From NCBI RefSeq assembly GCF_019857225.1, contig NZ_JAFJSY010000054.1, forward strand, positions 1-64,000: 64,000 nucleotides of DNA, read 5' to 3'. Under the pieces are notes generated by a model, which saw nothing but the letters and a program-made list of their open reading frames with translations, made no database searches and was not told the DNA's origin. The position numbers and the translations under genes are program-made. This document shows, piece after piece, positions 1 to 64,000 of this stretch. Numbering within the stretch: the stretch's first letter is position 1; every line of letters starts with the position of its first letter. This DNA is from Streptomyces plumbidurans (GTDB taxonomy: Bacteria; Actinomycetota; Actinomycetes; Streptomycetales; Streptomycetaceae).

Positions 1-360
1 ATCCGTACGAGGTGGTGCACGTTCGCTTGTACGCCGACAGCCCTCGTCGTCGCCGGCGACAAGGACGCCTCCCCTCACCTCACAGTTCGCGGCCCCGATT
101 GGCACGCCGACCCTTACCACCTGGCCCCCTCGCCCAAGACGCTGCTCACTCTTTTCGATGCGGAGCACGGGCTGGGCGGGGTCTCTGGCTACGACGTCGC
201 CGAAACAACAGACGAAAGCCCCGAACGAGTGGCTGCGGTCCAGCACCTCACCTGCGCCTACCTCCGCACGGCCCTCCATCCCGGCGACTCGGCGTGGGAG
301 ACGGCGCGGAACGCATTGGCGGCAAGTGGGAATCCACTTGGGCAGGTTGAGGACAAGTAG
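1..360 (+). CDS. C-terminal part of an alpha/beta hydrolase (chlorophyllase/lipase-like)
   Basis: The window opens inside a gene read in frame 1; the last 119 codons are present and end at TAG 358-360. The visible part contains a strand ending in AGDKD, which in alpha/beta hydrolases carries the acidic member of the triad, and later FDAEHGLGG, which fits the loop with the catalytic histidine. A helical tail (AWETARNALAASG) closes the protein. The nucleophile region lies outside the window, so the catalytic serine cannot be checked. Family assignment is by motif memory; the substrate is unknown. Confidence 0.6.
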   Translation: MRTRWCTFACTPTALVVAGDKDASPHLTVRGPDWHADPYHLAPSPKTLLTLFDAEHGLGGVSGYDVAETTDESPERVAAVQHLTCAYLRTALHPGDSAWETARNALAASGNPLGQVEDK

Positions 361-396
361 CTGTTGCCGCTCGCGGCGTCACTCCCGCCGCTGTCG

Positions 397-456
397 GTGC
401 CGACCTGAGTGCCGATCTGCGTGCCGGTTTGCGTGCTGATCTGCGTGGCGAACAGA
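397..456 (+). repeat. Degenerate 12-bp tandem repeat (about five units)
   Basis: Five consecutive 12-nt units start at 397, 409, 421, 433 and 445, each close to GTGCCGATCTGC. They lie just before the NUDIX gene. Read in the NUDIX frame they would give a V-P-I-C type low-complexity run, which makes a start codon inside the repeat unlikely. Confidence 0.6.
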
Positions 457-489
457 CCGAACGGGCCGGTGTCAGTGGCTTCTGCGATC

Positions 490-1059
490 GTGTGGGTCGT
501 GGATGAACTCGTGGAACGCGTCGACGTTCAGGACCGTGTGCTGGGGGTGATCAGTCGAAGGGAAGCCGTCCGGGAGGGCTGGCTGCACCGAGTTGCCGTA
601 GTGGTGTGCCGTGATGGGCAAGGCCGCTTTCTCGTCCATCGGCGTGCCGAGCAGCTGTCTCGTTTCCCAGGGCACTACGAACTCGGAATCGGGGGCGCCG
701 CCGTAGTCGGCGAGAGCTACGAGGAGGCAGCTGCTCGCGAGCTCAGCGAGGAGCTGGGAACGCACGCGGCCGTTCGGTTTCGGTTCAAGTTCCTCAACCG
801 GGGTGGGCTCAGCCCTCATTGGCTTGCGGTGTGTGATGCCGTACTCCCGGAGATCGTCGCCCCCGACTCGGATGAGGTGGCCTGGCACACGTGGTTGACC
901 GAGTCCGAGTTGCGGCGAACTCTGCAGCAGTGGACTTTCACACCGGACAGCTACGAGATTGCCGATCGTACCTCGCCTGCCGTGGCTGAACCGGTGCCTT
1001 TGCAGAAGCAGTTGTCTGAGCTGAGTGAGAGGGACGTTCGGGGAAGAGGTGCTGGATGA
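490..1059 (+). CDS. NUDIX hydrolase
   Basis: A 189-residue protein if started at GTG 490; the frame is open further upstream, but that part is the 12-bp repeat and has no NUDIX character. The N-terminus (VVDELVERVD...VLGVISRREA) matches the lead-in strand of IPP-isomerase-like NUDIX proteins. The NUDIX box is at about residues 69-91: Gly, then Glu six later, then REL-SEELG, giving the metal-binding RE..EE set. The family hydrolyses nucleoside diphosphates linked to another group or acts on prenyl diphosphates; the substrate cannot be read here. The stop overlaps the next start by 4 nt (ATGA), so the two genes are translationally coupled. Confidence 0.85.
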   Translation: MWVVDELVERVDVQDRVLGVISRREAVREGWLHRVAVVVCRDGQGRFLVHRRAEQLSRFPGHYELGIGGAAVVGESYEEAAARELSEELGTHAAVRFRFKFLNRGGLSPHWLAVCDAVLPEIVAPDSDEVAWHTWLTESELRRTLQQWTFTPDSYEIADRTSPAVAEPVPLQKQLSELSERDVRGRGAG

Positions 1060-1457
1060 GCGTGATGTGGGCGGCGACGTCACTGGAGTCGGGGCTGTTC
1101 CATCCGGTGGAGAGGCGTTCAGAGCTCAAGGATCTGTCGGACCGCTTCAATGACCTGCGTGCCGTTGGTCAGGGGTACGTTGAGGTTCGATCGCCGACCA
1201 GCGAGTTCCCTGTGCTGAGCCTGGCCTTCCGAGATGATCACGCGGTCGTCCATCTGATGAGCGACACCGAGCGGATGTCTCTGCTCGTAGGCGACGGCAC
1301 CGTGTCCTCGAGTGCCGAGGTCGAAGTTCCGATCATGAACGACCTCGCCGCGTTCACGGGTGACTTTGTCCTGGATGTCGATCGGGCGTGGGGTCTGCTT
1401 CACGACTTCACCCGGGTTTGGGTGGCCAGTCCCCTGGGTGAGTGGCGTGCGTTGTAG
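1056..1457 (+). CDS. Hypothetical protein coupled to NUDIX hydrolase
   Basis: A 133-residue soluble protein whose ATG overlaps the NUDIX stop codon. There is no signal peptide or membrane segment. It is acidic, mixed alpha/beta, with hydrophobic strands around PVLSLAF, AVVHLMS and DFVLDVDRAWGLL. It faintly recalls Imm1-like small proteins, but I do not recognise a family. The coupling suggests a role tied to the NUDIX enzyme or its substrate. Confidence 0.6.
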   Translation: MSVMWAATSLESGLFHPVERRSELKDLSDRFNDLRAVGQGYVEVRSPTSEFPVLSLAFRDDHAVVHLMSDTERMSLLVGDGTVSSSAEVEVPIMNDLAAFTGDFVLDVDRAWGLLHDFTRVWVASPLGEWRAL

Positions 1458-1678
1458 CGGGAAGCGCTGCCAAGCCGGGTCGCTGTCGGTCCTGCCGGAC
1501 CAGGGCGCCTCAGCAAGATCGTGTTACGAACCTCAGGGGCCGGCCCATAGGCCAAGACGTTGGAGCCTACGCTGACGGCTCCGCTCCAGGATGGCCGTGA
1601 GGCTGTAAGGCAACCGACCAGCCGGCCGGCCGCTTCCGAGTGCCTAGGGAGCAGACCCCTGGGTACATGCACCACGCC

Positions 1679-1725
1679 GGCGGGTGGCGGCGGCGTACCT
1701 GGGGAGGTCAGCGCCGCCACCCGCC
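1679..1725. terminator. Inverted repeat, likely bidirectional terminator
   Basis: Perfect 13-bp arms (GGCGGGTGGCGGC at 1679-1691 and its complement at 1713-1725) flank a 21-nt loop. It lies in the 333-bp gap between the converging unknown gene (ends 1457) and the SRPBCC gene (ends 1791). I see no other feature in that gap. No T-run follows, as is usual for Streptomyces terminators. Confidence 0.5.
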
Positions 1726-1790
1726 GCCCTCCGTGACACGCGTGGCGTCTTAGCCGTGGGGAGCATTCGCACGTCGTCACTGATGGGTTC

Positions 1791-2249
1791 TCATCCCGGA
1801 GTGACGCGGCCGCGCCACGAGCCGGACTCGTCGCCGCACGATTCGATGAACTCCTTGAAGCGCCGCATGTCGCCCTTGACCCGGCGGTCCAGCATGCCGA
1901 GCATGTCGGCGGCCTTTTCCGCTGGTCCGCTCGACTCGACGTCCATGACGAGCTCCACGCGTGTGTGGAGGTCGTCCAGGCTCTGGAAGCGGACCATGCC
2001 CATTTGTTTGGTGTCGCCGCCGACCGTGCGCCAGGCGATCCTATCGTCCGCGAGCTGGTCCACGATCTCGGTGTCGAACTCGCGGCGCACGCCGCCGATC
2101 TTGGTGGTCCAGTGGTCATGGGTGTCGTCGAGCTGAGTCACCTCTTCGACGCCGTCCATGAAGTTGGGGAACTCCGCGAACTGCGTCCACTGGTTGTAGG
2201 CGGTACGGACGGGCACTGCCACCTCGACCGCTTCCTTCACTGTGCTCAT
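1791..2249 (-). CDS. SRPBCC family protein (polyketide cyclase/dehydrase-like)
   Basis: A 152-residue protein started at ATG 2249, which has an excellent AAGGAGG about 7 nt upstream; a longer frame exists but lacks such a site. It begins STVKEAVEVAVPVRTAYNQWTQFAEFPNFM, the first strand and helix of START/SRPBCC folds, and ends in a long C-terminal helix (AADMLGMLDRRVKGDMRRFKEFIES). This subgroup is common in actinobacteria as a cytoplasmic small-molecule-binding protein. The ligand is unknown. It lies 117 nt downstream of an SDR on the same strand. Confidence 0.85.
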   Translation of the reverse strand: MSTVKEAVEVAVPVRTAYNQWTQFAEFPNFMDGVEEVTQLDDTHDHWTTKIGGVRREFDTEIVDQLADDRIAWRTVGGDTKQMGMVRFQSLDDLHTRVELVMDVESSGPAEKAADMLGMLDRRVKGDMRRFKEFIESCGDESGSWRGRVTPG

Positions 2250-2366
2250 GGAAACGCCTCCTTCGGATATCAACGGGCCCTGCCAGCGCTCGTCGTGCTG
2301 ATCACGGGCAGGCGGGGCGGGTACCCCTCGATCGAGCCCGGTACCGCCGCCGGCCTGTGTCCCTCG

Positions 2367-3239
2367 TCATGGCAGGGGGGTGCCGCCGGTGGCGTTGAGG
2401 ATCTCCGCCGTGATGAAGCTCGCCCGTGGCGAGGCGAGGAAGACGTAGGCGGGTGCCATCTCGGCGGGCTGAGCAGGCCGCCCGAGCGGGGACTGCTTTC
2501 CGAACTCGGCCGTGTCGGGCAACGTCGCCGGGATCAACGGCGTCCATACCGGCCCGGGCGCCACGGCGTTGACGCGCACGCCGTCACCGGCCACCATCTG
2601 CGCGAGCCCCTGTGTGAAGGTCACGATGGCGCCCTTGGTCATCGCGTAGTCCAGCAGGTGCGGGCTGGGCTTGTAGGCCTGCACGGACGTGGAGTTGATG
2701 ATGGAGCCGCCTGCGGGAATGTGCGGCAAAGCCATCTTGCACAGCCAGAACATGCCGTACAGGTTCGTGCGTACGACACGGTCGAACTGCTCTGTGGAGA
2801 TGGCCTGGATGCCGTCCGGCTGCGACATCTGATAGGCGGCGTTGTTGACGAGGACGTCGATGCGTCCGAACTCGTCGACGGCGCGTTCGACCAGTTGCCG
2901 GCACGCGTCCTCCGTGCGGATGTCGCAGGGCACGGCGACCGCCCTGCGCCCTGCGGCCTCGACGAGGGCGATCGTCTCCTCCGCGTCCTTGTCCTCGTCC
3001 GGCAGGTGGCTGAACAGCACGTCGGCGCCCTCGCGGGCGTAGGCGAGCGCGACGGCCCGGCCGATGCCGGAGTCACCGCCGGTCACCACCGTCTTGCGGT
3101 CCTTGAGGAGGCCACTGCCTTCGTAGGAGTCCTCGCCGTGATCCGGCGGAGGGTCCATGGGTCCGGTCCAGCCCGGGTGTTGCTGGTCCTGGGCGGGGAA
3201 TTCGGGGCGGGGATGCTTGCGGGTGGGGTCCTCGGTCAT
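2367..3239 (-). CDS. SDR family oxidoreductase (YghA/GsiB-like, extended N-terminus)
   Basis: A 290-residue short-chain dehydrogenase. ATG 3239 has AAGGAGG a few nt upstream (GGAGGCGAGCACAC before ATG), so the 11 extra upstream codons are dropped. About 45 N-terminal residues rich in Pro and His precede the Rossmann motif TGGDSGIGRA, as in the YghA/GsiB group. NNAAY follows, then the catalytic Ser (INSTSV) and Tyr-Lys in LLDYAMTKG. The C-terminus FITAEILNATGG is typical of the family. It uses NAD(P)H to reduce aldehydes or ketones; this subgroup is often stress-associated. A frameshifted paralogue lies at 24685-25597. Confidence 0.88.
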   Translation of the reverse strand: MTEDPTRKHPRPEFPAQDQQHPGWTGPMDPPPDHGEDSYEGSGLLKDRKTVVTGGDSGIGRAVALAYAREGADVLFSHLPDEDKDAEETIALVEAAGRRAVAVPCDIRTEDACRQLVERAVDEFGRIDVLVNNAAYQMSQPDGIQAISTEQFDRVVRTNLYGMFWLCKMALPHIPAGGSIINSTSVQAYKPSPHLLDYAMTKGAIVTFTQGLAQMVAGDGVRVNAVAPGPVWTPLIPATLPDTAEFGKQSPLGRPAQPAEMAPAYVFLASPRASFITAEILNATGGTPLP

Positions 3240-3302
3240 GTGTGCTCGCCTCCTTCGTCCTTGCTGGCGCAATGGGACGCGCAGGGCACTGTGCTGCTGC
3301 CG

Positions 3303-3470
3303 TCAGGCGTCCAGGACGCGGGTGGCCAGCCGGCGTTCGACGAAACCGGTGGGGTGGGCGCCGAAGGCGAAGTCGGGCGCCGGGCGCGGCAGCACGTAGG
3401 GCGGGTTGCCGATCACCAGGGCGGTGCTCCCGCGCGTGCCGCGGCACGCGCCTCGCCGCGCTCAGCCGAT
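3303..3470 (-). pseudogene. Short unrecognised coding remnant (C-terminal end)
   Basis: On the minus strand between the SDR and the dehydratase, a frame ending in TGA at 3303-3305 reads ALVIGNPPYVLPRPA, then DFAFGAHPTGFVERRL. The composition is protein-like, but no start or RBS is visible and the open frame is only about 50 codons. NPPY recalls the catalytic motif of N6-adenine or PrmC-type methyltransferases, but the surrounding residues do not clearly support that. I read it as the remnant of a gene end. Confidence 0.3.
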
Positions 3471-3478
3471 GCGTACCC

Positions 3479-4327
3479 TCATGACTCGACCCGCTCCCTC
3501 ATGCGGTGCGGATGCGCCGGGTACACGCCCAGGATCCGCACCTCGCTGGAGAAGAAGCGCAACTCCTGTAGGGCGAGGGCCACATGAGGCTGATCCGGAT
3601 GCCCTTCGATCTCCACGTAGAAACAACTCGGGTTGAACCCGGCGCCCAACTGATAGCTCTCGATCTTCGTGAGGTTCACCGCACTGCTCGCGAAACCGCC
3701 CAGGGCCTTGTACAGAGCGCTGGGAATGTTGCGTACGGCGAAGAAGAGACTCGTCATCGTCGGTGCGTTCGTGACCGGCGCGAAATCGGCCTCGCGGGAC
3801 AGCACCACGAAGCGTGTGGTGTTGTCGGGATCGTCCTCGACGCCCGAGCGCAGCACGGTCAGCCCGTATTGCCGGGCCGCGGCGGGTGGAGCGAGCGCCG
3901 CGTGCCGTACGTCGCCCAGCTCCGCCACCTCGCGGGCGGCACCGGCGGTGTCGTCGGAAACGAGCGTGCGCCAGCCGCCCTCCCGCAGGACCTTGCGGCA
4001 CTGTCCCAGTGCGTGCACATGGCTGCGTACGCACTCGACATCGGCCTGCGACGCCCCCGGTACGGCCATGAGGTCGAAGTGGATGGCGAGGAAGTACTCG
4101 CCGATGACGAACAGGCCCGACTCCGGCAGCAGATGGTGTACGTCCGCCACCCGGCCGGCGGCGGTGTTGTCAACCGGAATCACCGCCAGATCGGCGGTGC
4201 CGAGCGTCACCGCGTCCAGTGCCTGCTCGAAACTCGTGCACGGCAGCTCCGTGCTGCCGGGAAACAGGTCCTGCGTGGCCGCCGCCGAATTCGAGCCGAA
4301 CTCACCCTGATACGCGACGGTAACCAT
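3479..4327 (-). CDS. pheA: Prephenate dehydratase with ACT domain (divergent type)
   Basis: A 282-residue monofunctional enzyme converting prephenate to phenylpyruvate in phenylalanine synthesis. The N-terminal domain starts VAYQGEFGSNS and carries the PIDNT-like IPVDNTAAGRV; the catalytic TRF motif appears as DNTTRFVVL near residue 175. The ACT domain begins near residue 195 (TSLFFAVRNIPSALYKALGGFA) and contains KIESYQLG...FYVEIEGHP. Most actinobacterial PheA have ESRP at this Phe-binding site; the ESYQLG form is what I associate with alphaproteobacterial enzymes. This points to a second, possibly transferred copy or a secondary-metabolism role. No aromatic-pathway neighbour is present. Confidence 0.88.
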   Translation of the reverse strand: MVTVAYQGEFGSNSAAATQDLFPGSTELPCTSFEQALDAVTLGTADLAVIPVDNTAAGRVADVHHLLPESGLFVIGEYFLAIHFDLMAVPGASQADVECVRSHVHALGQCRKVLREGGWRTLVSDDTAGAAREVAELGDVRHAALAPPAAARQYGLTVLRSGVEDDPDNTTRFVVLSREADFAPVTNAPTMTSLFFAVRNIPSALYKALGGFASSAVNLTKIESYQLGAGFNPSCFYVEIEGHPDQPHVALALQELRFFSSEVRILGVYPAHPHRMRERVES

Positions 4328-4500
4328 CGATCAACACCGTTCCCTGAGCAAGCCGGCCCCTCCGCCGGCGAGGAGGCTCCACTTTAGATCGCGGGCACGC
4401 GACGGCCGCGGGACTGTCCACGAACAGAGACGACCAAGACGTACCGGTATGGGCAGCGCGAGCTGTTCCTCTTGCGTGCTGTCGGGCGGCGCGCGCGGTT

Positions 4501-5133
4501 TCAGGGCGCTGTGAGGGAGTCGAGTTGTGCGGCGAGGTCGGGGTGGGTGGCGGTCAGGTGCGGGCGGGCTTCGTTGAGGGGGCCGATGAGCTCGGCCGGG
4601 TCGTCGCGGGCCAGGGCTGCGTGGAGCCGGGTGAGCGGGACACGGGCCGTGCTGGGCAGGTCGGTGAGGGCGGTGATCTGGCCGGCGATGCGGCGCAGGT
4701 CGGCTGCGTTGTGGCGGGCCCAGGTGGCGGTGGTGCGTTCGGCGGCGCGGCGATCGCGGGTGGCCCGGACGCGCTGTTCGCCGGTGGTTCCGGCCGGGCC
4801 GGGACGGCCGCGCAGATAGCGGCGTTCGGCGGCCTGGCGACTGGCGACGCCGAGCGGGCGGGCGAGGTCGGCCCAGCTGGCTCCCGCCTCGCGTGCGGTT
4901 TCGATCAGGCCGGTTTCCCATCCGGCGAGCTGCTCGCGGACCTGCCGCAGCAGCATCAGCGAGGCCAGCGCCTGCTCGGGCCCGGGACCGGGGGTGTCCG
5001 GCAGGTTCTTGGACTCCTGCCGGGCGTCGCGCAGGGCATCGTCAATGGCGTTCAGGGCCGCCGCAGCGGCAAGGAACGACGCCGGGGCGTGGGCATCGGT
5101 GCTTGTCGTGGACGGCTGGTCGGCTGCGGGCAT
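4501..5133 (-). CDS. rheA: RheA-like HSP18 transcriptional repressor
   Basis: A 210-residue protein divergent from hsp18, matching the arrangement of Streptomyces albus rheA/hsp18 in position, orientation and size. Its centre reads AREAGASWADLARPLGVASRQAAERRYLRGR, a helix-turn-helix-like segment (about residues 83-115). The rest is helical and Ala/Arg-rich. RheA is described as a thermosensing repressor that lets go of DNA at high temperature. A GGGAGG Shine-Dalgarno lies just before ATG 5133. Two copies of the RheA operator sit in the intergenic region, which supports the assignment strongly. Confidence 0.85.
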   Translation of the reverse strand: MPAADQPSTTSTDAHAPASFLAAAAALNAIDDALRDARQESKNLPDTPGPGPEQALASLMLLRQVREQLAGWETGLIETAREAGASWADLARPLGVASRQAAERRYLRGRPGPAGTTGEQRVRATRDRRAAERTTATWARHNAADLRRIAGQITALTDLPSTARVPLTRLHAALARDDPAELIGPLNEARPHLTATHPDLAAQLDSLTAP

Positions 5134-5150
5134 GGGGTCCTCCCTCGTGT

Positions 5151-5169
5151 TGTCGTCGCATGGACGACA
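5151..5169. promoter_or_regulatory. RheA operator, copy 1 (variant)
   Basis: TGTCGTC-N5-GACGACA is a perfect inverted repeat and differs from the described RheA site (TGTCATC-N5-GATGACA) by one symmetrical substitution per half-site. It lies about 18 bp before the rheA start codon, so it probably mediates autoregulation. Confidence 0.7.
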
Positions 5170-5175
5170 TCATGT

Positions 5176-5204
5176 TTGTCATCCATTGGATGACATGTTA
5201 CAAC
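5176..5204 (+). promoter_or_regulatory. Candidate hsp18 promoter
   Basis: TTGTCA (5176-5181) and TACAAC (5199-5204) are separated by 17 bp and overlap operator copy 2. They lie about 57 bp before the hsp18 start. This is a prediction from spacing and resemblance to vegetative promoters. Confidence 0.45.
5177..5195. promoter_or_regulatory. RheA operator, copy 2 (consensus)
   Basis: TGTCATC-N5-GATGACA is an exact match to the RheA-binding inverted repeat known from S. albus. Its centre is 26 bp from that of copy 1. It overlaps a plausible hsp18 promoter, so bound repressor would block RNA polymerase. Confidence 0.85.
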
Positions 5205-5260
5205 GGTGTCAGTGAGCGCATTGGCAGCAACTGCCCGAACCTTGTGGAGGTGTTTTCACG

Positions 5261-5692
5261 ATGTTGATGCGCACTGACCCCTTCCGTGAGCTGGACCGGC
5301 TGGCACAGCAGCTGATGGGTCCGGGCACCTGGTCGAGGCCGTCGGCGATGCCGATGGATGCCTACCGCGAGGGCGACGCGTACGTGGTGGCCTTCGACCT
5401 TCCCGGCGTCACCGCGGACGCGATCGACATCGACGTCGAGCGGAACATGCTCACCGTCAAGGCCGAGCGGCGGCCGGTGGCGACGGCCGACGACGTGAAG
5501 ATGGAGCTGTCCGAGCGGCCGCTGGGCGTCTTCTCCCGCCAGCTCGTGCTCGCCGACACCCTCGACACCGAGCGCATCCAGGCCGACTACGAAGCGGGCG
5601 TGCTCACCCTGCGCATCCCGATCGTCGAGCGCGCCAAGCCCCGCAAGATCGCCATCGGCACCGGTTCCGGCCGCAAGGAAATCTCCGGCTGA
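5261..5692 (+). CDS. hsp18: Hsp20/alpha-crystallin small heat-shock protein (HSP18)
   Basis: A 143-residue ATP-independent holdase. Residues 1-40 form a variable N-terminal arm starting [19 protein letters not shown], a classic sHSP opening. The alpha-crystallin domain runs from about 40 to 130 ([18 protein letters not shown]...LTVKAERR...[18 protein letters not shown]...[12 protein letters not shown]). A GTGGAGG site precedes ATG 5261. It is divergent from rheA and probably repressed by it at normal temperature. Confidence 0.95.
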
Positions 5693-5707
5693 TACGGCCG
5701 TACGTGC

Positions 5708-5751
5708 GCGGAGGGCGGACAACGGATCTCCTCCCTCGCCCCGCCCTCCGC
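5708..5751. terminator. Terminator-like inverted repeat after hsp18
   Basis: Eleven-bp perfect arms (GCGGAGGGCGG and its complement) flank a 22-nt loop, 16 nt after the hsp18 stop. The rest of the gap to 5975 shows no coding evidence. Confidence 0.55.
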
Positions 5752-5975
5752 ACCCTCGTGTGCAGCCCGAAGAAGACGGGGCGGTCGTGGCGGTCGTGCG
5801 GTGGGTTGCGTTCATCGGTCACGCCGGCGAATGCGGTCGGGACCTGCCGTACCTGGATCCGGCCCAGCTCCCCGCAGCCCCGCAACCGGCTCTTCGGCTG
5901 CCCCAGCCCATCCGATCACTTCACTCCTCACCCGGTGCCCGGGCACCGGCTACAGCAAGAAAGGCAACCACTCCC

Positions 5976-6425
5976 GTGATCACCGACCCGCATGCACCGT
6001 CCCAGCAGTCGTACGGGCAGTCGTACGGGACGGCCTACGAGCAGATGCTGGAGAAAGTCCGTTACGAGGGCGCCTATCCCACCCGCGAGAGGGCCGAGGA
6101 AGCCGTCCGTCTGGTCCTTGCGGGACTGGGGCGCCAGGTGACCGGCGACGAACGCGTCGACCTGGCGCGCTGCCTGCCCGTGGAGGCCGCGCGCGTGCTG
6201 ACCACGCAGATCCCCGACACGCAGCCGCTGACCGGCTGGGCCTTCGTCAAGGACCTCGCCACCCGCGCCGGCGCCTCCCTGGCCACCACCCGCTGGGACA
6301 CCGGCTCCGTCTTCTGCGCCGTCGCCGCCTACGCCGGCCCCGACCTGATCACCCGTATCCTGCGCCAACTCCCTTCCGGCTACGCCCTGCTGTTCGGCCG
6401 CGCCGAACTCACCCCGGCAGCGTAA
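5976..6425 (+). CDS. DUF2267 domain-containing protein
   Basis: A 149-residue cytoplasmic protein starting at GTG 5976, preceded by GAAAGG; the frame is open upstream but lacks a better start. From residue 16 it reads YEQMLEKVRYEGAYPTRERAEEAVRLVLAGLGRQVTGDE, the hallmark of DUF2267. Two helical repeats follow, and it ends in LPSGYALLFGRAEL. The function is unknown; such proteins are frequent near stress genes in actinobacteria, consistent with its place after hsp18. Confidence 0.85.
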   Translation: MITDPHAPSQQSYGQSYGTAYEQMLEKVRYEGAYPTRERAEEAVRLVLAGLGRQVTGDERVDLARCLPVEAARVLTTQIPDTQPLTGWAFVKDLATRAGASLATTRWDTGSVFCAVAAYAGPDLITRILRQLPSGYALLFGRAELTPAA

Positions 6426-6518
6426 GCGGGTGGCGGCGCGTCGCTACGGGTGGCCGAGCGGGCGACGGCCCCGCACCAGGCGTGCGGGTCGGTGCGGCTC
6501 TGGCGATGCAGGTAGGGA

Positions 6519-6547
6519 AGGCCCGGCGCCTTTGCGGCGCCGGGCCT
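6519..6547. terminator. Strong bidirectional hairpin terminator
   Basis: AGGCCCGGCGCC, a 5-nt loop (TTTGC), then the exact 12-nt complement. It lies between the converging DUF2267 and STAS-ANTAR genes and can serve both. The remaining gap (6426-6664) shows nothing else. Confidence 0.8.
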
Positions 6548-6664
6548 GTCGTGCATCGCAGCGGGTTCGCGGGGGAGGGCCTTCGTCCCTGGGCGGCTGC
6601 CCGGGGCGGCAGACTCCAGGCGGCAGACCCCACCCTGATCACGACCCCTGTATCCGACGCACGA

Positions 6665-7510
6665 TCAGATGCGTGTCTGACGACTTGTGATGTGGCTGCT
6701 CGGTCCGGCCGGAGCGCTGTGGGTTTGTACGGCGCCGGCCAGGTGGGCGGCGAGGGGCTCGGGCAGGGGGGTGTGACCGTCGGCGCTGTGCAGCAGGGCT
6801 TCGGCTATCCGGTGCAGTTTGGTGTTGCTGTGCTGGGAGGTGGTCACCAGTACCTGCCAGGCCTGCTCGGGGGTGAGGTGGAAAGACGCCATGAGCATGC
6901 CTCTGGCCAGGTCGATGGGCGCGCGGGTCTGCATGGCGCGGTGCAGTTGTGCGTTCTCCCGGGTGAGGCTGGCGTGGGACGGCTCGGCGGGTTCGGTCGA
7001 CGGATGAGATCGCGCCGAGTTCGCCGCGTGTGCTGCGCAGAGTGTGTGCCGTGTGGCCGGGGCGGGCAGCGCTGGTGTCCGGGCCGTGGCCGCCTGTGTG
7101 GGGACCGGGCGGTTGTCGGCTCCGGCGTGCTCCGGGGTGAAGAGGGGGAGGGTGCCGGTGAGGGTGAGCAGGCGTTGCACGGCGCGGCTGGTGGCGCGCA
7201 GGATGACCTGCTTGCCTGCCAGGCGGGCGCGGGAACGCACGTCCAGCAGGACGTTGAGGGCGGAGCAGTCGCAGAAGCCGACGTCGGCGAGGTCCAGTTC
7301 CAAGCCGCCGGCGGCGCGGTCGAGGGCCTTGTTGAGCGTCTGCTGCAGGAGCGGATCGCTGTCCAGGTCCAGTTCGCCGCGGACGGTCACCACGAACCGG
7401 TCCCCGGCGGCATCGACGTGCAGCGTCATCGATGTCGATGAGTGCTCGGCTGCGGTGGGGCAGGCAGGGCGGGCCCTGTCCCCCGGAGGGGTGGGCGGGT
7501 GAGGACACAT
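6665..7510 (-). CDS. STAS-ANTAR fusion protein (anti-termination regulator)
   Basis: A 281-residue fusion. The STAS domain occupies about residues 28-125 (MTLHVDAAGDRFVVTVRGELDLD...LADVGFCDCSALNVLLDVR), the fold of anti-sigma-factor antagonists, with Ser at the usual phosphorylation position (CDCSAL). A Pro/Ala/Thr-rich linker of about 60 residues follows. The ANTAR domain lies at about 180-240 (LTRENAQLHRAM...IDLARGMLMASFHLTPEQAWQVLVTTSQHSNTKLHRIAEALL); it binds dual-hexaloop RNA to prevent termination. GGGAG lies 5 nt before ATG 7510; Met 28 is an alternative start. It is divergent from the winged-helix gene. Confidence 0.82.
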   Translation of the reverse strand: MCPHPPTPPGDRARPACPTAAEHSSTSMTLHVDAAGDRFVVTVRGELDLDSDPLLQQTLNKALDRAAGGLELDLADVGFCDCSALNVLLDVRSRARLAGKQVILRATSRAVQRLLTLTGTLPLFTPEHAGADNRPVPTQAATARTPALPAPATRHTLCAAHAANSARSHPSTEPAEPSHASLTRENAQLHRAMQTRAPIDLARGMLMASFHLTPEQAWQVLVTTSQHSNTKLHRIAEALLHSADGHTPLPEPLAAHLAGAVQTHSAPAGPSSHITSRQTRI

Positions 7511-7601
7511 CGTCGCTCCCGGCGCGGTCGGCTTTCGGCTACCCCAGCATCACTCCGTCGGCGTTTCACGTCAACAAACACATGAAAAATTGTTCGTCTT
7601 T

Positions 7602-7637
7602 TTGAATGCGTGAATCGGAAGCCCTATGCTGGGGCGA
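7602..7637 (+). promoter_or_regulatory. Promoter of a probably leaderless mRNA
   Basis: TTGAAT (7602-7607), a 17-bp spacer and TATGCT (7625-7630) place the expected transcription start at the A of the ATG at 7637. No Shine-Dalgarno precedes that ATG. The surrounding 60 bp are unusually AT-rich for the window. Confidence 0.6.
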
Positions 7638-7978
7638 TGGATCGAGTGCCGGAATCGCATGCAGGTTGGACCTTCCTGACCAACCACTCCCGGGTCCTGG
7701 CGGCCATCGCCGAGGACCACACCACCCGTGTCCGCGACATCGCCGCGCGCTGCCGACTCACCGAGCGGGCCGTGCAGAAGATCATCGCCGACCTGGAACA
7801 GGGCGGATACCTCACCCATAGCAGGGAAGGCCGCTCGAACGTGTACCGCATCGCCCAGGACAGAGTGCTGCGCCATCCCGCCGATGTGCCGGCCACCGTC
7901 TCGGAACTGCTCAAGGTGCTCATGCGGCACGAGGCCGGGCAGCCCACGGGCGACCTCGTGGAGCAGGAAGACCACTGA
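7637..7978 (+). CDS. Winged helix-turn-helix regulator (MarR-like)
   Basis: A 113-residue DNA-binding protein. Residues 5-70 read SHAGWTFLTNHSRVLAAIAEDHTTRVRDIAARCRLTERAVQKIIADLEQGGYLTHSREGRSNVYRI, a complete winged helix with the recognition helix around TERAVQKIIADL and a wing after it. There is no ligand domain. The start is ATG 7637, because the promoter puts the transcript start there. It faces the STAS-ANTAR gene across 126 bp, so it may regulate itself and that gene; target not determinable. Confidence 0.8.
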   Translation: MDRVPESHAGWTFLTNHSRVLAAIAEDHTTRVRDIAARCRLTERAVQKIIADLEQGGYLTHSREGRSNVYRIAQDRVLRHPADVPATVSELLKVLMRHEAGQPTGDLVEQEDH

Positions 7979-8238
7979 CCCGCCAGGGAGGAGCGTCGGC
8001 CTGGGCCGACCGCGCGGCGATACGGGCGGCGGGCGGGACCGGGAGGAGGGGGTTCTTCGAAACAGGTCCGCCCCCGCAGCCGGCCCCCCGACGAGATGGC
8101 ATGCTTGAGGCTGACGGATCCGGGTAACCGCTCTGGCAACTCGACCCGGACCAGGCCGAGTTGGGGCGGCGGTCGCCACCGGTCCAGTCGGCGGGTCCCG
8201 GCGGCGACCGCCGGCTCCTCCATCAACGACGCAGGAGG

Positions 8239-8291
8239 CCGTGGGGGAGGGGGAGGACGTGGGGGAGGGCTGGGACGTGGGGGAGGGCTGG
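8239..8291. repeat. G-rich tandem repeats
   Basis: An 18-bp unit, GACGTGGGGGAGGGCTGG, occurs twice head to tail at 8256-8291, with a degenerate copy just upstream. The G-runs could support G-quadruplex formation. It sits in the 356-bp gap 7979-8334, which otherwise holds no recognisable gene. Confidence 0.6.
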
Positions 8292-8317
8292 GAGCCGTGC
8301 GGCCCCCAGCCCTCCCC
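8280..8317 (-). terminator. Hairpin terminator of the SH3-like gene
   Basis: Seventeen-nt arms (8280-8296 and 8301-8317) pair with one mismatch around a 4-nt loop, 18 nt past the stop of the minus-strand secreted SH3-like gene. Confidence 0.7.
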
Positions 8318-8334
8318 GACGGACTACGACGCGG

Positions 8335-8682
8335 TCAGCAGGTCGCCGACGCCGGCAACCCGCCGTACTGGTCCCCCTTGAGGTAGACCGCGCTGACGTA
8401 ACCCTCCGCCAGACGGACCCAGACGTCGTTGGTGTAGCCGTTGTCCTTGATCGTCTGCCCGTGCTTCCAGCAGGACGCCCCGCGCACCTCGTCGGCCGCC
8501 ACGTGGCCGGTGATGGAGTACGCGGTGGACGGTCCCGAGCGTACGTTGACGTTCTCGTACGCGGTGACGGCGTACGGCAGCCCGGCGGCCGCCGCTTGGG
8601 CCCCCGCCGCCCCGCCCAGGAGCAGACCTGCGGTGATGGCACCCGCGCCGGCGGTGGCGAGCACCTTCGTCTTCAGTCCCAT
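8335..8682 (-). CDS. Small secreted bacterial-SH3-like protein
   Basis: A 115-residue exported protein; start ATG 8682 has GGGGAAGG upstream. Residues 1-33 form a Sec signal (MGLKTKV, then a hydrophobic Ala/Gly/Leu core, then AQA). The mature part reads AVTAYENVNVRSGPSTAYSITGHVAADEVRGASCW...DVWVRLAEGYVSAVYLKG, the VNVRSGPST motif of SH3b cell-wall-binding domains. Two Cys near the middle and the C-terminus could form a disulfide. It follows another small secreted protein on the same strand. Confidence 0.85.
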   Translation of the reverse strand: MGLKTKVLATAGAGAITAGLLLGGAAGAQAAAAGLPYAVTAYENVNVRSGPSTAYSITGHVAADEVRGASCWKHGQTIKDNGYTNDVWVRLAEGYVSAVYLKGDQYGGLPASATC

Positions 8683-8788
8683 GCCGATGGTTCCTTCCCC
8701 GTTGTTGGATGGTGTCCGGTCAGTTCGGTCAGTCGTGATGGTGGCCGGTCGTGATGATGGCCTGTCGGCCGGTCGGAGCAGCGGCACG

Positions 8789-9178
8789 TCAGCAGGGTTG
8801 CGGGATGCCGTTGCCGATGTACTCGGTCAGCGGGTCCGTCTCGCTGTAGATGTCGGTGTCCTTCATGTATCCCCACTGCCCGTTGTCCGCCTCCGTGTAC
8901 TCCCACCGGTACGGGTGCGGGCCGCCGACGTAGGCGCCGCTGTCGGTGCGGCATTCGAACCAGCTCGGGTTCGAGTACATCGTGCCGACTGGATGGCTCG
9001 TGTTGGGCTCGGCGTACACCGTGGCTCCGACGACGTTGTTGCAGTACATGTGCTGGCCGCCGTCGCCCCACCAGCAGGGATTGGCCGCTTGCGCGGTGCC
9101 GGTGGAGAGGGTGGCCAGCGCAGCCAGGGACAGTCCGGTGGTGACGAGTGCCGAGATCCTGCGCGCGGATGCCCGCAT
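8789..9178 (-). CDS. Small secreted cysteine-containing protein
   Basis: A 129-residue exported protein; the start is ATG 9178, with AGGGGG 6 nt upstream, and the longer frame is ignored. Residues 1-31 are a signal peptide (MRASARR, hydrophobic core, TAQAA). The mature protein is rich in Trp, Tyr and Gly with four Cys (PCWWGDGG, YCNNVV, FECRTD, QPC-end), suggesting two disulfides. The layout (VYAEPNTSHPVGTMYSNPSWFEC) resembles a divergent SH3-like secreted fold. Probably an extracellular structural or binding protein; function unknown. Confidence 0.75.
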   Translation of the reverse strand: MRASARRISALVTTGLSLAALATLSTGTAQAANPCWWGDGGQHMYCNNVVGATVYAEPNTSHPVGTMYSNPSWFECRTDSGAYVGGPHPYRWEYTEADNGQWGYMKDTDIYSETDPLTEYIGNGIPQPC

Positions 9179-9414
9179 GGTGTTCCCCCTGTGACGTGTC
9201 GGTACGGTCACGCCGCGCGAATGCGAAGCATGCCGCATCCCGCGCACACGTATCGACTGGTCGGAGTGTGGTGGTCGCGACTCAGCCTGCACGACACGCT
9301 CAACTGGCGCACGCCGCTTCGGACTCAGCCGAAAGACCTGGGTGTCGCTCACCGAAGCCTTGACATTGGCAAGGTGCAGGCAGGGGATACGGGATTCAGG
9401 GTCGCGCAGGGCTG

Positions 9415-10410
9415 CTACGCCCGCTGAGCCCGGCCGCCGGCGCCACCCTCGAGAACGGTCCGGCCCAGCGGGGTCGGCATGTGCCACACCGTGTTGGCGG
9501 TCCGGTGGCTGGCGACGAAGCCGGCCCGTCGCAGTACGGAGGCGTGTTCGCTGACCGACGCGGGCGAAATCCGAAGACGGCGGACGAGATCTCGGCCGGT
9601 GACACCCTCGGCACTCCCAATCTCCTGCAGAACAGCGGCGCGTGTGGCGCCGAGCAGCTGAGCCAAGGAGCCACTGTCAGCCGTGTCCGACGCCGGCACC
9701 AGCCGCTGCAGGCCGCGGTTGGCGGGATAGACCAGCACGGGATCCAGACCCGAGTCGTGCAGCGCGATGGGGCGCGCCCAGCAGAAGTACGAAGGCACCA
9801 GCAGTAACCCACGCCCGCCGAGGCGCAATTCGCGGCGTACGGGATACGCCACCGACAGCACTGGCGGCTCCCAGCGGATCTGCGGATGCAGCCTGCTCAG
9901 CATCCGCTCCACACCACCGTCGATCAGGTCGGCCACCCGGGCTGCACGCTCGGCCGTGACCACGGTTTGGATGAGGTCCCAGACCGGCGACAGTGCACGC
10001 TGGTAGTAACGGAACATCGCGTTGCCCACGCGCCGCAGGGCCGTGGTGTCACCGTCGGCCAGAGGGCGCATCCAGCCCGCTGGGCCGCCTTGCGCGGCCA
10101 GGAGCCCGAGATCCGCGCGCAACCGGCCGCGAGCAGTGCCCTGCACGGTGTCCACGAGGGAATCGATGTCGTGGTCGGCCGCCGGAGTCAGGAAGTCTGG
10201 GGAATAGCCCCTCGGCGGGGCAAGACGCAGCAACAGCCCAGCCGAAGGGTCCAGCATGCGCCGTGTTCTGTCGCGCCACGGTCCGAAGACGCCGTGGTCG
10301 GCCCGCCCGCGCAGGGCGTGCAGACTCAGCAGCATCTCCCAGGCAGGCACCGGCGCAGCGGCGAAGCGGACGCGCCCGATGTCCTCGCTTGCGAAATGAA
10401 TTCGCAGCAT
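9415..10410 (-). CDS. ArsR-family/DUF5937 transcriptional regulator
   Basis: A 331-residue protein. The N-terminal 230 residues match the DUF5937-type sensory region often fused to ArsR domains in Streptomyces (MLRIHFASEDIGRVRFAAAPVPAWEMLLSLHALRG opening). The winged helix is C-terminal, about residues 250-315 (LAQLLGATRAAVLQEIGSAEGVTGRDLVRRLRISPASVSEHASVLRRAGFVASHR). Cys-poor, so metal sensing is not suggested. It is divergent from the lipoprotein gene at 10582 across 171 bp, a likely shared control region. Confidence 0.83.
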   Translation of the reverse strand: MLRIHFASEDIGRVRFAAAPVPAWEMLLSLHALRGRADHGVFGPWRDRTRRMLDPSAGLLLRLAPPRGYSPDFLTPAADHDIDSLVDTVQGTARGRLRADLGLLAAQGGPAGWMRPLADGDTTALRRVGNAMFRYYQRALSPVWDLIQTVVTAERAARVADLIDGGVERMLSRLHPQIRWEPPVLSVAYPVRRELRLGGRGLLLVPSYFCWARPIALHDSGLDPVLVYPANRGLQRLVPASDTADSGSLAQLLGATRAAVLQEIGSAEGVTGRDLVRRLRISPASVSEHASVLRRAGFVASHRTANTVWHMPTPLGRTVLEGGAGGRAQRA

Positions 10411-10581
10411 TCTTACTCCCCCGAAGAACGTGCGGTCTCGGAAAGTGACGCCGGGGGCGGGCGGGTTGGTTCATCGCTGGGTGGAGGTGGCTTGAACTCG
10501 TGGCTCGCAGGGCACGCACCGTCGCTCGCAACGACCCGACCTCCTCCAGCAGCCGACGTGCGAGTTGAGTAGCGTGACGGC

Positions 10582-11916
10582 ATGAGATCACGCGGGGGGA
10601 AGCTCGCCGTCGTCGCGAGCATGGTGGCCGGCGCGGCCCTGGCACTGGTCGGTTGCGGCACGATCAAGGCAGGGGACACCGGCACGGACGGTGCGAGCGC
10701 GGCAGCGGTCGGGTTCAAGAGCTACGCGGGCGCCGTGGACTACCCAGCGGTGACCGGCCCGCACGACAAGGGGTACGTGGCGCCCCGTGAGGGTCTGCGC
10801 CAGCTGGTGCCGCTGGGCGACTGCGTCCTGGGAGAGGGGACGTTCGCCAACGGGTACCACTATGTGAACGTCAACTGGACTGGTTCCAAAGGCTGTACGA
10901 AGCTGTCGATCACTCCCAAGCCGGGCGCGGACGACGAGAGCGACGTGCCGTATTCCATGCGCACCGGCTGGCTCGGTGGCGGTCTGCCGGGCGACGTGGT
11001 GGTGCCGTGGGGCGACGGTTCGCTGATCGGTGTCGGAGTCGCGTTGACCCGCCGGACGCCGGACGGCGAACAGGTCCGGCTCGCCACGCTGCCGCTGACG
11101 TTCAACACCCACCCCGAGCAGGAGACCGCGGACGACGCCTCGGTGAACACCGCGGTGAAGGTCGGCTCGCGCCTGCTCATCGGTGGCGGCCAGACCGTGA
11201 ACCAGGTGGAGACTCCGTACGTGTTCGCGTCCGACGACGCGGGCACCACCGTACGTAGCGTGCCGCTGCCGACGATCAACGGTGGCCAACCAGCAACACC
11301 CGTAGGCGACTTCGGTGTCCACGGCAAGGAGATCGTCGCCTTCGGCGCGGCAGCGACCAACGCCTACGACTTCCACTCCTCGGGCACGATACCGTTCTGG
11401 CGCAGCGCGGACGGCGGCGCGCACTGGACGTCCGGCGAAGTCACCCGGACACCTCCCGGCACACAGGTGAGCCGCGTCCTGTACGCGTCGGGCCACTGGT
11501 TCGCCGTGGGCGGCCGGGCCAAGGCCGGCGCCTTCTACGATTCCCTCCCGCTGGTTCTCACCAGCCGGGACGGCACCCATTGGACCCGGATGGACACATC
11601 GGCCATGGGCACCGGCGAGATCACGGCCGCGACCGTCGACTCCGCGGGCCGCCTGGTCCTGGTCGGCTCCGCCGCGCGCCCCAAGTCCAAGCCCGACTCC
11701 CGCACAGTGTGGTGCGCTTCCGTCTGGGTCGGCAATGGGACGCCGACGGGCTTCAAGCGTGGCAGCCTCGGCTGCAGCGAGGACCCCCCGACAACGGCGG
11801 TCACTCTCGCGGACGGGCGCGTGTTGATCGCCGGCAACCGGGACCTGTGGCTCTCGCGGGAACCGGGTTCGAGGTCGGGGCCGAGTGCGGGGCCGGGGCG
11901 CGGCGACAAGTCCTGA
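10582..11916 (+). CDS. Lipoprotein with sialidase/BNR-like beta-propeller
   Basis: A 444-residue secreted lipoprotein. Residues 1-25 form a signal peptide ending in the lipobox ALVGC, so Cys25 is lipidated. The mature part has repeated Asp-box-like blades (SDDAGTTVRS, SADGGAHWTSGEV, SRDGTHWTRMD), as in BNR/sialidase propellers, but no obvious sialidase catalytic set. It is probably a surface-exposed binding protein. The C-terminal tail is Ser/Gly/Pro/Arg-rich. ATG 10582 follows a plausible intergenic promoter region shared with the ArsR-like gene. Confidence 0.78.
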   Translation: MRSRGGKLAVVASMVAGAALALVGCGTIKAGDTGTDGASAAAVGFKSYAGAVDYPAVTGPHDKGYVAPREGLRQLVPLGDCVLGEGTFANGYHYVNVNWTGSKGCTKLSITPKPGADDESDVPYSMRTGWLGGGLPGDVVVPWGDGSLIGVGVALTRRTPDGEQVRLATLPLTFNTHPEQETADDASVNTAVKVGSRLLIGGGQTVNQVETPYVFASDDAGTTVRSVPLPTINGGQPATPVGDFGVHGKEIVAFGAAATNAYDFHSSGTIPFWRSADGGAHWTSGEVTRTPPGTQVSRVLYASGHWFAVGGRAKAGAFYDSLPLVLTSRDGTHWTRMDTSAMGTGEITAATVDSAGRLVLVGSAARPKSKPDSRTVWCASVWVGNGTPTGFKRGSLGCSEDPPTTAVTLADGRVLIAGNRDLWLSREPGSRSGPSAGPGRGDKS

Positions 11917-12062
11917 TCTTGTCTCGCGGCGGGCGGACGACCGGCAGGCGAGCGCGGCAATGGTCAAGGCTGCGCCATGTGTTGCCTGTGGTTGAGAGGG
12001 CTGGAGCCACCGGACGTACCAAGGGAGCAAGTAGAGCGACGCTCCCGGCGAAGGGAAATCTG

Positions 12063-12632
12063 GTGATTCCGCAGCGCATTGTCCTCGCCTCGGTCGTGGG
12101 GCTTGCCTCCGCCTTTGTCTTGGGGGCGTGTGGCTCCTCGAACGACATGGCGTCGGGCACAGGCCCCAGCAGTACTGCCCCGGTCGACACGGCGACATCG
12201 AATGCCGCGGCCCCCGCCTCGCCGACCGGCGCCGGGACGTCCGGGAGCGGAGACCTGTCCACGGCCACCATGCTGGTGGCCAGGGCGGCGAACGGAACGG
12301 GCAGCGTGGTCACCGACGACAAGGGGATGACGCTCTACCGCTACGACAAGGACCAAGCCACGCCGTCCAAGTGGACATGCTCCGGTGCGTGTACGAAGAC
12401 CTGGCTGCCCGTCATACTGCAGGATTCAACACAGTCGATACAGGCCAAGAGGATTGCGAAGGGCCTCATCGGCACGGTCCACCGCAACGGCATGAAGCAA
12501 CTCACCCTCGCCGGCTGGCCGCTGTACCGGTACATCGGCGACACGGCGGCCGGACAGATGAACGGCCAGGGCAAGGACGATCAGTGGTACGCCGTCACCC
12601 CGTCCGGCCAGAAGGCCGCTGCGACGGGCTGA
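12063..12632 (+). CDS. Lipoprotein with COG4315-type repeats
   Basis: A 189-residue lipoprotein starting at GTG 12063 (GAAGGGA upstream). The signal peptide ends VLGAC (lipobox, Cys near residue 20), followed by a Ser/Thr/Ala-rich linker to about residue 65. The globular part holds two repeats of the secreted-lipoprotein family with the GxTLYRYDKD motif: one at MTLYRYDKDQATPSKWTCSGACTKTW and the second at MKQLTLAGWPLYRYIGDTAAGQMNGQGKDDQWYAV. The two Cys in the first repeat could pair. The role of this family is unknown. Confidence 0.87.
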   Translation: MIPQRIVLASVVGLASAFVLGACGSSNDMASGTGPSSTAPVDTATSNAAAPASPTGAGTSGSGDLSTATMLVARAANGTGSVVTDDKGMTLYRYDKDQATPSKWTCSGACTKTWLPVILQDSTQSIQAKRIAKGLIGTVHRNGMKQLTLAGWPLYRYIGDTAAGQMNGQGKDDQWYAVTPSGQKAAATG

Positions 12633-12645
12633 CGGCGCCGCCTGA

Positions 12646-13923
12646 TCACCGCCGGTAGGCGGTGGCGCGGCCTTCGACATGGCAACACCCGTCACGTACT
12701 GGGTACTTGCTGTGTCCGCCCTGCGCTGCCGATCCTCGCGGCGCAAGACGTCCCTGGCATCGTCGGCGTGCGCCGGGCTGCCGTTCGACGGTCAGTCGGC
12801 AGTTGCTCGCCGGCATCTCGGTCCGGCAGGAACGGTCCAATGAGATCAAGGACTTCCAGGACCGGTTCCGCTTGAACGGAAGTTCAAATACCTGAGCGAA
12901 CACCCACGCCCCGAGGACCGAAACAGGCAGCGTCACCATGAGCGTGAACCAGAATGTAGGCAGCCCCGGCGAAACGAAGTGAGGGGCGATGCGCCGAATG
13001 ACGATCATGACGATCGGCAGATGGATGAGGTAAAGGCTGTACGAAATATTGCCGAGGCCGTGAATGGAACGCGTGCTCAGCAGCCATATGAGAAGTCGCG
13101 GCCTTCCTGTCGCAACCGAGGCAAGCAGCATCGTCATGGCGGGAGCAACAGCAAGGTCCACCCAGAAGTAGTGGTTCACTGTCCATACAGACCCCTTAGC
13201 GGCGACGAGAACCAGGACGGGTAGCGCGGCCGCGGCGGCAAACCAATGCCAAGGCAGGCGCTGAATCCTGTCTGCCGCGACGACAATTCCCGCACCCGCC
13301 ATACCGGCGACGAACACCGGGGCCAGATGCGGGGTAAGCCAAGTGTTGCCTTCTACGGGAGTCCCCTGCGCTGCCATCGATCCGCCTGCAACCACGACGA
13401 TCGCCACGCCGGCAACCAGGACCGTTGCGCCGAGACGCCGTAGAGCAAACAGGAGCAGCGGGAACACGAGATAGAGCCCCGCTTCTACGCTGATCGACCA
13501 GAACGCACCGTTCGGAGTCGGCGCGGTGAACATGTCCTGGATGACGAGACCGTACACCAGGAGGGTTTTTTCGGTAGGCGGCCCGTAGCGTGATGCCTGC
13601 ACCACAAACCGGGCAATGAGCAAACTCATCGCCAGTGCCGCCCAGTACGGGGGCAGGATGCGCCATGCGCGTCGACGCAGGAACTCCTTGATGCCACCGA
13701 TTTGCCAGCCGTTACGTGCTGGGGACATCGCCAGGGAGAAGCCGGAAAGAACCAGGAAGAAGACGACGGCGATACGCCCGAACATCAGCTCTTTGAGCCA
13801 TGGGGGAGCCGAGCTGTGCGGGTAACCAGGAAAGGCCAACAACCAGCAATGGAACAAAACCACGTACATTGCCGCCAGGCCCCGAAGACCATCAAGCCCT
13901 TTCACGTGCTGCCGAACGGGCAC
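12646..13923 (-). CDS. Membrane acyltransferase 3 family protein (OafA/YrhL-like)
   Basis: A 425-residue integral membrane protein; the chosen start is GTG 13923 with AGGAAG 6 nt upstream. The N-terminus VKGLDGLRGLAAMYVVLFHCW carries the family R-x10-H motif (the Arg in LRGLA and the His in LFHCW). About ten membrane segments follow, with FFVLSGF-like FFLVLSGFSLAM and the RRAWRILPPYWAA motif. The family moves acyl groups onto sugars, peptidoglycan or secondary metabolites. A charged C-terminal tail of about 65 residues (QPGARRRCQGR...) is unusual and may be read-through of a lost stop. Confidence 0.85.
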   Translation of the reverse strand: MPVRQHVKGLDGLRGLAAMYVVLFHCWLLAFPGYPHSSAPPWLKELMFGRIAVVFFLVLSGFSLAMSPARNGWQIGGIKEFLRRRAWRILPPYWAALAMSLLIARFVVQASRYGPPTEKTLLVYGLVIQDMFTAPTPNGAFWSISVEAGLYLVFPLLLFALRRLGATVLVAGVAIVVVAGGSMAAQGTPVEGNTWLTPHLAPVFVAGMAGAGIVVAADRIQRLPWHWFAAAAALPVLVLVAAKGSVWTVNHYFWVDLAVAPAMTMLLASVATGRPRLLIWLLSTRSIHGLGNISYSLYLIHLPIVMIVIRRIAPHFVSPGLPTFWFTLMVTLPVSVLGAWVFAQVFELPFKRNRSWKSLISLDRSCRTEMPASNCRLTVERQPGARRRCQGRLAPRGSAAQGGHSKYPVRDGCCHVEGRATAYRR

Positions 13924-14163
13924 TTCGCGCTTCCTGCTCTCGTGCCTCGCTTGGATGGGTAAGTGGGGGGCGCTGTCGACGGAACGGCTCGCATTCGCTT
14001 TGATTGTTCGGCCCTTTCTCTCAGCGCCGTGCCTGTCGCACACCGCTGACACCCTCGGCGATCGCTTCCTTGGTGGTGCACCGGGCGACACAGTGCCACC
14101 CATGGTGACGATACGTAGCGCCGGACCAGGGTGTTCAACGGATGAGCGCCGAGCGACTGCCAC

Positions 14164-14949
14164 CTACTCGCGCGGGACGAGGTCGGGGTGGCAGGGCACG
14201 ATCACTGTCTCGGCGCCGGCTGCTCGTGCGTGTTCGACTGCCACGCTGATTACCGTCCGGGCGAGGGTGTGCTGTCTGTCGACTCGTACTAGTCCGAGGA
14301 CGTTGGACCCGAAGGGGTCGGGCGGTCCTTGGCTGAGTGCGGTTTGGTCATTGGAAGAACCAGTGCCCGCTGCATGGACCAGTTGGAGGTGGGCGCCACC
14401 GTCGTCGACCGTACGCTCCGCGGCAGTTGTGGAGGTGGGGCCAAACACGTAACGCAGGCAGTGCAGGCCACTGGACTGGACCGTTCCGTCGGCTTGGGCG
14501 CCCAGGCGGCGTAGGACCGCGATCGAGGCTTCGTTGCCGGGCAGGACGAATGCGTAGACGGCGGGGAGTGACAGGCGACGAAACGCCAGGTCCTGGCATG
14601 CGCGGCCTGCTTCGCCGGCGATTCCACGGCCCTGGGCGCGTGGGTGCAGGGCGAAGCCGAGGTCGACGCCGAAACGGGGCCGATTTCGCAGTCCCACCTG
14701 GCTGAGAAACGCATGTGTTGAGGCATCCCTGACCGCGAAGTCGCCATACCCGTGTCTGGTCGAGTGGGCAACCTGATCGTCGCACATGGCCTCGGCCGCA
14801 GACCGGCTGTCCGCTCAGCCGGTCGCCAGCCATCGCATGACGCTTTCCTGACTCACCACAGCTTCGAAGAGGTCTTCGCTGTCGTCCCGGCGTATCGGCT
14901 CCATCAGCAGCCTCCGGGTACGCAGAACGGGTCCGCCTAACGGGGCCAC
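14164..14949 (-). pseudogene. GNAT (RimJ/RimL-type) acetyltransferase interrupted by in-frame TGA
   Basis: The frame starting at GTG 14949, behind a good GAGAGGAG site, reads LRTRRLLMEPIRRDDSEDLF...VMRWLATG, then TGA (14815-14817), then continues in the same frame as ADSRSAAEAMCDDQVAHSTRHGYGDFAVRD and on through the acetyl-CoA loop region (LHPRAQGRGIAGEAGRA) and AVYAFVLPGNEASIAVLRRLGA. There is no shift of frame, only one stop, consistent with CGA to TGA. The part after Met 14787 alone would lack the first strand and helices. After the GNAT fold a 90-residue extra tail follows that I do not recognise. Confidence 0.75.
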
Positions 14950-15005
14950 TCAACAACTCCTCTCGACCAGCAGGCGTATGTCGGGGGCTACGGCTACGTG
15001 TGGGG

Positions 15006-15674
15006 TCAGGGGTGGAAGCGCCAGCGGCCTTCGGAGAGGACGTTCAGCGTGCCGTCCTTGATGTGGATGGCGGTGTCGTCGTCGATGAAGTAGATGGGGA
15101 AGTCGGCGCGGGCGGCGATGCGGTCGGCCCAGGCGTCGTCCCGTTCGGGGAAGTCCGGCGAGCCGAGGTGGGGTTTGAGGTACCAGTCGAAGAGGCCGAG
15201 CGGCGGCTCCAGGGTGGTCGCGCCGAGCACATGGAGGTCAGGGGTGTCTCCGATGACGTCGGCGGAGTGCGCGGTGAGATGACGGCTGAAGATCATTGAT
15301 CCGGCGCTGACACCCACATAGACCCGCTCCTCCAGCGCTTCGAGGAGGCCGTCGGCCAGGTTGTTGCCCGTGATGCTGCGGGCGAGATGGTAGTGGTTGC
15401 CGCCCTCGACGTAGACGACGTCGGCGTTCAGTAGCCGGTCGAGCACCAACTGGCGCGGCAGGCCGTTGAGTTCCAGGATGTCGAACTGGCGCCAGCCGAG
15501 GCGGTGCAGCCTGTTCATGTGTTCCACGACCCATCCGTGGTCGCCGGGCTCGGCGAGTGATGCGGTGGGCACGTACACGACGTTCGCAGATCCGAACGGC
15601 TTTCCCAGCATGTCCCGCAGCGCATCGAGCAAGGTCTCGTTGCGCAGGCCGCTGGACGTCAGCAGAAGGTTCAT
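15006..15674 (-). CDS. Peptidase S51-like (type 1 glutamine amidotransferase-like fold)
   Basis: A 222-residue protein started at ATG 15674 (the long upstream frame is antisense noise). It begins MNLLLTSSGLRNETLLDAL and contains VVYVEGGNHYHLARSI, then the nucleophile elbow VGVSAGSMIFSRH (Ser in GxSAG), as in peptidase E/cyanophycinase-like S51 enzymes. DWYLKPHLGSPDFPER and IYFIDDDTAIHI follow, the second being the conserved late strand. The family cleaves Asp dipeptides or related peptides in the cytoplasm. It lies alone downstream of the TetR gene. Confidence 0.83.
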   Translation of the reverse strand: MNLLLTSSGLRNETLLDALRDMLGKPFGSANVVYVPTASLAEPGDHGWVVEHMNRLHRLGWRQFDILELNGLPRQLVLDRLLNADVVYVEGGNHYHLARSITGNNLADGLLEALEERVYVGVSAGSMIFSRHLTAHSADVIGDTPDLHVLGATTLEPPLGLFDWYLKPHLGSPDFPERDDAWADRIAARADFPIYFIDDDTAIHIKDGTLNVLSEGRWRFHP

Positions 15675-15820
15675 CGGGCGAGCCAAGCATGGAGTGCGAG
15701 CGCGCGCAACGAAGATCAGGGCTTCGTCTGCCGGAGTGCAGGGCCGCTTGGGAGGGGCGGCCCCGGACGTGTCACCGCGGTACCCAGTGGCAGCGCGCCC
15801 GGCGCGGGCAGTGGGCCGGG

Positions 15821-16432
15821 TCAGCTGGACGCTTCCGCCCGTTCCCGGTGATCGCCCGCTGTGTCCGGGAGGGCGTTGTCGATCAGGACGGCGGCGATCG
15901 CGGCGGCGGTGGGGAAGGCGTCGGCGTTGAGGACCCGGGTGCGGGCGGCGGCGCCGTCGATGAGCAGTGCGAGCTGCTCGCCGAGCTGTTCGGGGTCGGT
16001 GGCGCCGGCCTCGCGGGCGGTGTCGGCGAGCCGGGCAGCGACGGCCTTCTTGTAGTCGTGGGCGTACTGGGATGCGGGGTGCTGGGGGTCGTGGAGTTCG
16101 ACGCTGGCGGCGATGTAGGGGCACAGAGGGGTGGTGGGGGGAACGTCGAAGGCGGCGAGGAGCCGTTCGCGGGGGGCTAGATCGGTGCGGTCGAACACGT
16201 TGGACAGGACGGAAGGGTCGAACCGGCGCAGGTACTCGGCGACGAGCTCGTCCTTGTTGGTGAAGTGCTGGTAGGCGGTGCGCTTGGACACCTGTGCGGC
16301 CGCGCACAGCTGGTCCATGCCGGTGCGGTTGATGCCCTGCTCGCGAAACAGCTGCTGAGACGCGCTGAGGATGCGCTCGCGGGCGCCGCGGCCGCGGCGC
16401 CGACCCGTGGGGCCCTTCTCCAGATCCGTCAT
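15821..16432 (-). CDS. TetR/AcrR family regulator
   Basis: A 203-residue regulator started at ATG 16432. The N-terminal helix-turn-helix covers residues 17-63 (ARERILSASQQLFREQGINRTGMDQLCAAAQVSKRTAYQHFTNKDELVAEYL). The C-terminal ligand domain is helical. It is divergent from the SDR/NADP-oxidoreductase pair, which it probably represses. Confidence 0.92.
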   Translation of the reverse strand: MTDLEKGPTGRRRGRGARERILSASQQLFREQGINRTGMDQLCAAAQVSKRTAYQHFTNKDELVAEYLRRFDPSVLSNVFDRTDLAPRERLLAAFDVPPTTPLCPYIAASVELHDPQHPASQYAHDYKKAVAARLADTAREAGATDPEQLGEQLALLIDGAAARTRVLNADAFPTAAAIAAVLIDNALPDTAGDHRERAEASS

Positions 16433-16462
16433 AGGTCGATCGTACCGCAGTCGGGTAACGGC

Positions 16463-16526
16463 CGGTGTACATAGTTTGCGCGTCGGCCGCCCAGCCCGTA
16501 CCGTAAGCACACAGGGCGGTGTACTT
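16463..16526. promoter_or_regulatory. Candidate TetR control region with direct repeats
   Basis: CGGTGTACAT (16463-16472) and CGGTGTACTT (16517-16526) are near-identical direct repeats 54 bp apart in the TetR/SDR divergent interval. They are the only repeated elements there and may be operator half-sites. Confidence 0.35.
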
Positions 16527-16576
16527 AACGTCCTCGCCCCAGGTACGTACGGCATAACCGACTCAAGGAAATGACC

Positions 16577-17311
16577 ATGGGAAAGCTCGAAGGCAAGGTC
16601 GCGGTCATCACGGGCGCCACCGACGGCATGGCGCTGGCCGGCGCGAAACTCTTCGTCGAGGAGGGGGCGCACGTCTTTATCACCGGCCGCCGCAAGGACG
16701 CCCTTGACCAGGCCGTACAGCAGATCGGCCGCAATGTCACCGGCGTCCAGGGCGACGCCGCCGACCTGGACGACCTGGACCGTCTGTTCGACACCGTCAA
16801 GCGGGAGAAGGGAAGCCTCGACGTGCTGTGGGCCAGCGCCGGCGGCGGCGAGCCCGCCCCGCTCGGCGAGATCACCGAGGCCCAGTTCGACACGTGGTTC
16901 GGGCTCAATGCCCGCGGCACCCTGTTCACCGTCCAGAAGGCCCTCCCGCTCTTCAATGACGGCGGCTCCATCCTCATGACCGGCTCCAACGCGTCCCTCG
17001 GCGCCTTTCCCGGCTGGAGCGTCTACGCCGGCAGCAAGGCCGTCCAGCAGGCATGGGCCCGGGTCTGGCTCAACGAGCTCAAGGACCGCCGCATCCGCGT
17101 CAACGTCCTGACGCCGGGTCAGGTCGCCACCGCCAAGCAGGAAGAACTCTTCGACGAGGACACCATGCGGCAGTTCGAGTCCCTCATCCCCCGCGGAAAG
17201 ATGGGCCGCCCGGACGAGATCGCCACCGCCGCCCTCTTCCTCGCCTCCGACGACTCCAGCTACCTCAACGGCCAGGAACTCGTCGTCGACGGCGGCACCA
17301 CCGCCATCTGA
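16577..17311 (+). CDS. SDR family oxidoreductase
   Basis: A 244-residue short-chain dehydrogenase. ATG 16577 is preferred over 16571 because AAGGA then sits 7 nt upstream. The nucleotide motif reads TGATDGMALAG, a variant of TGxxxGIG with Met for Ile. The catalytic set is GSNAS (Ser) and WSVYAGSK (Tyr, Lys). The C-terminus SYLNGQELVVDGG is standard for SDRs of unknown substrate. It is followed 33 nt later by an NADP-binding oxidoreductase gene and faces a TetR gene. Confidence 0.92.
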   Translation: MGKLEGKVAVITGATDGMALAGAKLFVEEGAHVFITGRRKDALDQAVQQIGRNVTGVQGDAADLDDLDRLFDTVKREKGSLDVLWASAGGGEPAPLGEITEAQFDTWFGLNARGTLFTVQKALPLFNDGGSILMTGSNASLGAFPGWSVYAGSKAVQQAWARVWLNELKDRRIRVNVLTPGQVATAKQEELFDEDTMRQFESLIPRGKMGRPDEIATAALFLASDDSSYLNGQELVVDGGTTAI

Positions 17312-17344
17312 AACACCCAACTGGCAACCAAGGAGGGACACTTC

Positions 17345-17974
17345 ATGAGCAGCATCAGCATCAGCATCATCGGCACCGGGAACATGGCCCGCACCATCGG
17401 CGCGCGGGCGATAGCGGGCGGCAACACCGTCGAGGTCATGGGCCGGGATGAGTCCAAGGCCACCGACCTGGCCAAGGCTCTCGGCGACGGCGCCACAACG
17501 GGGGAGTGGGGCACCGCCCCGGCCGGGGACATCGTCATCCTGGCCCTGTTGTACGACGGTGTCGTGCCGACCGTCACCCAGTACGGAGACGCTCTCGCGG
17601 GCAAGGCCATCGTCGACATCAGCAACCCCTTCAATGCCACGTTCGACGGGCTGGCCCACAGCGAGGAGACCTCTATCGCGCAGCGAGTCGCCAAGGTGGC
17701 CCCCGCCGGCGCCCACGTGGTGAAGGCGTTCAACACCATCTTCCGCCACGTCCTGGAGAAGGGACGGCCCGACGTCTTCATCGCCGGCGACAACGCGCAG
17801 GCCAAGGCCGACGTGAAGGCATTCATCAAGACCCTCGGCATGCGCCCACTGGACGTCGGCGCCCTGAACATGGCGCACTGGCTGGAGGGAGCGGGCGTGG
17901 TCACGGTTGGCCTCGCCAACCACGGAGTGGGGAACCTGGACTTCGCCCTCAGCATCACTGAACTGCCTGCCTGA
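17345..17974 (+). CDS. NADPH-dependent F420 reductase-like oxidoreductase
   Basis: A 209-residue Rossmann protein with IIGTGNMARTIGARAIAGG (GxGxM/A) at residues 9-14. Core strands read GDIVILALLYDGV and KAIVDISNPF; the segment VVKAFNTIFRHVLEKG is conserved in this family. It lacks the all-helical dimerisation domain of beta-hydroxyacid dehydrogenases. AAGGAGG lies before ATG 17345. It is probably co-transcribed with the SDR. A second family member is at 61681. Confidence 0.87.
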   Translation: MSSISISIIGTGNMARTIGARAIAGGNTVEVMGRDESKATDLAKALGDGATTGEWGTAPAGDIVILALLYDGVVPTVTQYGDALAGKAIVDISNPFNATFDGLAHSEETSIAQRVAKVAPAGAHVVKAFNTIFRHVLEKGRPDVFIAGDNAQAKADVKAFIKTLGMRPLDVGALNMAHWLEGAGVVTVGLANHGVGNLDFALSITELPA

Positions 17975-18059
17975 GGGGTCGGTTGACGAGCCATCAAGAG
18001 CCTGGCTTCGGATCTGACGTTCGCCGCGGCACCAAGGCAATGGAAAGCCGGCAGCGTGA

Positions 18060-18248
18060 AGCTGCGAGACGGTCCGGCCCCCCGGGGATCGACAGCTCGA
18101 CTTTCTCCACACCGAGCGCCAACTCCCTGCCGCAGGCGGCCATTTAGGGCGGCACCTGGCCGCATGGCGTGCACGAGGCCGGGCCGAGGACAAGCTGCAC
18201 ATGGGGCTGGACAAATTGCGATCGCAGAACCAGCTGGAGGTCATTTGA
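18060..18248 (+). pseudogene. Unrecognised coding remnant
   Basis: An open stretch without a start codon ends at TGA 18246-18248 and reads RQLDFLHTERQLPAAGGHL, then AAWRARGRAEDKLHMGLDKL. It is helical and charged, with codon usage like a real gene. I do not recognise a family; the tail of a mobile-element or plasmid gene is possible. Confidence 0.3.
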
Positions 18249-18298
18249 GCGAACGGGACATGGCGCGGCGTCTGTCTTGTCTGAATCTTCAGTGCTCC

Positions 18299-18346
18299 GC
18301 GTATGGCTGGGGCCGTGCCGGCACCGGCACGGCCCCAGCCATACGC
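18299..18346. repeat. Perfect 23-bp inverted repeat with 2-nt loop
   Basis: The arm GCGTATGGCTGGGGCCGTGCCGG (23 nt, written here in full because it defines the repeat only by positions 18299-18321) is followed by CA and its exact complement at 18324-18346. It is by far the strongest hairpin in the window. It stands at the edge of the decayed RHS gene. A terminator, a miniature mobile element end or a cruciform are all possible. Confidence 0.85.
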
Positions 18347-18371
18347 ATCAATGGCGCGTCAGCGCGGCCCC

Positions 18372-20438
18372 CCCCCCCGTACTGGCAGAGCTGGAGCTAC
18401 GACGCCACGGGCGCCCGCCCCCAGCAGGTGGACCACGCCCCGTCGGGTGACACCTCCCACGACACGACCGCCACCTACACGCCGTACGACGCGGGCAAGG
18501 GACCGGCCCACGCCGTGGCCCAGGTGGACAAGGTGACACCGGGCGACCCCGCGTCCAACACCACCAACGCCTACACCTACGACGAGGACGGCAACGCCCT
18601 CACCCGCACTACCCGAGCCAGCACCGAGACCCTCCACTACGCCGACGAGAGCAACCTCTCCGAACTGTCCTCGGCAGGCTCCGCCGACGACACCAGTAGG
18701 AGATCACCCGCAAGAAGGACGCCACCAGCGCCGACGGAGTCCGTTGCATCTCCGTCGCCGGCGAGATCGTGGCCACGCACTCCTCCGACGGCAAGTTCAC
18801 CTACCTGATTCCCGACCGCCAGGGCACCGGCACTCTGGCGATCGACTCCCAGACCCAGCAGGTGGTGCGCCGCCAGTACAAGCCCTTCGGCGAAGCGCGA
18901 GACCCGTCCGAAACCTGGACCGCGGTCCTCTGCTCGACACGGGTTCGCCGCAGTCCTGGAACGCCTACGACTACGCAGACGACACCCCGGTCACCACTCC
19001 CGACCCCTCCGGAAGCTGTGCGGAAGCCGACTGTGACACCCCCAACTGCCCCAACCGCACACCCACCGACACCAACCCGCACGCGCCGGCCCTGACCGAC
19101 TACGCCGGCTCGGGCAGCACCGTCAACAACACCAAGGCGTACGGCAAGCAGTACAAGGCAGAGATCAGCACCAGCGCATCCGACACCCGGGTGCAGGAGC
19201 GCGCCCTCGAGCGGCAGAAGGCCACCGCCGATGCCGCCGTCGCCGCTGCCAAGAAGCAGGCATCAGGCTTCAAACACCGCCTACTCAGCCTCGTTGCAGA
19301 CGTCATCGGCCTGACTGACGCCTACAACTGCTTCACCAAGGGCGACGTCATGGGCTGCATCAACACCGCCCTGACCGCCGTCCCTTGGGGCAAGATCTTC
19401 AAGGCCGTGAAGGTGGGCGTAGAAGCTTTCAAGGTCTGGCGCTCCCTGGACCGTGCCTACACCGCGGTCAAGGACGCGGAAGAGGCAGCGAAGGTAGCCG
19501 AGGACGCCGTCGCATCTGAACGCCTTTTTGCGGAGGCGGGCAAGGCGGAGAGCGCTGGGGCCGACGCGGCTGAAGACGCCGCTGGCTGCGTGGCCCACAG
19601 CTTCATACCCGGAACGGCGGTACGCCTGGCCAACGGTTCTTCCAGACCGATCAGCAAGGTCAAGGTCGGCGATACCGTCCTGGCCACGGACCCGCAGACG
19701 GGCGTCACCGCGCCGGAAAAAGTCCAGCGTGTCATCGTCACCAGGACGGACAAGGACTTCACGACTCTGGCATTGGACACGGTCCCCGTACGTGGGCCGC
19801 CGCACAAGACCCACAGCGACGAATCCACATCCCACACCCTCACCACCACTTGGCACCACCCCTTCTGGGACGCAACGCGCCACCGCTGGACCGACGCCCA
19901 CGACCTCACCGCCGGTACAAAACTCCGCACCGAGACCGGCACAACGGTGACGGTGACGAAGGTTCACAACTTTCACCAGCACCAGACCACCTACGACCTC
20001 ACGGTCGGGGACCTCCACACGTACTATGTGTTGGCGGGAGCCACTCCGGTCCTGGTTCACAATTGCGGAGAAGGAACGGCCACGGTCTACTTGGACCCGG
20101 TGGAAAAGCACGCGACCGTGAAGGTTGAGACAGCGGATGAGGCGCTGCATACCGAACAAGTAGGCGTCCCCGGTACGGATGCAGTGCCCGCGATTCGCAC
20201 GGAGCCGCACGCGCCCACTACGATCAGGGTGCGGATTCCATTGCCAAACCCGGGAGGCGCTCTAGCCTTCCAGGAAGTGACTTTGGGGAGGAATCTTGGG
20301 CGCTACAACGTCGACAGTCGAAGTTGTGTTACGTACCGTGCTGAAGTTCTACGCGCAGGAGGGGTCACAGATCTCCCGGATATGTCGTCATCCATTGAGC
20401 TGACGAAGTACTTGATCCGGCGACACAATGCCGGGTGA
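18372..20438 (+). pseudogene. Decayed RHS-repeat gene with HINT and C-terminal toxin domain
   Basis: Three reading frames together encode an RHS C-terminal half. Up to about 18698 the first frame has YD-repeat sequence (WSYDATGARPQQV, AYTYDEDGNAL). A second frame to about 18920 has EITRKKDATSADG and YLIPDRQGTGTLAID, then RRQYKPFGEARD. A third frame resumes at LLDTGSPQSWNAYDYADD and stays open to the stop. The RHS core segment normally found between these last two (the LGARxYDPxxGRF stretch) is missing, so the break is a deletion as well as a frameshift. The N-terminal thousands of residues are absent. An 11-C tract lies at the left edge. The third-frame part (about 500 codons) encodes a linker helix, HINT and toxin and is intact. 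Confidence 0.75.
19587..20438 (+). other. Pretoxin-HINT domain followed by putative toxin domain
   Basis: HINT spans 19587-20063. It starts at a Cys (CVAHSFIPGTAVRLANG), has SKVKVGDTVLATDP and the block TTWHHPFWD, and ends PVLVHNC, the normal self-cleavage border. The following 124 residues have lower GC and no name I can give. They hold one early strand with His (EKHATVKVET, residue 16 from the HINT Cys) and a later helix start with Cys (DSRSCVTYRAEVLRAGG, residue 88). His before Cys is the order in circularly permuted NlpC/P60 (LRAT/YiiX-like) papain folds, so a papain-like toxin is my inference. Confidence 0.55.
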
Positions 20439-20450
20439 CAGGGGAAGATG

Positions 20451-20867
20451 ATGTCAGTACCTGAAGAGTGGGCATGGCTGGAAGAGATGCCCGAGGGATG
20501 GCCAACCCCGGCGGAAATCACCGGTCCAACAGCAGTGCCAGCCACGAACCTGGTCCTTCTGATGTTGAGTAGCGAGATGCTCGGCAACGATCTGGTGGAA
20601 CTAGTTGGTGAATTCATCGCCGAGGACGCCAGGTTCAACAGTTGGATTGGTGCGGAAGGAAAGCATGAGCTATCTATGCGTCAAGTAGCTGAATGTTCCG
20701 CACTGCTCCGGGAGTGTACAAAATCGATTTACGAGGCGTGGCACGACTTCTCTCTGGTGTATGAGAGGGCGCAGCGGGCAGCGGGTTCGTCTTTGCCTGA
20801 AAGGCGTGCACTGTTCGTCAATCTCAAATCTGCATCCGAGAAGTTGCGCAATGCGAGAATGAAGTGA
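20451..20867 (+). CDS. Putative immunity protein for the RHS toxin
   Basis: A 138-residue acidic, mostly helical protein starting 12 nt after the toxin stop; ATG 20451 has AGGGGA 5 nt upstream (ATG 20448 is too close). It has no signal or membrane segment. GC is visibly lower than the window average. It begins SVPEEWAWLEEMPEGWPTPAEITGPTAVPATNLVLLML. I recognise no family. Position, size and charge fit an immunity partner of the upstream HINT-toxin; this is inference from context. Confidence 0.6.
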   Translation: MSVPEEWAWLEEMPEGWPTPAEITGPTAVPATNLVLLMLSSEMLGNDLVELVGEFIAEDARFNSWIGAEGKHELSMRQVAECSALLRECTKSIYEAWHDFSLVYERAQRAAGSSLPERRALFVNLKSASEKLRNARMK

Positions 20868-20960
20868 GATTGCTCGCGTGGTGCATCAAATCCGGCAGGT
20901 TTGCATGGCGGCTGATTCGGCCTAGCTCTAGCGTCATCCATTGGCGCTCCAGCGGAATAG

Positions 20961-20996
20961 AGGGGCCTCGCGAGAGTCGATTCTGGCGAGGCCCCT
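20961..20996. terminator. Bidirectional terminator between immunity and integrase genes
   Basis: AGGGGCCTCGC and its exact complement flank a 14-nt loop. The two genes converge here, so it can stop both. Confidence 0.75.
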
Positions 20997-21027
20997 CGGG
21001 CGTTTGACGGCAACGCTGACGGCAACG

Positions 21028-22308
21028 TCAGCGGACGACGGCTGCGGCGGGTGGGTCGCCAAGGTCGTCGTCGGTCGCATCGAGTGCGTTGCCGAGGGCG
21101 TTGATGGCTTGGCGTTGGAGGCGGAGGCGTACGTGGGCGTAGACGCCGGCGGTGACGCCGATGTGGGCGTGACCCAACAACTCCTTGATCACGACGAGGT
21201 CGACGCCCTGTTCCAGAAGCAGGGTGGCGGTCGAGTGCCGTAGGTCGTGGAACCGGATGCGGCGGAGCCCGGCCCGGTTGAGGAGTCTGCTGAAGCTGCG
21301 GGTGAGGTTGGCGGGTTCGAGAGGGCTGCCGGTGGGGGTGGTGAACACGAGGCCGTTGTCCGACCAGTCCATTCCCGCGGCCCGGCGTGCTTCCTCCTGT
21401 TGTTCCCGGTGAATCTTCAGCGAGTCGATGCATTCGGTGGGGAGGACTATGCGACGTTCGGATGCGCGGGTCTTGGTTTGCAGGACGGTCAGTCCGCCGG
21501 TGCGGGTGTGCTGGAGGGAACGGTGGATGGCGGCGGTTCCCGTGTTGAGGTCGAGGTCGTCCCAGTGCAGCCCGAGAAGTTCGCCCTTGCGGAGCCCCGT
21601 GCGCAGGGCGAGTTCGTACAGGGCGTGGAGCCGGTCGCTGCTGGCCGCGTGGAGGAACTGACGGGCCTCGCTCGCGGTGAACGGCTTGAAGCGCCGGGGG
21701 CGGGGTGCCGGGCTCTTGACATTTCGGGCGACGTTACGAGGAAGGTCGTCTTCGCGGACGGCGTGTTCCAGGGCGGACTTGAGGACCGAGTGGACGTAGG
21801 TCACGGTCAGCGGGGAGAGCCGCTTGTTGCAGCACTGGCCGATGGCGCAGCAGGAGCGCCGGTCGGTGTCGCGTCCCTGGGTGTAGCACTGGCAGGTGAC
21901 GCGGAGGCGGTCGAGGAAGGTGCGGACGTCGCGGGCGGTGAGCCGGGCAAGCTTCTTTGCCCCGAGCCCGGGGGTGAGATGGAGGCGGACGCAGGCGGCG
22001 TAGCGGGTGTGGGTGTTCTCCCGCACCTGGTGGACGGCGACGCCGTTCAGCCAGTACGTCAGGTACGCGCTGACGGTGTTGTCGGCCGCCGCGACGGGCA
22101 GGCCAAGGTTGCTGGCGGCTATCTTCTCGGTGAGCTTGGCGAGGGCTTCCTTGCGGGTGGTGCCGTAGACGCGGATGCGCTTGCGGGTGTTGCCGGGGGC
22201 GAGGACGTACCCGGCGGCTTCCCAGCGGCCGTCCTTGCGCTGGTAGACAGTTCCGTCACCGTTGGCGCGGGTACGCCGGGAGGCGGGGGTGTCTCGGGGC
22301 GCGGTCAT
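21028..22308 (-). CDS. int: Site-specific tyrosine recombinase (integrase)
   Basis: A 426-residue integrase; ATG 22308 is chosen because upstream sequence in this frame belongs to the excisionase in other frames. Residues 15-65 resemble an AP2-like DNA-binding start (GDGTVYQRKDGRWEAAGYV). The core-binding domain follows, with an unusual Cys-rich insert (CQCYTQGRDTDRRSCCAIGQCC). The catalytic domain has Arg in RTGLRKGELLGLHW, HDLRHS, LGHAHIG and the nucleophile Tyr in GVYAHV. The pattern matches pSAM2-type integrative elements. No tRNA attachment site is visible in the window. It overlaps xis by 53 nt. Confidence 0.92.
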   Translation of the reverse strand: MTAPRDTPASRRTRANGDGTVYQRKDGRWEAAGYVLAPGNTRKRIRVYGTTRKEALAKLTEKIAASNLGLPVAAADNTVSAYLTYWLNGVAVHQVRENTHTRYAACVRLHLTPGLGAKKLARLTARDVRTFLDRLRVTCQCYTQGRDTDRRSCCAIGQCCNKRLSPLTVTYVHSVLKSALEHAVREDDLPRNVARNVKSPAPRPRRFKPFTASEARQFLHAASSDRLHALYELALRTGLRKGELLGLHWDDLDLNTGTAAIHRSLQHTRTGGLTVLQTKTRASERRIVLPTECIDSLKIHREQQEEARRAAGMDWSDNGLVFTTPTGSPLEPANLTRSFSRLLNRAGLRRIRFHDLRHSTATLLLEQGVDLVVIKELLGHAHIGVTAGVYAHVRLRLQRQAINALGNALDATDDDLGDPPAAAVVR

Positions 22309-22459
22309 CAGGCGGCGGCTTCCTGTTCTGGCGGGTGCGGATGAAGTCGGTGAGGGCGTGGGCGGGGATGCGTCGGGAGCGGCCGAGGGTGATTGAGGCG
22401 AGCTGGCGGGTGCGGAGCAGGTCGTAGACGGCGGAGCGGCCGAGTTGGAGGCGGGCCAT
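22256..22459 (-). pseudogene. xis: Excisionase (MerR-type HTH), N-terminus out of frame
   Basis: From ATG 22459 the 67 residues read MARLQLGRSAVYDLLRTRQLASITLGRSRRIPAHALTDFI, a standard AlpA/excisionase helix-turn-helix. The expected preceding LLTVPQ is present but in a neighbouring frame, and the start that overlaps the upstream stop (ATG 22533) is in a third frame. Either ATG 22459 makes a shortened protein, or two small indels have broken the gene. Confidence 0.65.
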
Positions 22460-22532
22460 GCTGGGGAACCGTCAGCAGGTCCAGCGCTGGCTCTGTCTCC
22501 GGGTGGAGGACCGTGGGTGGGGGGCGAGGTCA

Positions 22533-22695
22533 TCAGCAGCCCCCTTCGGCGATGAACCGGCGTTCCAGCTCTCTGCGGTGCCAGACGGCGGCGGCCAGGA
22601 GCACGGCGCCGGAGCTGTAGCCCGAGCCGAGGTAGGTCCAGTGGCCGACGACGAGGGTGGTGTCCGGGTCGTGCTCGTGTTCGTCGCCGAACACG
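22533..22695 (-). pseudogene. Small integrative-element protein, 5' end at a junction
   Basis: A frame from about GTG 22695 to TGA 22533-22535 encodes some 53 residues (FGDEHEHDPDTTLVVGHW, then YSSGAVLLAAAVWHRRELERRF). It ends in TGATG, coupling it to the former xis start, as in element cassettes. The upstream half of the gene is replaced by MMPL sequence, so it is probably truncated. Confidence 0.45.
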
Positions 22696-22699
22696 GTCA

Positions 22700-24606
22700 G
22701 CAGGTCACCGCCGCCGCCAACCGCTCTGCCATCGGCAAACTCGTCACCTCGGTGACCGACGGGTCGCAGGTCGCCGGCGCGACCAGTCCGTTCGGTACGA
22801 ACGCCGTCAGCAAGGACAAGTCGACTGCGTACGTCACCGTCACCTACAAGGTCGCGAGCGACGATCTCACGGACGCCAGCAAGACGGATCTGACCAAGGC
22901 GGTTGAGCAGGCCCGGGACGCGGGCCTGACCGTCGAGGTCGGCGGCTCAGCGCTGGAGACCGATTCGGGGGACGGCCTGGGAGAGGTACTGGGCGTTCTC
23001 GTCGCCGCCGTGGTGCTGCTGATCACCTTCGGTTCGCTCGCCGCCGCCGGACTGCCGCTGCTCACCGCCATCCTCGGCGTCTGCGTCAGCCTGGCCGGGA
23101 TCACCGCCGTGAGTAGTGCCTTCGGATTCTCGTCCACGGTCGGTGAGTTGGCGATGATGCTCGGCCTCGCCGTCGGCATCGACTACTCCCTGTTCGTGGT
23201 CTCCCGTTACCGTGAAGAGCGGTCCAAGGGACACCAGCCGCAGGAGGCTGCCGCCCTGGCCGCGGGCACGGCCGGGAGTGCGGTCGTCTTCGCCGGGCTC
23301 ACCGTTGTCATCGCTCTACTGGGCCTCTCCGTCATCGGCGTCCCGATGCTCACCAAGATGGGTATCGGCTCGGCAGGCGCCGTAGTGGTCGGAGTCCTTG
23401 TCGCCCTGACTGCGGTGCCGGCGCTCCTGGGCTTCTGGCCCAATGCGGTACTCGCGCGCCGTGACCGCAAGGGCGTACGCCCCGCCCGGTTCAAGCTGTT
23501 CAGCCGCATCGGCAGGACCAGGACGAGCGGCACAAGTGCCAAGGAACCCACGGGTGTTCGCTGGGCGCGGTTCGTGGGTGCGTCGGCCGGTGCCGGTCCT
23601 GCTCCTGTCGGTGATCGGCCTCGGCGCGCTCGCGGTGCCGTCGCTGGACCTGCGAATGGGCATGCCCGGTGACGAGGCCAAGTCGACGTCCACCACGGAG
23701 CGCCGCGCCTACGACGACCTCGCCCAAGGTTTCGGACCGAGCTTCAACGGCCCATTGACAGTGGTCGTGGACGCCAGGCACGCCGATGATCCGAAGGCGG
23801 CCGTGTCGGCGGTCTCCGCAAAACTGGCCGCTACAAAGGGAGTTGTCTCCGTCTCACCGGCACGGTTCAACGAGGCGAAAGACACGGCAGTGATCTCCGC
23901 CGTACCGTCGACCGCGCCCACCAGCCGGCAGACGCAGGACCTGGTGCACACCATCCGCAGCGAGCGCGGCGCGGTCGAATCGGCCACCGGCGCCGACTTC
24001 AAGGTCACCGGCACCACCGCCCTGAACATCGACGTGGGCCAGAAGATGCAGGACGCCCTCATCCCCTACCTCGCGGTCGTCGTCGGTCTCGCCTTCGTCC
24101 TCCTGATGCTGGTCTTCCGCTCGATCGTGGTACCGCTCAAGGCTGCGCTCGGCTTCCTGCTCTCGGTCGGCGCAGCGCTCGGCGCCATCGTCACGGTCTT
24201 CCAACAGGGCCACGGCGCCGGCTTCTTCGGCGTCGACGAAACCGGTCCGATCATGAGCACCATGCCCTTCTTCCTGGTGGGCATCGTCTTCGGACTCGCC
24301 ATGGACTACCAGGTCTTCCTGGTCTCCCGGATCCGCGAGGCGCACATCCACGTGCAGAGGCCCGGCCAGGCCGTCGTCAACGGCTTCCGGCACAGTGCCC
24401 TGGTGGTGGCGGCCGCAGCGCTGATCATGATGGCGGTGTTCGGCGGGTTCATGACGGGCGGCGAATCCATGGTCAAGATGGTCGGCCTCGGGTTGGCCAG
24501 TGCCGTCTTCTTCGACGCCTTCGCCGTCCGTATGGCATTCGTGCCCGCGGTCCTTGCGCTGCTCGGCAAGCGGCCGCTCACCCTCGGCCTGGGAAGGAGT
24601 CTGTTC
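22700..24606 (+). pseudogene. MMPL-family transporter, truncated and frameshifted
   Basis: The first frame enters mid-protein (SAIGKLVTSVTDG...) with no start, and runs through a first membrane block (GEVLGVLVAAVVLLITFGSLAAAGLPLLTAILGV, then GLAVGIDYSLFVVSRYREE). Near 23568 the frame shifts by one: WARFV continues as RRPVPVLLLSVIGLGALAVPSLDLRMGMPGDE in frame 1. The second half has a periplasmic loop and the GIVFGLAMDYQVFLVSRIREAHI block typical of MMPL duplicates. The C-terminal cytoplasmic end is replaced after LLGKRPLTLGLG. MMPL proteins export lipids or drugs by proton motive force; this copy cannot be functional. Its left edge abuts element genes. Confidence 0.82.
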
Positions 24607-24684
24607 GCTCATGTCTGCCTCACTCACCGTCATCGATGCTCATGTCGTGCTGGGGTTTTCGAGGGGCCACCGCCCGGATACGTT

Positions 24685-25597
24685 TCACGGGGTGTCCGTC
24701 TCGCCTCCGGTGACCGCGAGGACCTCTCCCGTGATGAAGCTGGAGTCCGCGTCTGACGCCAGGAACACGTAGGCCGGGGCGATCTCCTCCGGTTGCGCCG
24801 GCCGGCTGATCGGGGTCTCGCTGCAGACCTGGGCCAGATCCTCGGGCGGCATGTGCCGGTCGGCGGCATTCAGAAGGGTCCACGTCGGGCCGGGCGCCAC
24901 GACGTTGGCCCGCACTCCCCGCTCCGCCAGGTGCGGGGCGATGGACTTGGTGAAGGCGACCAGAGCGGCCTTGGAGGCCGCGTAGTCGATCATGGTGGTG
25001 CTGCCCTTGAGGGCTTCCTCCGTGGCCGTGGCGATGATCGCGTCGCCTCGTCCAGGTGGGGGAGGGCGGCCATGACCAGATGGAAGTAGGCATAGGCGTT
25101 CGTCTTGAACGTCCGGTCCCAGTCCTCGGCCGTCAACTGCTCCAGGCGCAGCTTGCTGTTGAGGTAGGTGGCGTTGCTGACCAGGATGTTCAACGCGCCG
25201 AGCTCCTCGACAGTGCGCTCTACGACCTCCCGGCAGAATTGCGCCTCGCACAGATCGCCGGGCGCAGGAGGCACCTGCGGCCCTGCTCCTCGACGACCTG
25301 CCGGGTCTCCTCGGACTCGGACTGCTCACCGGGGAGGTAGACGACTGCCACGTCGGCGCCTTCCCGCGCGTAGGGCAGGGCCACGGCCCTGCCGATGCCG
25401 GAGTCCCCTCCGGTGATGAGCGCCACCTTGCCGGTGAGCTTGTCCGGCGCCCGGTAGCGCTCCGCCCGGTACCGCGGCCTGGGATCCATGTAGGACTCCA
25501 GCCCCGGCGGGTCCTGCTTCTGCTCCGAGAGGGGCGGAGTGGGCTCCGAGGAGACCAGCGGAGGGGCGCCGGACTGGTCCTGTTCCTGGTCCTGCAT
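24685..25597 (-). pseudogene. SDR oxidoreductase with two frameshifts
   Basis: Three frames together encode a YghA-like SDR. From ATG 25597 the first has ALITGGDSGIGRAVALPYAREGADVAVVYLPGEQ. Near 25260 the reading moves to a second frame with PGDLCEAQFCREVVERTVEELGALNILVSNATY. Near 25047 a third frame continues GDAIIATATEEALKGSTTMIDYAASKAALVAF to SSFITGEVLAVTGGETDTP. Each switch needs only a one- or two-base indel. All catalytic residues would be restored by correcting them. It is a paralogue of the SDR at 2367-3239. Confidence 0.85.
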
Positions 25598-25973
25598 TGT
25601 GGCTCCCTGAACGGGGCTTCGAGATACGACCATGACGGGCGCCGGGTGCCCTGGCTCGGCGAGGGAAAAACGGGAACGGGCGGCAGGGCAGGGTGTGAGC
25701 CGGCTCTGGTGACCCGCACATCAGGCGGCGTGGTCGACCGCCTCGGCCGCGGAACTCCGGCGTCGACGACGGGCCCGGGCCCGTCCGGTGGCGGTGTGCC
25801 AGCCCACCCCCACCAACCTGCGTGGCCAGGTCGCCCGGGGCGACAGGAGGCCAGTCCGGCGACGGAGCCAAGCGCTGCCGCGGCCGTTGCGTCGCCCGGC
25901 AGACCTTTGCCATCCCGCTGTATCGAATGTGATCTATCCTCAGCCCTTCACAGCCGGAAGAGGGGGATCAGAC

Positions 25974-26417
25974 ATGGAGTATCGGATCGGCGACGAGGTG
26001 ATCGTCTCCTGTGAGCCGGTGAGCGCGCGGGTCGTTTCTGTGAATGTGACCCATATCCGTCTCCACTGGCCCTGTGGAGAGATCGACAACTCGACGCAAT
26101 TTCGCTGGGACGGCACATTCCAGATCCCATGGGGCAGCTCAAGCAGCGAGTGGGTGCCGTATCGCATTGAGCCGCCACCTTCTGCCCTTTGTGGAGGAGA
26201 CGTGTGCACCGTGTCGATCCCTCCCACTCGACTCTGCGTGGGGCATTACGAGGAGTACGACCCTCCCCGCAACCTCGGTTGGACTCCGGCCCCCACCGCC
26301 GGTATCTATGTCGTGCCTCCGGAGAGCTTCGACGTGGAGGAGGTGGACGAGACCACAGGGTGCATGCTTTACCTCGGCGGAGCCGAGCCCCATCGAGTGG
26401 AACCTGTCCAGGACTGA
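25974..26417 (+). CDS. Hypothetical protein
   Basis: A 147-residue soluble protein starting at ATG 25974 behind AGAGGGGGA. It opens MEYRIGDEVIVSCEPVSARVVSVNVTHIRLHWP, looking like a small beta-barrel, and is rich in Pro, Trp and Tyr with four Cys. I do not recognise a family. The 359-bp gap before it (25615-25973) shows no gene; TATCCT about 35 bp before the start is a possible -10 element. Confidence 0.65.
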   Translation: MEYRIGDEVIVSCEPVSARVVSVNVTHIRLHWPCGEIDNSTQFRWDGTFQIPWGSSSSEWVPYRIEPPPSALCGGDVCTVSIPPTRLCVGHYEEYDPPRNLGWTPAPTAGIYVVPPESFDVEEVDETTGCMLYLGGAEPHRVEPVQD

Positions 26418-26429
26418 GCGGACGCGATG

Positions 26430-26525
26430 ATGGCCGCTGACCAGCACGTCCGCGAGCTGTAACGGCGACTGGTCGCTGCCGTTGGCCGCGAAGACTGCCA
26501 TGCAGAGGAAGGGCAGAAGAGATGA
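26430..26525 (+). pseudogene. Small ORF upstream of the DksA-like gene, split by TAA
   Basis: From ATG 26430 the frame reads MAADQHVREL, a TAA, then RRLVAAVGREDCHAEEGQKR and a TGA that overlaps the next ATG. Apart from the one stop it looks like a coding leader. Whether it is coding at all is uncertain. Confidence 0.2.
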
Positions 26526-26911
26526 GCGTCGAAGAGCCCCGCAACTCGGTCGGTTCAGCCGAAGCGGAGGAGTTGCGTGCGCGGCTCGTCGAGCAGGCCG
26601 GCGCTCTGCGTCGGCGGCTCGACGAACGGGCGCTCAAGGAGGAGGAGTTGCGAGGCGACTGCCTCCTCGACGCGGCGGATGTCAGCTCGGCGACCGAGGC
26701 GCTGCGGCAGCACCAGGCGGACACGGAGAACGACCGCAGGCTCCTGGCGCGCGTCGAGAGCGCACTCGACCGGCTGGAGAACGGCGGGTTCGGGTACTGC
26801 GTGCGCTGCGGTACGGAGATCGACCCCGAACGTCTGCAGGCGCTTCCGCACATCGAGCACTGCCTGCGCTGCCAGACAGACCTGGAGAAGTCTCAGTCCG
26901 CCTCGCGTTGA
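26522..26911 (+). CDS. DksA/TraR-type zinc-finger protein
   Basis: A 129-residue protein. A long N-terminal coiled coil (residues 15-85, ending DNDRR-like TENDRRLLARVESALDRLENGGFG) leads to a zinc finger, YCVRCGTEIDPERLQALPHIEHCLRC, with the CxxC...CxxC set of DksA/TraR. These proteins enter the RNA polymerase secondary channel; actinobacterial members of this size are poorly characterised. The coiled-coil tip lacks an obvious DxxDxA motif. Confidence 0.87.
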   Translation: MSVEEPRNSVGSAEAEELRARLVEQAGALRRRLDERALKEEELRGDCLLDAADVSSATEALRQHQADTENDRRLLARVESALDRLENGGFGYCVRCGTEIDPERLQALPHIEHCLRCQTDLEKSQSASR

Positions 26912-26994
26912 CCCACAGGCGTTCCGGCCGAGGGGAGTTCTACTCCTTGACGAACCAAATCGCCCCCTCGGCAGGTAGTTGGCCGCTCACCGCC

Positions 26995-27048
26995 GTCGAG
27001 CAGACGCGGCCCGAGGTCCAGGAGTGCTCCGTGTTCCAGGCGCCAGCC
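26995..27048. repeat. 54-bp near-identical copy of part of a Gfo/Idh gene
   Basis: These 54 bases equal 35914-35967 with a single difference. In the source gene on the minus strand they encode GWRLEHGALLDLGPHLLD. Flanks on both sides are unrelated. There is no intact gene here; the surrounding 26912-27177 shows no other support for coding. Confidence 0.85.
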
Positions 27049-27177
27049 AGGTGTTGGGGGTGCTGCTGAAACCCAGCGCCTGGCGCGGCGGATGCTGCTG
27101 GCGCACTGCGCCTGCGCCTGCGCCCGCGGCCCGTGCCGGGCTCGGCGACCGGGTCCAACGCACCGCTGCCACGCGGA

Positions 27178-27208
27178 ACGGCCCGCCCCCTGGAGAGAGG
27201 CGGGCCGT
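27178..27208 (-). terminator. Terminator of the esterase operon
   Basis: ACGGCCCGCC, an 11-nt loop, then its exact complement, ending 10 nt from the stop of the minus-strand esterase gene. Confidence 0.7.
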
Positions 27209-27218
27209 CTCGCGTCCG

Positions 27219-28892
27219 TCAGTGCGTGCAGACGAAGCTGGACGCACTGTCGGGGTTGCCGGTGCGGTACCTGGGCCACTCCGGGTATGCGCACAGCGGG
27301 CGGGTGCGGTGATGGGTGGTGTCGGTGACCGTGGGATGCGCGGGCGCCTGCCCCTTCTCCACCCAGTGCTCGAGTGCCGTCAGGGAGTCCCAGCCGGCGG
27401 CGAAGGCCGGGGTGCCGAAGTTCGCGTGGTTCGCGCCCGGCACGACGTAGTACCGCATGAAGGTACGGGTCTTCCCGGCGCCCAGCAGGTCACGCACCCG
27501 CCGGTAGTAGTCGCTCGTCGAGCGGGGGGAGACCAATTCGTCCGCGGCGCCGTGGAGCAGGATCAGCTTGCCGCCCGCGCGGGCGAACGGGCGCAGATCC
27601 GTGTTGTTGCGGTCCTCGATCGTCGACAGCCGGCTGATGCGGTCGAGCCAGGCGCCGGGATGGAGCGGGTCGATGTCGAGGGAGTTGTGGTGCGGGTCGC
27701 GGGTCAGGAAGTACTTGACCCATTGATCCCAGTACTGCATGCCGTAACCGCTCGTCAGGGGCATGGGGTTGGCCGGTGCCGTGTCACCGAATCCGAGGAA
27801 CGGCGTCCTCATGTCGGAACCCGACAGGAACGGGAAGCCCGGGTACTCGGTCTCGCCGCTGGCGACCCGGTACGGCCACCTGAAGGGGGACGACATGGCG
27901 ATCACGGAGCTGATCTGAGGGTCCGACAGACAGGTGGGACCGGTGTCGGCGCCGCGTGGGCAGCGCAGGACGTGAGGGTCGAAGTGGCAGCCGCTCGGGT
28001 TCGAGACGACGTTGTCCTTGACGCCGTCCAGAGGGTCGCACGCCTTGATGACGCTGTCGTACAGGAGTGTCTGTTTCTCGGGTCCGGGGAAGGCGCCGGG
28101 GCGGGACAGGATCTGGGTCAGGTGTCCCAGGTACAGGACCTCGCTGAGGTTGTTCCAGGCGGGATAGGCGGAGATCACTCCGTCGAACGCCTTCGGCCAG
28201 CGTTGTGCGACGACGAGGGCTTCGCGGCCGCCGGTCGAACCTCCCGCGAAGTAGGCCTCGTCGGGATGCGTGCCGTAGGCGTTCCGGATGAGGAACAGGC
28301 TTGCGTCGCGTGTCTTCTTGAGGGCGTCACCGGCGGCGAAGTTGTTCAGGGCCTCGTCGTTCATGCCGAACGATCCGTCGAGGCTGGGCAGGGAGATCGG
28401 GCTCTCCTGGTGGCCGGAGTCGCTGGCGAAGGTCGCGTAGTGCCGGGCCAGTGGGGCGGGTTGGGCCGCGGGACCGAACGGCACGTTCTCCGTGAGGTCG
28501 GGGATGGTGCCGTCGTAGCCGCCGCCACCGAACATCATCGCCTTGCGGTTCCAGCCGTAGGGCAGGTCGACGCGCATCTTGATGTCCGGCGCGGACGGGT
28601 CGACGGGCGTGATGTCGGCGTCGACCTGGCAGTACTGGACCGTCACGCCGCTGACCGCGCTCGTCATGAGCGCTGTCGACGTGACCCGGCCGCCGGTCGT
28701 GGGCAGGCTCATCGCCGAGGCCGGGATCCGCATGCCGTCCAGCGCGGCACATCGCGGCACGGTCGGCGAGGGGTCGGCCGACGCGGTGGCGGGCCCGGCG
28801 CCGAGCAGCCGGATCGCGCACGCCACCACGACCGCGACCGCCGGCACGGCACGCCGTCGAAGCCTCGTGCCTCTCGCTGTTGATCTCTTCAC
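27219..28892 (-). CDS. Secreted tannase/feruloyl esterase family protein
   Basis: A 557-residue exported esterase. GTG 28892 is preferred because AAGGAG sits 8 nt upstream. Residues 1-35 form a signal peptide with an Arg-rich start. The serine elbow is GGSTGGRE (Tannase family, with VVAQRWPKAFDGVISAYPAW after it). The acid and His sit in LLHGAADELVSP and PGANHANFG. Paired Cys (CAALDG, CQVDAD, CDPLDG, CHFDP, CPRG, CLSDPQ) fit the disulfide-rich lid. These enzymes hydrolyse ester bonds of gallic or ferulic acid conjugates. It is the second gene of an operon with the transporter at 28905. Confidence 0.88.
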   Translation of the reverse strand: MKRSTARGTRLRRRAVPAVAVVVACAIRLLGAGPATASADPSPTVPRCAALDGMRIPASAMSLPTTGGRVTSTALMTSAVSGVTVQYCQVDADITPVDPSAPDIKMRVDLPYGWNRKAMMFGGGGYDGTIPDLTENVPFGPAAQPAPLARHYATFASDSGHQESPISLPSLDGSFGMNDEALNNFAAGDALKKTRDASLFLIRNAYGTHPDEAYFAGGSTGGREALVVAQRWPKAFDGVISAYPAWNNLSEVLYLGHLTQILSRPGAFPGPEKQTLLYDSVIKACDPLDGVKDNVVSNPSGCHFDPHVLRCPRGADTGPTCLSDPQISSVIAMSSPFRWPYRVASGETEYPGFPFLSGSDMRTPFLGFGDTAPANPMPLTSGYGMQYWDQWVKYFLTRDPHHNSLDIDPLHPGAWLDRISRLSTIEDRNNTDLRPFARAGGKLILLHGAADELVSPRSTSDYYRRVRDLLGAGKTRTFMRYYVVPGANHANFGTPAFAAGWDSLTALEHWVEKGQAPAHPTVTDTTHHRTRPLCAYPEWPRYRTGNPDSASSFVCTH

Positions 28893-28904
28893 GTCGGCCA
28901 CTCC

Positions 28905-30293
28905 TTAGCTGTAGAGGTGGGCGCCCGGGACGGCGTGCGGGTCGGCGCGTACTTCGGCGGAGTTCGTCTCCGGCAGGAACCATGCGCTCGCGAAGGTGAT
29001 CAGTCCCATGAACATGATGTAGAGGGCGACCGGCCAGGTGCTCCCCGTGTGTGCGATGAGCGCGGTCATGAGGAAGGGCGTACCGCCGCTGACGACGATG
29101 GCGGACAGCTGGTAGGCGAGTGAGGCTCCCGAGTAGCGCACTGCGGGGGCGAAGAGTTCGCCGAGGAAGCTCGCGATCGGGCCGTAGGTGAGGCACTGGA
29201 AGACGAAGCCCACCACTACGGCGACGAAGATCAGTGGCAGCGAGGCGGTGTCGACGAGCCAGAAGTACGGGAAGGCCCATACGGCCACGCCCATGCCGCC
29301 GATCAGGATCAGCGGCCGACGCCCTATCCGGTCCGAGACGTGGCCGGACCAGGGGAGGGTCACGAGCATCGCCGCGGAACTGAGCAGCACCACCGCGAGC
29401 AACGGGTCGCGGTCCAGGTCCAGATGATCGGTTCCGTAGCTCAGCAGTCCGGAGATGCTGACGTAGAAGAGGCTGTTGGTGGCGGACAACAGGCCGCAGG
29501 CCAGCAGGACGGTGCCCCATTTGCTGCGGATGACCTGGGACAGCGGGGCTCGGGTGACCGTGCCCTGAGTGTGTGTCACCTCTCGTTGCAGGTCGCGGAA
29601 TTCCGGGGTGTCCTCCACCTTGGCCTGGATGTAGACGACCACCAGGAACATCACGACGCTGACCAGGAAGGGGATGCGCCAGCCCCAGCTGAGGAAGGCG
29701 TCGTCCGGCATCAGGGCGCCGGCGGCCACGAAGATCAGGTTGGAGATGATCACGGCCACGGGGACGCTGGTCTGCCCGAAGGTCCCCGCGAAGCCTCGGC
29801 GTTTGGGGGCGGCGGACTCGGTGAGGAGCAGCACGATGCCGCCCCACTGGCCGCCGGTCGCGAGGCCCTGCACGAAGCGCAGTATGACCAGCAGGGTCGG
29901 GGCGAGCGCGCCGACCGTCGCCGCGCTGGGCAGGCAGCCGATCAGGAAGGTCGCTGCCCCCATGAGCGCCAGGCAGCCGACGACGACCGGTTTGCGCCCG
30001 TACCGGTCACCGAGGTGACCGGCGAGCACTCCGCCGATCGGACGCGCCACGAAGCCCGCCCAGAACGTGCTGAAGGCGAGCAGGGTTCCCGTCAGGGCCG
30101 AGGAGTGCGGGAAGAACACCCGGGGGAATACCAGGGCCGCGGCGGTGCCGTAGAGGAAGAAGTCGTACCACTCGATCGAGCCGGCGACGAGCCCTGCGGC
30201 CAGCAGCTTGCGGGGGGCTCGGCGGCCGGCGGGGGACACGCCGGTGCCGAGCTGGTTGGACTGTCCTTCGGGTTGGGCGAGCGGGGTAGCCAT
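28905..30293 (-). CDS. MFS transporter, metabolite:H+ symporter (MHS) type
   Basis: A 462-residue, 12-segment permease. It opens AAGLVAGSIEWYDFFLYGTAAALVFPRVFFP and has GHLGDRYGRKPVVVG between segments 2 and 3, the MHS signature. The central loop holds VYIQAKVEDTPEFRDLQREV, and the second half has GHVSDRIGRRPLILIGG. MHS members carry aromatic acids, shikimate, citrate or betaine. Gene order, with a secreted aromatic esterase 12 nt downstream, suggests import of the released aromatic acid. It is divergent from the GAF regulator. Confidence 0.9.
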   Translation of the reverse strand: MATPLAQPEGQSNQLGTGVSPAGRRAPRKLLAAGLVAGSIEWYDFFLYGTAAALVFPRVFFPHSSALTGTLLAFSTFWAGFVARPIGGVLAGHLGDRYGRKPVVVGCLALMGAATFLIGCLPSAATVGALAPTLLVILRFVQGLATGGQWGGIVLLLTESAAPKRRGFAGTFGQTSVPVAVIISNLIFVAAGALMPDDAFLSWGWRIPFLVSVVMFLVVVYIQAKVEDTPEFRDLQREVTHTQGTVTRAPLSQVIRSKWGTVLLACGLLSATNSLFYVSISGLLSYGTDHLDLDRDPLLAVVLLSSAAMLVTLPWSGHVSDRIGRRPLILIGGMGVAVWAFPYFWLVDTASLPLIFVAVVVGFVFQCLTYGPIASFLGELFAPAVRYSGASLAYQLSAIVVSGGTPFLMTALIAHTGSTWPVALYIMFMGLITFASAWFLPETNSAEVRADPHAVPGAHLYS

Positions 30294-30376
30294 ACATGCC
30301 GCCTTCGTCGGTACACAGCAAGGTGATGGCGGCGAGACTAGGACGCCGATACCCTGCGGTTGAGGTGTACATCACA

Positions 30377-30389
30377 CACACCTGGTGTG
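30377..30389. promoter_or_regulatory. Candidate operator for the GAF-PucR regulator
   Basis: CACACC-T-GGTGTG is a perfect inverted repeat in the 141-bp divergent interval between transporter and regulator, 46 bp before the regulator start. Confidence 0.4.
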
Positions 30390-30434
30390 GGTCGGGTGGG
30401 GCTTTCTCCCACCTTCTGCGGAAGGGAGGGCGCA

Positions 30435-32237
30435 GTGGTCCGCGACCCCGGTGGCGTGACGGAGCCGCGTTCGCTGGTACGGCGGCAGCGCGAGCTGGCC
30501 TCGTTGTACGCGACCGCCAAGTCACTGACCGCGCTGGGCGGACTCGACGAGGTGCTGCAGTCGATCGTGCACCACGCACACGACCTGATCAGCACGGACT
30601 TCACCTACCTCTCGCTGGTCGGGGCTGACGGCAAGCTGTCGGCCAGGGCGTCGGAGGGGACGATCTCCGCGTCGTTCCTCGCCGCCTGCATTCCGTCTCA
30701 TGTGGGGCTCGGCGGAAAGGTGTTGGCATCCCGCAGCCCGTACTGGGTGCGCAACTACGTCTCCACGACCCGCATCGACCACGATCCGGACTTCGACCGC
30801 CTGGTCGCCACCGAGGGCCTGGTCGCGCTCCTCGGGGTGCCGTTGGTCATCCGGGGCGAGGCCGTGGGGGCGCTGTTCGCCGCGGACCGGTCCGAACGGG
30901 CCTTCAAGGCCGACGAGATCGCGCTGCTGAGCGCCTTCGCGGACCACGCCGCGGTCGCCCTGGACAACGCCCGCCTCTACGAGGCGAGCCGGACCGCCCT
31001 TGCCGAACTGCAGGGCGCGTACCGGAAGATCGAGGAACACGTGGCCGTCATGGAGCGGGCGCAGGAGATCCACGAAGCGCTGACCGGCGCGGTGCTCAAG
31101 GGCGGGACGCCCGGAGACGTGGTCCAGCTGCTCGCCGACCAACTGGGCGGAAACGTCACGCTGTTCGACCGAACCGGTGCCGTTCTCGTGCGCCGGGGCT
31201 CGGCGTCGGCTGCGGGCGGGGACCCGGCGCAGACGGTCCTGGCGGATGCCGTCGACCGGGCGCGCCGCTCGGGCCGGTGTGTGAGTGCGGTGGACACCGC
31301 CGCAATCGTCCACAGCGTGGCCTCGATCCAGGCGGGCGACAGTCATCTCGGCGCCCTCGCCTGGAGCCGCAAGGAGGCCGCCGACCGGGGCGCACGCGAC
31401 GAGATGGATCTGCGCACCCTTGAACGGTCCACCCACATCCTGGGACTGCTCATCCTCAAGGAGCGGGCCGTCGCCGAGGCCAGCGAGCGGCTGAGCGGTG
31501 AGCTGCTGACCGAGCTCATGGTCGCAGGACCCGGCATCAGCCCCGCCCAGCGCGCCCGCACCCAGGCCCGCAACATCGACGCCGACCGGCTGGACCTGGT
31601 CCTGGTCGCGGATTCGCCCACCGTCTCGTCGACCGATCTCGCGCGTCACCTGCACGACATCGCGCAGAGCCGCTCGGGCCTGGCCGGCGAGCACCTGGGC
31701 CGGGCCACGATGATCCTGCCGAGCGTCGACGACGACCGGACCGTCGAGGAGGTCCATCAGCGGCTGCGCCAGACCGTGGGCGGCCCCGTCGTCGTCATCG
31801 CGGAACGAGTGGTCCACCACGACTGGGCACGCGCCTACTTGCTGGCCGGCCGCTGCGGCGCGGTGGCGCGAGCGATCGGCCACACCGACCTGGGGGCCAC
31901 CACGGGTCGTTACGCCCTGTACGCCATGGTCTTCGACACCGAACGGGTCCATGAGCTCGACCGGTTCATCGCGGATTCGATAGGGCCGCTGCTGGACTAC
32001 GACGCGCGACGCGGCACCAACCTCGTCGACACGCTCAGCGCCTACTACGACCACCAGGCCAACGTCGCGGCGACCGCCCGGGCGTTGTACGTCCACGTCA
32101 ACACGCTGCTCAAGCGGCTGGACCGGGCGGGCAGCGTCCTCGACTTCGACTGGCGCCACGAGTACGACCTGGAACTGCAGCTCGGGCTGCGGCTGCACCA
32201 ACTTCGGGCGGTCACAGGCGCCTCGCCGCAGACGTGA
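30435..32237 (+). CDS. GAF domain, PucR/CdaR-type transcriptional regulator
   Basis: A 600-residue regulator starting at GTG 30435 behind GGGAGG. Residues 20-190 form a GAF sensor (SLYATAKSLTALGGLDEVLQSIVHHAHDLISTDFTYLSLVG...GVPLVIRGEAVGALFAADR). A coiled linker (YRKIEEHVAVMERAQEIHEALTGAVL) leads to a CdaR-like middle domain. The C-terminal PucR helix-turn-helix is LVDTLSAYYDHQANVAATARALYVHVNTLLKRLDRAG. Such proteins control catabolic operons in response to small molecules; here the likely target is the divergent transporter/esterase operon. Confidence 0.9.
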   Translation: MVRDPGGVTEPRSLVRRQRELASLYATAKSLTALGGLDEVLQSIVHHAHDLISTDFTYLSLVGADGKLSARASEGTISASFLAACIPSHVGLGGKVLASRSPYWVRNYVSTTRIDHDPDFDRLVATEGLVALLGVPLVIRGEAVGALFAADRSERAFKADEIALLSAFADHAAVALDNARLYEASRTALAELQGAYRKIEEHVAVMERAQEIHEALTGAVLKGGTPGDVVQLLADQLGGNVTLFDRTGAVLVRRGSASAAGGDPAQTVLADAVDRARRSGRCVSAVDTAAIVHSVASIQAGDSHLGALAWSRKEAADRGARDEMDLRTLERSTHILGLLILKERAVAEASERLSGELLTELMVAGPGISPAQRARTQARNIDADRLDLVLVADSPTVSSTDLARHLHDIAQSRSGLAGEHLGRATMILPSVDDDRTVEEVHQRLRQTVGGPVVVIAERVVHHDWARAYLLAGRCGAVARAIGHTDLGATTGRYALYAMVFDTERVHELDRFIADSIGPLLDYDARRGTNLVDTLSAYYDHQANVAATARALYVHVNTLLKRLDRAGSVLDFDWRHEYDLELQLGLRLHQLRAVTGASPQT

Positions 32238-32310
32238 GAGGGGGCTTCGCCACGGGACGGAGGCGCGGCTGGGCTGGTCACGTCAGGCCTGGATGCGGCT
32301 CAGCCGATGG

Positions 32311-33951
32311 TCAACTGAAGTGCTGCGACTCCCGCAGACTGCTCTTGGACAGCTTCCCGGTGCCCGTCTTGGGCAGTGCGGTCATGAAGACGATCTCGTC
32401 GGGCAGCCACCACTTGGCGACCATCGGCCTGATGTGCCGCAGCAGGTCTTCGGCCGTGCCGGTGCTGCCCTCGCGCAGGACGACGTAGGCGACGGGACGT
32501 TCCGTCCACCGCGGGTCCGGGCGGGCGATCACGGCGACTTCCACGACGTCGGGATGCGAGGCGATCGCTGCCTCCAGCTCCACCGAGGAGATCCACTCGC
32601 CTCCGGACTTGATAAGGTCCTTGATCCGGTCGACGAGGCGCACATAGCCGTCGGAGTCGATGGTGGCCAGATCGCCGGTGCGCAGCCAGCCGTCGTCGGT
32701 GTAGCTGTCGTCCTCGCCCACCCGGAAGTAACCGCTCGCCACCCAGGGCCCCGACACCTGCAGTTCGCCGACGGCCTGGCCGTCGCGCGGCAGCTCCCGG
32801 CCGGTGGTGACGTCGACGACGCGCACGTTCACCAGGGGCAGCGGCTGGCCCTGGGCGGCGCGCACCGCCACCTGTTCCTCCTCGGTCGCCGCCTCGTGCT
32901 GGGTACGTGTGCCGCCGATGGTCCCGACGGGGCTGACCTCCGTCATGCCCCACGAGTGAGTGAGGGGTACGCCGACTGCCGTGCGGTACGTCTCGGACAG
33001 CGCCGCGGGAACGGCCGACCCGCCGCCGAGCAGGAATCGCGCGGCACTGAGGTCGTAGGCGCTCAACTCGTCGACCAGGCTGGTCCATACGGTGGGCACG
33101 GCACCGGCGACGGTGACCCGTTCGCTCTCCATCAGCCGCAGCAGGTGGGCGGGTTCGGCGGAGGGGCCGGGCAGAACCAGGGAGGCTCCCGCCATCATCG
33201 CGCCGTACGGCAGGCCCCAGGCGTTGGCGTGGAAGAACGGCACGATCGGCATCACGACGTCGCTCTCGGCCAGGCCGATGAAACCAGCCGTCAGAGTGCC
33301 GAGGCAGTGCAGCACGGTCGAACGGTGGCTGTAGAGCACGCCCTTGGGGCGGCCGGTCGTGCCGGAGGTGTAGCACAGCCCGGAGGCCAATTGCTCGTCC
33401 GCGAGCGTGAACGTGTCCTCGAACGACCCCGTGAACGGATCGGCGCCGGCGAGGAGTTCGTCGTAGTGCAGGATGCGCGGGTCCGCCGGGATCGCCGTGT
33501 CGCTGCCGTCGGGCAGCACCACCCAGTGCCGTACGCCCGGCATCCGGTCCGCGCTCGGCCAGATGCGGGGGAGCAGGTCGCGATCGACGAACACCACGTC
33601 GTCCTCGGCATGGTTGACGATGTACTCGAGGTGCTCCGGCGAGAGCCGGATGTTGATGGTGTGCAGGACCCGCTTGGTGACCGGCACCGCGAGATACAGC
33701 TCGAGGTGGCGCCGGTTGTTGCTCGCGAACGTCGCGACCCTGGCGCCGACCGGGACGTGGAGCCGGTCGAGGGCGGTGGCCAGGCGCCTGGTGTTGCGGG
33801 CCACGTCGGCATAGGTGAGCCGCTCCGTGCCGGCGACCACGACGGGCTTGTGCGCATAGAGCCGTTCGGCCCGCTCCAGAATGTGCGCGATGGTGAGCGG
33901 CCGCGGCTGCATCAGGCCGTCCATGACGGGTTCGTGGGCCTGATCGGCCAT
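32311..33951 (-). CDS. Acyl-CoA ligase (AMP-binding enzyme)
   Basis: A 546-residue adenylate-forming ligase; start ATG 33951 has AGGGGA 6 nt upstream. The P-loop-like motif is YTSGTTGRPKGVLYSHRS, followed by the Gly-rich GGGSAVP and SWGMTEVSP (A5). The hinge is DGYVRLVDRIKDLIKSGGEWIS, and the late catalytic Lys sits in PKTGTGKLSK. This resembles medium- or long-chain fatty acid or aryl ligases that turn R-COOH, ATP and CoA into R-CoA. It converges with the regulator gene. An aromatic acid substrate would fit the neighbours, but the sequence does not prove it. Confidence 0.9.
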   Translation of the reverse strand: MADQAHEPVMDGLMQPRPLTIAHILERAERLYAHKPVVVAGTERLTYADVARNTRRLATALDRLHVPVGARVATFASNNRRHLELYLAVPVTKRVLHTINIRLSPEHLEYIVNHAEDDVVFVDRDLLPRIWPSADRMPGVRHWVVLPDGSDTAIPADPRILHYDELLAGADPFTGSFEDTFTLADEQLASGLCYTSGTTGRPKGVLYSHRSTVLHCLGTLTAGFIGLAESDVVMPIVPFFHANAWGLPYGAMMAGASLVLPGPSAEPAHLLRLMESERVTVAGAVPTVWTSLVDELSAYDLSAARFLLGGGSAVPAALSETYRTAVGVPLTHSWGMTEVSPVGTIGGTRTQHEAATEEEQVAVRAAQGQPLPLVNVRVVDVTTGRELPRDGQAVGELQVSGPWVASGYFRVGEDDSYTDDGWLRTGDLATIDSDGYVRLVDRIKDLIKSGGEWISSVELEAAIASHPDVVEVAVIARPDPRWTERPVAYVVLREGSTGTAEDLLRHIRPMVAKWWLPDEIVFMTALPKTGTGKLSKSSLRESQHFS

Positions 33952-34138
33952 GGATCGTCCCCTTTCGGTCGGTGGGCCCGCCATGTCTCGGGCTTCGCCC
34001 CGCACCTCACACTAGGTACGGTTGTGGATCAGAGAGAGGTGGGAACCTTCCACTCGTCCGCCTGCCTCGGCGTTGATTACCCACACTGCGCGCGTTCGAT
34101 CCGCCGCAGGTTTCGACGGAGTCGGGCATAGTGCCTGG

Positions 34139-35602
34139 ATGCCCTTGCGGAGACGAGTACCAGGACTTCTGCTGACCTTGGCCGCGGTGCTGGCGACGGC
34201 CCAGGCGCCTGCCACGGCCGACGGCTCGGACCGTGTCGTGATGCGCTTCGAGACCGAGAAGACCTTCGTCATGTACAACGCGGACGAGGGGGCCTCCGCC
34301 TCGAACGACGACTTCCACGTGCCCGTCTTCGTCGAGCCGAGCAAGGGCGGCACTCCGGCCCGCGATGTGCGGGTGGTCGTGGACGCCTCGGGCCTCAAGG
34401 GCGTGGCCCGGCTCGGCAACAACGACATGTGCAAGGCCGAGGGCCCGGTCTACACCTGCGAGTACGGCGATCTCCAGAACGGCGACGGCGAGAGCTACGA
34501 CCCGCTGGTCCTCCTCGGCGTGGACGGCGCCGAACCGGGGGACAGCGGCACGGTGACCTACACCGCGACCGCCGACAACGCGCCCACGATCACCGGCACC
34601 ACTCGGATGACCGTCGGCGGCCCCACCCTGTCCGCGTCGGGCCGGGACAAGGACGTGAGTGGACTGGCACCGGGGAAGTCCGCGCAGGTGACCCCCTCGT
34701 TGTCCAACAACACCCGCTTTCCGGCGACGAAAGGCGTGGCCCTGCAGGTGAACGTCACGGAGGGCCTCACCCTGAACACCCGGTACAGCAACTGCTACTA
34801 CGCCGACCAGTCGCCCACATCCGCCTGGTGCACGTTCCGGACGGCGGTGGCTCCGCGTGCCGCGTACCGCACGCGCGCACCGCTGACGTACACGGTCACC
34901 GCCCCGAAAACCCTGTCCGGCGAGGTGACGTACACCTGGTCGTCGGCCCCGCACCGGCCCGCCGGCCACACCAGGCGCGGCACGGGTGCCCCGCTCACTC
35001 TGGTCCGCACGGCCGCGCACCAGGGCTCCGACGCCGGCGGCGGCAGGGTCCGGGTCACGACCACCGTGCAGGCGGACTACGAGCCGGTCACCGGGACCGT
35101 CCGGGGCCGGGTCGGCGACACAGTGGGCGTCAAGCTCGGCGTACGGCGGCTCGGCCCCGGCAACCCGAACGGTGACATGGGCCGTTTCGAGGTGATACCT
35201 CCGGAGGGCACCACGGTGACCTCCGTCCCCTTCTCTTTCGAGGGCGACCCCGGCAAGTGGGCCTGCGAGCGCCCCGCGACCTCCGGCGGAGCGTTCGTCT
35301 GCGATCTCAACAGGGACATGTTCTGGCCCGGGTCCGACGGGACGACCACGGTCGAGTTCCGCTTCCGCATCGACCGGCGGGTGCCGGGTGCGAAGGGCAC
35401 CATCCGCGTCCACAACCCCTTCGACCGCACCCCCGGAAACGACCTCGCGGTCATCCCCTTGAAGGCGTCCCCGGCACCGCTGTACCGCAGGCCCGCCGTC
35501 CTGGTTCCGGCGGCTCTCACGGTCGTGGCGGTATTGGGCGGGGTGGTGCTGTACCGCCGCCGCGGTCGGCGACGCGTTCGCTACGCCCCGGTCGCCAGAT
35601 GA
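34139..35602 (+). CDS. Secreted surface protein with C-terminal membrane anchor
   Basis: A 487-residue protein. Residues 1-27 form a signal peptide (MPLRRRVPGLLLTLAAVLATAQAPATA). The body consists of repeated beta-sandwich-like segments (DNAPTITGTTRMTVGGP, TVQADYEPVTGTVRGRVGDTVGVKLGVRRLG) with paired Cys (CKAEGPVYTCEYG, CYYADQ...WCTF, CERP...FVCDL). The C-terminus is a hydrophobic helix (PAVLVPAALTVVAVLGGVVLYRR) and a basic tail, so it stays in the membrane with its bulk outside. No LPXTG motif. Its end overlaps the converging Gfo/Idh gene by 22 nt. Confidence 0.8.
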   Translation: MPLRRRVPGLLLTLAAVLATAQAPATADGSDRVVMRFETEKTFVMYNADEGASASNDDFHVPVFVEPSKGGTPARDVRVVVDASGLKGVARLGNNDMCKAEGPVYTCEYGDLQNGDGESYDPLVLLGVDGAEPGDSGTVTYTATADNAPTITGTTRMTVGGPTLSASGRDKDVSGLAPGKSAQVTPSLSNNTRFPATKGVALQVNVTEGLTLNTRYSNCYYADQSPTSAWCTFRTAVAPRAAYRTRAPLTYTVTAPKTLSGEVTYTWSSAPHRPAGHTRRGTGAPLTLVRTAAHQGSDAGGGRVRVTTTVQADYEPVTGTVRGRVGDTVGVKLGVRRLGPGNPNGDMGRFEVIPPEGTTVTSVPFSFEGDPGKWACERPATSGGAFVCDLNRDMFWPGSDGTTTVEFRFRIDRRVPGAKGTIRVHNPFDRTPGNDLAVIPLKASPAPLYRRPAVLVPAALTVVAVLGGVVLYRRRGRRRVRYAPVAR

Positions 35603-36474
35603 ATGAGTCGTTGCAGATACAGCCCGCGTGCCGCGTCGAGACCAGTCGACTGGTGGGTGCGTACGGCGGTGGCGAAGGCGTGGCGCAAGATCGGCCAGCA
35701 CTCCTCGTGGTCGATGTCGGCGGTGTCGTAGACCAACGGAGCGTCGCTGCCGAAGAGTTCGATGCGGGTGACGGCTCGGGGCACGGTGACGGATCCTGAG
35801 AGGGAGGCCTGGCTGACTGCTCCGTTGTCGTGTTCGCAGCTGAGCTCGATCCAGCGCCGGGAGTCGCCGGTGCTGCGGATGGATGTGATGGGGCCGGCGG
35901 CGGAGTCGAGCAGGTCGAGCAGATGCGGCCCGAGGTCCAGGAGTGCTCCGTGTTCCAGGCGCCAGCCGGTGGCGAAGTCGCCGCCGAGGAAGGCGCCGTG
36001 GAGGTAGCAGGAGCGGGCGCCGGTGATGTCGCGGGTGGCGGCGGCTTCGAGGAAGGCGTCGGTGATCGGGTGATAGCGCTTGGTGAGGACCAGTTGGGAG
36101 ACCACGCCCGCGGATTGGACTGCGTCGGCGACGCGTTGGGCCGAGGCCAGGTCGGGTCCGAGGGGCTTTTCCAGGAGCAGCGCCTTGCCTCGTCGCGCTG
36201 CGAGGGGCGCCAGTCGGGCCTGTACCGAGGGCGGTACGGCGAAGGCGACTGCCTCGCATCGGTCGAGGAGTTCGTCGAAGGAGGCGGCCGCGTGCGTTGA
36301 GTGCAGTGAGGCGAGTTCGTCGGCTGCTTCGGGGCGTCGGGCCCACACGGCTGCGAGGCGGGTTTCGGGGCCGGCGGCGAGCATGCGGGCGTGCATGGCT
36401 CGGGCCCAGGGGCCGGCGCCCACGAGGCCTACGTCGACGGGTTGGTACGACCAGGGAGAGGCTGCGCTGTTCAC
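35581..36474 (-). CDS. Gfo/Idh/MocA family oxidoreductase
   Basis: A 297-residue NAD(P)-dependent sugar dehydrogenase-like protein. The Rossmann motif is VGLVGAGPWARAMHARML. The EKP motif is present (LLLEKPLGPDLASAQRVADAV), including the Lys used in catalysis by the family. The C-terminal half is the usual open sheet domain (GWRLEHGALLDLGPHLLDLL with the H-x3-D-like segment). These enzymes oxidise sugar hydroxyls or reduce keto sugars. It precedes the ROK gene by 59 nt on the same strand and probably belongs to the sugar regulon. Confidence 0.88.
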   Translation of the reverse strand: MNSAASPWSYQPVDVGLVGAGPWARAMHARMLAAGPETRLAAVWARRPEAADELASLHSTHAAASFDELLDRCEAVAFAVPPSVQARLAPLAARRGKALLLEKPLGPDLASAQRVADAVQSAGVVSQLVLTKRYHPITDAFLEAAATRDITGARSCYLHGAFLGGDFATGWRLEHGALLDLGPHLLDLLDSAAGPITSIRSTGDSRRWIELSCEHDNGAVSQASLSGSVTVPRAVTRIELFGSDAPLVYDTADIDHEECWPILRHAFATAVRTHQSTGLDAARGLYLQRLIHLATGA

Positions 36475-36533
36475 GGTGTTCCTGTAGGGCTGGGGCGGTG
36501 TGCTCGGTGAACGAGCCTGCAGATGGGGGTTGT

Positions 36534-37736
36534 TCAGAGGGCGAGGCGCGCGAGGCGGGCGTCGGCCAGGGCCGGGGAGTAGAGGAACTCGACGACCATG
36601 GACCCCGCGCCGATGACTCCCGCGTGGTCGCCCAGGCGGGAGGTGACGACCTGCAGGTGTGCGGTGGCTCGGGGGAAGGCACGCTGGTAGAGCAGTTCCC
36701 GCACGCCGGTCATGAAGGGGGCGCCGGAGAGGTCGCCCGCGATCATGAGGACGCCCGGGTTGAGGAGGGTGATGACGGTCACCAGGACTTCGCCGATGCG
36801 GCGCCCCGCCTCACGTGCGAGACGGATGGCGTCGGGATGGCCGTCGCCGAGCAGGCGCTTGACGTCGGACGCGGAGTCGGCGGCGATGCCCAGGGCGGAG
36901 AGTTGTTTCGCCAGCGCGCCGCCGCTGGCGACGGCGGCCAGGCAGCCTTGGGAGCCGCACATGCACAGGGCGTCGGGCTGGTCGTGCAGCCGGATGTGGC
37001 CGATGTCGCCCGCGCCTCCGTCGATACCGCGGTAGACCGTGTCGCCCACCACGACACCGGCGCCGATGCCGGTGGAGACCTTCACCAGGACGAACGCGGT
37101 GCAGTCGCGGTGGTTGGCCTGGTGCTCGGCCAGCGCCATGAGATTGGCGTCGTTGTCCACGAAGACGGGGACGGGTCCGCCCTCCACGTCGGCGTGCACG
37201 TGGTCGGCGTACGCCCTCTGCATCCGTTCGCGGACGGGGTACCGGTCCCAGCCGGGCATGATCGGCGGTTCCACGACCTGGCCGGTGGTGTAGTCCACGG
37301 GCCCGGGCACGGACAGGCCGATGCCGCGGACGTGTCCGGCGTCGGTGCCCGCGGCCGTGATCAACTCGGGGAACCAGCCGGCCAGTTCGTCCAGCACCTG
37401 GTCAGGTCCCTCGCTGATCCGCAGCGGTCCGGTCTGTTCGGCGAGGATCGTGCCGGCCAGGTCCAGGACGGCCGCGCGGGCGTAGCGGGTCTCGAGGTCG
37501 ACGGCGATGACCGAGGCGTGTGTGGGGTCGAAGAGGATCTGCTGGGAGGGCCGGCCGCCGGTGGACGAGCCGGTGGACTCCTTGAGCCAACCCGCCCGGT
37601 TGAGGAGGTTGAGCCGTTGACCGATGGTCGACCGGGACAGGCCCGTGGCCTGCTGGAGATCGGCGCGGGTGTTGGCGCGGCCGCTGCGGATGAGCTGCAG
37701 CAGCTCGCCCGCGCTCGACTGGTTCGGCGTCAGCAT
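36534..37736 (-). CDS. ROK family transcriptional repressor
   Basis: A 400-residue regulator; start ATG 37736 behind GGGGGA. The N-terminal winged helix covers residues 5-60 (NQSSAGELLQLIRSGRANTRADLQQATGLSRSTIGQRLNLLNRAGWLKE). The ROK sugar-kinase-like part follows, with FVDNDANLMALAEHQ and the zinc motif HDQPDALCMCGSQGCLAA. ROK repressors sense sugars and control uptake operons. It lies directly downstream of the ABC transporter genes, so it probably represses them and the divergent catabolic operon. Confidence 0.92.
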   Translation of the reverse strand: MLTPNQSSAGELLQLIRSGRANTRADLQQATGLSRSTIGQRLNLLNRAGWLKESTGSSTGGRPSQQILFDPTHASVIAVDLETRYARAAVLDLAGTILAEQTGPLRISEGPDQVLDELAGWFPELITAAGTDAGHVRGIGLSVPGPVDYTTGQVVEPPIMPGWDRYPVRERMQRAYADHVHADVEGGPVPVFVDNDANLMALAEHQANHRDCTAFVLVKVSTGIGAGVVVGDTVYRGIDGGAGDIGHIRLHDQPDALCMCGSQGCLAAVASGGALAKQLSALGIAADSASDVKRLLGDGHPDAIRLAREAGRRIGEVLVTVITLLNPGVLMIAGDLSGAPFMTGVRELLYQRAFPRATAHLQVVTSRLGDHAGVIGAGSMVVEFLYSPALADARLARLAL

Positions 37737-37752
37737 CACATTCCCCCGGTTG

Positions 37753-38619
37753 TCAGCTCTTGTCGGCACCGCTGGTCAGACCTTCGGTGAGCAGGCGTTC
37801 GGCCGCGAAGAACAGAAGTACCACGGGGATCGTCAGCACCACGGAGCCGGCCATCAGGACCGTCTTGGGTACCTCCACACCGTTGGACAACTGGGCGAGG
37901 CCGAGTGACACCGTCCACTTGTCCGGGTCCGCGGCAAGGAAGAGGAGCGCGAAGAGGAACTCGTTCCAGGCGATCATGAAGACGTAGAGGCCGGTGGCCA
38001 TGAGGGAGGGCAGGGCGAGCGGCAGGATCACCTTGCGGACGGTCTGCAGGCGGCTGCAGCCGTCGAGCGCGGCCGCCTCCTCGATCGTGTAGGGGATGGT
38101 GACGAGGTAGTTCTTCAGCATGTAGATCGACACCGGCACGGTCTGGGCGACGTAGACGATGGCCAGTCCGACCAGGCTGGAGGACAGGTGCAGTTTGGCG
38201 AAGATGACGAACAGCGGGACGGCGAGCAGGGTCGCCGGGAAGAGGTAGACGGCGAGGAAGAGCGCGCTGACCTGCCGGTGGCCGAAGAACTTCAGCCGGC
38301 TGATGGCGTAGGCGCCGGGCACCGCGGCCAGCAGGGTCAGGGCGACCGTGCCGAGGGACACCAGCGCGGAGTTGAGCAGGAACTTCAGGAAACCCTGGCC
38401 GCCGGCGTCGGTGGAGCGCAGGACGTCGCGGTAGGTGGACAGGGTGAAGTCCTTGGTCGACACCCACAGTGAGCCGGGGTCGAGCAGCAGCGCGTCGATG
38501 GGCTTCAGCGACAGCAGCAGCATGTAGTAGAAGGGCAGCAGGGTGATCACCGCGAGGAAGGCGATGACGACCCAGCGCAGTACACCGAAGAGGCGGTCCT
38601 CGAACTGAGCGCGCGTCAT
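37753..38619 (-). CDS. Carbohydrate ABC transporter permease (MalG type)
   Basis: A 288-residue inner-membrane subunit with six segments. The EAA loop reads YTIEEAAALDGCSRLQTVRKVILPLALP, which docks the ATPase. The first segment and DFTLSTYRDVLR are typical of MalG-like permeases. Its ATG overlaps the stop of the partner permease (ATGA). No ATPase gene is in the window, so a shared MsiK-type ATPase elsewhere is likely, as in other Streptomyces sugar importers. Confidence 0.93.
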   Translation of the reverse strand: MTRAQFEDRLFGVLRWVVIAFLAVITLLPFYYMLLLSLKPIDALLLDPGSLWVSTKDFTLSTYRDVLRSTDAGGQGFLKFLLNSALVSLGTVALTLLAAVPGAYAISRLKFFGHRQVSALFLAVYLFPATLLAVPLFVIFAKLHLSSSLVGLAIVYVAQTVPVSIYMLKNYLVTIPYTIEEAAALDGCSRLQTVRKVILPLALPSLMATGLYVFMIAWNEFLFALLFLAADPDKWTVSLGLAQLSNGVEVPKTVLMAGSVVLTIPVVLLFFAAERLLTEGLTSGADKS

Positions 38620-39638
38620 CAGGACTCCTCCTGGACCTTGTTGGCGAAGAACTTGAAGTAGAAGCCCAGCAGGATCATCAGCGAGACGGCCAGGACCAGG
38701 GCCTGTGCGGCGGCCGCGCCCACGTCGTAGCGGGCGGTGAGGAAGTCGTAGACCCGTACGGCCGCGACGTCGGTACCGGCGCCGCCGCCGGTGAGCAGGT
38801 AGACGTCGTCGAACTTGTTGAAGGTCATGATGAACCGCAGCACGCACAACAGGGCCAAGACGGGCATCAGTTGGGGCAGCAGGATGTGTCGGAAGCGCTG
38901 GGTGGGGGTGGCGCCGTCGACGAGGGCGGCCTCCTCGAGGCCGTCGGGAACGGCCTGCAGCCGGGCGAGGATGAACAGGAAGGCGAAGGGGAAGTAGCGC
39001 CAGCACTCGAAGGCGATGACGGTCAGCAGGGCGAGCGGGATCTCGAAGTGCACGCCGAGCAGGCCGACTTCGTACTCCCGCGTGGACAGGAAGGCGATGG
39101 GGTCGTCCCAGCCGAACAGGCGGCGGCCCCAGTCGTTGACCACGCCGTACTGAGGGCTGAGGGCGACCTCCCAGACGAAGGCGACGGCGACGACGGGAGC
39201 GACGTAGGGCAGCAGCATCGCGGCGCGCAGCAGACCGCGGCCCTTGAAGGGCTTGCGCAGGGCCAGTGCGGCGATCAGGCCGAGGATGACGGAGCCGAAG
39301 GTGCCGCCCGCGGTGTAGAGGAGCGTGGTGGTCAGGCTCTGCCAGAAGCCGGCCGAGCCGAAGACCTGGGTGAAGTTGTCCAGGGTCCAGTTGCCGAACA
39401 GGCCCATGCCCTGGATGTCGACCAGTTTGGCGTGCTGGAAGGCGAGCAGGACGGTCCAGGCGATGGGCAGGATCACCACCACGAGGACCACGACGAACGT
39501 GGGGGAGACGAACGCCAGGCCCGCGCGGTTGGCGCGGCGGCCCGCGGTCATCGGTCGGCGCCCGCGGCGGGCGGGCCGGTTTGCGGACCCGGTGCTGGTG
39601 TCCCGGCGCTCGGGCGCGCCGGTCGGTGCTGTTGTCAT
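38619..39638 (-). CDS. Carbohydrate ABC transporter permease (MalF type)
   Basis: A 339-residue permease started at ATG 39638, 31 nt after the binding-protein gene. About 35 basic residues precede the first membrane segment (LAFVSPTFVVVLVVVILPIAWTVLLAF). The EAA loop is PDGLEEAALVDGATPTQRFRHILLPQLMP. It would form the channel with the MalG-type subunit. Confidence 0.93.
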   Translation of the reverse strand: MTTAPTGAPERRDTSTGSANRPARRGRRPMTAGRRANRAGLAFVSPTFVVVLVVVILPIAWTVLLAFQHAKLVDIQGMGLFGNWTLDNFTQVFGSAGFWQSLTTTLLYTAGGTFGSVILGLIAALALRKPFKGRGLLRAAMLLPYVAPVVAVAFVWEVALSPQYGVVNDWGRRLFGWDDPIAFLSTREYEVGLLGVHFEIPLALLTVIAFECWRYFPFAFLFILARLQAVPDGLEEAALVDGATPTQRFRHILLPQLMPVLALLCVLRFIMTFNKFDDVYLLTGGGAGTDVAAVRVYDFLTARYDVGAAAAQALVLAVSLMILLGFYFKFFANKVQEES

Positions 39639-39669
39639 GAGTGGGCCTTTGTGACGTGCATGCGGGCGG

Positions 39670-41073
39670 CTACTGGAGGGACTTCTGCAGGGCGGCGACA
39701 TCGTCGTCAGCCTGGCGGGCCGCGTCGGACGGGGAGGTCTGCCCGCTGGTCATGGCGCCGATGGCCTTGGGCACGGGCAGTTCGCCGTTGGTGGCGCCGA
39801 CGAGCGCTCCCTCGCCCTGCGTGATGCCCCAGCGCCGCATGTGGCTGACGCCGGCCGCGAGCTGGTTGAGCAGACTCGGCGGGTACACCTGGTCGAAGGG
39901 CTTCTTGGTGTCGACGCCGATCGTGCTGTGGCGCCAGGCGTCCAGGTAGCGCCGGGGTTGTGCGGCGGTGCCGTTGCGGACGGGGATCTTGCCCTCGGGG
40001 GCCATGCCGAACCAGGACTCGTAGCCCGTGCCCATCATGTACTCGATGAACTTGCGGGAGGCCGCGGTCTCGGCCGTCTTCGTGGTCACCCAGGAGGTGA
40101 TCTCGCCGAACTGGGCCGGTTCCGCGGCGTCGGGGCCCTTCATCGCGGTGACGATGCCGCTGTGGTCCGACAGGTAGCGCGGGTCCTTCTTGCACTGCGG
40201 GCAGCTGGGCAGCGCGTCCTTGCGCAGTCCGGCGAGCTCGTCCAGCAGGAACGAGGACCAGATGATCATTGAGGACTGCCCGGCGAAGTAGGTGGCGCGG
40301 GTGGAGTCCACGGTCTGGGTACCGGCGGCTCCGTAGGTGCGGGCGAGCTTGTCGTAGGTGGAGAACGCCGTCCGGCACTGGGGCGAGTCCAGGGCGACCT
40401 GGTGCCGGTCGTCGACGAGTTGGCAGTTGTTCGCGAGGGCGAGGCTCTCGAAGCTCTGCGAGGTGAAGACGTCACTGGGGTCGGTGGCCGCCGACATGCC
40501 GTACCGGCCCTGGGCGGTGAGTGCCTTGGCCGCGGCGGTCGCCCTGGCGTAGGTGTCGGGAACCGGCAGATGCTTCTGGTCGAGCTGGTCCTTGCGGTAC
40601 ACCAGCAGCTGCAGCCAGGCGTCGGACGGCACGCCGAGGCTGGTGCCGCCGTCCGAGGTGAGCTGCAGAGCGTTGGCGTTGAAGGTCCTGCGGCCCAGCT
40701 CGCCGATGATCTGCCGCGGGATCGTGGTGTTGAGCAGGCCGTTGCTGTACATCTGCCAGACCTGGCCCATGGGGGCGGCGCCGATGACGTCGGGGAGTGT
40801 GCCCGACGCGGCGGCCGACATGATCAGTTGGGGCATCTGGCCCTCGTCGACCCCGACGAGGTGGACCTTGATGCCGGTCTTCTTCTCGAACCCCTTGATG
40901 ATCTTCTGAGTGACCGCGACGCGGTCCGGAAGGTTCTCCTGGGACCAGACGGTGATCTCCTTGTCCGGTTTTCCCGGTCCCGTGCTGCTGGAGCAGCCCG
41001 AGAGCAGCCCCGCTGTCAGGGCTGCGGTGATGCCCACCGCGATCGCGCTTGATCGCCGGCTCCTGGTGCGCAT
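39670..41073 (-). CDS. Extracellular sugar-binding lipoprotein (ABC importer)
   Basis: A 467-residue binding protein; ATG 41073 has GAGGA upstream. The lipobox LLSGC places the lipid on Cys27. The mature protein opens KEITVWSQENLPDRVAVTQKIIKGFEKKTGIKVHLVGV, the fold start of solute-binding family 1, with TSWVTTKTAETAASRKFIEYMM near the end. It captures an oligosaccharide outside the membrane and delivers it to the two permeases downstream. Ligand unknown. Confidence 0.93.
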   Translation of the reverse strand: MRTRSRRSSAIAVGITAALTAGLLSGCSSSTGPGKPDKEITVWSQENLPDRVAVTQKIIKGFEKKTGIKVHLVGVDEGQMPQLIMSAAASGTLPDVIGAAPMGQVWQMYSNGLLNTTIPRQIIGELGRRTFNANALQLTSDGGTSLGVPSDAWLQLLVYRKDQLDQKHLPVPDTYARATAAAKALTAQGRYGMSAATDPSDVFTSQSFESLALANNCQLVDDRHQVALDSPQCRTAFSTYDKLARTYGAAGTQTVDSTRATYFAGQSSMIIWSSFLLDELAGLRKDALPSCPQCKKDPRYLSDHSGIVTAMKGPDAAEPAQFGEITSWVTTKTAETAASRKFIEYMMGTGYESWFGMAPEGKIPVRNGTAAQPRRYLDAWRHSTIGVDTKKPFDQVYPPSLLNQLAAGVSHMRRWGITQGEGALVGATNGELPVPKAIGAMTSGQTSPSDAARQADDDVAALQKSLQ

Positions 41074-41129
41074 TGCATGTCCTCGTTCCGACTTACGTCT
41101 ACTGCGCACGCATCTCAGCATCACTTTTG

Positions 41130-41161
41130 CTTGTTGACAAGACATAAGTTGCAGATATTGT
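41130..41161. promoter_or_regulatory. Divergent control region with inverted repeat and promoter
   Basis: CTTGT-TG-ACAAG (41130-41141) is an inverted repeat overlapping TTGACA (41134-41139), which with TATTGT (41156-41161) makes a rightward promoter at 16-bp spacing. The stretch is AT-rich and sits between the two halves of the sugar regulon, so a ROK operator is plausible. Confidence 0.45.
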
Positions 41162-41198
41162 CGACGCAACCGCACTCGCAACCCTTCCGGAGTCATCC

Positions 41199-42245
41199 GT
41201 GGAACGCGTCGTCCAATTCACCGGCCCCCGCCAGGTGGAGGTAACCGAGCAGGTCGGAGCGGAACTGCCCGCCGGACACCTGAGGGTCCGCACCCGCTAC
41301 TCGGGCATCTCGGCCGGTACCGAACTCACCGCCTACCGCGGCACCAACCCCTACCTGACCCGCACCTGGGACCCCGAGGCGCGGCTGTTCCGCGACGGCG
41401 CCGCCGGCATCCAGTACCCCGTCGCGGGCTGGGGCTACTCGGAGGTCGGCGAGGTCGTCGACATCGCGCCCGACCTGGCCGGCACCCCCGGCCTTCCGGA
41501 CGTGGGCGACCTGGTGTGGGGCATCTGGGGCCACCGCAGCGAGGGCATCGTCCCGGCCGAGCGGATGATCGGCCACACCCTGCCCGCCGGTCTCGAGCCG
41601 CTGGCGGGCGCCTTCGCCCGCGTCGGCGCCATCGCCTACAACGCCGTCCTGGCCGGTGACATCCACCTCGGCGAGGACGTCGCCGTCTTCGGGCAGGGCG
41701 TCATCGGACTGCTCACCACTCGCCTCGCCCAGCTCAACGGCGCCCGGGTCACCGCCGTCGACGCCCTCGACGGCCGACTGGAGACCGCCAAGCACTACGG
41801 CGCGCAGCACACGCTCAACGCCCGCACCGATGCCGTCGCCGAACGCATCCGCGAGGCCACCGGCGGTCTCGGCGCGGACCTGGCCATCGAGATCAGCGGC
41901 GCCTACCCCGCCCTGCACGAGGCGCTGCGCTCGGTCGCCGCCGGCGGCCGCGTCGTGGCCTCCGGCTTCTACCAGGGCGACGGCATCGGCCTGCGCCTCG
42001 GCGACGAGTTCCATCACAACCGCGTCCAGCTCGTGTGCTCACAGATCGGCGGCGTGCCCCCGCAGCTGTCCCACCGCTGGAGCGTGGAACGCCTCCAGCA
42101 GACCTTCCTGCGCCTGGTCGCCGAGGGACAGGTGGACGTCACCGGTCTCGTCAGCCATGTCGTCCCGGTCGCCGAAGCCGCCGACGCCTACGTGCTGCTC
42201 GACGAGCGCCCGGCCGACGCGCTGCAGGTCGTGCTGGAATTCTGA
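41199..42245 (+). CDS. Zinc-type alcohol dehydrogenase-like oxidoreductase
   Basis: A 348-residue MDR-superfamily enzyme. The N-terminal domain has YSGISAGTELTAYRGTNPYL, where the zinc-binding Cys of classical alcohol dehydrogenases is Ser; this is the form seen in BchC-like relatives. The Rossmann part has VAVFGQGVIGLLTTRLAQLNGARVTAVDAL. It probably oxidises a sugar or polyol hydroxyl with NAD(P)+. It is the first gene of the rightward operon and faces the importer genes. Confidence 0.88.
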   Translation: MERVVQFTGPRQVEVTEQVGAELPAGHLRVRTRYSGISAGTELTAYRGTNPYLTRTWDPEARLFRDGAAGIQYPVAGWGYSEVGEVVDIAPDLAGTPGLPDVGDLVWGIWGHRSEGIVPAERMIGHTLPAGLEPLAGAFARVGAIAYNAVLAGDIHLGEDVAVFGQGVIGLLTTRLAQLNGARVTAVDALDGRLETAKHYGAQHTLNARTDAVAERIREATGGLGADLAIEISGAYPALHEALRSVAAGGRVVASGFYQGDGIGLRLGDEFHHNRVQLVCSQIGGVPPQLSHRWSVERLQQTFLRLVAEGQVDVTGLVSHVVPVAEAADAYVLLDERPADALQVVLEF

Positions 42246-42265
42246 ACCTCGAAAGGCACCCTCAC

Positions 42266-43066
42266 ATGCTCAAGACCGCGGCGCAGGAACAACTCCTGCC
42301 CGGAGACACCCTGCAGGCCAAGTGGGAGTTCGCCCAGGAAGCCGGCTACGACGCCATCGAACTGCGCGGCAAGGGCGACCAGCACTTCGCCTCCCGCCTC
42401 GACGAGCTGCGCCAGGCACACAAGGACGGCGTCGTCATGCCCACCGTCTGCGTCGACATGCTGCACTTCTTCGGCGCCTTCGACACCGACCTGCGACGCG
42501 ACGCCATCGACCAGATGAAGTCCCAGCTCACCGTGATCGCCGAGATCGGCGGCCGCGGCGCGCAGACCCCGGCCTCGTACGGCATGTTCTCCCGCCGCCT
42601 GCCACCCTTCGAACCCCCGCGCAGCGAGGCCGAGGACCGCGACGTACTGCTGACCGGTCTCGCCGAACTGGGCGAACACGCCCGCAAGGAAGGCGTCACC
42701 CTCTTCCTGGAGCCCCTCAACCGGTACGAGGACCACATGGTCAACCGCCTGGAGCAGGCCGCCGACCTGATCCGCGCGACCGGCCTCGACTCGATCCGCA
42801 TCGGCATCGACAGCTACCACATGAACATCGAGGAGGCCGACCCCGCGGCCGCGATCCTCGCGCACGCCGACCTCATCGGACACGCCCAGGTCTCCGACTC
42901 CAACCGCTTCCAGCCCGGCGCGGGCCACCTCGACTGGCCCGCCTGGCTCGGCGCCCTGCACACCATCGGCTACGACGGCCACCTCGCCCTCGAATGCCGG
43001 CTGACGGGCGACCCCGTCGAGGCCGTCCGTTCCGTCCCCGCGTTCCTCAAGAGGTCCGGCGCGTGA
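42266..43066 (+). CDS. Sugar phosphate isomerase/epimerase-like TIM barrel
   Basis: A 266-residue xylose-isomerase-like barrel starting at ATG 42266 (GAAAGG upstream), 20 nt after the dehydrogenase. The metal ligands appear in order: Glu in LFLEPLNRYEDHM, Asp/His in GIDSYHMNIEEA, His and Asp in HAQVSDSNRFQPGAGHLDW, and Glu in LALECRL. Family members isomerise or epimerise sugars, and some cleave 3-keto-glycosides. The stop overlaps the next GTG. Confidence 0.88.
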   Translation: MLKTAAQEQLLPGDTLQAKWEFAQEAGYDAIELRGKGDQHFASRLDELRQAHKDGVVMPTVCVDMLHFFGAFDTDLRRDAIDQMKSQLTVIAEIGGRGAQTPASYGMFSRRLPPFEPPRSEAEDRDVLLTGLAELGEHARKEGVTLFLEPLNRYEDHMVNRLEQAADLIRATGLDSIRIGIDSYHMNIEEADPAAAILAHADLIGHAQVSDSNRFQPGAGHLDWPAWLGALHTIGYDGHLALECRLTGDPVEAVRSVPAFLKRSGA

Positions 43067-44418
43067 AGTCCCTCCTGGACCGGCCCGCGCCCACCGACGC
43101 CGCGGCCCTGACACTGCGGCGCGGTGCGGCGCGGGTCCTGATCGACAACTGGACCGGCACCTCCACCGTTCCCTCCCGCACCCTCTACCCGCACCAGTGG
43201 AGCTGGGACTCCGCGTTCATCGCCATCGGCCTGCGCCACCTCTCCGCACGCCGCGCCCAGCGCGAACTGGAGTCCCTGCTGGCCGGACAGTGGGCCGACG
43301 GCCGCATCCCGCACATCGTCTTCAACCCGGCCCTGCCCTACGACGCCTACTTCCCGAGCCCCGACTTCTGGCGCTCCTCCGCCGCGGGCCGGTCCGCGGG
43401 CGCACCGGCGGCCGCCGAGACCTCCGGCATCGTCCAGCCCCCGGTGCATGCGCTGGCCGCCTGGCTCGTACACCGCGCGGACCCGGCCGAGTCCCGCAGG
43501 CGGAGCTTCCTCCACCGGGTCGTGCCACGCCTGTCGGCCTGGCACAACTACCTCCTGGCCCGCCGCGACCTCGGCGGCGCCGGTCTGGCCGCGGTGGTCC
43601 ACCCCTGGGAGCCCGGCATGGACAACAGCCCCTGCTGGGACGAGGCACTGCGCCGGATCGAGCCGGCCCCGCGAGACGCCTTCCAGCGGGCGGACCTCGA
43701 CCACGGCCACCCCGCCGACCGGCCCACCGATCTCGACTACGGCCGCTACGTCCGCCTCGCCGCCGACTACCGTGACGCGGGCTACGACGACGGGGCGGCC
43801 CGGTTCGACTTCGCCGTGGAGGACCCCTGCTTCAACGCCCTGCTCATCGTCAGCGAACGAGCCCTGGCCGCCATGGCACGCGAGACGGGTGCCGACGCCA
43901 CCGTGCACACCGCACGCGCCGAAGCGCTCACCCGGCGCCTGGTCGCCCGACTGTGGGACGAGCGGGCCGGCATCTTCCGCGCCCGTGACGTCACGACGGA
44001 CGCCCTGGTCGAGGAGCGCAGCGTCAGCGGACTCGTCCCGCTGCTCGTCCCGGACCTGCCACCCCACATCGTCGACCGCCTGCTCGACACCCTCACCGGC
44101 CCGAGCTTCACCGCACCGGCCACCGGCCTGGCCCCCAGCTACGACCTGCGCGGCCACGCCTTCGACGCGCACCGCTACTGGCGCGGACCCGCCTGGTTCA
44201 ACACCGCCTGGCTGATCCACCAAGGCCTGCGCACCCACGCCCTGGACGCACAGGCCGCAGCCCTGCGGTCGGCCTTCGTCACCGAGGCAGGCGCCACCGG
44301 GTTCGCCGAGTACGTCGACCCCGCGACCGGCCGTCCGCGCGGCGCCCGGCACTTCTCGTGGACCGCCGCGCTCACGCTCGACCTTCTGTGCGCCGAGTTC
44401 GAGGAGCCCACCCCATGA
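43063..44418 (+). CDS. MGH1-like/GH63-type glycoside hydrolase
   Basis: A 451-residue (alpha/alpha)6-barrel glycosidase. GTG 43063 overlaps the previous stop (GTGA), and its own stop overlaps the next ATG. HQWSWDSAFIAIGLRHL and VVHPWEPGMDNSPCWDEAL match the conserved regions of GH63/GH37-like and mannosylglycerate-hydrolase-like enzymes, the Asp residues there being likely catalytic or binding. WRGPAWFNTAWLIHQGL is the late signature. No signal peptide, so it acts in the cytoplasm on an imported glucoside or mannoside. Confidence 0.85.
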   Translation: MKSLLDRPAPTDAAALTLRRGAARVLIDNWTGTSTVPSRTLYPHQWSWDSAFIAIGLRHLSARRAQRELESLLAGQWADGRIPHIVFNPALPYDAYFPSPDFWRSSAAGRSAGAPAAAETSGIVQPPVHALAAWLVHRADPAESRRRSFLHRVVPRLSAWHNYLLARRDLGGAGLAAVVHPWEPGMDNSPCWDEALRRIEPAPRDAFQRADLDHGHPADRPTDLDYGRYVRLAADYRDAGYDDGAARFDFAVEDPCFNALLIVSERALAAMARETGADATVHTARAEALTRRLVARLWDERAGIFRARDVTTDALVEERSVSGLVPLLVPDLPPHIVDRLLDTLTGPSFTAPATGLAPSYDLRGHAFDAHRYWRGPAWFNTAWLIHQGLRTHALDAQAAALRSAFVTEAGATGFAEYVDPATGRPRGARHFSWTAALTLDLLCAEFEEPTP

Positions 44419-46361
44419 GCCCGGCCGATGCCCACGTCCAGTTGGTGCGGGACGCCACCTTCGCCCGCCTCGACGTCGGGGGCGGCATCAGTGGTACGCG
44501 GGGCACGGCACCCGACGGACTGTTCCTGCGCGACGCCCGCCACCTCAGCCGCTGGCAGCTGACCGTCGACGGCGCAGAACCGGCCGCCCTGGTGCCCGCA
44601 ACGGCCGACACCGACGACACGGCCACCTGTGTCCTCACCCCGCAGGGCACACGCGACAACCCGCCCGCCTACACCGTCTTCCGCGAACAGACCGTGACGG
44701 CCGGGACGTTGACGGAACGCCTGCGGCTGGTCAGCAACCGGCCCGATCCCGTCACCGCCCGCGTCGACCTCACCGTCGACGCCGACTTCGCCGACCTCTT
44801 CGAACTGCGCGCCGACGACCGCCACTACGCCAAACCCGGCGCCCACCACGAGATCCGCAGGACCGCCGAGGGCTTGCACTTCGACTACCGGCGTGAGGAC
44901 TGGCACTCCCACACCACCGTCACGGCCGAGCCGACCCCGACCGCCGTCAAGGACGCACCCGGCAGCGCCCAGGTCCTGAGCTGGGAGCTGGCACTGGCCG
45001 CACACGCAGAGGCCGAACTCCACCTCACCGTCCGCGCCCACCCGCACGGCATGCCGGACGCGGCCCCCACCTCACCTCGACCGGTGCACCAGGCCACCCC
45101 GGCCACCGACGACCTGACGCGAGCCTGTGAACGGGGTCTGCACGACCTGGAGTTGCTCACCATCGCCGTCACCGGCGTCGACGGCGAGCAGGTCCACGTA
45201 CCCGCGGCCGGCATCCCCTGGTTCCTGACCCTCTTCGGCCGCGACTCACTGCTGACGTCGTACTTCCTGTTGCCGTACCGCCCCGAGACGGCCGCCGCGA
45301 CCTTGAGCGCACTCGCCGCCACTCAGGGCCGCTCCCACCATGCGGAAAGCGGTGAACAGCCAGGCCGCATCGTCCACGAGACCCGCCACGGCGAACTCGC
45401 CCACTTCCGCCAAGTGCCCTACGGCCGCTACTACGGCGCCGTCGACGCGACACCGCTCTTTCTGGTCCTCCTCCACGCCCACTACGAGACGACCGGCGAA
45501 CCGGCCCTCGCGCTACGGCTGGAGCAGCACGCCCGACTGGCCGTCGAGTGGATGCTCACCGACGGCGGCCTCGACCGACACGGCTACCTCGTCTACGAAC
45601 CCGACCCCAACGGCCTGATCAACCAGAACTGGAAGGACTCCGCAGGAGCGATCTGCTTCACCGACGGCACACAGGCCGAAGGCCCCATCGCCGTCTCGGA
45701 AGCACAGGGTTACGCCTACGACGCCCTGGAGCGCACGGCCCAACTGGCCGCCGACGTCTGGCACGACGAGGTCTACGCGCACCGCCTGCGGCACATCGCC
45801 GCGGAGCTGCGCAGCCGCTTCCTGAGCGACTTCTGGATGCCGGCCGCCGACTTCCCGGCCCTGGCCCTGGACGGCCACGGCCACAAGGTCGACGCCCTGG
45901 CCTCGGACGCGGGGCACCTGCTGTGGTCGGGCATCCTCGACGACGAGCATGCCCGCCGGGTCGGACAGCGCCTCCTGCAGGGGGACTTCTTCTCCGGCTG
46001 GGCGATCCGCACCCTGGCCGCCGGACAGAAGCCGTACCATCCGCTGTCCTACCATCGCGGCAGCGCCTGGCCGCACGACAACGCCCTGATCGTGCTCGGC
46101 CTGGCACGCCACGGACTCGACGACGAGGCACACACGGTCGCCCAGGGCCTCGTTGCGGTGGCCGCCCAGAACGACTACCGCCTGCCGGAGGTCCTGGCCG
46201 GCTACGACAGGGCCGCCACCCGCCGACCCGTGCCCTACCCCCACTCCTGCTCGCCTCAGGCCTGGGCAGCGGCGACCCCTTGGGCCTTGCGAACGGCACT
46301 GGGGGCGAGTGGCCGACGGCCGAGCGGCGCGGTTCAGGTCCGGGATACACACACCTCCTGA
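44415..46361 (+). CDS. Glycogen-debranching-type glucosidase (amylo-alpha-1,6-glucosidase family)
   Basis: A 648-residue cytoplasmic enzyme. The N-terminal domain (to about 210) matches GDE_N_bis: DATFARLDVGGGISGTRGTAPDGLFLRDARHLSRWQLTVDG. The catalytic (alpha/alpha)6 barrel starts near 225 and includes IPWFLTLFGRDSLLTSYFLLPYRP, LINQNWKDSAGAICFTDGT and YHRGSAWPHDNALIVLGLARHG. It probably trims alpha-linked glucosyl units from the imported sugar. It is the last gene of the four-gene operon. The 67-bp gap to the cupin gene holds nothing I can name. Confidence 0.9.
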   Translation: MSPADAHVQLVRDATFARLDVGGGISGTRGTAPDGLFLRDARHLSRWQLTVDGAEPAALVPATADTDDTATCVLTPQGTRDNPPAYTVFREQTVTAGTLTERLRLVSNRPDPVTARVDLTVDADFADLFELRADDRHYAKPGAHHEIRRTAEGLHFDYRREDWHSHTTVTAEPTPTAVKDAPGSAQVLSWELALAAHAEAELHLTVRAHPHGMPDAAPTSPRPVHQATPATDDLTRACERGLHDLELLTIAVTGVDGEQVHVPAAGIPWFLTLFGRDSLLTSYFLLPYRPETAAATLSALAATQGRSHHAESGEQPGRIVHETRHGELAHFRQVPYGRYYGAVDATPLFLVLLHAHYETTGEPALALRLEQHARLAVEWMLTDGGLDRHGYLVYEPDPNGLINQNWKDSAGAICFTDGTQAEGPIAVSEAQGYAYDALERTAQLAADVWHDEVYAHRLRHIAAELRSRFLSDFWMPAADFPALALDGHGHKVDALASDAGHLLWSGILDDEHARRVGQRLLQGDFFSGWAIRTLAAGQKPYHPLSYHRGSAWPHDNALIVLGLARHGLDDEAHTVAQGLVAVAAQNDYRLPEVLAGYDRAATRRPVPYPHSCSPQAWAAATPWALRTALGASGRRPSGAVQVRDTHTS

Positions 46362-46428
46362 TGGGCGGACAGCCCGGCCGGCGCAGTTGTGGGTGTCGGG
46401 GTCGCCGACCGCACGGAGGCGAGCGAAC

Positions 46429-46941
46429 CTACGCCGTCCCGGCGCCGGCCGGCGGCGAGGTGGTCGGCGGCGGACCGAGGATCTCGATGCCGTGGCGGGC
46501 TGCGGCGTGCCCGAGGGCCGCGGGGTCGATGGGACCCGGGTCGGGGAGGCGGCGCTCGAGGGCGGGGGCGCCGACGTCGGCGGCGAAATCCTCGAAGCCG
46601 GACGGGGTCGTCAACTGGAGGCAGCGCAACGGCTCCACGGAGCCGACGACGAACGTGTGCGGCAGACCGGCCGGCAGAAGCACGAAGTCCCCTGGGCCCG
46701 CGGTGAGTTCCTCACCGTCGCACTGGAAGCGGGCGGTGCCCGAAAGGACGTAGAACATCTCGTCCTCCTCCAGGTGCCGGTGCAGGGGTGGCGCGAAGCC
46801 GGCGGGGTTGAGGAATTCCGCCACGGTGAGCCGGTCATGGGTCTGCGCTCCGGTGGCCTTGACGGTGACGAGGCTGCCGAGGAACCACAGAGCCCGGCCC
46901 TCCGCACGCCCGAGGAGATAGGGGCGGTTGACGACTGACAT
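46429..46941 (-). CDS. Cupin domain protein
   Basis: A 170-residue single-domain cupin with GGGAGG before ATG 46941. Metal-binding motif 1 is PPLHRHLEEDEMFYVLSGTARF (His, His, Glu) and motif 2 is GDFVLLPAGLPHTFVVG (His). This subgroup includes quercetinase-like dioxygenases. It is divergent from a TetR gene, its likely regulator. Confidence 0.9.
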   Translation of the reverse strand: MSVVNRPYLLGRAEGRALWFLGSLVTVKATGAQTHDRLTVAEFLNPAGFAPPLHRHLEEDEMFYVLSGTARFQCDGEELTAGPGDFVLLPAGLPHTFVVGSVEPLRCLQLTTPSGFEDFAADVGAPALERRLPDPGPIDPAALGHAAARHGIEILGPPPTTSPPAGAGTA

Positions 46942-47000
46942 GGTCGCCTCCCACATTGGAAAGACATCGTCTAGTGAATATGACGTTAGTATGGTCTGCC

Positions 47001-47663
47001 ATGGGCGTCAACAGCAGTTCGGCCGGCCCCGGGCGGCGCCGATATGACTCACGGCTGCGCGACCAGCAGGCCCGGCGGACCCGGCAGGCGATCGTCGCGG
47101 CAGCGAACCGGCTCTTCGTCGACCGTGGCTATACGGCCACTTCCCTCGCCGACATCGCCACGGACGCCGAGGTGGCACGGCCGACCGTCTTCGCCGCCTT
47201 CGGCTCCAAGGCCGCTCTGCTGCGCGAGGTGGTGGACCAGGCACTGGCGGGCGACGACGAGCCCGTGCCGGTGGCGGAGCGCCCCTGGTTCCGGCCCGTG
47301 TGGGAGGCCGACAGCCCTCGGGCCGTCCTGGACGCCTACGCCGAGGTCTGCCGGATCATCGGCGCCCGGGCCGCGGAGATCTTCGAGGTGGTGCGCCAGG
47401 CCGCTGACGCAGATCCCGAGCCGGCCGACCTGTGGGAGACGATGCAGCGCAACCGACGTGCCGGAGCCGCCATGGTGATCGATCGCGTCGAGGCGCTCGT
47501 CTCCGGCCCGCCGTGCCTCGACCACGATCGCGCTGTGGACGTCGTCTGGATGTTCAACGATCCCTCCCACTACAGGTCCCTGGTCCGGGTGTGCGGCTGG
47601 AGCGAGCGCGAGTACACCGCCTGGATCGCCGACCACATGCACCACGGCCTCGGCGGGATCTGA
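47001..47663 (+). CDS. TetR/AcrR family regulator
   Basis: A 220-residue regulator from ATG 47001; ATG 46980 is possible. The helix-turn-helix is QARRTRQAIVAAANRLFVDRGYTATSLADIATDAEVARPTVFAAFGSKAALL (residues 20-70). The C-terminal domain is helical and has WMFNDPSHYRSLVRVCGWSEREY near its end. TAGTAT (46987-46992) just before 47001 and the lack of an SD hint at a leaderless mRNA. It faces the cupin gene. Confidence 0.9.
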   Translation: MGVNSSSAGPGRRRYDSRLRDQQARRTRQAIVAAANRLFVDRGYTATSLADIATDAEVARPTVFAAFGSKAALLREVVDQALAGDDEPVPVAERPWFRPVWEADSPRAVLDAYAEVCRIIGARAAEIFEVVRQAADADPEPADLWETMQRNRRAGAAMVIDRVEALVSGPPCLDHDRAVDVVWMFNDPSHYRSLVRVCGWSEREYTAWIADHMHHGLGGI

Positions 47664-47679
47664 GAGGCTTCGGCGTCGA

Positions 47680-50004
47680 CTACCGGGCTCTGCTCGGCTC
47701 GACTCGGATCAGGATGGACTTCGTCGTCGGGGTGTTGCTCGTCTCGGCCGTGGCGTCCAGGGCGACCAGTACGTTCGTTTCCGGGAAGTAGGCGGCGGCG
47801 CAGCCGCGGGGTGTGGGGTAGCGGACGGCGCGGAAGCCGGGGGCGCGGCGCTCACCGTCGGGGTTGACGCTGATCAGGTCGACCAGGTCACCGTCGCCCA
47901 GGTGGAGGTCGCGCAGGTCGTCCCGGTTGAGGAAGACGACGCGTCGCCCGCCCTTGATGCCGCGGTAGCGGTCGTCGAGGCCGTAGACGGTGGTGTTGAA
48001 CTGGTCGTGCGACCGTACCGTCGTCAACAGCAGGTGCCCTGGCGGGACTTCGTGTGCCGTCGGAGGGTTGACGGTGAAGCGGGCCTTCCCGGTCGAGGTG
48101 GGGAAGGTGCGGGAGTCGCGTGGTGGGCGAGGCAGCATGAAGCCGCCGGGTTGCCGGACCCGCTGCTCGAAGGCATGGAATCCCGGGACGACGTGCTCGA
48201 TGTGACGGCGGATCAGGGCGTAGTCGTCGCGCATGGCGTGCCAGCCGAGGTCCTCGCCGAACAGCGTGTGCCCGAGGTCGGCGATGATCGCGACCTCGCT
48301 GCGCAGGTGCGGAGATCCGGGAAGGAGGCGTCCGCGTGAGGCGTGGACCATGGCCATGGTGTCCTCCACGGTGACGAACTGCTCGCCGGTGGCCTGCCGA
48401 TCGCGTTCCGTGCGGCCGAGACAGGGCAGGAGCAGGGCCTCGGTGCCGTGGCACACATGGGTCCGGTTCAGTTTCGTCGCGACATGGACGGTGAGGGCGC
48501 AGCCGCGCAGGGCGGCCTCCGTGACGTCCGTGTCCGGGGTGGCCGAGGCGAAGTTGCCACCGAGCCCGATGAACACATCGATGGTGCCGTCGCGCATCGC
48601 CTTGATCGAATCGACGGTGTCCAGGCCGTGGGCGCGGGGCGGTTCGAAGTCGAACTCGTCGCGGAGCCTGTCCAGGAACGCGTCCGGCATCTTCTCCCAG
48701 ACGCCCATGGTGCGATCGCCCTGGACATTGCTGTGACCGCGGATCGGGGCGGGGCCGGCGCCGGGACGGCCGATATTGCCCCGCAGCAGAAGGAAGTTGA
48801 CGACCTCGCGGATGGTGGCCACCGCGTTGCGGTGCTGGGTGAGTCCCATCGCCCAGCAGACGATCACGCTGTCGGCCCTGAGCACATCAGCGGCACAGTC
48901 CTCGATCGTGCCGCGGGACAGACCGCTCAGCGTCTCGATCTCCGACCAGTCCAGCGCGCGCCACGCGGCCGCGGCTGCCTCGAAGCCGTCGCAGTAACGG
49001 TCGATGAAGTCGCGGTCGAGGGTGGAGCCGGGCCGGGCGTCCTCCCGCTCGATCAGTGCGCGGTTCAGTCCTGCGAAGAGAGCCAGATCGCCGTTGATGC
49101 GCACGGGGAGGTGACGATCGGCGAGCTGCGTACCAGGGCCTGCCAGGCCACGGCCGGTCTGCGGGTTGTGGAAGCGGCCGAAGCCCGCCTCGGGGAGGGG
49201 GTTGGCCGCGATGATGCGCGCACCGCGTCGTTTGGCCTGCTCCAGTGCGGTGAGCATGCGGGGATGGCAGGTGCCGGGATTCTGGCCCACGATGATGATC
49301 AGGTCGGCGTGGTCGGTGATGTCCGCATAGGTGATCAGGCCTTTGCCGATGCCGAGCGTCTCGGCCAGGGCCGCGCCGCTCGATTCGTGGCACATGTTCG
49401 AGCAGTCGGGCAGGTTGTTGGTGCCGAATCGGCGTGCCAGCAGCTGGTAGAGGAAGGCGGCCTCGTTGCTCGTCCGACCGCTGGTGTAGAACACGGCGCG
49501 ATCGGGATCGGCCAGCCCGCGCAGGCGCTCAGCCGTCAGCATCAGCGCATCGTCCCAGCTGATGGGCGCATAGTGAGTGGCGCCTGGCGCGAGATGCATC
49601 GGCTGGGCGAGGCGGCCCTGTGCCTCCAGCCAGTGACCGTCCCGTTCACGCAGGTCGGAGATGGGATGCTGGGCGAAGAAGGACGCGTCGACGCGTTTGC
49701 GGGTGGCTTCCCAGGCGACGGCCTTCGCGCCGTTCTCGCAGAACTCCGCGCTCTTACGGTGCTCGGGATCAGGGTCGCCCCATGCGCAGCTGGGGCAGTC
49801 GAAGCCGTCCACGTGGTTCACCGACAAGAGCGTTTGCAGACTCCGCCTCGGACCCATTTCCTCCAGGGAGTAGTGCGCGGATTCGACGATGCCGTGAATT
49901 CCGACGCTGGACTTCTTGGGACCTGACGACATCGGTTCCGACTCCGGCGGAGCGTTCCCCGCCGCAGGGCTCGTGCCGGTCGGACGAGTCGGTTGCTCAG
50001 CCAT
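47680..50004 (-). CDS. FdhF/YdeP family molybdopterin oxidoreductase
   Basis: A 774-residue formate-dehydrogenase-like protein. The N-terminal region has FDCPSCAWGDPDPEHRKSAEFCENGAKA, the YdeP-type variant with only three evident Cys in place of the four-Cys cluster motif. Molybdopterin-binding parts follow: FYTSGRTSNEAAFLYQLLARRFGTNNLPDCSNMCHES, IIIVGQNPGTCHPRML and the C-terminal TVRSHDQFNTTVYGLDDRYRGI. Substrate is unknown; YdeP of E. coli is linked to acid resistance. Start is ATG 50004; ATG 49932 with GGAG is an alternative. It is 21 nt downstream of the membrane gene. Confidence 0.9.
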   Translation of the reverse strand: MAEQPTRPTGTSPAAGNAPPESEPMSSGPKKSSVGIHGIVESAHYSLEEMGPRRSLQTLLSVNHVDGFDCPSCAWGDPDPEHRKSAEFCENGAKAVAWEATRKRVDASFFAQHPISDLRERDGHWLEAQGRLAQPMHLAPGATHYAPISWDDALMLTAERLRGLADPDRAVFYTSGRTSNEAAFLYQLLARRFGTNNLPDCSNMCHESSGAALAETLGIGKGLITYADITDHADLIIIVGQNPGTCHPRMLTALEQAKRRGARIIAANPLPEAGFGRFHNPQTGRGLAGPGTQLADRHLPVRINGDLALFAGLNRALIEREDARPGSTLDRDFIDRYCDGFEAAAAAWRALDWSEIETLSGLSRGTIEDCAADVLRADSVIVCWAMGLTQHRNAVATIREVVNFLLLRGNIGRPGAGPAPIRGHSNVQGDRTMGVWEKMPDAFLDRLRDEFDFEPPRAHGLDTVDSIKAMRDGTIDVFIGLGGNFASATPDTDVTEAALRGCALTVHVATKLNRTHVCHGTEALLLPCLGRTERDRQATGEQFVTVEDTMAMVHASRGRLLPGSPHLRSEVAIIADLGHTLFGEDLGWHAMRDDYALIRRHIEHVVPGFHAFEQRVRQPGGFMLPRPPRDSRTFPTSTGKARFTVNPPTAHEVPPGHLLLTTVRSHDQFNTTVYGLDDRYRGIKGGRRVVFLNRDDLRDLHLGDGDLVDLISVNPDGERRAPGFRAVRYPTPRGCAAAYFPETNVLVALDATAETSNTPTTKSILIRVEPSRAR

Positions 50005-50025
50005 GACCGATGACCGCCTCTTTGT

Positions 50026-50613
50026 TCATACGGACCAGTGATATCCGAGGGTGAAGTTGACCGTGGCGGCGTACGCGAGATACATGAGCCAACCGCCGGT
50101 CGCGATGTGGAAGAGTCCCAACGCGCGTTCTCCGATCGCGAGTCCGACCGAGGCGAAGAGGTCGAAGAAGTAGATCGCGAACAGTCCCAGGAAGAGCAGG
50201 CCGACCGGCCAGTCGGCAACCTTGAAGAAAACTGTCGCGCCCATCGCGGAGATCACCATGAAGGCGACGCACATGCCTGCGTTGGTGCGTGGATCATTGC
50301 CGCGATACCGGTTCCAGCCGATCGCGAACCAGTGAATGCCGTAGGCCGAGAACGCCAGCGCTGCCATGTACAGCGGCGGTTCCTTCGCGAATACCTGGAG
50401 CCAGGTGAGCCCGACGAACAGGATCATTCCCGTGATGAGCTGGCACAGGCCGGGCATCCAGATGCCCCAGACCCCGAGCCCCCGGTTCACCGCATCGCTC
50501 TTCGGTGGATAGCCGAACAATTCGTGCGGACCGTAGATCAGATAGCCGGTGCCGAGGCCGAAGAAGCCGAGCGCCAGCGGCGGAAATACCGAGGGGGCGA
50601 ATGTCACGTCCAT
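50026..50613 (-). CDS. Acetate uptake transporter-like membrane protein (GPR1/FUN34/YaaH-like)
   Basis: A 195-residue protein with six predicted membrane segments and a strong GGAGGAG before ATG 50613. FPPLALGFFGLGTGYLIYGPHELFGYPP and GIWMPGLCQLITGMILFV follow the layout of the AceTr family, but the hallmark NPAPLGL is replaced by FPPLALG, so the assignment is tentative. It may move acetate or formate-like acids for the downstream oxidoreductase. The 339-bp region 50614-50952 between it and the next gene shows no gene, only presumed promoters. Confidence 0.65.
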   Translation of the reverse strand: MDVTFAPSVFPPLALGFFGLGTGYLIYGPHELFGYPPKSDAVNRGLGVWGIWMPGLCQLITGMILFVGLTWLQVFAKEPPLYMAALAFSAYGIHWFAIGWNRYRGNDPRTNAGMCVAFMVISAMGATVFFKVADWPVGLLFLGLFAIYFFDLFASVGLAIGERALGLFHIATGGWLMYLAYAATVNFTLGYHWSV

Positions 50614-50952
50614 CGTTCTCCTCCTCTGAAGAAGAACCGACGATGATGTCCTCATGACCGGCGGTCGAGCTGCCCACCCCGTCCAGGACCCCGGCGCCAC
50701 CCGGAACCGTGATCACTGGGAACACGCTCCGCCGCGCACAATCTCTTTACGAGTCTCCGCCTGCTCCGGCCCCTTTCGTATGATGCAGCTCACAAATCGA
50801 CGGACTTTTGCAGTGCCGCCTGCTTCTGCCCGTCGCGAGGTCATGTCGGGCGGGCCCCGGGGTCACCCGTTTGGCGGTACGGGGTGAGCGGGGGTGGCTG
50901 GTGGGGGTGATGGTGGGACTGTCTGCAGATCTCCCTTCGGAGGAGTTTGATC

Positions 50953-51171
50953 ATGGTCATTCAGAAGCTGCACGAGGCGGGTTTGCGCAGTGATCACGCC
51001 TACACGGCTGCGGTTGTCTCGATCGGGCTGTCGTTCTTGTCGTGGACGGCGTCGGTCAAGGGAGAGGCAGCGGGGACGGATCGCGCCGACCGGTGGGGGA
51101 TCTTCGTGGGTGAGTGGGCGCCTACGTTCTTCGGTCTCGGGCTAGCGCTGGCCCAGTACGAGCAGGACTGA
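50953..51171 (+). CDS. Small conserved-looking membrane protein, unknown function
   Basis: A 72-residue protein from ATG 50953, behind GGAGGAG with 7-nt spacing. It has two hydrophobic stretches (AYTAAVVSIGLSFLSW and WGIFVGEWAPTFFGLGLAL) separated by a charged loop. I recall similar small proteins scattered through Streptomyces genomes without assigned function. It is followed by a strong terminator. Confidence 0.7.
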   Translation: MVIQKLHEAGLRSDHAYTAAVVSIGLSFLSWTASVKGEAAGTDRADRWGIFVGEWAPTFFGLGLALAQYEQD

Positions 51172-51191
51172 CGAGGCGGCGTCTGGTTCCT

Positions 51192-51219
51192 GTGGGGTCG
51201 GCCAGGGGGCCGACCCCAC
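51192..51219. terminator. Strong bidirectional hairpin terminator
   Basis: GTGGGGTCGGCC, loop AGGG, exact complement. It lies between two converging genes. Confidence 0.85.
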
Positions 51220-51260
51220 TTGTGTGTCTGGACGGCGGTCGTGGCGCTGGGAGGGGTGTG

Positions 51261-52373
51261 TCAATGGGAGGGGCGCATGGTGGGCTGTTGTCGAGTGATC
51301 ATCCAGTGGCTGAAGGCGACGTAATGCCGCGCGAACTCCTGCGGTGTGGGCGCGTGTTCGACGGCCGCGGACAGGCGCGCGACGTGGGCGTAGTGCGGGA
51401 TCTGTACGGTCTCGTAGGCGGCCAGTGCAGCGGGTACGTCGCGGCCGGCGCCGAGCAGGTGCCCGAGCAGGGCGGCGTCCTCGATGCCCAGGGTCGCTCC
51501 GGCGGTGATGTGCGGAGACATCGCGTGCGCCGCGTCCCCGGCCAGAACGACCCGCCTGGAGGCCCAGTGGGGGAGCGGCGGCACCAGCATGACCTGGTGG
51601 TGCAGGACCCGCTCCTCGGGCGTGGCCGCGATCAGCCGGGCCATGGTCCCGTCCCGCCCACCGTCCTCAAGGTGCACGATCCTTTCCAACGCCTCCTGCT
51701 TCGAACTGCCCATGGGTGAAGGCGAGTTGAACTGGTTCACCAGCCAGTAGACGCTGCCGTCGTGGGTGCGTACGTAGCCGCCGCGGCAGCCGTTGGTGCC
51801 CAGGATCAACCGGTCCTCGGTCACCGTTCCGGCGGCGTCCGGGATGACGGCCCGCCAGGAGTAGTGACCTGCGTGCTTCTGTGCCGCAGCGCCCGGTACC
51901 AATTGGGCGCGCACCGCCGAGTGCGCCCCGTCCGCCCCGACGAGCACATCGGCGTCCAGGCTGACGGCGTCGGACAGGTGGACCGTGACGTGGTCCGCGT
52001 GCTCCTCGTACGCCGTGAAGCCGCTGGACAAGCGGATGTTGTCCCGCCCGACGGCGTCGGCGAGCAGATCGTTGAGCTTGGCCCGGTGGACCAGCAGGTA
52101 CTGATGGTCCTCGGGACCGTAGCCAGGGGTGTCGAGCAGGCTTCCGGCCGGATCGTGGAAGTGCATCTCGGTGGGTGCGCCGATATTGCGCACCTGCTCT
52201 CCTACGCCGAGATCGTCGAAGACCGCCAGCGCGTTCGCCCACAGCCCCAGCGAGGCACCGGCCGCGCGGATCTCCGGCGCGCGCTCACAGATCACTACCT
52301 CGAACCCGGCCCGGCGCAGCGCGAGCCCGGTCGTCAGGCCCACGATCCCGGCACCGATCACGACCGCGCGCAT
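51261..52373 (-). CDS. FAD-dependent monooxygenase (PHBH-like)
   Basis: A 370-residue group A flavoprotein hydroxylase. The GxGxxG motif opens the protein (AVVIGAGIVGLTTGLALRRAG), the DG motif is LVGADGAHSAVR, and the GD motif is RRVVLAGDAAHAMSPH. The C-terminus HYVAFSHWM is short. It hydroxylates a small aromatic or polyketide-like substrate using NAD(P)H and O2. Its ATG at 52373 overlaps the stop of a 30-codon ORF by one base, so it is translationally coupled. A LysR gene lies divergent. Confidence 0.9.
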   Translation of the reverse strand: MRAVVIGAGIVGLTTGLALRRAGFEVVICERAPEIRAAGASLGLWANALAVFDDLGVGEQVRNIGAPTEMHFHDPAGSLLDTPGYGPEDHQYLLVHRAKLNDLLADAVGRDNIRLSSGFTAYEEHADHVTVHLSDAVSLDADVLVGADGAHSAVRAQLVPGAAAQKHAGHYSWRAVIPDAAGTVTEDRLILGTNGCRGGYVRTHDGSVYWLVNQFNSPSPMGSSKQEALERIVHLEDGGRDGTMARLIAATPEERVLHHQVMLVPPLPHWASRRVVLAGDAAHAMSPHITAGATLGIEDAALLGHLLGAGRDVPAALAAYETVQIPHYAHVARLSAAVEHAPTPQEFARHYVAFSHWMITRQQPTMRPSH

Positions 52374-52465
52374 CACAGCGCTCCCGTGATCGCGCCGGCG
52401 TTGCGACGGCTGGAGTCATGGTGCTCGCAGTGGCGAGATGAGGGTGGGCAGGTGTGGGTGTCCAT
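52373..52465 (-). CDS. Short Cys/His-rich leader ORF coupled to the monooxygenase
   Basis: ATG 52465 sits behind a near-perfect AGGAGGACGCC ribosome site. The 30-codon product begins MDTHTCPPSSRHCEHHDSSR and ends GAITGAL; four of its first 16 residues are His and two Cys. Its TGA shares the A with the next ATG (TGATG). It is too short for standard ORF cut-offs. A regulatory leader peptide or a tiny metal-binding protein are both possible; the coupling itself is plain in the sequence. Confidence 0.6.
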   Translation of the reverse strand: MDTHTCPPSSRHCEHHDSSRRNAGAITGAL

Positions 52466-52514
52466 GGCGTCCTCCTGGGGTCGTCGAATGCCTCCGACGC
52501 TACGAACCAGAGCC

Positions 52515-52533
52515 GATTGACACCAGTGCAATC
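52515..52533. promoter_or_regulatory. Candidate LysR box
   Basis: GATTG-N9-CAATC is an inverted repeat containing the T-N11-A core of LysR sites, located between the divergent LysR and leader/monooxygenase genes. Confidence 0.5.
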
Positions 52534-52569
52534 TTGATAGGGACTCTTTTCGCAGCTGATAATCCAGGG

Positions 52570-53490
52570 ATGGACCATGCCGATCTGAGCCTGATCGAGG
52601 CCCTGGACGCGCTTCTTGCCGAAAACAGCGTGACGAGGGCCGCGGAACGCCTGCACACGTCACCGCCCGCGATGAGCCGAGCCCTGGCCCGGCTGCGTCG
52701 CGCCTTCGACGACCCGCTCCTCGTACGCGCCGGACGCGACCTCGTGCCCACGCCTCGCGCGCTGGAACTACGGGGGGAGGTGCACGCGGTGGCGGCCAGG
52801 GCGCGGGCGCTGTTCGCGCCGTCCGGCACCGCCGATCCCAGCACCGCCGTGCGCACCTTCGACCTCCAGGTGAACGACATGCTGTCCACCACCTTCATCC
52901 CGCCCCTCCTCGACGACCTACGGGCCCGGGCGCCCGGCATCTCGCTGCGCCTGCGGCCGGAGACCATCGAGGAAACCCCGGCCCTGCGCGAGGGGTTGGT
53001 CGATCTGGAGATCGGTCTCGTGCGGCCCTGGGACCCGGAGATCCACTCGGAAACCCTGCTGACCGAGACGCTGATCGGTGTCGTACGCCCGGAACATCCG
53101 CTGGCGAGGGCGAAGACCGTCACACCGCGACGGTTCGCCGGGACCGATCACATCGTCGTGTCCCGGCGCGGTCGGGCGCACGGACCGATCGACGAACGGC
53201 TCGCCGAACTGGGCCTGAGCCGGCGCGTGGTCGCCGTGGTCCCCACTGTCGCGACCGCCCTGTTCCTGGCCCGCCAGACCGACGTCGTCAGCGTGGCGCC
53301 GCTGGGACTCGGCCGGCCAATGCTGGAGACACTCGGCCTGCGCACCTTCCCCATCCCTCTGCCCCTGCCGCACCTGACCATCGGCATGGCATGGCACCCC
53401 CGCAACCACCATGACCGCACACACCAGTTGCTACGCGAACGCACCCGCCACATCATGACTGGCGCTGCCGACAGTGGGGGGCTGGGGTGA
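52570..53490 (+). CDS. LysR family regulator
   Basis: A 306-residue regulator from ATG 52570. The winged helix spans residues 5-65 (LSLIEALDALLAENSVTRAAERLHTSPPAMSRALARLRRAFDDPLLVRAGR). The effector domain follows with DLQVNDMLSTTFIPPLLDDLRARAPGISLRLRP, of NahR/NodD-like type. Divergence and the LysR box make the leader/monooxygenase pair its probable target. Confidence 0.92.
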   Translation: MDHADLSLIEALDALLAENSVTRAAERLHTSPPAMSRALARLRRAFDDPLLVRAGRDLVPTPRALELRGEVHAVAARARALFAPSGTADPSTAVRTFDLQVNDMLSTTFIPPLLDDLRARAPGISLRLRPETIEETPALREGLVDLEIGLVRPWDPEIHSETLLTETLIGVVRPEHPLARAKTVTPRRFAGTDHIVVSRRGRAHGPIDERLAELGLSRRVVAVVPTVATALFLARQTDVVSVAPLGLGRPMLETLGLRTFPIPLPLPHLTIGMAWHPRNHHDRTHQLLRERTRHIMTGAADSGGLG

Positions 53491-53539
53491 TGCCCAGGCA
53501 GGGGTGATGCCGAGTCAGGGGTGACGCGGTGTGTGCTCG

Positions 53540-53890
53540 TCGGCGCGCTCTGGGCGTCAGCCGAAGCGTGGCAAGGTGTTCCGCTTCGCCGAGCCGGAGA
53601 CCTGGGGTCGGCTGGACGCGGCAGCCGTGCAGGTCACCGACCGGTACGGCACCGCCCGTGCCATGGTCTGGGACGGCATCCACCCCGCCTGACCACCCGC
53701 TCCGCGTGGAACGACCACACCAGCGAACTCCCCATCATGCGAAAGCATGTTGATCAGCCTCCAGGTCGACCGCCTGCCCCTCGGTGGCGACCCGCTCTCG
53801 TTCTGGCTCTGGTCATCGGCCACCGGCTTGAACAGCGAGGAAGCCGCCATGCGCTGGCAGGCGTGGGTCCCGGAACCCCCGCCCGCACGT
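53540..53890 (+). pseudogene. Degraded transposase remnant
   Basis: Three frames in sequence encode parts of one transposase type: RQPKRGKVFRFAEPETWGRL and DRYGTARAMVWDGIHP in the first, HPPRLTTRSAWNDHTSELPI in the second, then LISLQVDRLPLGGDPLSFWLWSSATGL in the third. I associate this order with an IS701-like transposase common in Streptomyces. Both ends are missing and no terminal repeats are visible. Confidence 0.7.
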
Positions 53891-53968
53891 GCGCTGACCG
53901 ACCCGTGCATCAACCCAACACCCGGCGTTGGTGTACCACTTGGATCGAAAACCCTGCGGCCTGGAGGA

Positions 53969-54577
53969 TCACCGCGTCAGGCGTTCGATCAGCGTTTGCC
54001 AGGCGTCGGCCAGGAGGTCGTAGATCTCCGCCGTTTCGTTCGCGTCGGTGTCGGGGCGCGAGAGGTAGAGCAGCAGGGGGCCCTCGAGGGCGGCGGTGAG
54101 CTGGATCGCGACGCCGGCGATGTTCGGCATCGGTGCTCCTTGCTGGAGCAGTACGCGGATGTGGAGTTGGGTCACCGAAGGGTCGCCGACCGGGGCGGGC
54201 TGATTGCGGTCGAGTGCGGCCCGCGCGATGACGTGGTGGTCCAGGAGGAAGGCGATGCGGGCGCGGCCGTAGGCGATGAGACGGTCGATGGGCTCGGCGC
54301 CCGGCCCCAGGGGCGGTGGCCCGGACATCACCTGTTCTTGGAACCGCCGCTCGTCCGCGTCGAGCAGCGCCCGGAAGATGCCGGCTCGGGTGCCGAAGTG
54401 GCGGAAGACGGTGCCCTTGCCGAGGCAGGCGCGTTCGGCGAGGCCGTCCATGGTGACCTTGTCCGCGCCGCACTCCGCGAGCATCTCGCGGGCGGTTTTG
54501 AGCAGGTGTTCGCGGTTGCGCACCGCGTCGGCGCGTTCGGCGCGCGGTTTTCCGAAGGGCACTACGGGGCGATCCAC
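53969..54577 (-). CDS. TetR/AcrR family regulator
   Basis: A 202-residue regulator. The DNA-binding part is residues 18-65 (DAVRNREHLLKTAREMLAECGADKVTMDGLAERACLGKGTVFRHFGTRAGIFRALL), and the C-terminal half resembles the SbtR/TetR_C_36-like group (LIAYGRARIAFLLDHHVIARAALDR). It is divergent from the azoreductase gene across 164 bp and likely controls it. Confidence 0.92.
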   Translation of the reverse strand: MDRPVVPFGKPRAERADAVRNREHLLKTAREMLAECGADKVTMDGLAERACLGKGTVFRHFGTRAGIFRALLDADERRFQEQVMSGPPPLGPGAEPIDRLIAYGRARIAFLLDHHVIARAALDRNQPAPVGDPSVTQLHIRVLLQQGAPMPNIAGVAIQLTAALEGPLLLYLSRPDTDANETAEIYDLLADAWQTLIERLTR

Positions 54578-54741
54578 AGGATCAACTTACAGGCACGACT
54601 ATGAAGCGGGGTAAAGTCCGTTTATGCTGAGGCTGCGGCACGCCGGGCCCTTGGCCTGTCGCATTGCCACATCCATGGCACGTCCCGCACGACTCGCACG
54701 ACCCATCCGTGGATTACTGCTTCTACCGAGGGATCACGACC

Positions 54742-55374
54742 ATGAATCTGTTCCGCCTGGATGCCAGCATCCTGCCGAGCGCCTCCACCACCGCCGAGAT
54801 CGCCGACATCATCGAGACCGAGTGGACCGCGGCGCACCCTGGAGCCACGGTGACCCGGCGCCACCTCGGTACCGACACGCTGCCCGCTGACGCCTGGACA
54901 CTCGCCACGACCGCGGGCTTCACCCCTGAAGGGGAGCGGACCCCGGCCCAACGCGAGGCGCTCGCCCTGGGTGCGGCGCTCGCCGAGGAGGTGCAGAACG
55001 CGGACGCTGCGGTCGTGGCCGTCCCGCTGTACAACTACGGCGTTTCCCAGCACTTCAAGGCCTGGGTGGACCTCGTCATCGCGGGCGCCGGCCCCACCAC
55101 CCCGCTGCTCAAGGACACACCGACCGTGCTGGTCACCTCGTTGGGAGGCGGCTATGGGCCCGGCACCCCCCGTGAGGGCTGGGACCACTCCACCCCCTAC
55201 CTGCAGCGGATCCTCGCCGACGTCTGGGAGGCCGATCTGGCCGTCATCAAGCGAGAGTTGACCCTGGCCGCCACCGCGCCCGGCATGGAGAGCCTGCGAG
55301 ACCTCGCTGCACAGCTGCACACCGACGCACTCGCCGCAGCCCGCGAGACAGGCAAGACGCTCGCCCGACGCTGA
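54742..55374 (+). CDS. FMN-dependent NADH-azoreductase-like flavodoxin-fold protein
   Basis: A 210-residue protein; ATG 54742 follows GAGGGA. It opens MNLFRLDASILPSASTTAEIADIIETEW, has AVVAVPLYNYGVSQHFKAWVDLVIAGAG (the FMN-binding P-x-YN-x2-P-x2-LK-like loop) and VLVTSLGGGYGPGTPREGWDHSTPYLQRIL, as in AcpD azoreductases. These reduce quinones or azo compounds. Probably under the divergent TetR. The 240-bp gap after it (55375-55614) shows no gene. Confidence 0.9.
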   Translation: MNLFRLDASILPSASTTAEIADIIETEWTAAHPGATVTRRHLGTDTLPADAWTLATTAGFTPEGERTPAQREALALGAALAEEVQNADAAVVAVPLYNYGVSQHFKAWVDLVIAGAGPTTPLLKDTPTVLVTSLGGGYGPGTPREGWDHSTPYLQRILADVWEADLAVIKRELTLAATAPGMESLRDLAAQLHTDALAAARETGKTLARR

Positions 55375-55614
55375 CTGCGTCCGCCTGGTGGGGGGGGCGA
55401 CCGCGCGCCACGTCCCCCGCCGGGGCAGGCGCCGTGGTGGTGTGCCCCGGTGAGGCCGGCCGCGTGCCGGCGGATCGGTCAACAAGCCGTTCCCCAGCCG
55501 CTCGCCTCTATCCCCGCGAGAACCCGGCGGACCGTGCGCGAAGCAGGGCTGCCGACCCACTTCCTACGTGTTGACGTCTCTGGGCACCTTGCTCGCGCGG
55601 CGGTGGCCGGCCGC

Positions 55615-56496
55615 TCACTTCTTGGGCGGCGAGTTCTGCGCGGGATGCGACGGTCCGTGATCCGTGACGGATCCGCCAGGCCGCCCGGCGAGAGGGGTGG
55701 AGTCGAGATAGCGGATCTCGTAGGCGCGTTCAGTGAAGCGCCAGCCCTCCGGGGTGCGCTCGTAACGGTCGTGGTAGATCCCGTAGTTGAGGTGTGAGGT
55801 GCCGTCACGCATCCAGATGATTTCGGAGAGATGGGCGCGGCCGGTCGCGGTGTCTCCTGAGAGCAAGGTGACCCCTGAGTGGGTCGTCTGGACGAAGACC
55901 TCGAAGTGGGACTCGCGTTGCTGCCCGAGCGTCCGAATGCTGTCGCGGCCGGCGGCCTCGATGCCGGCGGCCGGAATCCGGACGACGCCGTCGGGTGTGA
56001 AGAGTGAGGCAAGTCGGTCGTGGTCGTTCATCATGGCGGCGTCTGTGAAGTGAGCGCGTAGCGCGTCGATCTCGATGCGGTCTTGCAGCTCGTCCCGTTC
56101 GCTTGTCGCCGCCTCGCTCACCAGTCGCCCGCCGACGGCGGTGCGTTCGTCGCGCGTGGTCACCAGGTCGACGACGATCGCGTCGCGATGTTGCTCGCCG
56201 AGCGCCGTGGCGACCGCGTCTGTCACTGCTGCGACGAGCCGGGCCGCGATGTCCGGGCCGTCGGGCCCGGCCAGCGCCTTGTCCCGGATGGCGAGCGTCA
56301 CGGTCGGCCCCACTTCGTGGCGGGCAACCCCTCCGACGGCCCAGCGGCCGACGGCGAGGCCGACGAGTCGTACGACCACGAGGCTGCGAGCCCACTCGCC
56401 GTAGACGGAGGTGACCGCATCCGTGAGGCGGGCGCTGAGGTCGTTCTCGTGGCCGGTGAGCTGAGGCTCGAGAGCGTGGACGGTGAGATGAGGCAT
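55615..56496 (-). CDS. Tautomerase-SnoaL fusion protein
   Basis: A 293-residue two-domain protein. Residues 2-105 look like a double 4-oxalocrotonate-tautomerase-type unit starting MPHLTV, which would leave Pro1 at the N-terminus; a second beta-alpha-beta part reads VGPTVTLAIRDKALAGPDG...LVAAVTDAVATAL. Residues 135-265 are SnoaL/NTF2-like (DRIEIDALRAHFTDAAMMNDHDRLASLFTPDGVVRIPA...YGIYHDRYERTPEGWRFTERAYEIRYLD). It is the second gene after the FMN reductase (52-nt gap). Pathway unknown. Confidence 0.75.
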   Translation of the reverse strand: MPHLTVHALEPQLTGHENDLSARLTDAVTSVYGEWARSLVVVRLVGLAVGRWAVGGVARHEVGPTVTLAIRDKALAGPDGPDIAARLVAAVTDAVATALGEQHRDAIVVDLVTTRDERTAVGGRLVSEAATSERDELQDRIEIDALRAHFTDAAMMNDHDRLASLFTPDGVVRIPAAGIEAAGRDSIRTLGQQRESHFEVFVQTTHSGVTLLSGDTATGRAHLSEIIWMRDGTSHLNYGIYHDRYERTPEGWRFTERAYEIRYLDSTPLAGRPGGSVTDHGPSHPAQNSPPKK

Positions 56497-56548
56497 GGCT
56501 GGTCGTCTCTCTTCTGGTTTGCATCGGTTGTCCCGCAGGTGCGGCAGC

Positions 56549-57127
56549 TCAGGCGACGGGCGCCGGGTGGGCGCTACGCACAGGTTCGAGTGCCTCGGTC
56601 CAGGCGACGACACGGTCCAGCAGGTCCTCCAGCGAGCGAGCCCTGGAGTCGTTCGGAGCGAACACCGAGTAGTTCTCGAAGTCCGCGGCCAGGTGGAGGG
56701 AGACCTGGGCCGGCACGTCGGCGAGTCCGAGCAGACCGCAGATCTGCCGCAGTTGGGCCGCGGACCCGGTGCCGCCGGCGACGCCGTAGGAGACGATTCC
56801 GGCGGCCTTGTTGGCCCAGCCGGTGTAGACGAAGTCGATGGCGTTCTTGAGGGCCGCGGGGAGCTGGTTGTTGTACTCCGGCGTGACGAACACGAATCCG
56901 TCGTACGCGTCGATCGTGCGCACCCAGGCCTGCGCCTCGGGGCCTCCGGTTCCGCCCATGGCGGGTGGAAGGGTCTGATCGAAGAGCGGAAGGCGGAACT
57001 CGGCGAGATCGACGAGCTCGAACTCGGCGTCCGACCTTGACGTCGAGACGTCGTGGACCCACGCGGCGACCTGCGCGCCGAGCCGTCCCGGACGGGTGCT
57101 GCCGATGATGATGCCGATCTTGGTCAT
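56549..57127 (-). CDS. NAD(P)H-dependent FMN reductase
   Basis: A 192-residue flavodoxin-fold enzyme; ATG 57127 has AGGAGA upstream. GIIIGSTRPGRLGAQVAAWV binds the FMN phosphate, and FVFVTPEYNNQLPAALKNAIDFVYTGWANKAAGIVSYG is the family signature. It supplies reduced flavin or reduces quinones. It leads the two-gene operon with the tautomerase-SnoaL protein and is divergent from sigJ. Confidence 0.93.
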   Translation of the reverse strand: MTKIGIIIGSTRPGRLGAQVAAWVHDVSTSRSDAEFELVDLAEFRLPLFDQTLPPAMGGTGGPEAQAWVRTIDAYDGFVFVTPEYNNQLPAALKNAIDFVYTGWANKAAGIVSYGVAGGTGSAAQLRQICGLLGLADVPAQVSLHLAADFENYSVFAPNDSRARSLEDLLDRVVAWTEALEPVRSAHPAPVA

Positions 57128-57209
57128 GTCGCATTCTCCTGTTGCGAATCGGGGCGAACCACAGACATGCGGTCGCCGTTGTGGTCGGCCGATGCAGTAG
57201 GCGGGTGTG

Positions 57210-57313
57210 CCCACACCGACACAGGCACGGACACCCACACCCACACCGACGCGGCAGCGGCCTCGATCGTCAGGAGCTCAGCTGAGCCGAGCCGAGTCGA
57301 GTCGAGTCGAGCC
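57210..57313. repeat. Simple-sequence repeats in the sigJ upstream region
   Basis: A CACACCCACA-type run at about 57210-57250 is followed by six tandem 5-mers GAGYC at 57284-57313. Both lie between the FMN reductase and sigma-factor genes (57128-57404), a region with no coding evidence. Confidence 0.65.
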
Positions 57314-57404
57314 GCCGTCGTCCTCGCCCCCTGACATCGGCGGCGCCTGATTCGTCGTATCTCGCGGGACGATGCGTACGTGGCGAGCGAAGGGCACTGA
57401 CCGG

Positions 57405-58340
57405 ATGGACAGCACAGGCGGAAATGAGGGTGCTTTGGCGCGTGGTGATGAGGACGAGCCGCTCATGTCGGAGCGGCGCAACCTCGCCAATCTCGCCTAC
57501 CGGCTGCTCGGCTCGCTGACCGAGGCGGAGGATGCCGTCCAGGAGGCGTACGCGCGCTGGTTCGCACAGCCTGCCGAGCGCCGGACCGCTGTCGCGAATC
57601 CCGCAGCCTGGCTGAACACTGTCGTGAGTCGGATCTGCATGGACCAGCTCCGTTCGGCGCGTATGCGCCGGGAGCGCTACGTCGGTGAGTGGATTCCGGA
57701 GCCACTGCCTGCGCGCGCCGAGTGGAGCGCGCTCTCCCACGGATCCACGGCGACGGACCCCGCCGACCACATCACGTTGGACGAGTCCGTCGAGATGGCG
57801 TTCCTGGTCGTGCTCGACTCGATGACGCCGGCCGAGCGGGTCGCGTTCATGCTGCACGATGTGTTCCGGGTGCCGTTCAACGAGGTCGCCGAGATCGTCG
57901 GCCGCACGCCGGGTGCCTGTCGTGAACTGGCTTCGTCGGGGCGTCGGCGCGTGGCCGCTGCCCGCACCCGCGAAGCCGGGGCGCCGGGGCGTTCGGCCAT
58001 CGTCGGTGAGTTCCGGCAGGCGTGGCAGGCCAAGGACGTGGATGCTTTGGTACGGCTCCTCGACCCGTCGGTCGTCGCCATCGCCGACGGCGGCGGTCGC
58101 GCGATGGCCTCGCCGGTGCCTGTCCAGGGCCACCTCCGAGTCGCGGAGTTCCTGGTACACCTGGCGGAGCTGGCGGGTCGGCTCGATCTCCTTGAGCGGA
58201 CCGTCAATGGCCAGCCGGGCCTCGTAGCTGTGAACGGGGGTCAGGTGCTGACCGTGTACGCGTTCGACATCGGCGAGGACCGCATCCGGCGTATCTGGGC
58301 GATCCGCAACCCGGACAAGCTGCGTTCATGGGGCAGTTGA
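57405..58340 (+). CDS. sigJ: ECF41 (SigJ-like) RNA polymerase sigma factor
   Basis: Sigma region 2 is LANLAYRLLGSLTEAEDAVQEAYARWF...PAAWLNTVVSRICMDQLRSARMRRERYVGEW; region 4 is SMTPAERVAFMLHDVFRVPFNEVAEIVGRTPGACRELASSGRRRV. A SnoaL-like C-terminal extension follows, with ADGGG and the terminal NPDKL motif typical of ECF41, which modulate activity without a separate anti-sigma factor. Start is uncertain: 57372, 57405 and 57465 are possible, none with a good SD. ECF41 members usually control an adjacent oxidoreductase, decarboxylase or epimerase gene, which points to the divergent FMN reductase operon. Confidence 0.9.
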   Translation: MDSTGGNEGALARGDEDEPLMSERRNLANLAYRLLGSLTEAEDAVQEAYARWFAQPAERRTAVANPAAWLNTVVSRICMDQLRSARMRRERYVGEWIPEPLPARAEWSALSHGSTATDPADHITLDESVEMAFLVVLDSMTPAERVAFMLHDVFRVPFNEVAEIVGRTPGACRELASSGRRRVAAARTREAGAPGRSAIVGEFRQAWQAKDVDALVRLLDPSVVAIADGGGRAMASPVPVQGHLRVAEFLVHLAELAGRLDLLERTVNGQPGLVAVNGGQVLTVYAFDIGEDRIRRIWAIRNPDKLRSWGS

Positions 58341-58431
58341 GGTGCGCGTCGACCCGTCGAGCCTGACAACTCCCGCTGCAAGGACGTCGAGCGGTGGACC
58401 GGATCACTCGGATCTCGGAGAGGAAGCACCG

Positions 58432-58884
58432 ATGTCGCTCAACGCCCATACCCTCCACCTGACCGCCCGCGGCACGGACGAGGCGTCCGCCTGGTATCAA
58501 CAAGCCTTCGGAGCCACCGAACTCACCAGGCTGGTGGTTCCCGGCGGCCGGCTGATCCACGTCCAGCTCCGCATCGGGACGCTCACCCTGATGCTGGCCG
58601 ACGAGTTCCCTGAACTGGAGTCCTTCGGGCCGCAGCACTTCGGCGGAACCTACGGTGCGATCTACTTGCATGTCGACGATGTCGACGCCGCCTGGCAGCG
58701 GGCCGTGGGTGCCGGGGCCGCGGTGATCCGCCCGTTGAGCGATACGTTCTGGGGCGAGCGAGAAGGCCAGCTGCTCGACCCGTTCGGCCATCGGTGGGGG
58801 CTCACACAGCATCTGCGTGACGTCCCGCCCGCCGAGCTGCAGAAGCTCACGACCGAAGCGTTCTCCGGGCTTGCCGGGGGGTGA
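58432..58884 (+). CDS. VOC family (PhnB-like) protein
   Basis: A 150-residue vicinal-oxygen-chelate protein with GGAGAGGAA before ATG 58432. It begins LNAHTLHLTARGTDEASAWYQQAFGATEL and shows the second module GAIYLHVDDVDAAWQRAVGAGAAVIRPLSDTFWGEREGQLLDPFGHRWGL, the PhnB/glyoxalase-like pattern. Function may be bleomycin-resistance-like binding or a dioxygenase/isomerase. It is 91 nt after sigJ on the same strand. Confidence 0.9.
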   Translation: MSLNAHTLHLTARGTDEASAWYQQAFGATELTRLVVPGGRLIHVQLRIGTLTLMLADEFPELESFGPQHFGGTYGAIYLHVDDVDAAWQRAVGAGAAVIRPLSDTFWGEREGQLLDPFGHRWGLTQHLRDVPPAELQKLTTEAFSGLAGG

Positions 58885-59029
58885 GTGCTGTGGTGCCGGT
58901 GACGGGTTTTCTGAGGGGTTTCCCACGGGCGGAACGCAATCTCGCCAGTGTGGGAATTTCTGGCTGTGGCAGTGGGCTGCGCAGGGTGTGACAAGCTGTG
59001 CTTCTCATCCCGGGATCCAGGAGGCCGTC

Positions 59030-59272
59030 ATGACCGAAGAGTCTGCATCGCCAGAAGGCACAGAGCCGGCCGACACCGAGACGGGCGCTCTCACGCCCGA
59101 CGAAGACGGTAACTACGACCTCAAGCGCAAGTTCCGGGAAGCCCTCGCCCGCAAGCGTGGCCTCCAGGCTGATGGCGCCGAGTCAGCTGCACACGCCGAT
59201 GGGTCAAAGATCCGTGCCGCGCACGGCCCGGTCGCCGGCCAGCGGTCGTTCCGCCGCAAGAGCGGCGGCTGA
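59030..59272 (+). CDS. DUF5302 family small protein
   Basis: An 80-residue, highly charged, cytoplasmic protein with CAGGAGG before ATG 59030. DEDGNYDLKRKFREALARKRG followed by a basic RSFRRKSGG tail is the pattern I associate with DUF5302 of actinobacteria. Probably largely disordered; function unknown. Confidence 0.8.
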   Translation: MTEESASPEGTEPADTETGALTPDEDGNYDLKRKFREALARKRGLQADGAESAAHADGSKIRAAHGPVAGQRSFRRKSGG

Positions 59273-59280
59273 TCGATCAG

Positions 59281-59670
59281 GTGCTGCGCGGAGACCTGCG
59301 CCGCATCCTGATCGACTCGGGTCGACCGTGGCGACCGGCCTCCTCGTCGGCGCGGACGGGCGCCTGGTCGAGGGTCCGGCCGCTGCTCTCCGATGCGAAG
59401 CCCCGAAGCCCGAGTACGTCGGCACGTCGTTCATCGAGACCTACCTGTACGACGCCGACCGGCGCCACCCCGCAGCGGCCAAGGCCACCGGCGACGGTTC
59501 CCTTTTCGCCGTCACCACCGGCAAGGGGATCCTCGGCCATCGCGAGGCCGACGCCGTACTGCACACCTACGTCGCGCTGAACAAGCCGCAGGAGTGGATC
59601 GCCGCCCCGAATGGGCGCCTGACCTCACTACGCTCATCACCGATGGGGAAACCACCCTGGTCCCGTTGCG
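59281..59670 (+). pseudogene. Remnant of a TetX-like FAD monooxygenase
   Basis: Two frames give consecutive pieces of one protein: VLRGDLRRILIDS and GAWSRVRPLLSDAKP in one, LLVGADGRL and PEYVGTSFIETYLYDADRRHPAAAKA, then GKGILGHREADAVLHTYVALNKPQEWIA in the other. This is the central part of TetX/aklavinone-hydroxylase-like enzymes. The N-terminal FAD-binding start and the C-terminal GD region are missing. Confidence 0.65.
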
Positions 59671-59748
59671 CACAACCCGCGTAGGTCTGCTGGCGTGGGT
59701 CTCGCCGCGCCTTCACGGCCGTACGGCACTGAGGTTGCGCCGTGCCGG

Positions 59749-60657
59749 CTACGACGTTGCCGGCGCCCTCGCCAGCGCGGTTCGCGCCAGCCCGCGGAGC
59801 CAGGCGTGGGCGCGGTCGGTGTCGTAGCGCTGATGCCATGACAGGTATACGGGTGCGGGCGGGAGTTCGAGCGGGAGGGGGAGTACGACCAGGCCCAGGT
59901 CGGCGACCAGTGAGTGGGTGGTGGCTTGGGGGACGCTGACCAGAAGGTCGGAGCCGCGCGCGAACTCCAGCGCGGCCGGTTCCGTGGGCGCGGTCGCCAC
60001 CACGCGGCGGGTGAGGCCGAGCCGGGCGAGGGCGGCGTCGACAACATTGCTGAGGTTCCCGCGTCGCGAGACGGTGACGTGCTCGGCGTCGGCGTACCGC
60101 TGTGCGGTGACGGTCCTGACGCGGGTGAGGGGGTGCGCCTGCCTCATGACGACGACGAGACGGGACTCGCCCACGGTCTCGCAACGGACGTCCGGTGCGC
60201 TCGGGCGGTTGGCGTTCGCCTCCAGGTCCACCTCGCCGCGCCGCAACTCGGGGGTGTCGATGCTCGATTCCGCCACGAAGCGCAATCGCACGCCCGGCGC
60301 CGCTTCACGCACGGCCGACAGCAGTGCAGGGCCACTCAAGGCGACCAGCGAGTCGTGCCAGCGGAGGGTGAAGGTGCGCTCCAACGTTGACAGATCGAGT
60401 TCACGGCTCGGTGCCAGCACCCCCTGGACCTGCTGCAGCAGCTCGTGCACCTGTTCCCGGACGCCGAGCGCGTATGGCGTCGGCGTCATCGTGCGCCCGG
60501 TGCGCACCAGGATCTGATCCCCGGTCGTGCGCCGAATGCGACCCAGGCTCCGGCTCATCGCGGGGGCGGTGACATGCATGCGTTCGGCGGCCCCGGCCAC
60601 ACTGCCCTCTTCCAGCAGCGCGTCGAGCGCTGCCAGCAGATTCAGATCCAATTGCAT
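59749..60657 (-). CDS. LysR family regulator
   Basis: A 302-residue regulator. The winged helix is DLNLLAALDALLEEGSVAGAAERMHVTAPAMSRSLGRIRRTTGDQILVRTGR (residues 3-60). The effector domain (FTLRWHDSLVALSGPALLSAVREAAPGVRLRF) is of NodD/PcpR-like type. It is divergent from the inositol-phosphatase-like gene, with a LysR-type box between. Confidence 0.92.
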   Translation of the reverse strand: MQLDLNLLAALDALLEEGSVAGAAERMHVTAPAMSRSLGRIRRTTGDQILVRTGRTMTPTPYALGVREQVHELLQQVQGVLAPSRELDLSTLERTFTLRWHDSLVALSGPALLSAVREAAPGVRLRFVAESSIDTPELRRGEVDLEANANRPSAPDVRCETVGESRLVVVMRQAHPLTRVRTVTAQRYADAEHVTVSRRGNLSNVVDAALARLGLTRRVVATAPTEPAALEFARGSDLLVSVPQATTHSLVADLGLVVLPLPLELPPAPVYLSWHQRYDTDRAHAWLRGLARTALARAPATS

Positions 60658-60688
60658 GTGAGTAATCCTAGCCGTTCTTTACATGCAT

Positions 60689-60702
60689 TTGATGTTAATC
60701 AA
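60689..60702. promoter_or_regulatory. Candidate LysR box
   Basis: TTGAT-GTTA-ATCAA, an inverted repeat with a T-N11-A core, sits 32 bp upstream of the LysR start. A second symmetrical pair, TGCATGT (60653-60659) and ACATGCA (60681-60687), overlaps the LysR start codon. Confidence 0.5.
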
Positions 60703-60795
60703 GGGGGTGGATACCGTCGATTCCAGAGCGCTGAACGCGACGCGCACACCCCGGCCGATTGGTCCCAACACCTGCTGTTCGCAAGGGAGTTCACC

Positions 60796-61614
60796 ATGTC
60801 CGAAATAGCTCGGACCGCCGACGTCGCCGCCTCCGACGCCGACCTGCTCGACCAGACCGCGAGCGCCGTGCGCGCGGCCGGTTCGGCGCTGCGCGAGCGC
60901 TTCGGCGAGGTGGTCCGCTACCAGTCCCGCGAAGAACTGACGCGCGCGCTCGCCGTCAACGACGACGCGGCTCTCGACATCCTGCGCCCCCGCCTCACGC
61001 GCCTGCGCCCGGACGCCCGCTGGGTGGAGGAGGAGCTGGACGGCGGGGCGTTGCCGCCCGGCGAATGGTGGGTCGTGGATCCGGCCGAAGGCAACATCAA
61101 CCACCTGCACGCCCTGCCGGACTGGGCGGTGACCGCCACCCTGGTGCGCGAGAACCAGCCGGTGCTCACCGCGGTCCACCTGCCGTTGACCGGCGAGACC
61201 TACACCGCGCTCACCGGCGCGGGCGCCCACCTCGACGGCCGGCCGCTGCACGTCTCCCGGACCGCGGAACTCGGCCTGAGCATCGTGGCCACCAGCCAGG
61301 CCCGGCCGGAGGAGGACGAGAAGGTCGTACGGCGCGTCGGCTCCTCGATCACCGCGATGCTCTTCGACGCGCTCGTCGTCCGCACCTCCGTGCCCGCGAC
61401 CCTGCACCTGGTGAACGTGGCCGCCGGCCGGATCGACGCCTTCTGGCAGTTCGCCGGCGCCCGCGCGGATCTGCTGCCCGGGGCGCTGCTCGTCACCGAG
61501 GCCGGCGGACGGATCTCGGAGGCCGAGGGCCGCCGCTGGACCCCGCAGAGCGAGAGCTTGCTGGCCGCCGCGCCCGGCGTCCACGCCGAGGCCGTCGCCA
61601 CGCTCTCACGCTGA
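60796..61614 (+). CDS. Inositol-monophosphatase family protein with variant active site
   Basis: A 272-residue protein; ATG 60796 follows AAGGGAG. The fold follows IMPases: WVEEELDG supplies the Glu pair and WWVVDPAEGNINHLHALPDWAVTATLV replaces the usual DPIDGTTNF, so the second Asp is Glu98 and the Thr is Asn100. The late motif W-D-x-A-A-G appears as ARADLLPGALLVTEAGG, keeping Asp225. Metal binding may be altered; it may use another phosphate ester or be a binding protein. It is divergent from LysR and upstream of the NADP-oxidoreductase gene. Confidence 0.8.
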   Translation: MSEIARTADVAASDADLLDQTASAVRAAGSALRERFGEVVRYQSREELTRALAVNDDAALDILRPRLTRLRPDARWVEEELDGGALPPGEWWVVDPAEGNINHLHALPDWAVTATLVRENQPVLTAVHLPLTGETYTALTGAGAHLDGRPLHVSRTAELGLSIVATSQARPEEDEKVVRRVGSSITAMLFDALVVRTSVPATLHLVNVAAGRIDAFWQFAGARADLLPGALLVTEAGGRISEAEGRRWTPQSESLLAAAPGVHAEAVATLSR

Positions 61615-61646
61615 CCGGCCCGCCACGCTCTCACGCTGACCGGCCC
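61597..61646. repeat. Perfect 25-bp tandem duplication
   Basis: The 25 bases at 61597-61621 recur exactly at 61622-61646. The first copy contains the stop codon and last four codons of the upstream gene, so the second is untranslated. This looks like recent replication slippage. Confidence 0.9.
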
Positions 61647-61680
61647 CCACAACCTGCTTGTCCAGAAGGAGCAGATCATC

Positions 61681-62277
61681 ATGACCACGATCGCAGTTCT
61701 CGGAAACGGCCGCGTCGGCGGCAGTCTGGCCACCGCCCTCACCCGGGCAGGGCATGAGGTGAACGTGGCGGACCGCACGCCGGGCGCAGCCGCCGACGCC
61801 GTCCGTGCGGCCCGGATCGTCATCAACGCCACCCCGGGAGCCGGCTCGCTGGATCGGCTCGTCGCTCTGCGCGAGGAACTGCGCGACAAGATTCTCGTCG
61901 ATGTCTCCAACGCCACCGTCGACGGACCGGACGGACTGCCCGCCCACCTGATCTACCCCGGCTCGAGCCTCGCCGAGCAACTCCAGGAAGCGCTCCCGGA
62001 AACACGCGTCGTCAAGACCCTCAACACCATGCTCTTCCCGGTGATGACCGCACCCGCCACCCTCACCCGGGCGCCCGACGCCTTCCTCTCCGGCGACGAC
62101 CCACAGGCCAAGCAGACCGTCCTCGACCTGCTCACCGACCTCGGCTGGCACAAGGACTGGATCACCGATCTCGGCGGGATCAGGACCGCCCGTGCCACGG
62201 AGGCCGCCGTACTCTTCGTACCGCACGTGATCCGGACCACCGGATTCGCGCCCTTCGCGATCTCGATCGCCCGCTGA
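61681..62277 (+). CDS. NADPH-dependent F420 reductase-like oxidoreductase
   Basis: A 198-residue Rossmann protein with AAGGAG upstream of ATG 61681. IAVLGNGRVGGSLATALTRAG binds the nucleotide. RIVINATPGAGSL, KILVDVSNAT and RVVKTLNTMLFPVM follow the family order. It is related to the protein at 17345. Probably co-transcribed with the inositol-phosphatase-like gene. Confidence 0.87.
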   Translation: MTTIAVLGNGRVGGSLATALTRAGHEVNVADRTPGAAADAVRAARIVINATPGAGSLDRLVALREELRDKILVDVSNATVDGPDGLPAHLIYPGSSLAEQLQEALPETRVVKTLNTMLFPVMTAPATLTRAPDAFLSGDDPQAKQTVLDLLTDLGWHKDWITDLGGIRTARATEAAVLFVPHVIRTTGFAPFAISIAR

Positions 62278-62401
62278 TCCGCACACAGTGCACCGCAGTC
62301 GGGCGGGACCGACAGGAGTCGGTCCTTGGTGGCAACAACGACGTGCCGCAACCCGACCGCCGACACGTGCAGTTCGAGAGGGGTGGTGTCGCGGTGTGGC
62401 G

Positions 62402-64000
62402 ATGATCAGGCAACGGCTGAGTGAGCTACGACGTCGAGCCTTCGCGGGGCGCACCGGTGAGATCGAGCTGTTCCGGTCGATGCTGGGCGAGGGAGGCGTG
62501 CTCTTTCTCCACGGCCCCGGCGGCATCGGCAAGAGCGCACTGCTCGACGTTCTGGCCGAGGTCGCCGCGTCTGTCGGCGCCGATCCGATCACCATCGACG
62601 GCCGCCACGTGCCGCCGGTCCCCAGTTCCCTCGAAGCGCATTCCATCGGCAGCCGGGCGGTACTGCTCCTCGACACCTACGAGTTGCTCGCCCCGATCGA
62701 CGACTGGGTACGGGACGTGTTCCTGCCCGCGCTGCCCGCCGACACGGTCGTGGTCATCGCGGCACGACAACCGCCCTCCTCGCCGTGGCTGGCCGACCCC
62801 GCCTGGCGCGAGCTGATCCGGGTCGTCGCGCTGCGCAATCTCGCACCCCGCGACGGCCGCGCCTACCTGGCCGGACAGCACGTCCCCACAGAGTTCCACG
62901 AGCATCTGCTCGACATCAGCCACGGCCACCCGCTCACCCTGTCCATGCTGGTGGACGCGGTGCGGCGGGGCGGTGGTGCACTGCCGCGCACACTCGGGGA
63001 CCTGCCCGACGTGGTGCGCGGTCTGCTGACCCGCACCCTGGACGAGGTACCGGGGCCGCGCCATCGGCTGGCGCTGGAAGTCTGCGCGCACGCCAACGTC
63101 ATCACCGAGACCGTCCTGCGATCCGTGCTCGGTGACGAGGCCGGGGAGCTGTTCACCTGGCTGCGCACGTTGTCGTTCGTCGAGGAGGGCCCGTACGGCC
63201 TGTTCCTGCACGACATGGTCCGCGACGCCCTTGACGCCGACCTGCGATGGCGCGACCCGGGCGCTACGCCGAGGTGCATCACCAGGTACGCGCCGACCTG
63301 GTCGCGCGGATCCGCTCGGCGCCGGACGCACGGGAGCAGCAACGGCTCCTGGCCGACGCCATCGTCGTGACCTGCCCGCGCACCCGGCTCGCGGCATACG
63401 TCGCGGCCGCACGGCCCGTCGGTCACCACATCGATGAGCTGCGGCCTCAGGACACGGCCCCGATCGCCGAGATGACGACCCGGGCTCAGGGGACGCAGCA
63501 GGCCGCGCTGGTGGCGTACTGGATGCGGCGCCAACCGGACGCCTTCCGGGTCTTCCGTGGACGGGACGGGCAAACGCAGGGGTACGGCGCCTGCCTCGAC
63601 CTGTGCGCCGAGGACTTGGGGGTGGATCCGGGTGTCGACAGCATGTGGCAGTACATCCGACGTCACGGCGCGGCACGCCCCGGCGAGCACGTGCGGGCCT
63701 GGCGGTTCTTCCTCGACCGTGACCACGGGCAGGCTTCCTCGCCGTCGCTGACGCTGTTCGCCGTGTGCCAGGTCCTCGACATCCTCACCCGTGATCGCTC
63801 GGCCTGGACCATGGTGGGGGCGTACGCGGATGCCGGGTTGTGGGAGCCGACGCTCGGCTATCTGGACTTCTGGCCCGCAGCCGAGGCGGCGTACGCCATC
63901 GGGGACACCACCTACCCGGTCTTCGTCCACGACTGGCGGCGTACCGGCGTCGACGAGTGGCTGGAGCTCATCGCGGCCCACGAGGTGGGCGCACCGGCCC
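62402..64000 (+). pseudogene. P-loop ATPase regulator, frameshifted, runs off the window
   Basis: From ATG 62402 the frame encodes an STAND/AAA16-type ATPase start: FLHGPGGIGKSALLDVLAEV (Walker A), SRAVLLLDTYELL (Walker B), LRNLAPRDGRAYLAGQ and GHPLTLSMLVDAV. Near 63258 the sense reading jumps by one base: LRWRDPG continues as RYAEVHHQVRADLVARIRSAPDA and stays open to the window end (CLDLCAEDLGVD, PVFVHDWRRTGVDEWLELIAA). One missing base would explain it. Streptomyces homologues of this layout often end in a LuxR helix-turn-helix, which would lie beyond the window. A sequencing error cannot be excluded. Confidence 0.75.

Follow-up and report, generated by a model that had tools for sequence, protein, structure and literature searches.

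A probable translationally coupled leader ORF upstream of a Streptomyces FAD-dependent monooxygenase, at an initiation site that orthologues appear to use as the enzyme N-terminus

Small ORFs coupled to the gene that follows them have been described in mycobacteria, where they comprise 5-50 codons and end on a TGA that overlaps the downstream RTG (Shell et al. 2015, PMC4633059); in the examples of Fig. 6B of that report the architecture is sometimes kept and the peptide sequence is not. The same work describes cysteine-rich mycobacterial uORFs, for example upstream of cysA2, which are conserved and in the cysA2 case carry a Cys cluster (Fig. 7, PMC4633059). Termination-reinitiation has been reported at gene pairs that overlap as TGATG or ATGA (Huber et al. 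2019, PMC6728339), and short uORFs that deliver ribosomes to a downstream gene, with the ORF and not its product being active, are reviewed in PMC12548453. Others have grouped reading-frame transitions with co-located stops and starts into clusters on a genome-wide scale (PMC3711429). A search of open papers by title or opening abstract, covering upstream ORFs and N-terminal extensions, Streptomyces leader peptides and coupling, overlapping-gene coupling and Streptomyces small-ORF profiling, returned no paper on the locus described below or on a switch between leader and extension.

The window analyzed here is a stretch of 64,000 nucleotides from Streptomyces plumbidurans (contig NZ_JAFJSY010000054.1, positions 1 to 64,000; source genome of 8.6 Mb in 189 contigs). 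Directly upstream of a monooxygenase gene on its minus strand lies a leader ORF encoding the peptide MDTHTCPPSSRHCEHHDSSRRNAGAITGAL (Table 1). At 30 codons this leader falls within the 5-50-codon range of coupled small ORFs, and its TGA overlaps an RTG at the GTGATG junction. The A of the TGA is also the A of the monooxygenase ATG (TGATG), and a GTG three bases before this ATG, in the same frame, offers an alternative 4-base GTGA overlap. The leader start codon has a strong SD and a -10-like element ~32 nt upstream; a separate GGAG stands 7 nt ahead of the monooxygenase ATG. Predicted SD duplex energies were -10.3 kcal/mol for the leader and -6.6 kcal/mol for the monooxygenase site. The first-pass annotation of this DNA had pointed to a near-ideal ribosome site, a 30-codon frame, a one-base stop/start overlap and a LysR box further upstream, and each was found in place, the last as a GATTG-N9-CAATC palindrome.

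Table 1. Positions of the leader, monooxygenase and regulator features within the window
Feature	Position	Strand	Basis or remark
30-codon leader ORF	52376..52465	-	sequence and ORF list; relatives; TGA stop at 52375-52373
AGGAGG ribosome site of the leader, spacer of 5 nt before the ATG at 52465	52471..52476	-	
GTGATG junction	52371..52376	-	leader TGA (52375-52373) overlaps monooxygenase ATG (52373-52371) or GTG (52376-52374)
FAD-dependent monooxygenase	51261..52376	-	Pfam FAD_binding_3
TAGCGT, putative -10-like element of the leader/monooxygenase promoter	52497..52502	-	TANNGT in 13/13 loci
Predicted LysR-type operator, palindrome GATTG-N9-CAATC	52515..52533	.	core TTGCACTGG in 13/13 loci
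Divergent LysR-family regulator gene	52570..53490	+	Pfam

The enzyme matched its Pfam family with an E value of 2e-25 and scored under the cut-off for the best 25 of the 124 NCBIfam models matched, the top one being PRK06847 (194 bits against a cut-off of 372); its closest solved structures are the flavoprotein monooxygenases 3rp6 and 3rp8. Redox genes are abundant around the locus (window 47680-57130). An FdhF/YdeP family oxidoreductase lies at 47680-50004, a flavodoxin-fold protein (54664-55374) is divergent from a TetR regulator (53969-54577), and the ORF at 56549-57130 has a weak FMN-reductase match. Beside the LysR gene, a 53-residue ORF at 53531-53692 (plus strand) matched positions 220-268 of the 439-position putative transposase model NF041680 (E 1.6e-8, far under the whole-protein cut-off) and is likely a transposase remnant.

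We examined how unusual this layout is in a single sequence. We scanned 300 kb of the same genome, in which length and GC pattern, not annotation, served to pick 195 long coding-like ORFs. For these, SD-led ORFs of 8-60 codons that stop on an in-frame start turned up at 8 distinct places (10 rows), seven of them at least 132 nt inside an open main frame; at the eighth, 57 nt of the main frame are open upstream, compared with 39-42 nt for the window leader. Within the window, the leader was the sole match among 31 long ORFs. Sequences generated by a first-order Markov model with the base composition of the leader stayed open for 29 codons in 68% of cases. GC3 of the leaders was 0.71-0.80 and was the highest codon position in just 2 of 6. 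The layout is uncommon, yet possible by chance, and the single-sequence case is no more than suggestive; the real evidence for the leader is its conservation in relatives.

Orthologues of the monooxygenase are rare: 10 of 295 genus genomes matched at E 1e-60, 4 of these 10 (the window's own counted) at 74% identity or more; 3 of 394 in a class draw at E 1e-120 (the window's own counted); 5 of 293 in an order draw at E 1e-110 (the window and repeats counted); 4 of 249 in a family draw at E 1e-110 (the window, repeats and one 51% outgroup counted); and, in further draws, 2 of 120 relatives, 2 of 101 and 1 of 151 in the family of G341, counts that are not independent, as genomes are shared between the genus, class, order, family and relatives draws. 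The operator pattern occurred in 6 of 392 genomes of a separate draw. In 754 plasmid records, all relatives found were below 60% identity. A search of the source genome with the leader returned only itself above noise (next best E 0.55), and paralogous leaders in that genome were ruled out on this basis. The comparison set held 13 distinct loci. Seven, from one scan of named genomes, were those of Streptomyces aurantiacus (L007), S. phaeochromogenes (L008), Rhodococcus rhodnii (L009), Nocardia sp. NRRL S-836 (L010), Kibdelosporangium banguiense (L011), Nonomuraea fuscirosea (L012) and S. cavernae (L013); the others were the window, L016, L017, L025, L032 and L033. Not counted separately were L014, L001 and L029, which are the window itself, L015 and L026 (G032), whose upstream sequence and arrangement are identical to those of L007, and L028 and L031, which are the same places as L017 and L016.

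Comparison of the 13 loci revealed three arrangements. At six of them (type U) the first good ribosome site opens a small SD-led ORF ending at the same TGA, with lengths of 30 codons in the window, 35 in L007, 31 in L008, 31 in L016, 24 in L013 and 10 in L009. At five (type F; L017, L032, L033, L025 and L010) the enzyme itself begins at the first good site, in frame and with an extension of 8-14 residues. At the remaining two (type N; L011 and L012) the enzyme starts at its own Rossmann motif. A 9-codon ORF at L012, lacking a good SD, also stops on the shared TGA, and the enzyme there has a strong GGAGGTG site. The TGA lies in the same column in 8/13 loci. At L013 no more than 9 nt of open monooxygenase frame precede the RAVV codons, so that the first site there is unable to start the enzyme. 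The distances from the start at the first site to the RAVV codons (95, 110, 98, 98, 77 and 35 nt for type U; 30, 30, 42, 27 and 24 nt for type F) fall in two phases and the third was never seen, a pattern that is weak evidence because the two classes were defined by phase. The L025 (G341) monooxygenase frame is broken near residue 63-68, where tblastn gave two pieces in different frames, and would be either a decayed gene or a sequencing error.

The leader start, SD and stop/start overlap recur in L007, L008 and L016, the closest relatives of the window locus, as well as in L013 and, in the 10-codon form, in L009. This recurrence supports coupling of the leader to the monooxygenase, as the first-pass annotation had suggested, and the idea is likely right. 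The check that it had proposed, conservation of the leader in related loci, gave a divided answer: the frame is kept in the closest relatives, but 7 of the 13 loci of the family are without an SD-led coupled leader and the peptide is not conserved.

The operator core and, at a constant distance after it, TANNGT were present at all 13 loci, each of which also has the start codon of its first good site 60-80 nt past the operator (L010 has an alternative GTG start at 57 nt with a 4-base SD); SD matches of at least 4 bases were measured in 10 loci, and the sites in L025, L032 and L033 were picked by reading. A LysR gene adjoins the monooxygenase in nine loci (window, L008, L009, L010, L011, L012, L013, L016 and L025). 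No LysR relative was found within the ~0.65 to 2.5 kb of upstream sequence examined at L007, L017, L032 and L033, where the operator and the -10-like element are kept, so the regulator is presumably elsewhere in these genomes. At L012, a second LysR relative (positions 32-775), 40% identical to that of the window, lies near the divergent one. Two further loci of the same genus (L027 and L030, at about position 1500, in G210 and G251) have the operator TTGCACTGGAGTGAATCCG beside a LysR ~53% identical to that of the window; this operator faces a different gene, starting MSETNDVLAVVSQSGPTVTFFDAATHDRLGEV, that looks like a beta-propeller protein. By this comparison, regulator type and operator appear to be the same and the target swapped.

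We then compared the leader starts with the enzyme N-termini of type F. The leaders begin MDTHTCPP in the window, MDIRTCPA in L013 and VDIRIRPP in L007, L008 and L016; the type F enzymes begin MDIRTRTTTRRAVV (L017), MNLHPRPPAKRAMV (L032), MNIHPRPHSRPPTKRAVV (L033) and MNTHPQPMMRAAV (L025), and these N-termini (e.g. MDIRTR, MNIHPRP) line up with the leader starts. All 2,017 RTG sites of the 13 loci were ranked by how well the 12 nt that follow match the five leader starts. Ranks 1-5 were the five leader starts themselves (self-matches included), rank 6 was the L017 enzyme start and rank 7 the L033 enzyme start. The L009 leader start tied for ranks 8-10 and the L032 enzyme start at 11th-18th with unrelated sites; the L025 start was unremarkable by this measure (142 sites as good), and similarity of the L010 start to the leader starts was absent by the 12-nt match (1,810 sites as good). 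On these matches we regard the initiation site as homologous for L017 and L033 at a minimum; L032 probably belongs here too, given its group. The positions, reading frames and homology of the initiation site are directly established by the comparison; downstream of this site the sequence differs in length and frame. What is new, as we interpret the alignment, is that spacer and frame would decide whether one ribosome site feeds a coupled leader ORF or an N-terminal extension.

A protein tree was built with 7 outgroup loci, L025 being entered as its first 78 residues in one frame. L017, L032, L033 and the L025 fragment grouped together (95/100), the window was nearest to L008, L016 and L007, and L009-L013 formed a mixed set (85/91) with type U, F and N members; the tree gives a fork with no resolved order among these groups. 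At the 8 outgroup loci that were read (L018, L019, L020, L021, L022, L023, L024 and L049), the enzyme starts no more than about six residues from the Rossmann motif with a GGAG-type site just before, three of the starts being TTG codons chosen by judgement. Because the outgroups start near the Rossmann motif, leader and extension both look derived, and they are probably interchangeable. We propose tentatively, as a plausible history that falls short of a probable one, that a conserved ribosome site after the LysR operator has toggled in evolution between a coupled leader ORF and an enzyme N-terminal extension within one orthologous family.

As to function, we consider it probable that the leader is a stop/start-coupled ORF that delivers ribosomes to the monooxygenase by termination-reinitiation on a LysR-controlled mRNA. 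The leader would be the first ORF of this mRNA, whose transcription start and control by LysR are both predicted, and its strong site would load ribosomes near the 5' end, after a 5' UTR of presumably ~25 nt. Ribosomes would translate the short ORF (30 codons; 10-35 in relatives) and terminate at the TGA overlapping the monooxygenase start, where the same or the next ribosome would reinitiate. Conservation would apply to the junction, the opening codons and the ribosome site near the 5' end, and not to the peptide. Where the spacer is in frame and without a stop, the same initiation site would instead begin the monooxygenase, and its codons would become the 8-14-residue N-terminal extension. 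By SD duplex energy the leader has a clear advantage over the enzyme in 4 of the 6 type U loci (window, L007, L008 and L016). At L013 the monooxygenase site is predicted to be the stronger (-8.7 versus -7.1 for the leader) and at L009 the two are nearly equal (-12.0 for the monooxygenase versus -12.5 for the leader), and independent initiation of the enzyme is possible because of these values.

The main alternative is that the small ORF is incidental, an open GC-rich spacer, and that the monooxygenase initiates from its own weak ribosome site. GC-rich sequence is easily open over 29 codons, as the Markov sequences illustrate, the GGAG before the enzyme ATG could serve such initiation, the leader peptide looks unconstrained, and the enzyme starts directly in 2/13 loci and in frame from the first site in 5/13. 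The L012 locus, with its 9-codon ORF lacking a good SD and a strong GGAGGTG site for the enzyme itself, illustrates that a stop/start overlap alone can be incidental. We nevertheless judge this alternative unlikely: the first site is clearly stronger than that of the enzyme in 4/6 leader loci and lies at a near-constant place after the operator, and SD-led leaders of 35, 31, 30, 24 and 10 codons share one TGA end.

A frameshift near the end of the leader, producing a leader-monooxygenase fusion that resembles the in-frame homologues, is very improbable. Such homologues with a homologous start do exist, but by reading there is no common slippery sequence at the junction, and a programmed frameshift was rejected for this reason. 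The 4 bases before the TGA are GCTG in the window and L007, ACTG in L008 and L016, GCTC in L013 and GTTC in L009, the spacers vary in length and sequence, and no extension is needed for a complete Rossmann start, L011, L012 and the 8 outgroup loci that were read being examples.

The first-pass annotation had described the leader as rich in Cys and His and took the design to suit translational control by Cys or His supply, or a tiny metal- or thiol-binding peptide. The leader does contain 4 His and 2 Cys, with the Cys codons non-adjacent and a single His pair. At least six Cys plus His were found in 148 of 12,396 (1.2%) open 29-codon stretches sampled from all frames of the window and in 16% of open sequences from the Markov model built on the leader's own bases; because of these two figures the richness is mild and tied to local base composition. 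Nor is it shared by relatives: Cys/His counts were 2/4 in the window and 0/2, 0/0, 0/0, 1/1 and 0/0 in L007, L008, L016, L013 and L009. We compared codons 2-8 of the five type U leaders other than that of L009. Of 10 pairs, seven had more amino-acid-changing than silent differences, two had more silent ones and one showed no difference; the leaders of L008 and L016 differ at two codons, both residue-changing. Over the first 60 enzyme codons, silent differences exceeded amino-acid-changing ones in 9 of 10 pairs, with a tie in one. By these counts the leader peptide appears to be without visible amino-acid constraint, and the architecture to be kept more than the peptide.

We also examined RNA structure at the junction. 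Only in the window is a strong local hairpin predicted at the enzyme start (z -2.31); z values at the other five type U loci were -0.15, -0.06, 0.50, 1.06 and 1.33. A conserved hairpin gating the enzyme start was rejected, being strong in the window alone, and because RNA unfolding would not be shared, plain termination-reinitiation is the simpler model. The region 51200-53600 gave no Rfam match at E up to 1. Control of the monooxygenase by Cys or His supply through ribosome stalling in the leader, as in attenuation by amino-acid leader peptides, could draw on the six Cys and His among the 30 codons of the window leader and on its hairpin. We give it little credence, less than the frameshift: candidate regulatory codons are not conserved in orthologues (0-1 Cys and 0-2 His per leader, with mostly amino-acid-changing differences), the two Cys codons are non-adjacent with only one His pair, no RNA structure is shared and no known RNA family matched at the junction, and the downstream FAD monooxygenase has no evident link to Cys or His. 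The least probable reading of all is a small trans-acting protein that binds metal or thiols, as the Cys/His content is seen in the window only, candidate ligand residues are not conserved, Pfam and NCBIfam searches with the leader gave nothing at E up to 1, and its own genome yields only the leader itself above noise.

The orthologue comparison illustrates how a sensing leader peptide can be told from a ribosome-delivery ORF. It also defines a small set of loci at which a coupled uORF and a fused N-terminus are alternatives at one start site, a directly testable case of N-terminal extensions arising or decaying, and the true N-terminus of these monooxygenases must be picked locus by locus. 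If the proposed toggling is true, coupled uORFs would be a reservoir for new bacterial protein N-termini, or the remains of old ones; a small frame-changing indel would separate the two forms, and coupling would protect expression while the frame is broken.

The closest described systems resemble this locus in part. Like the mycobacterial coupled ORFs of PMC4633059, it has a small upstream ORF, a TGA/RTG overlap and an architecture kept over the peptide, although 7 of the 13 loci lack the leader. The ORFs described there are leaderless, starting from the first base of the transcript, whereas here a strong SD is present and a 5' UTR of ~25 nt is predicted; the SD and the -10-like element ~32 nt before the start codon would speak against leaderless initiation. 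In this family, moreover, some enzymes appear to take their own N-terminus from the equivalent start. The cysA2 uORF of the same report is likewise a short ORF with Cys codons before a gene; here the Cys and His codons are unconserved and the gene is a monooxygenase. The overlaps are of the same kinds as in the TGATG and ATGA pairs of PMC6728339, but those are gene pairs, whereas at this locus a short unconserved ORF takes the first place. The role proposed here is that of the ribosome-delivering uORFs reviewed in PMC12548453, and the switch to an N-terminal extension lies outside the uORF description in that review. In this comparison the leader is probably a new example of the coupled small ORFs already described, with the twist that its start site is shared with the N-terminus of orthologous enzymes.
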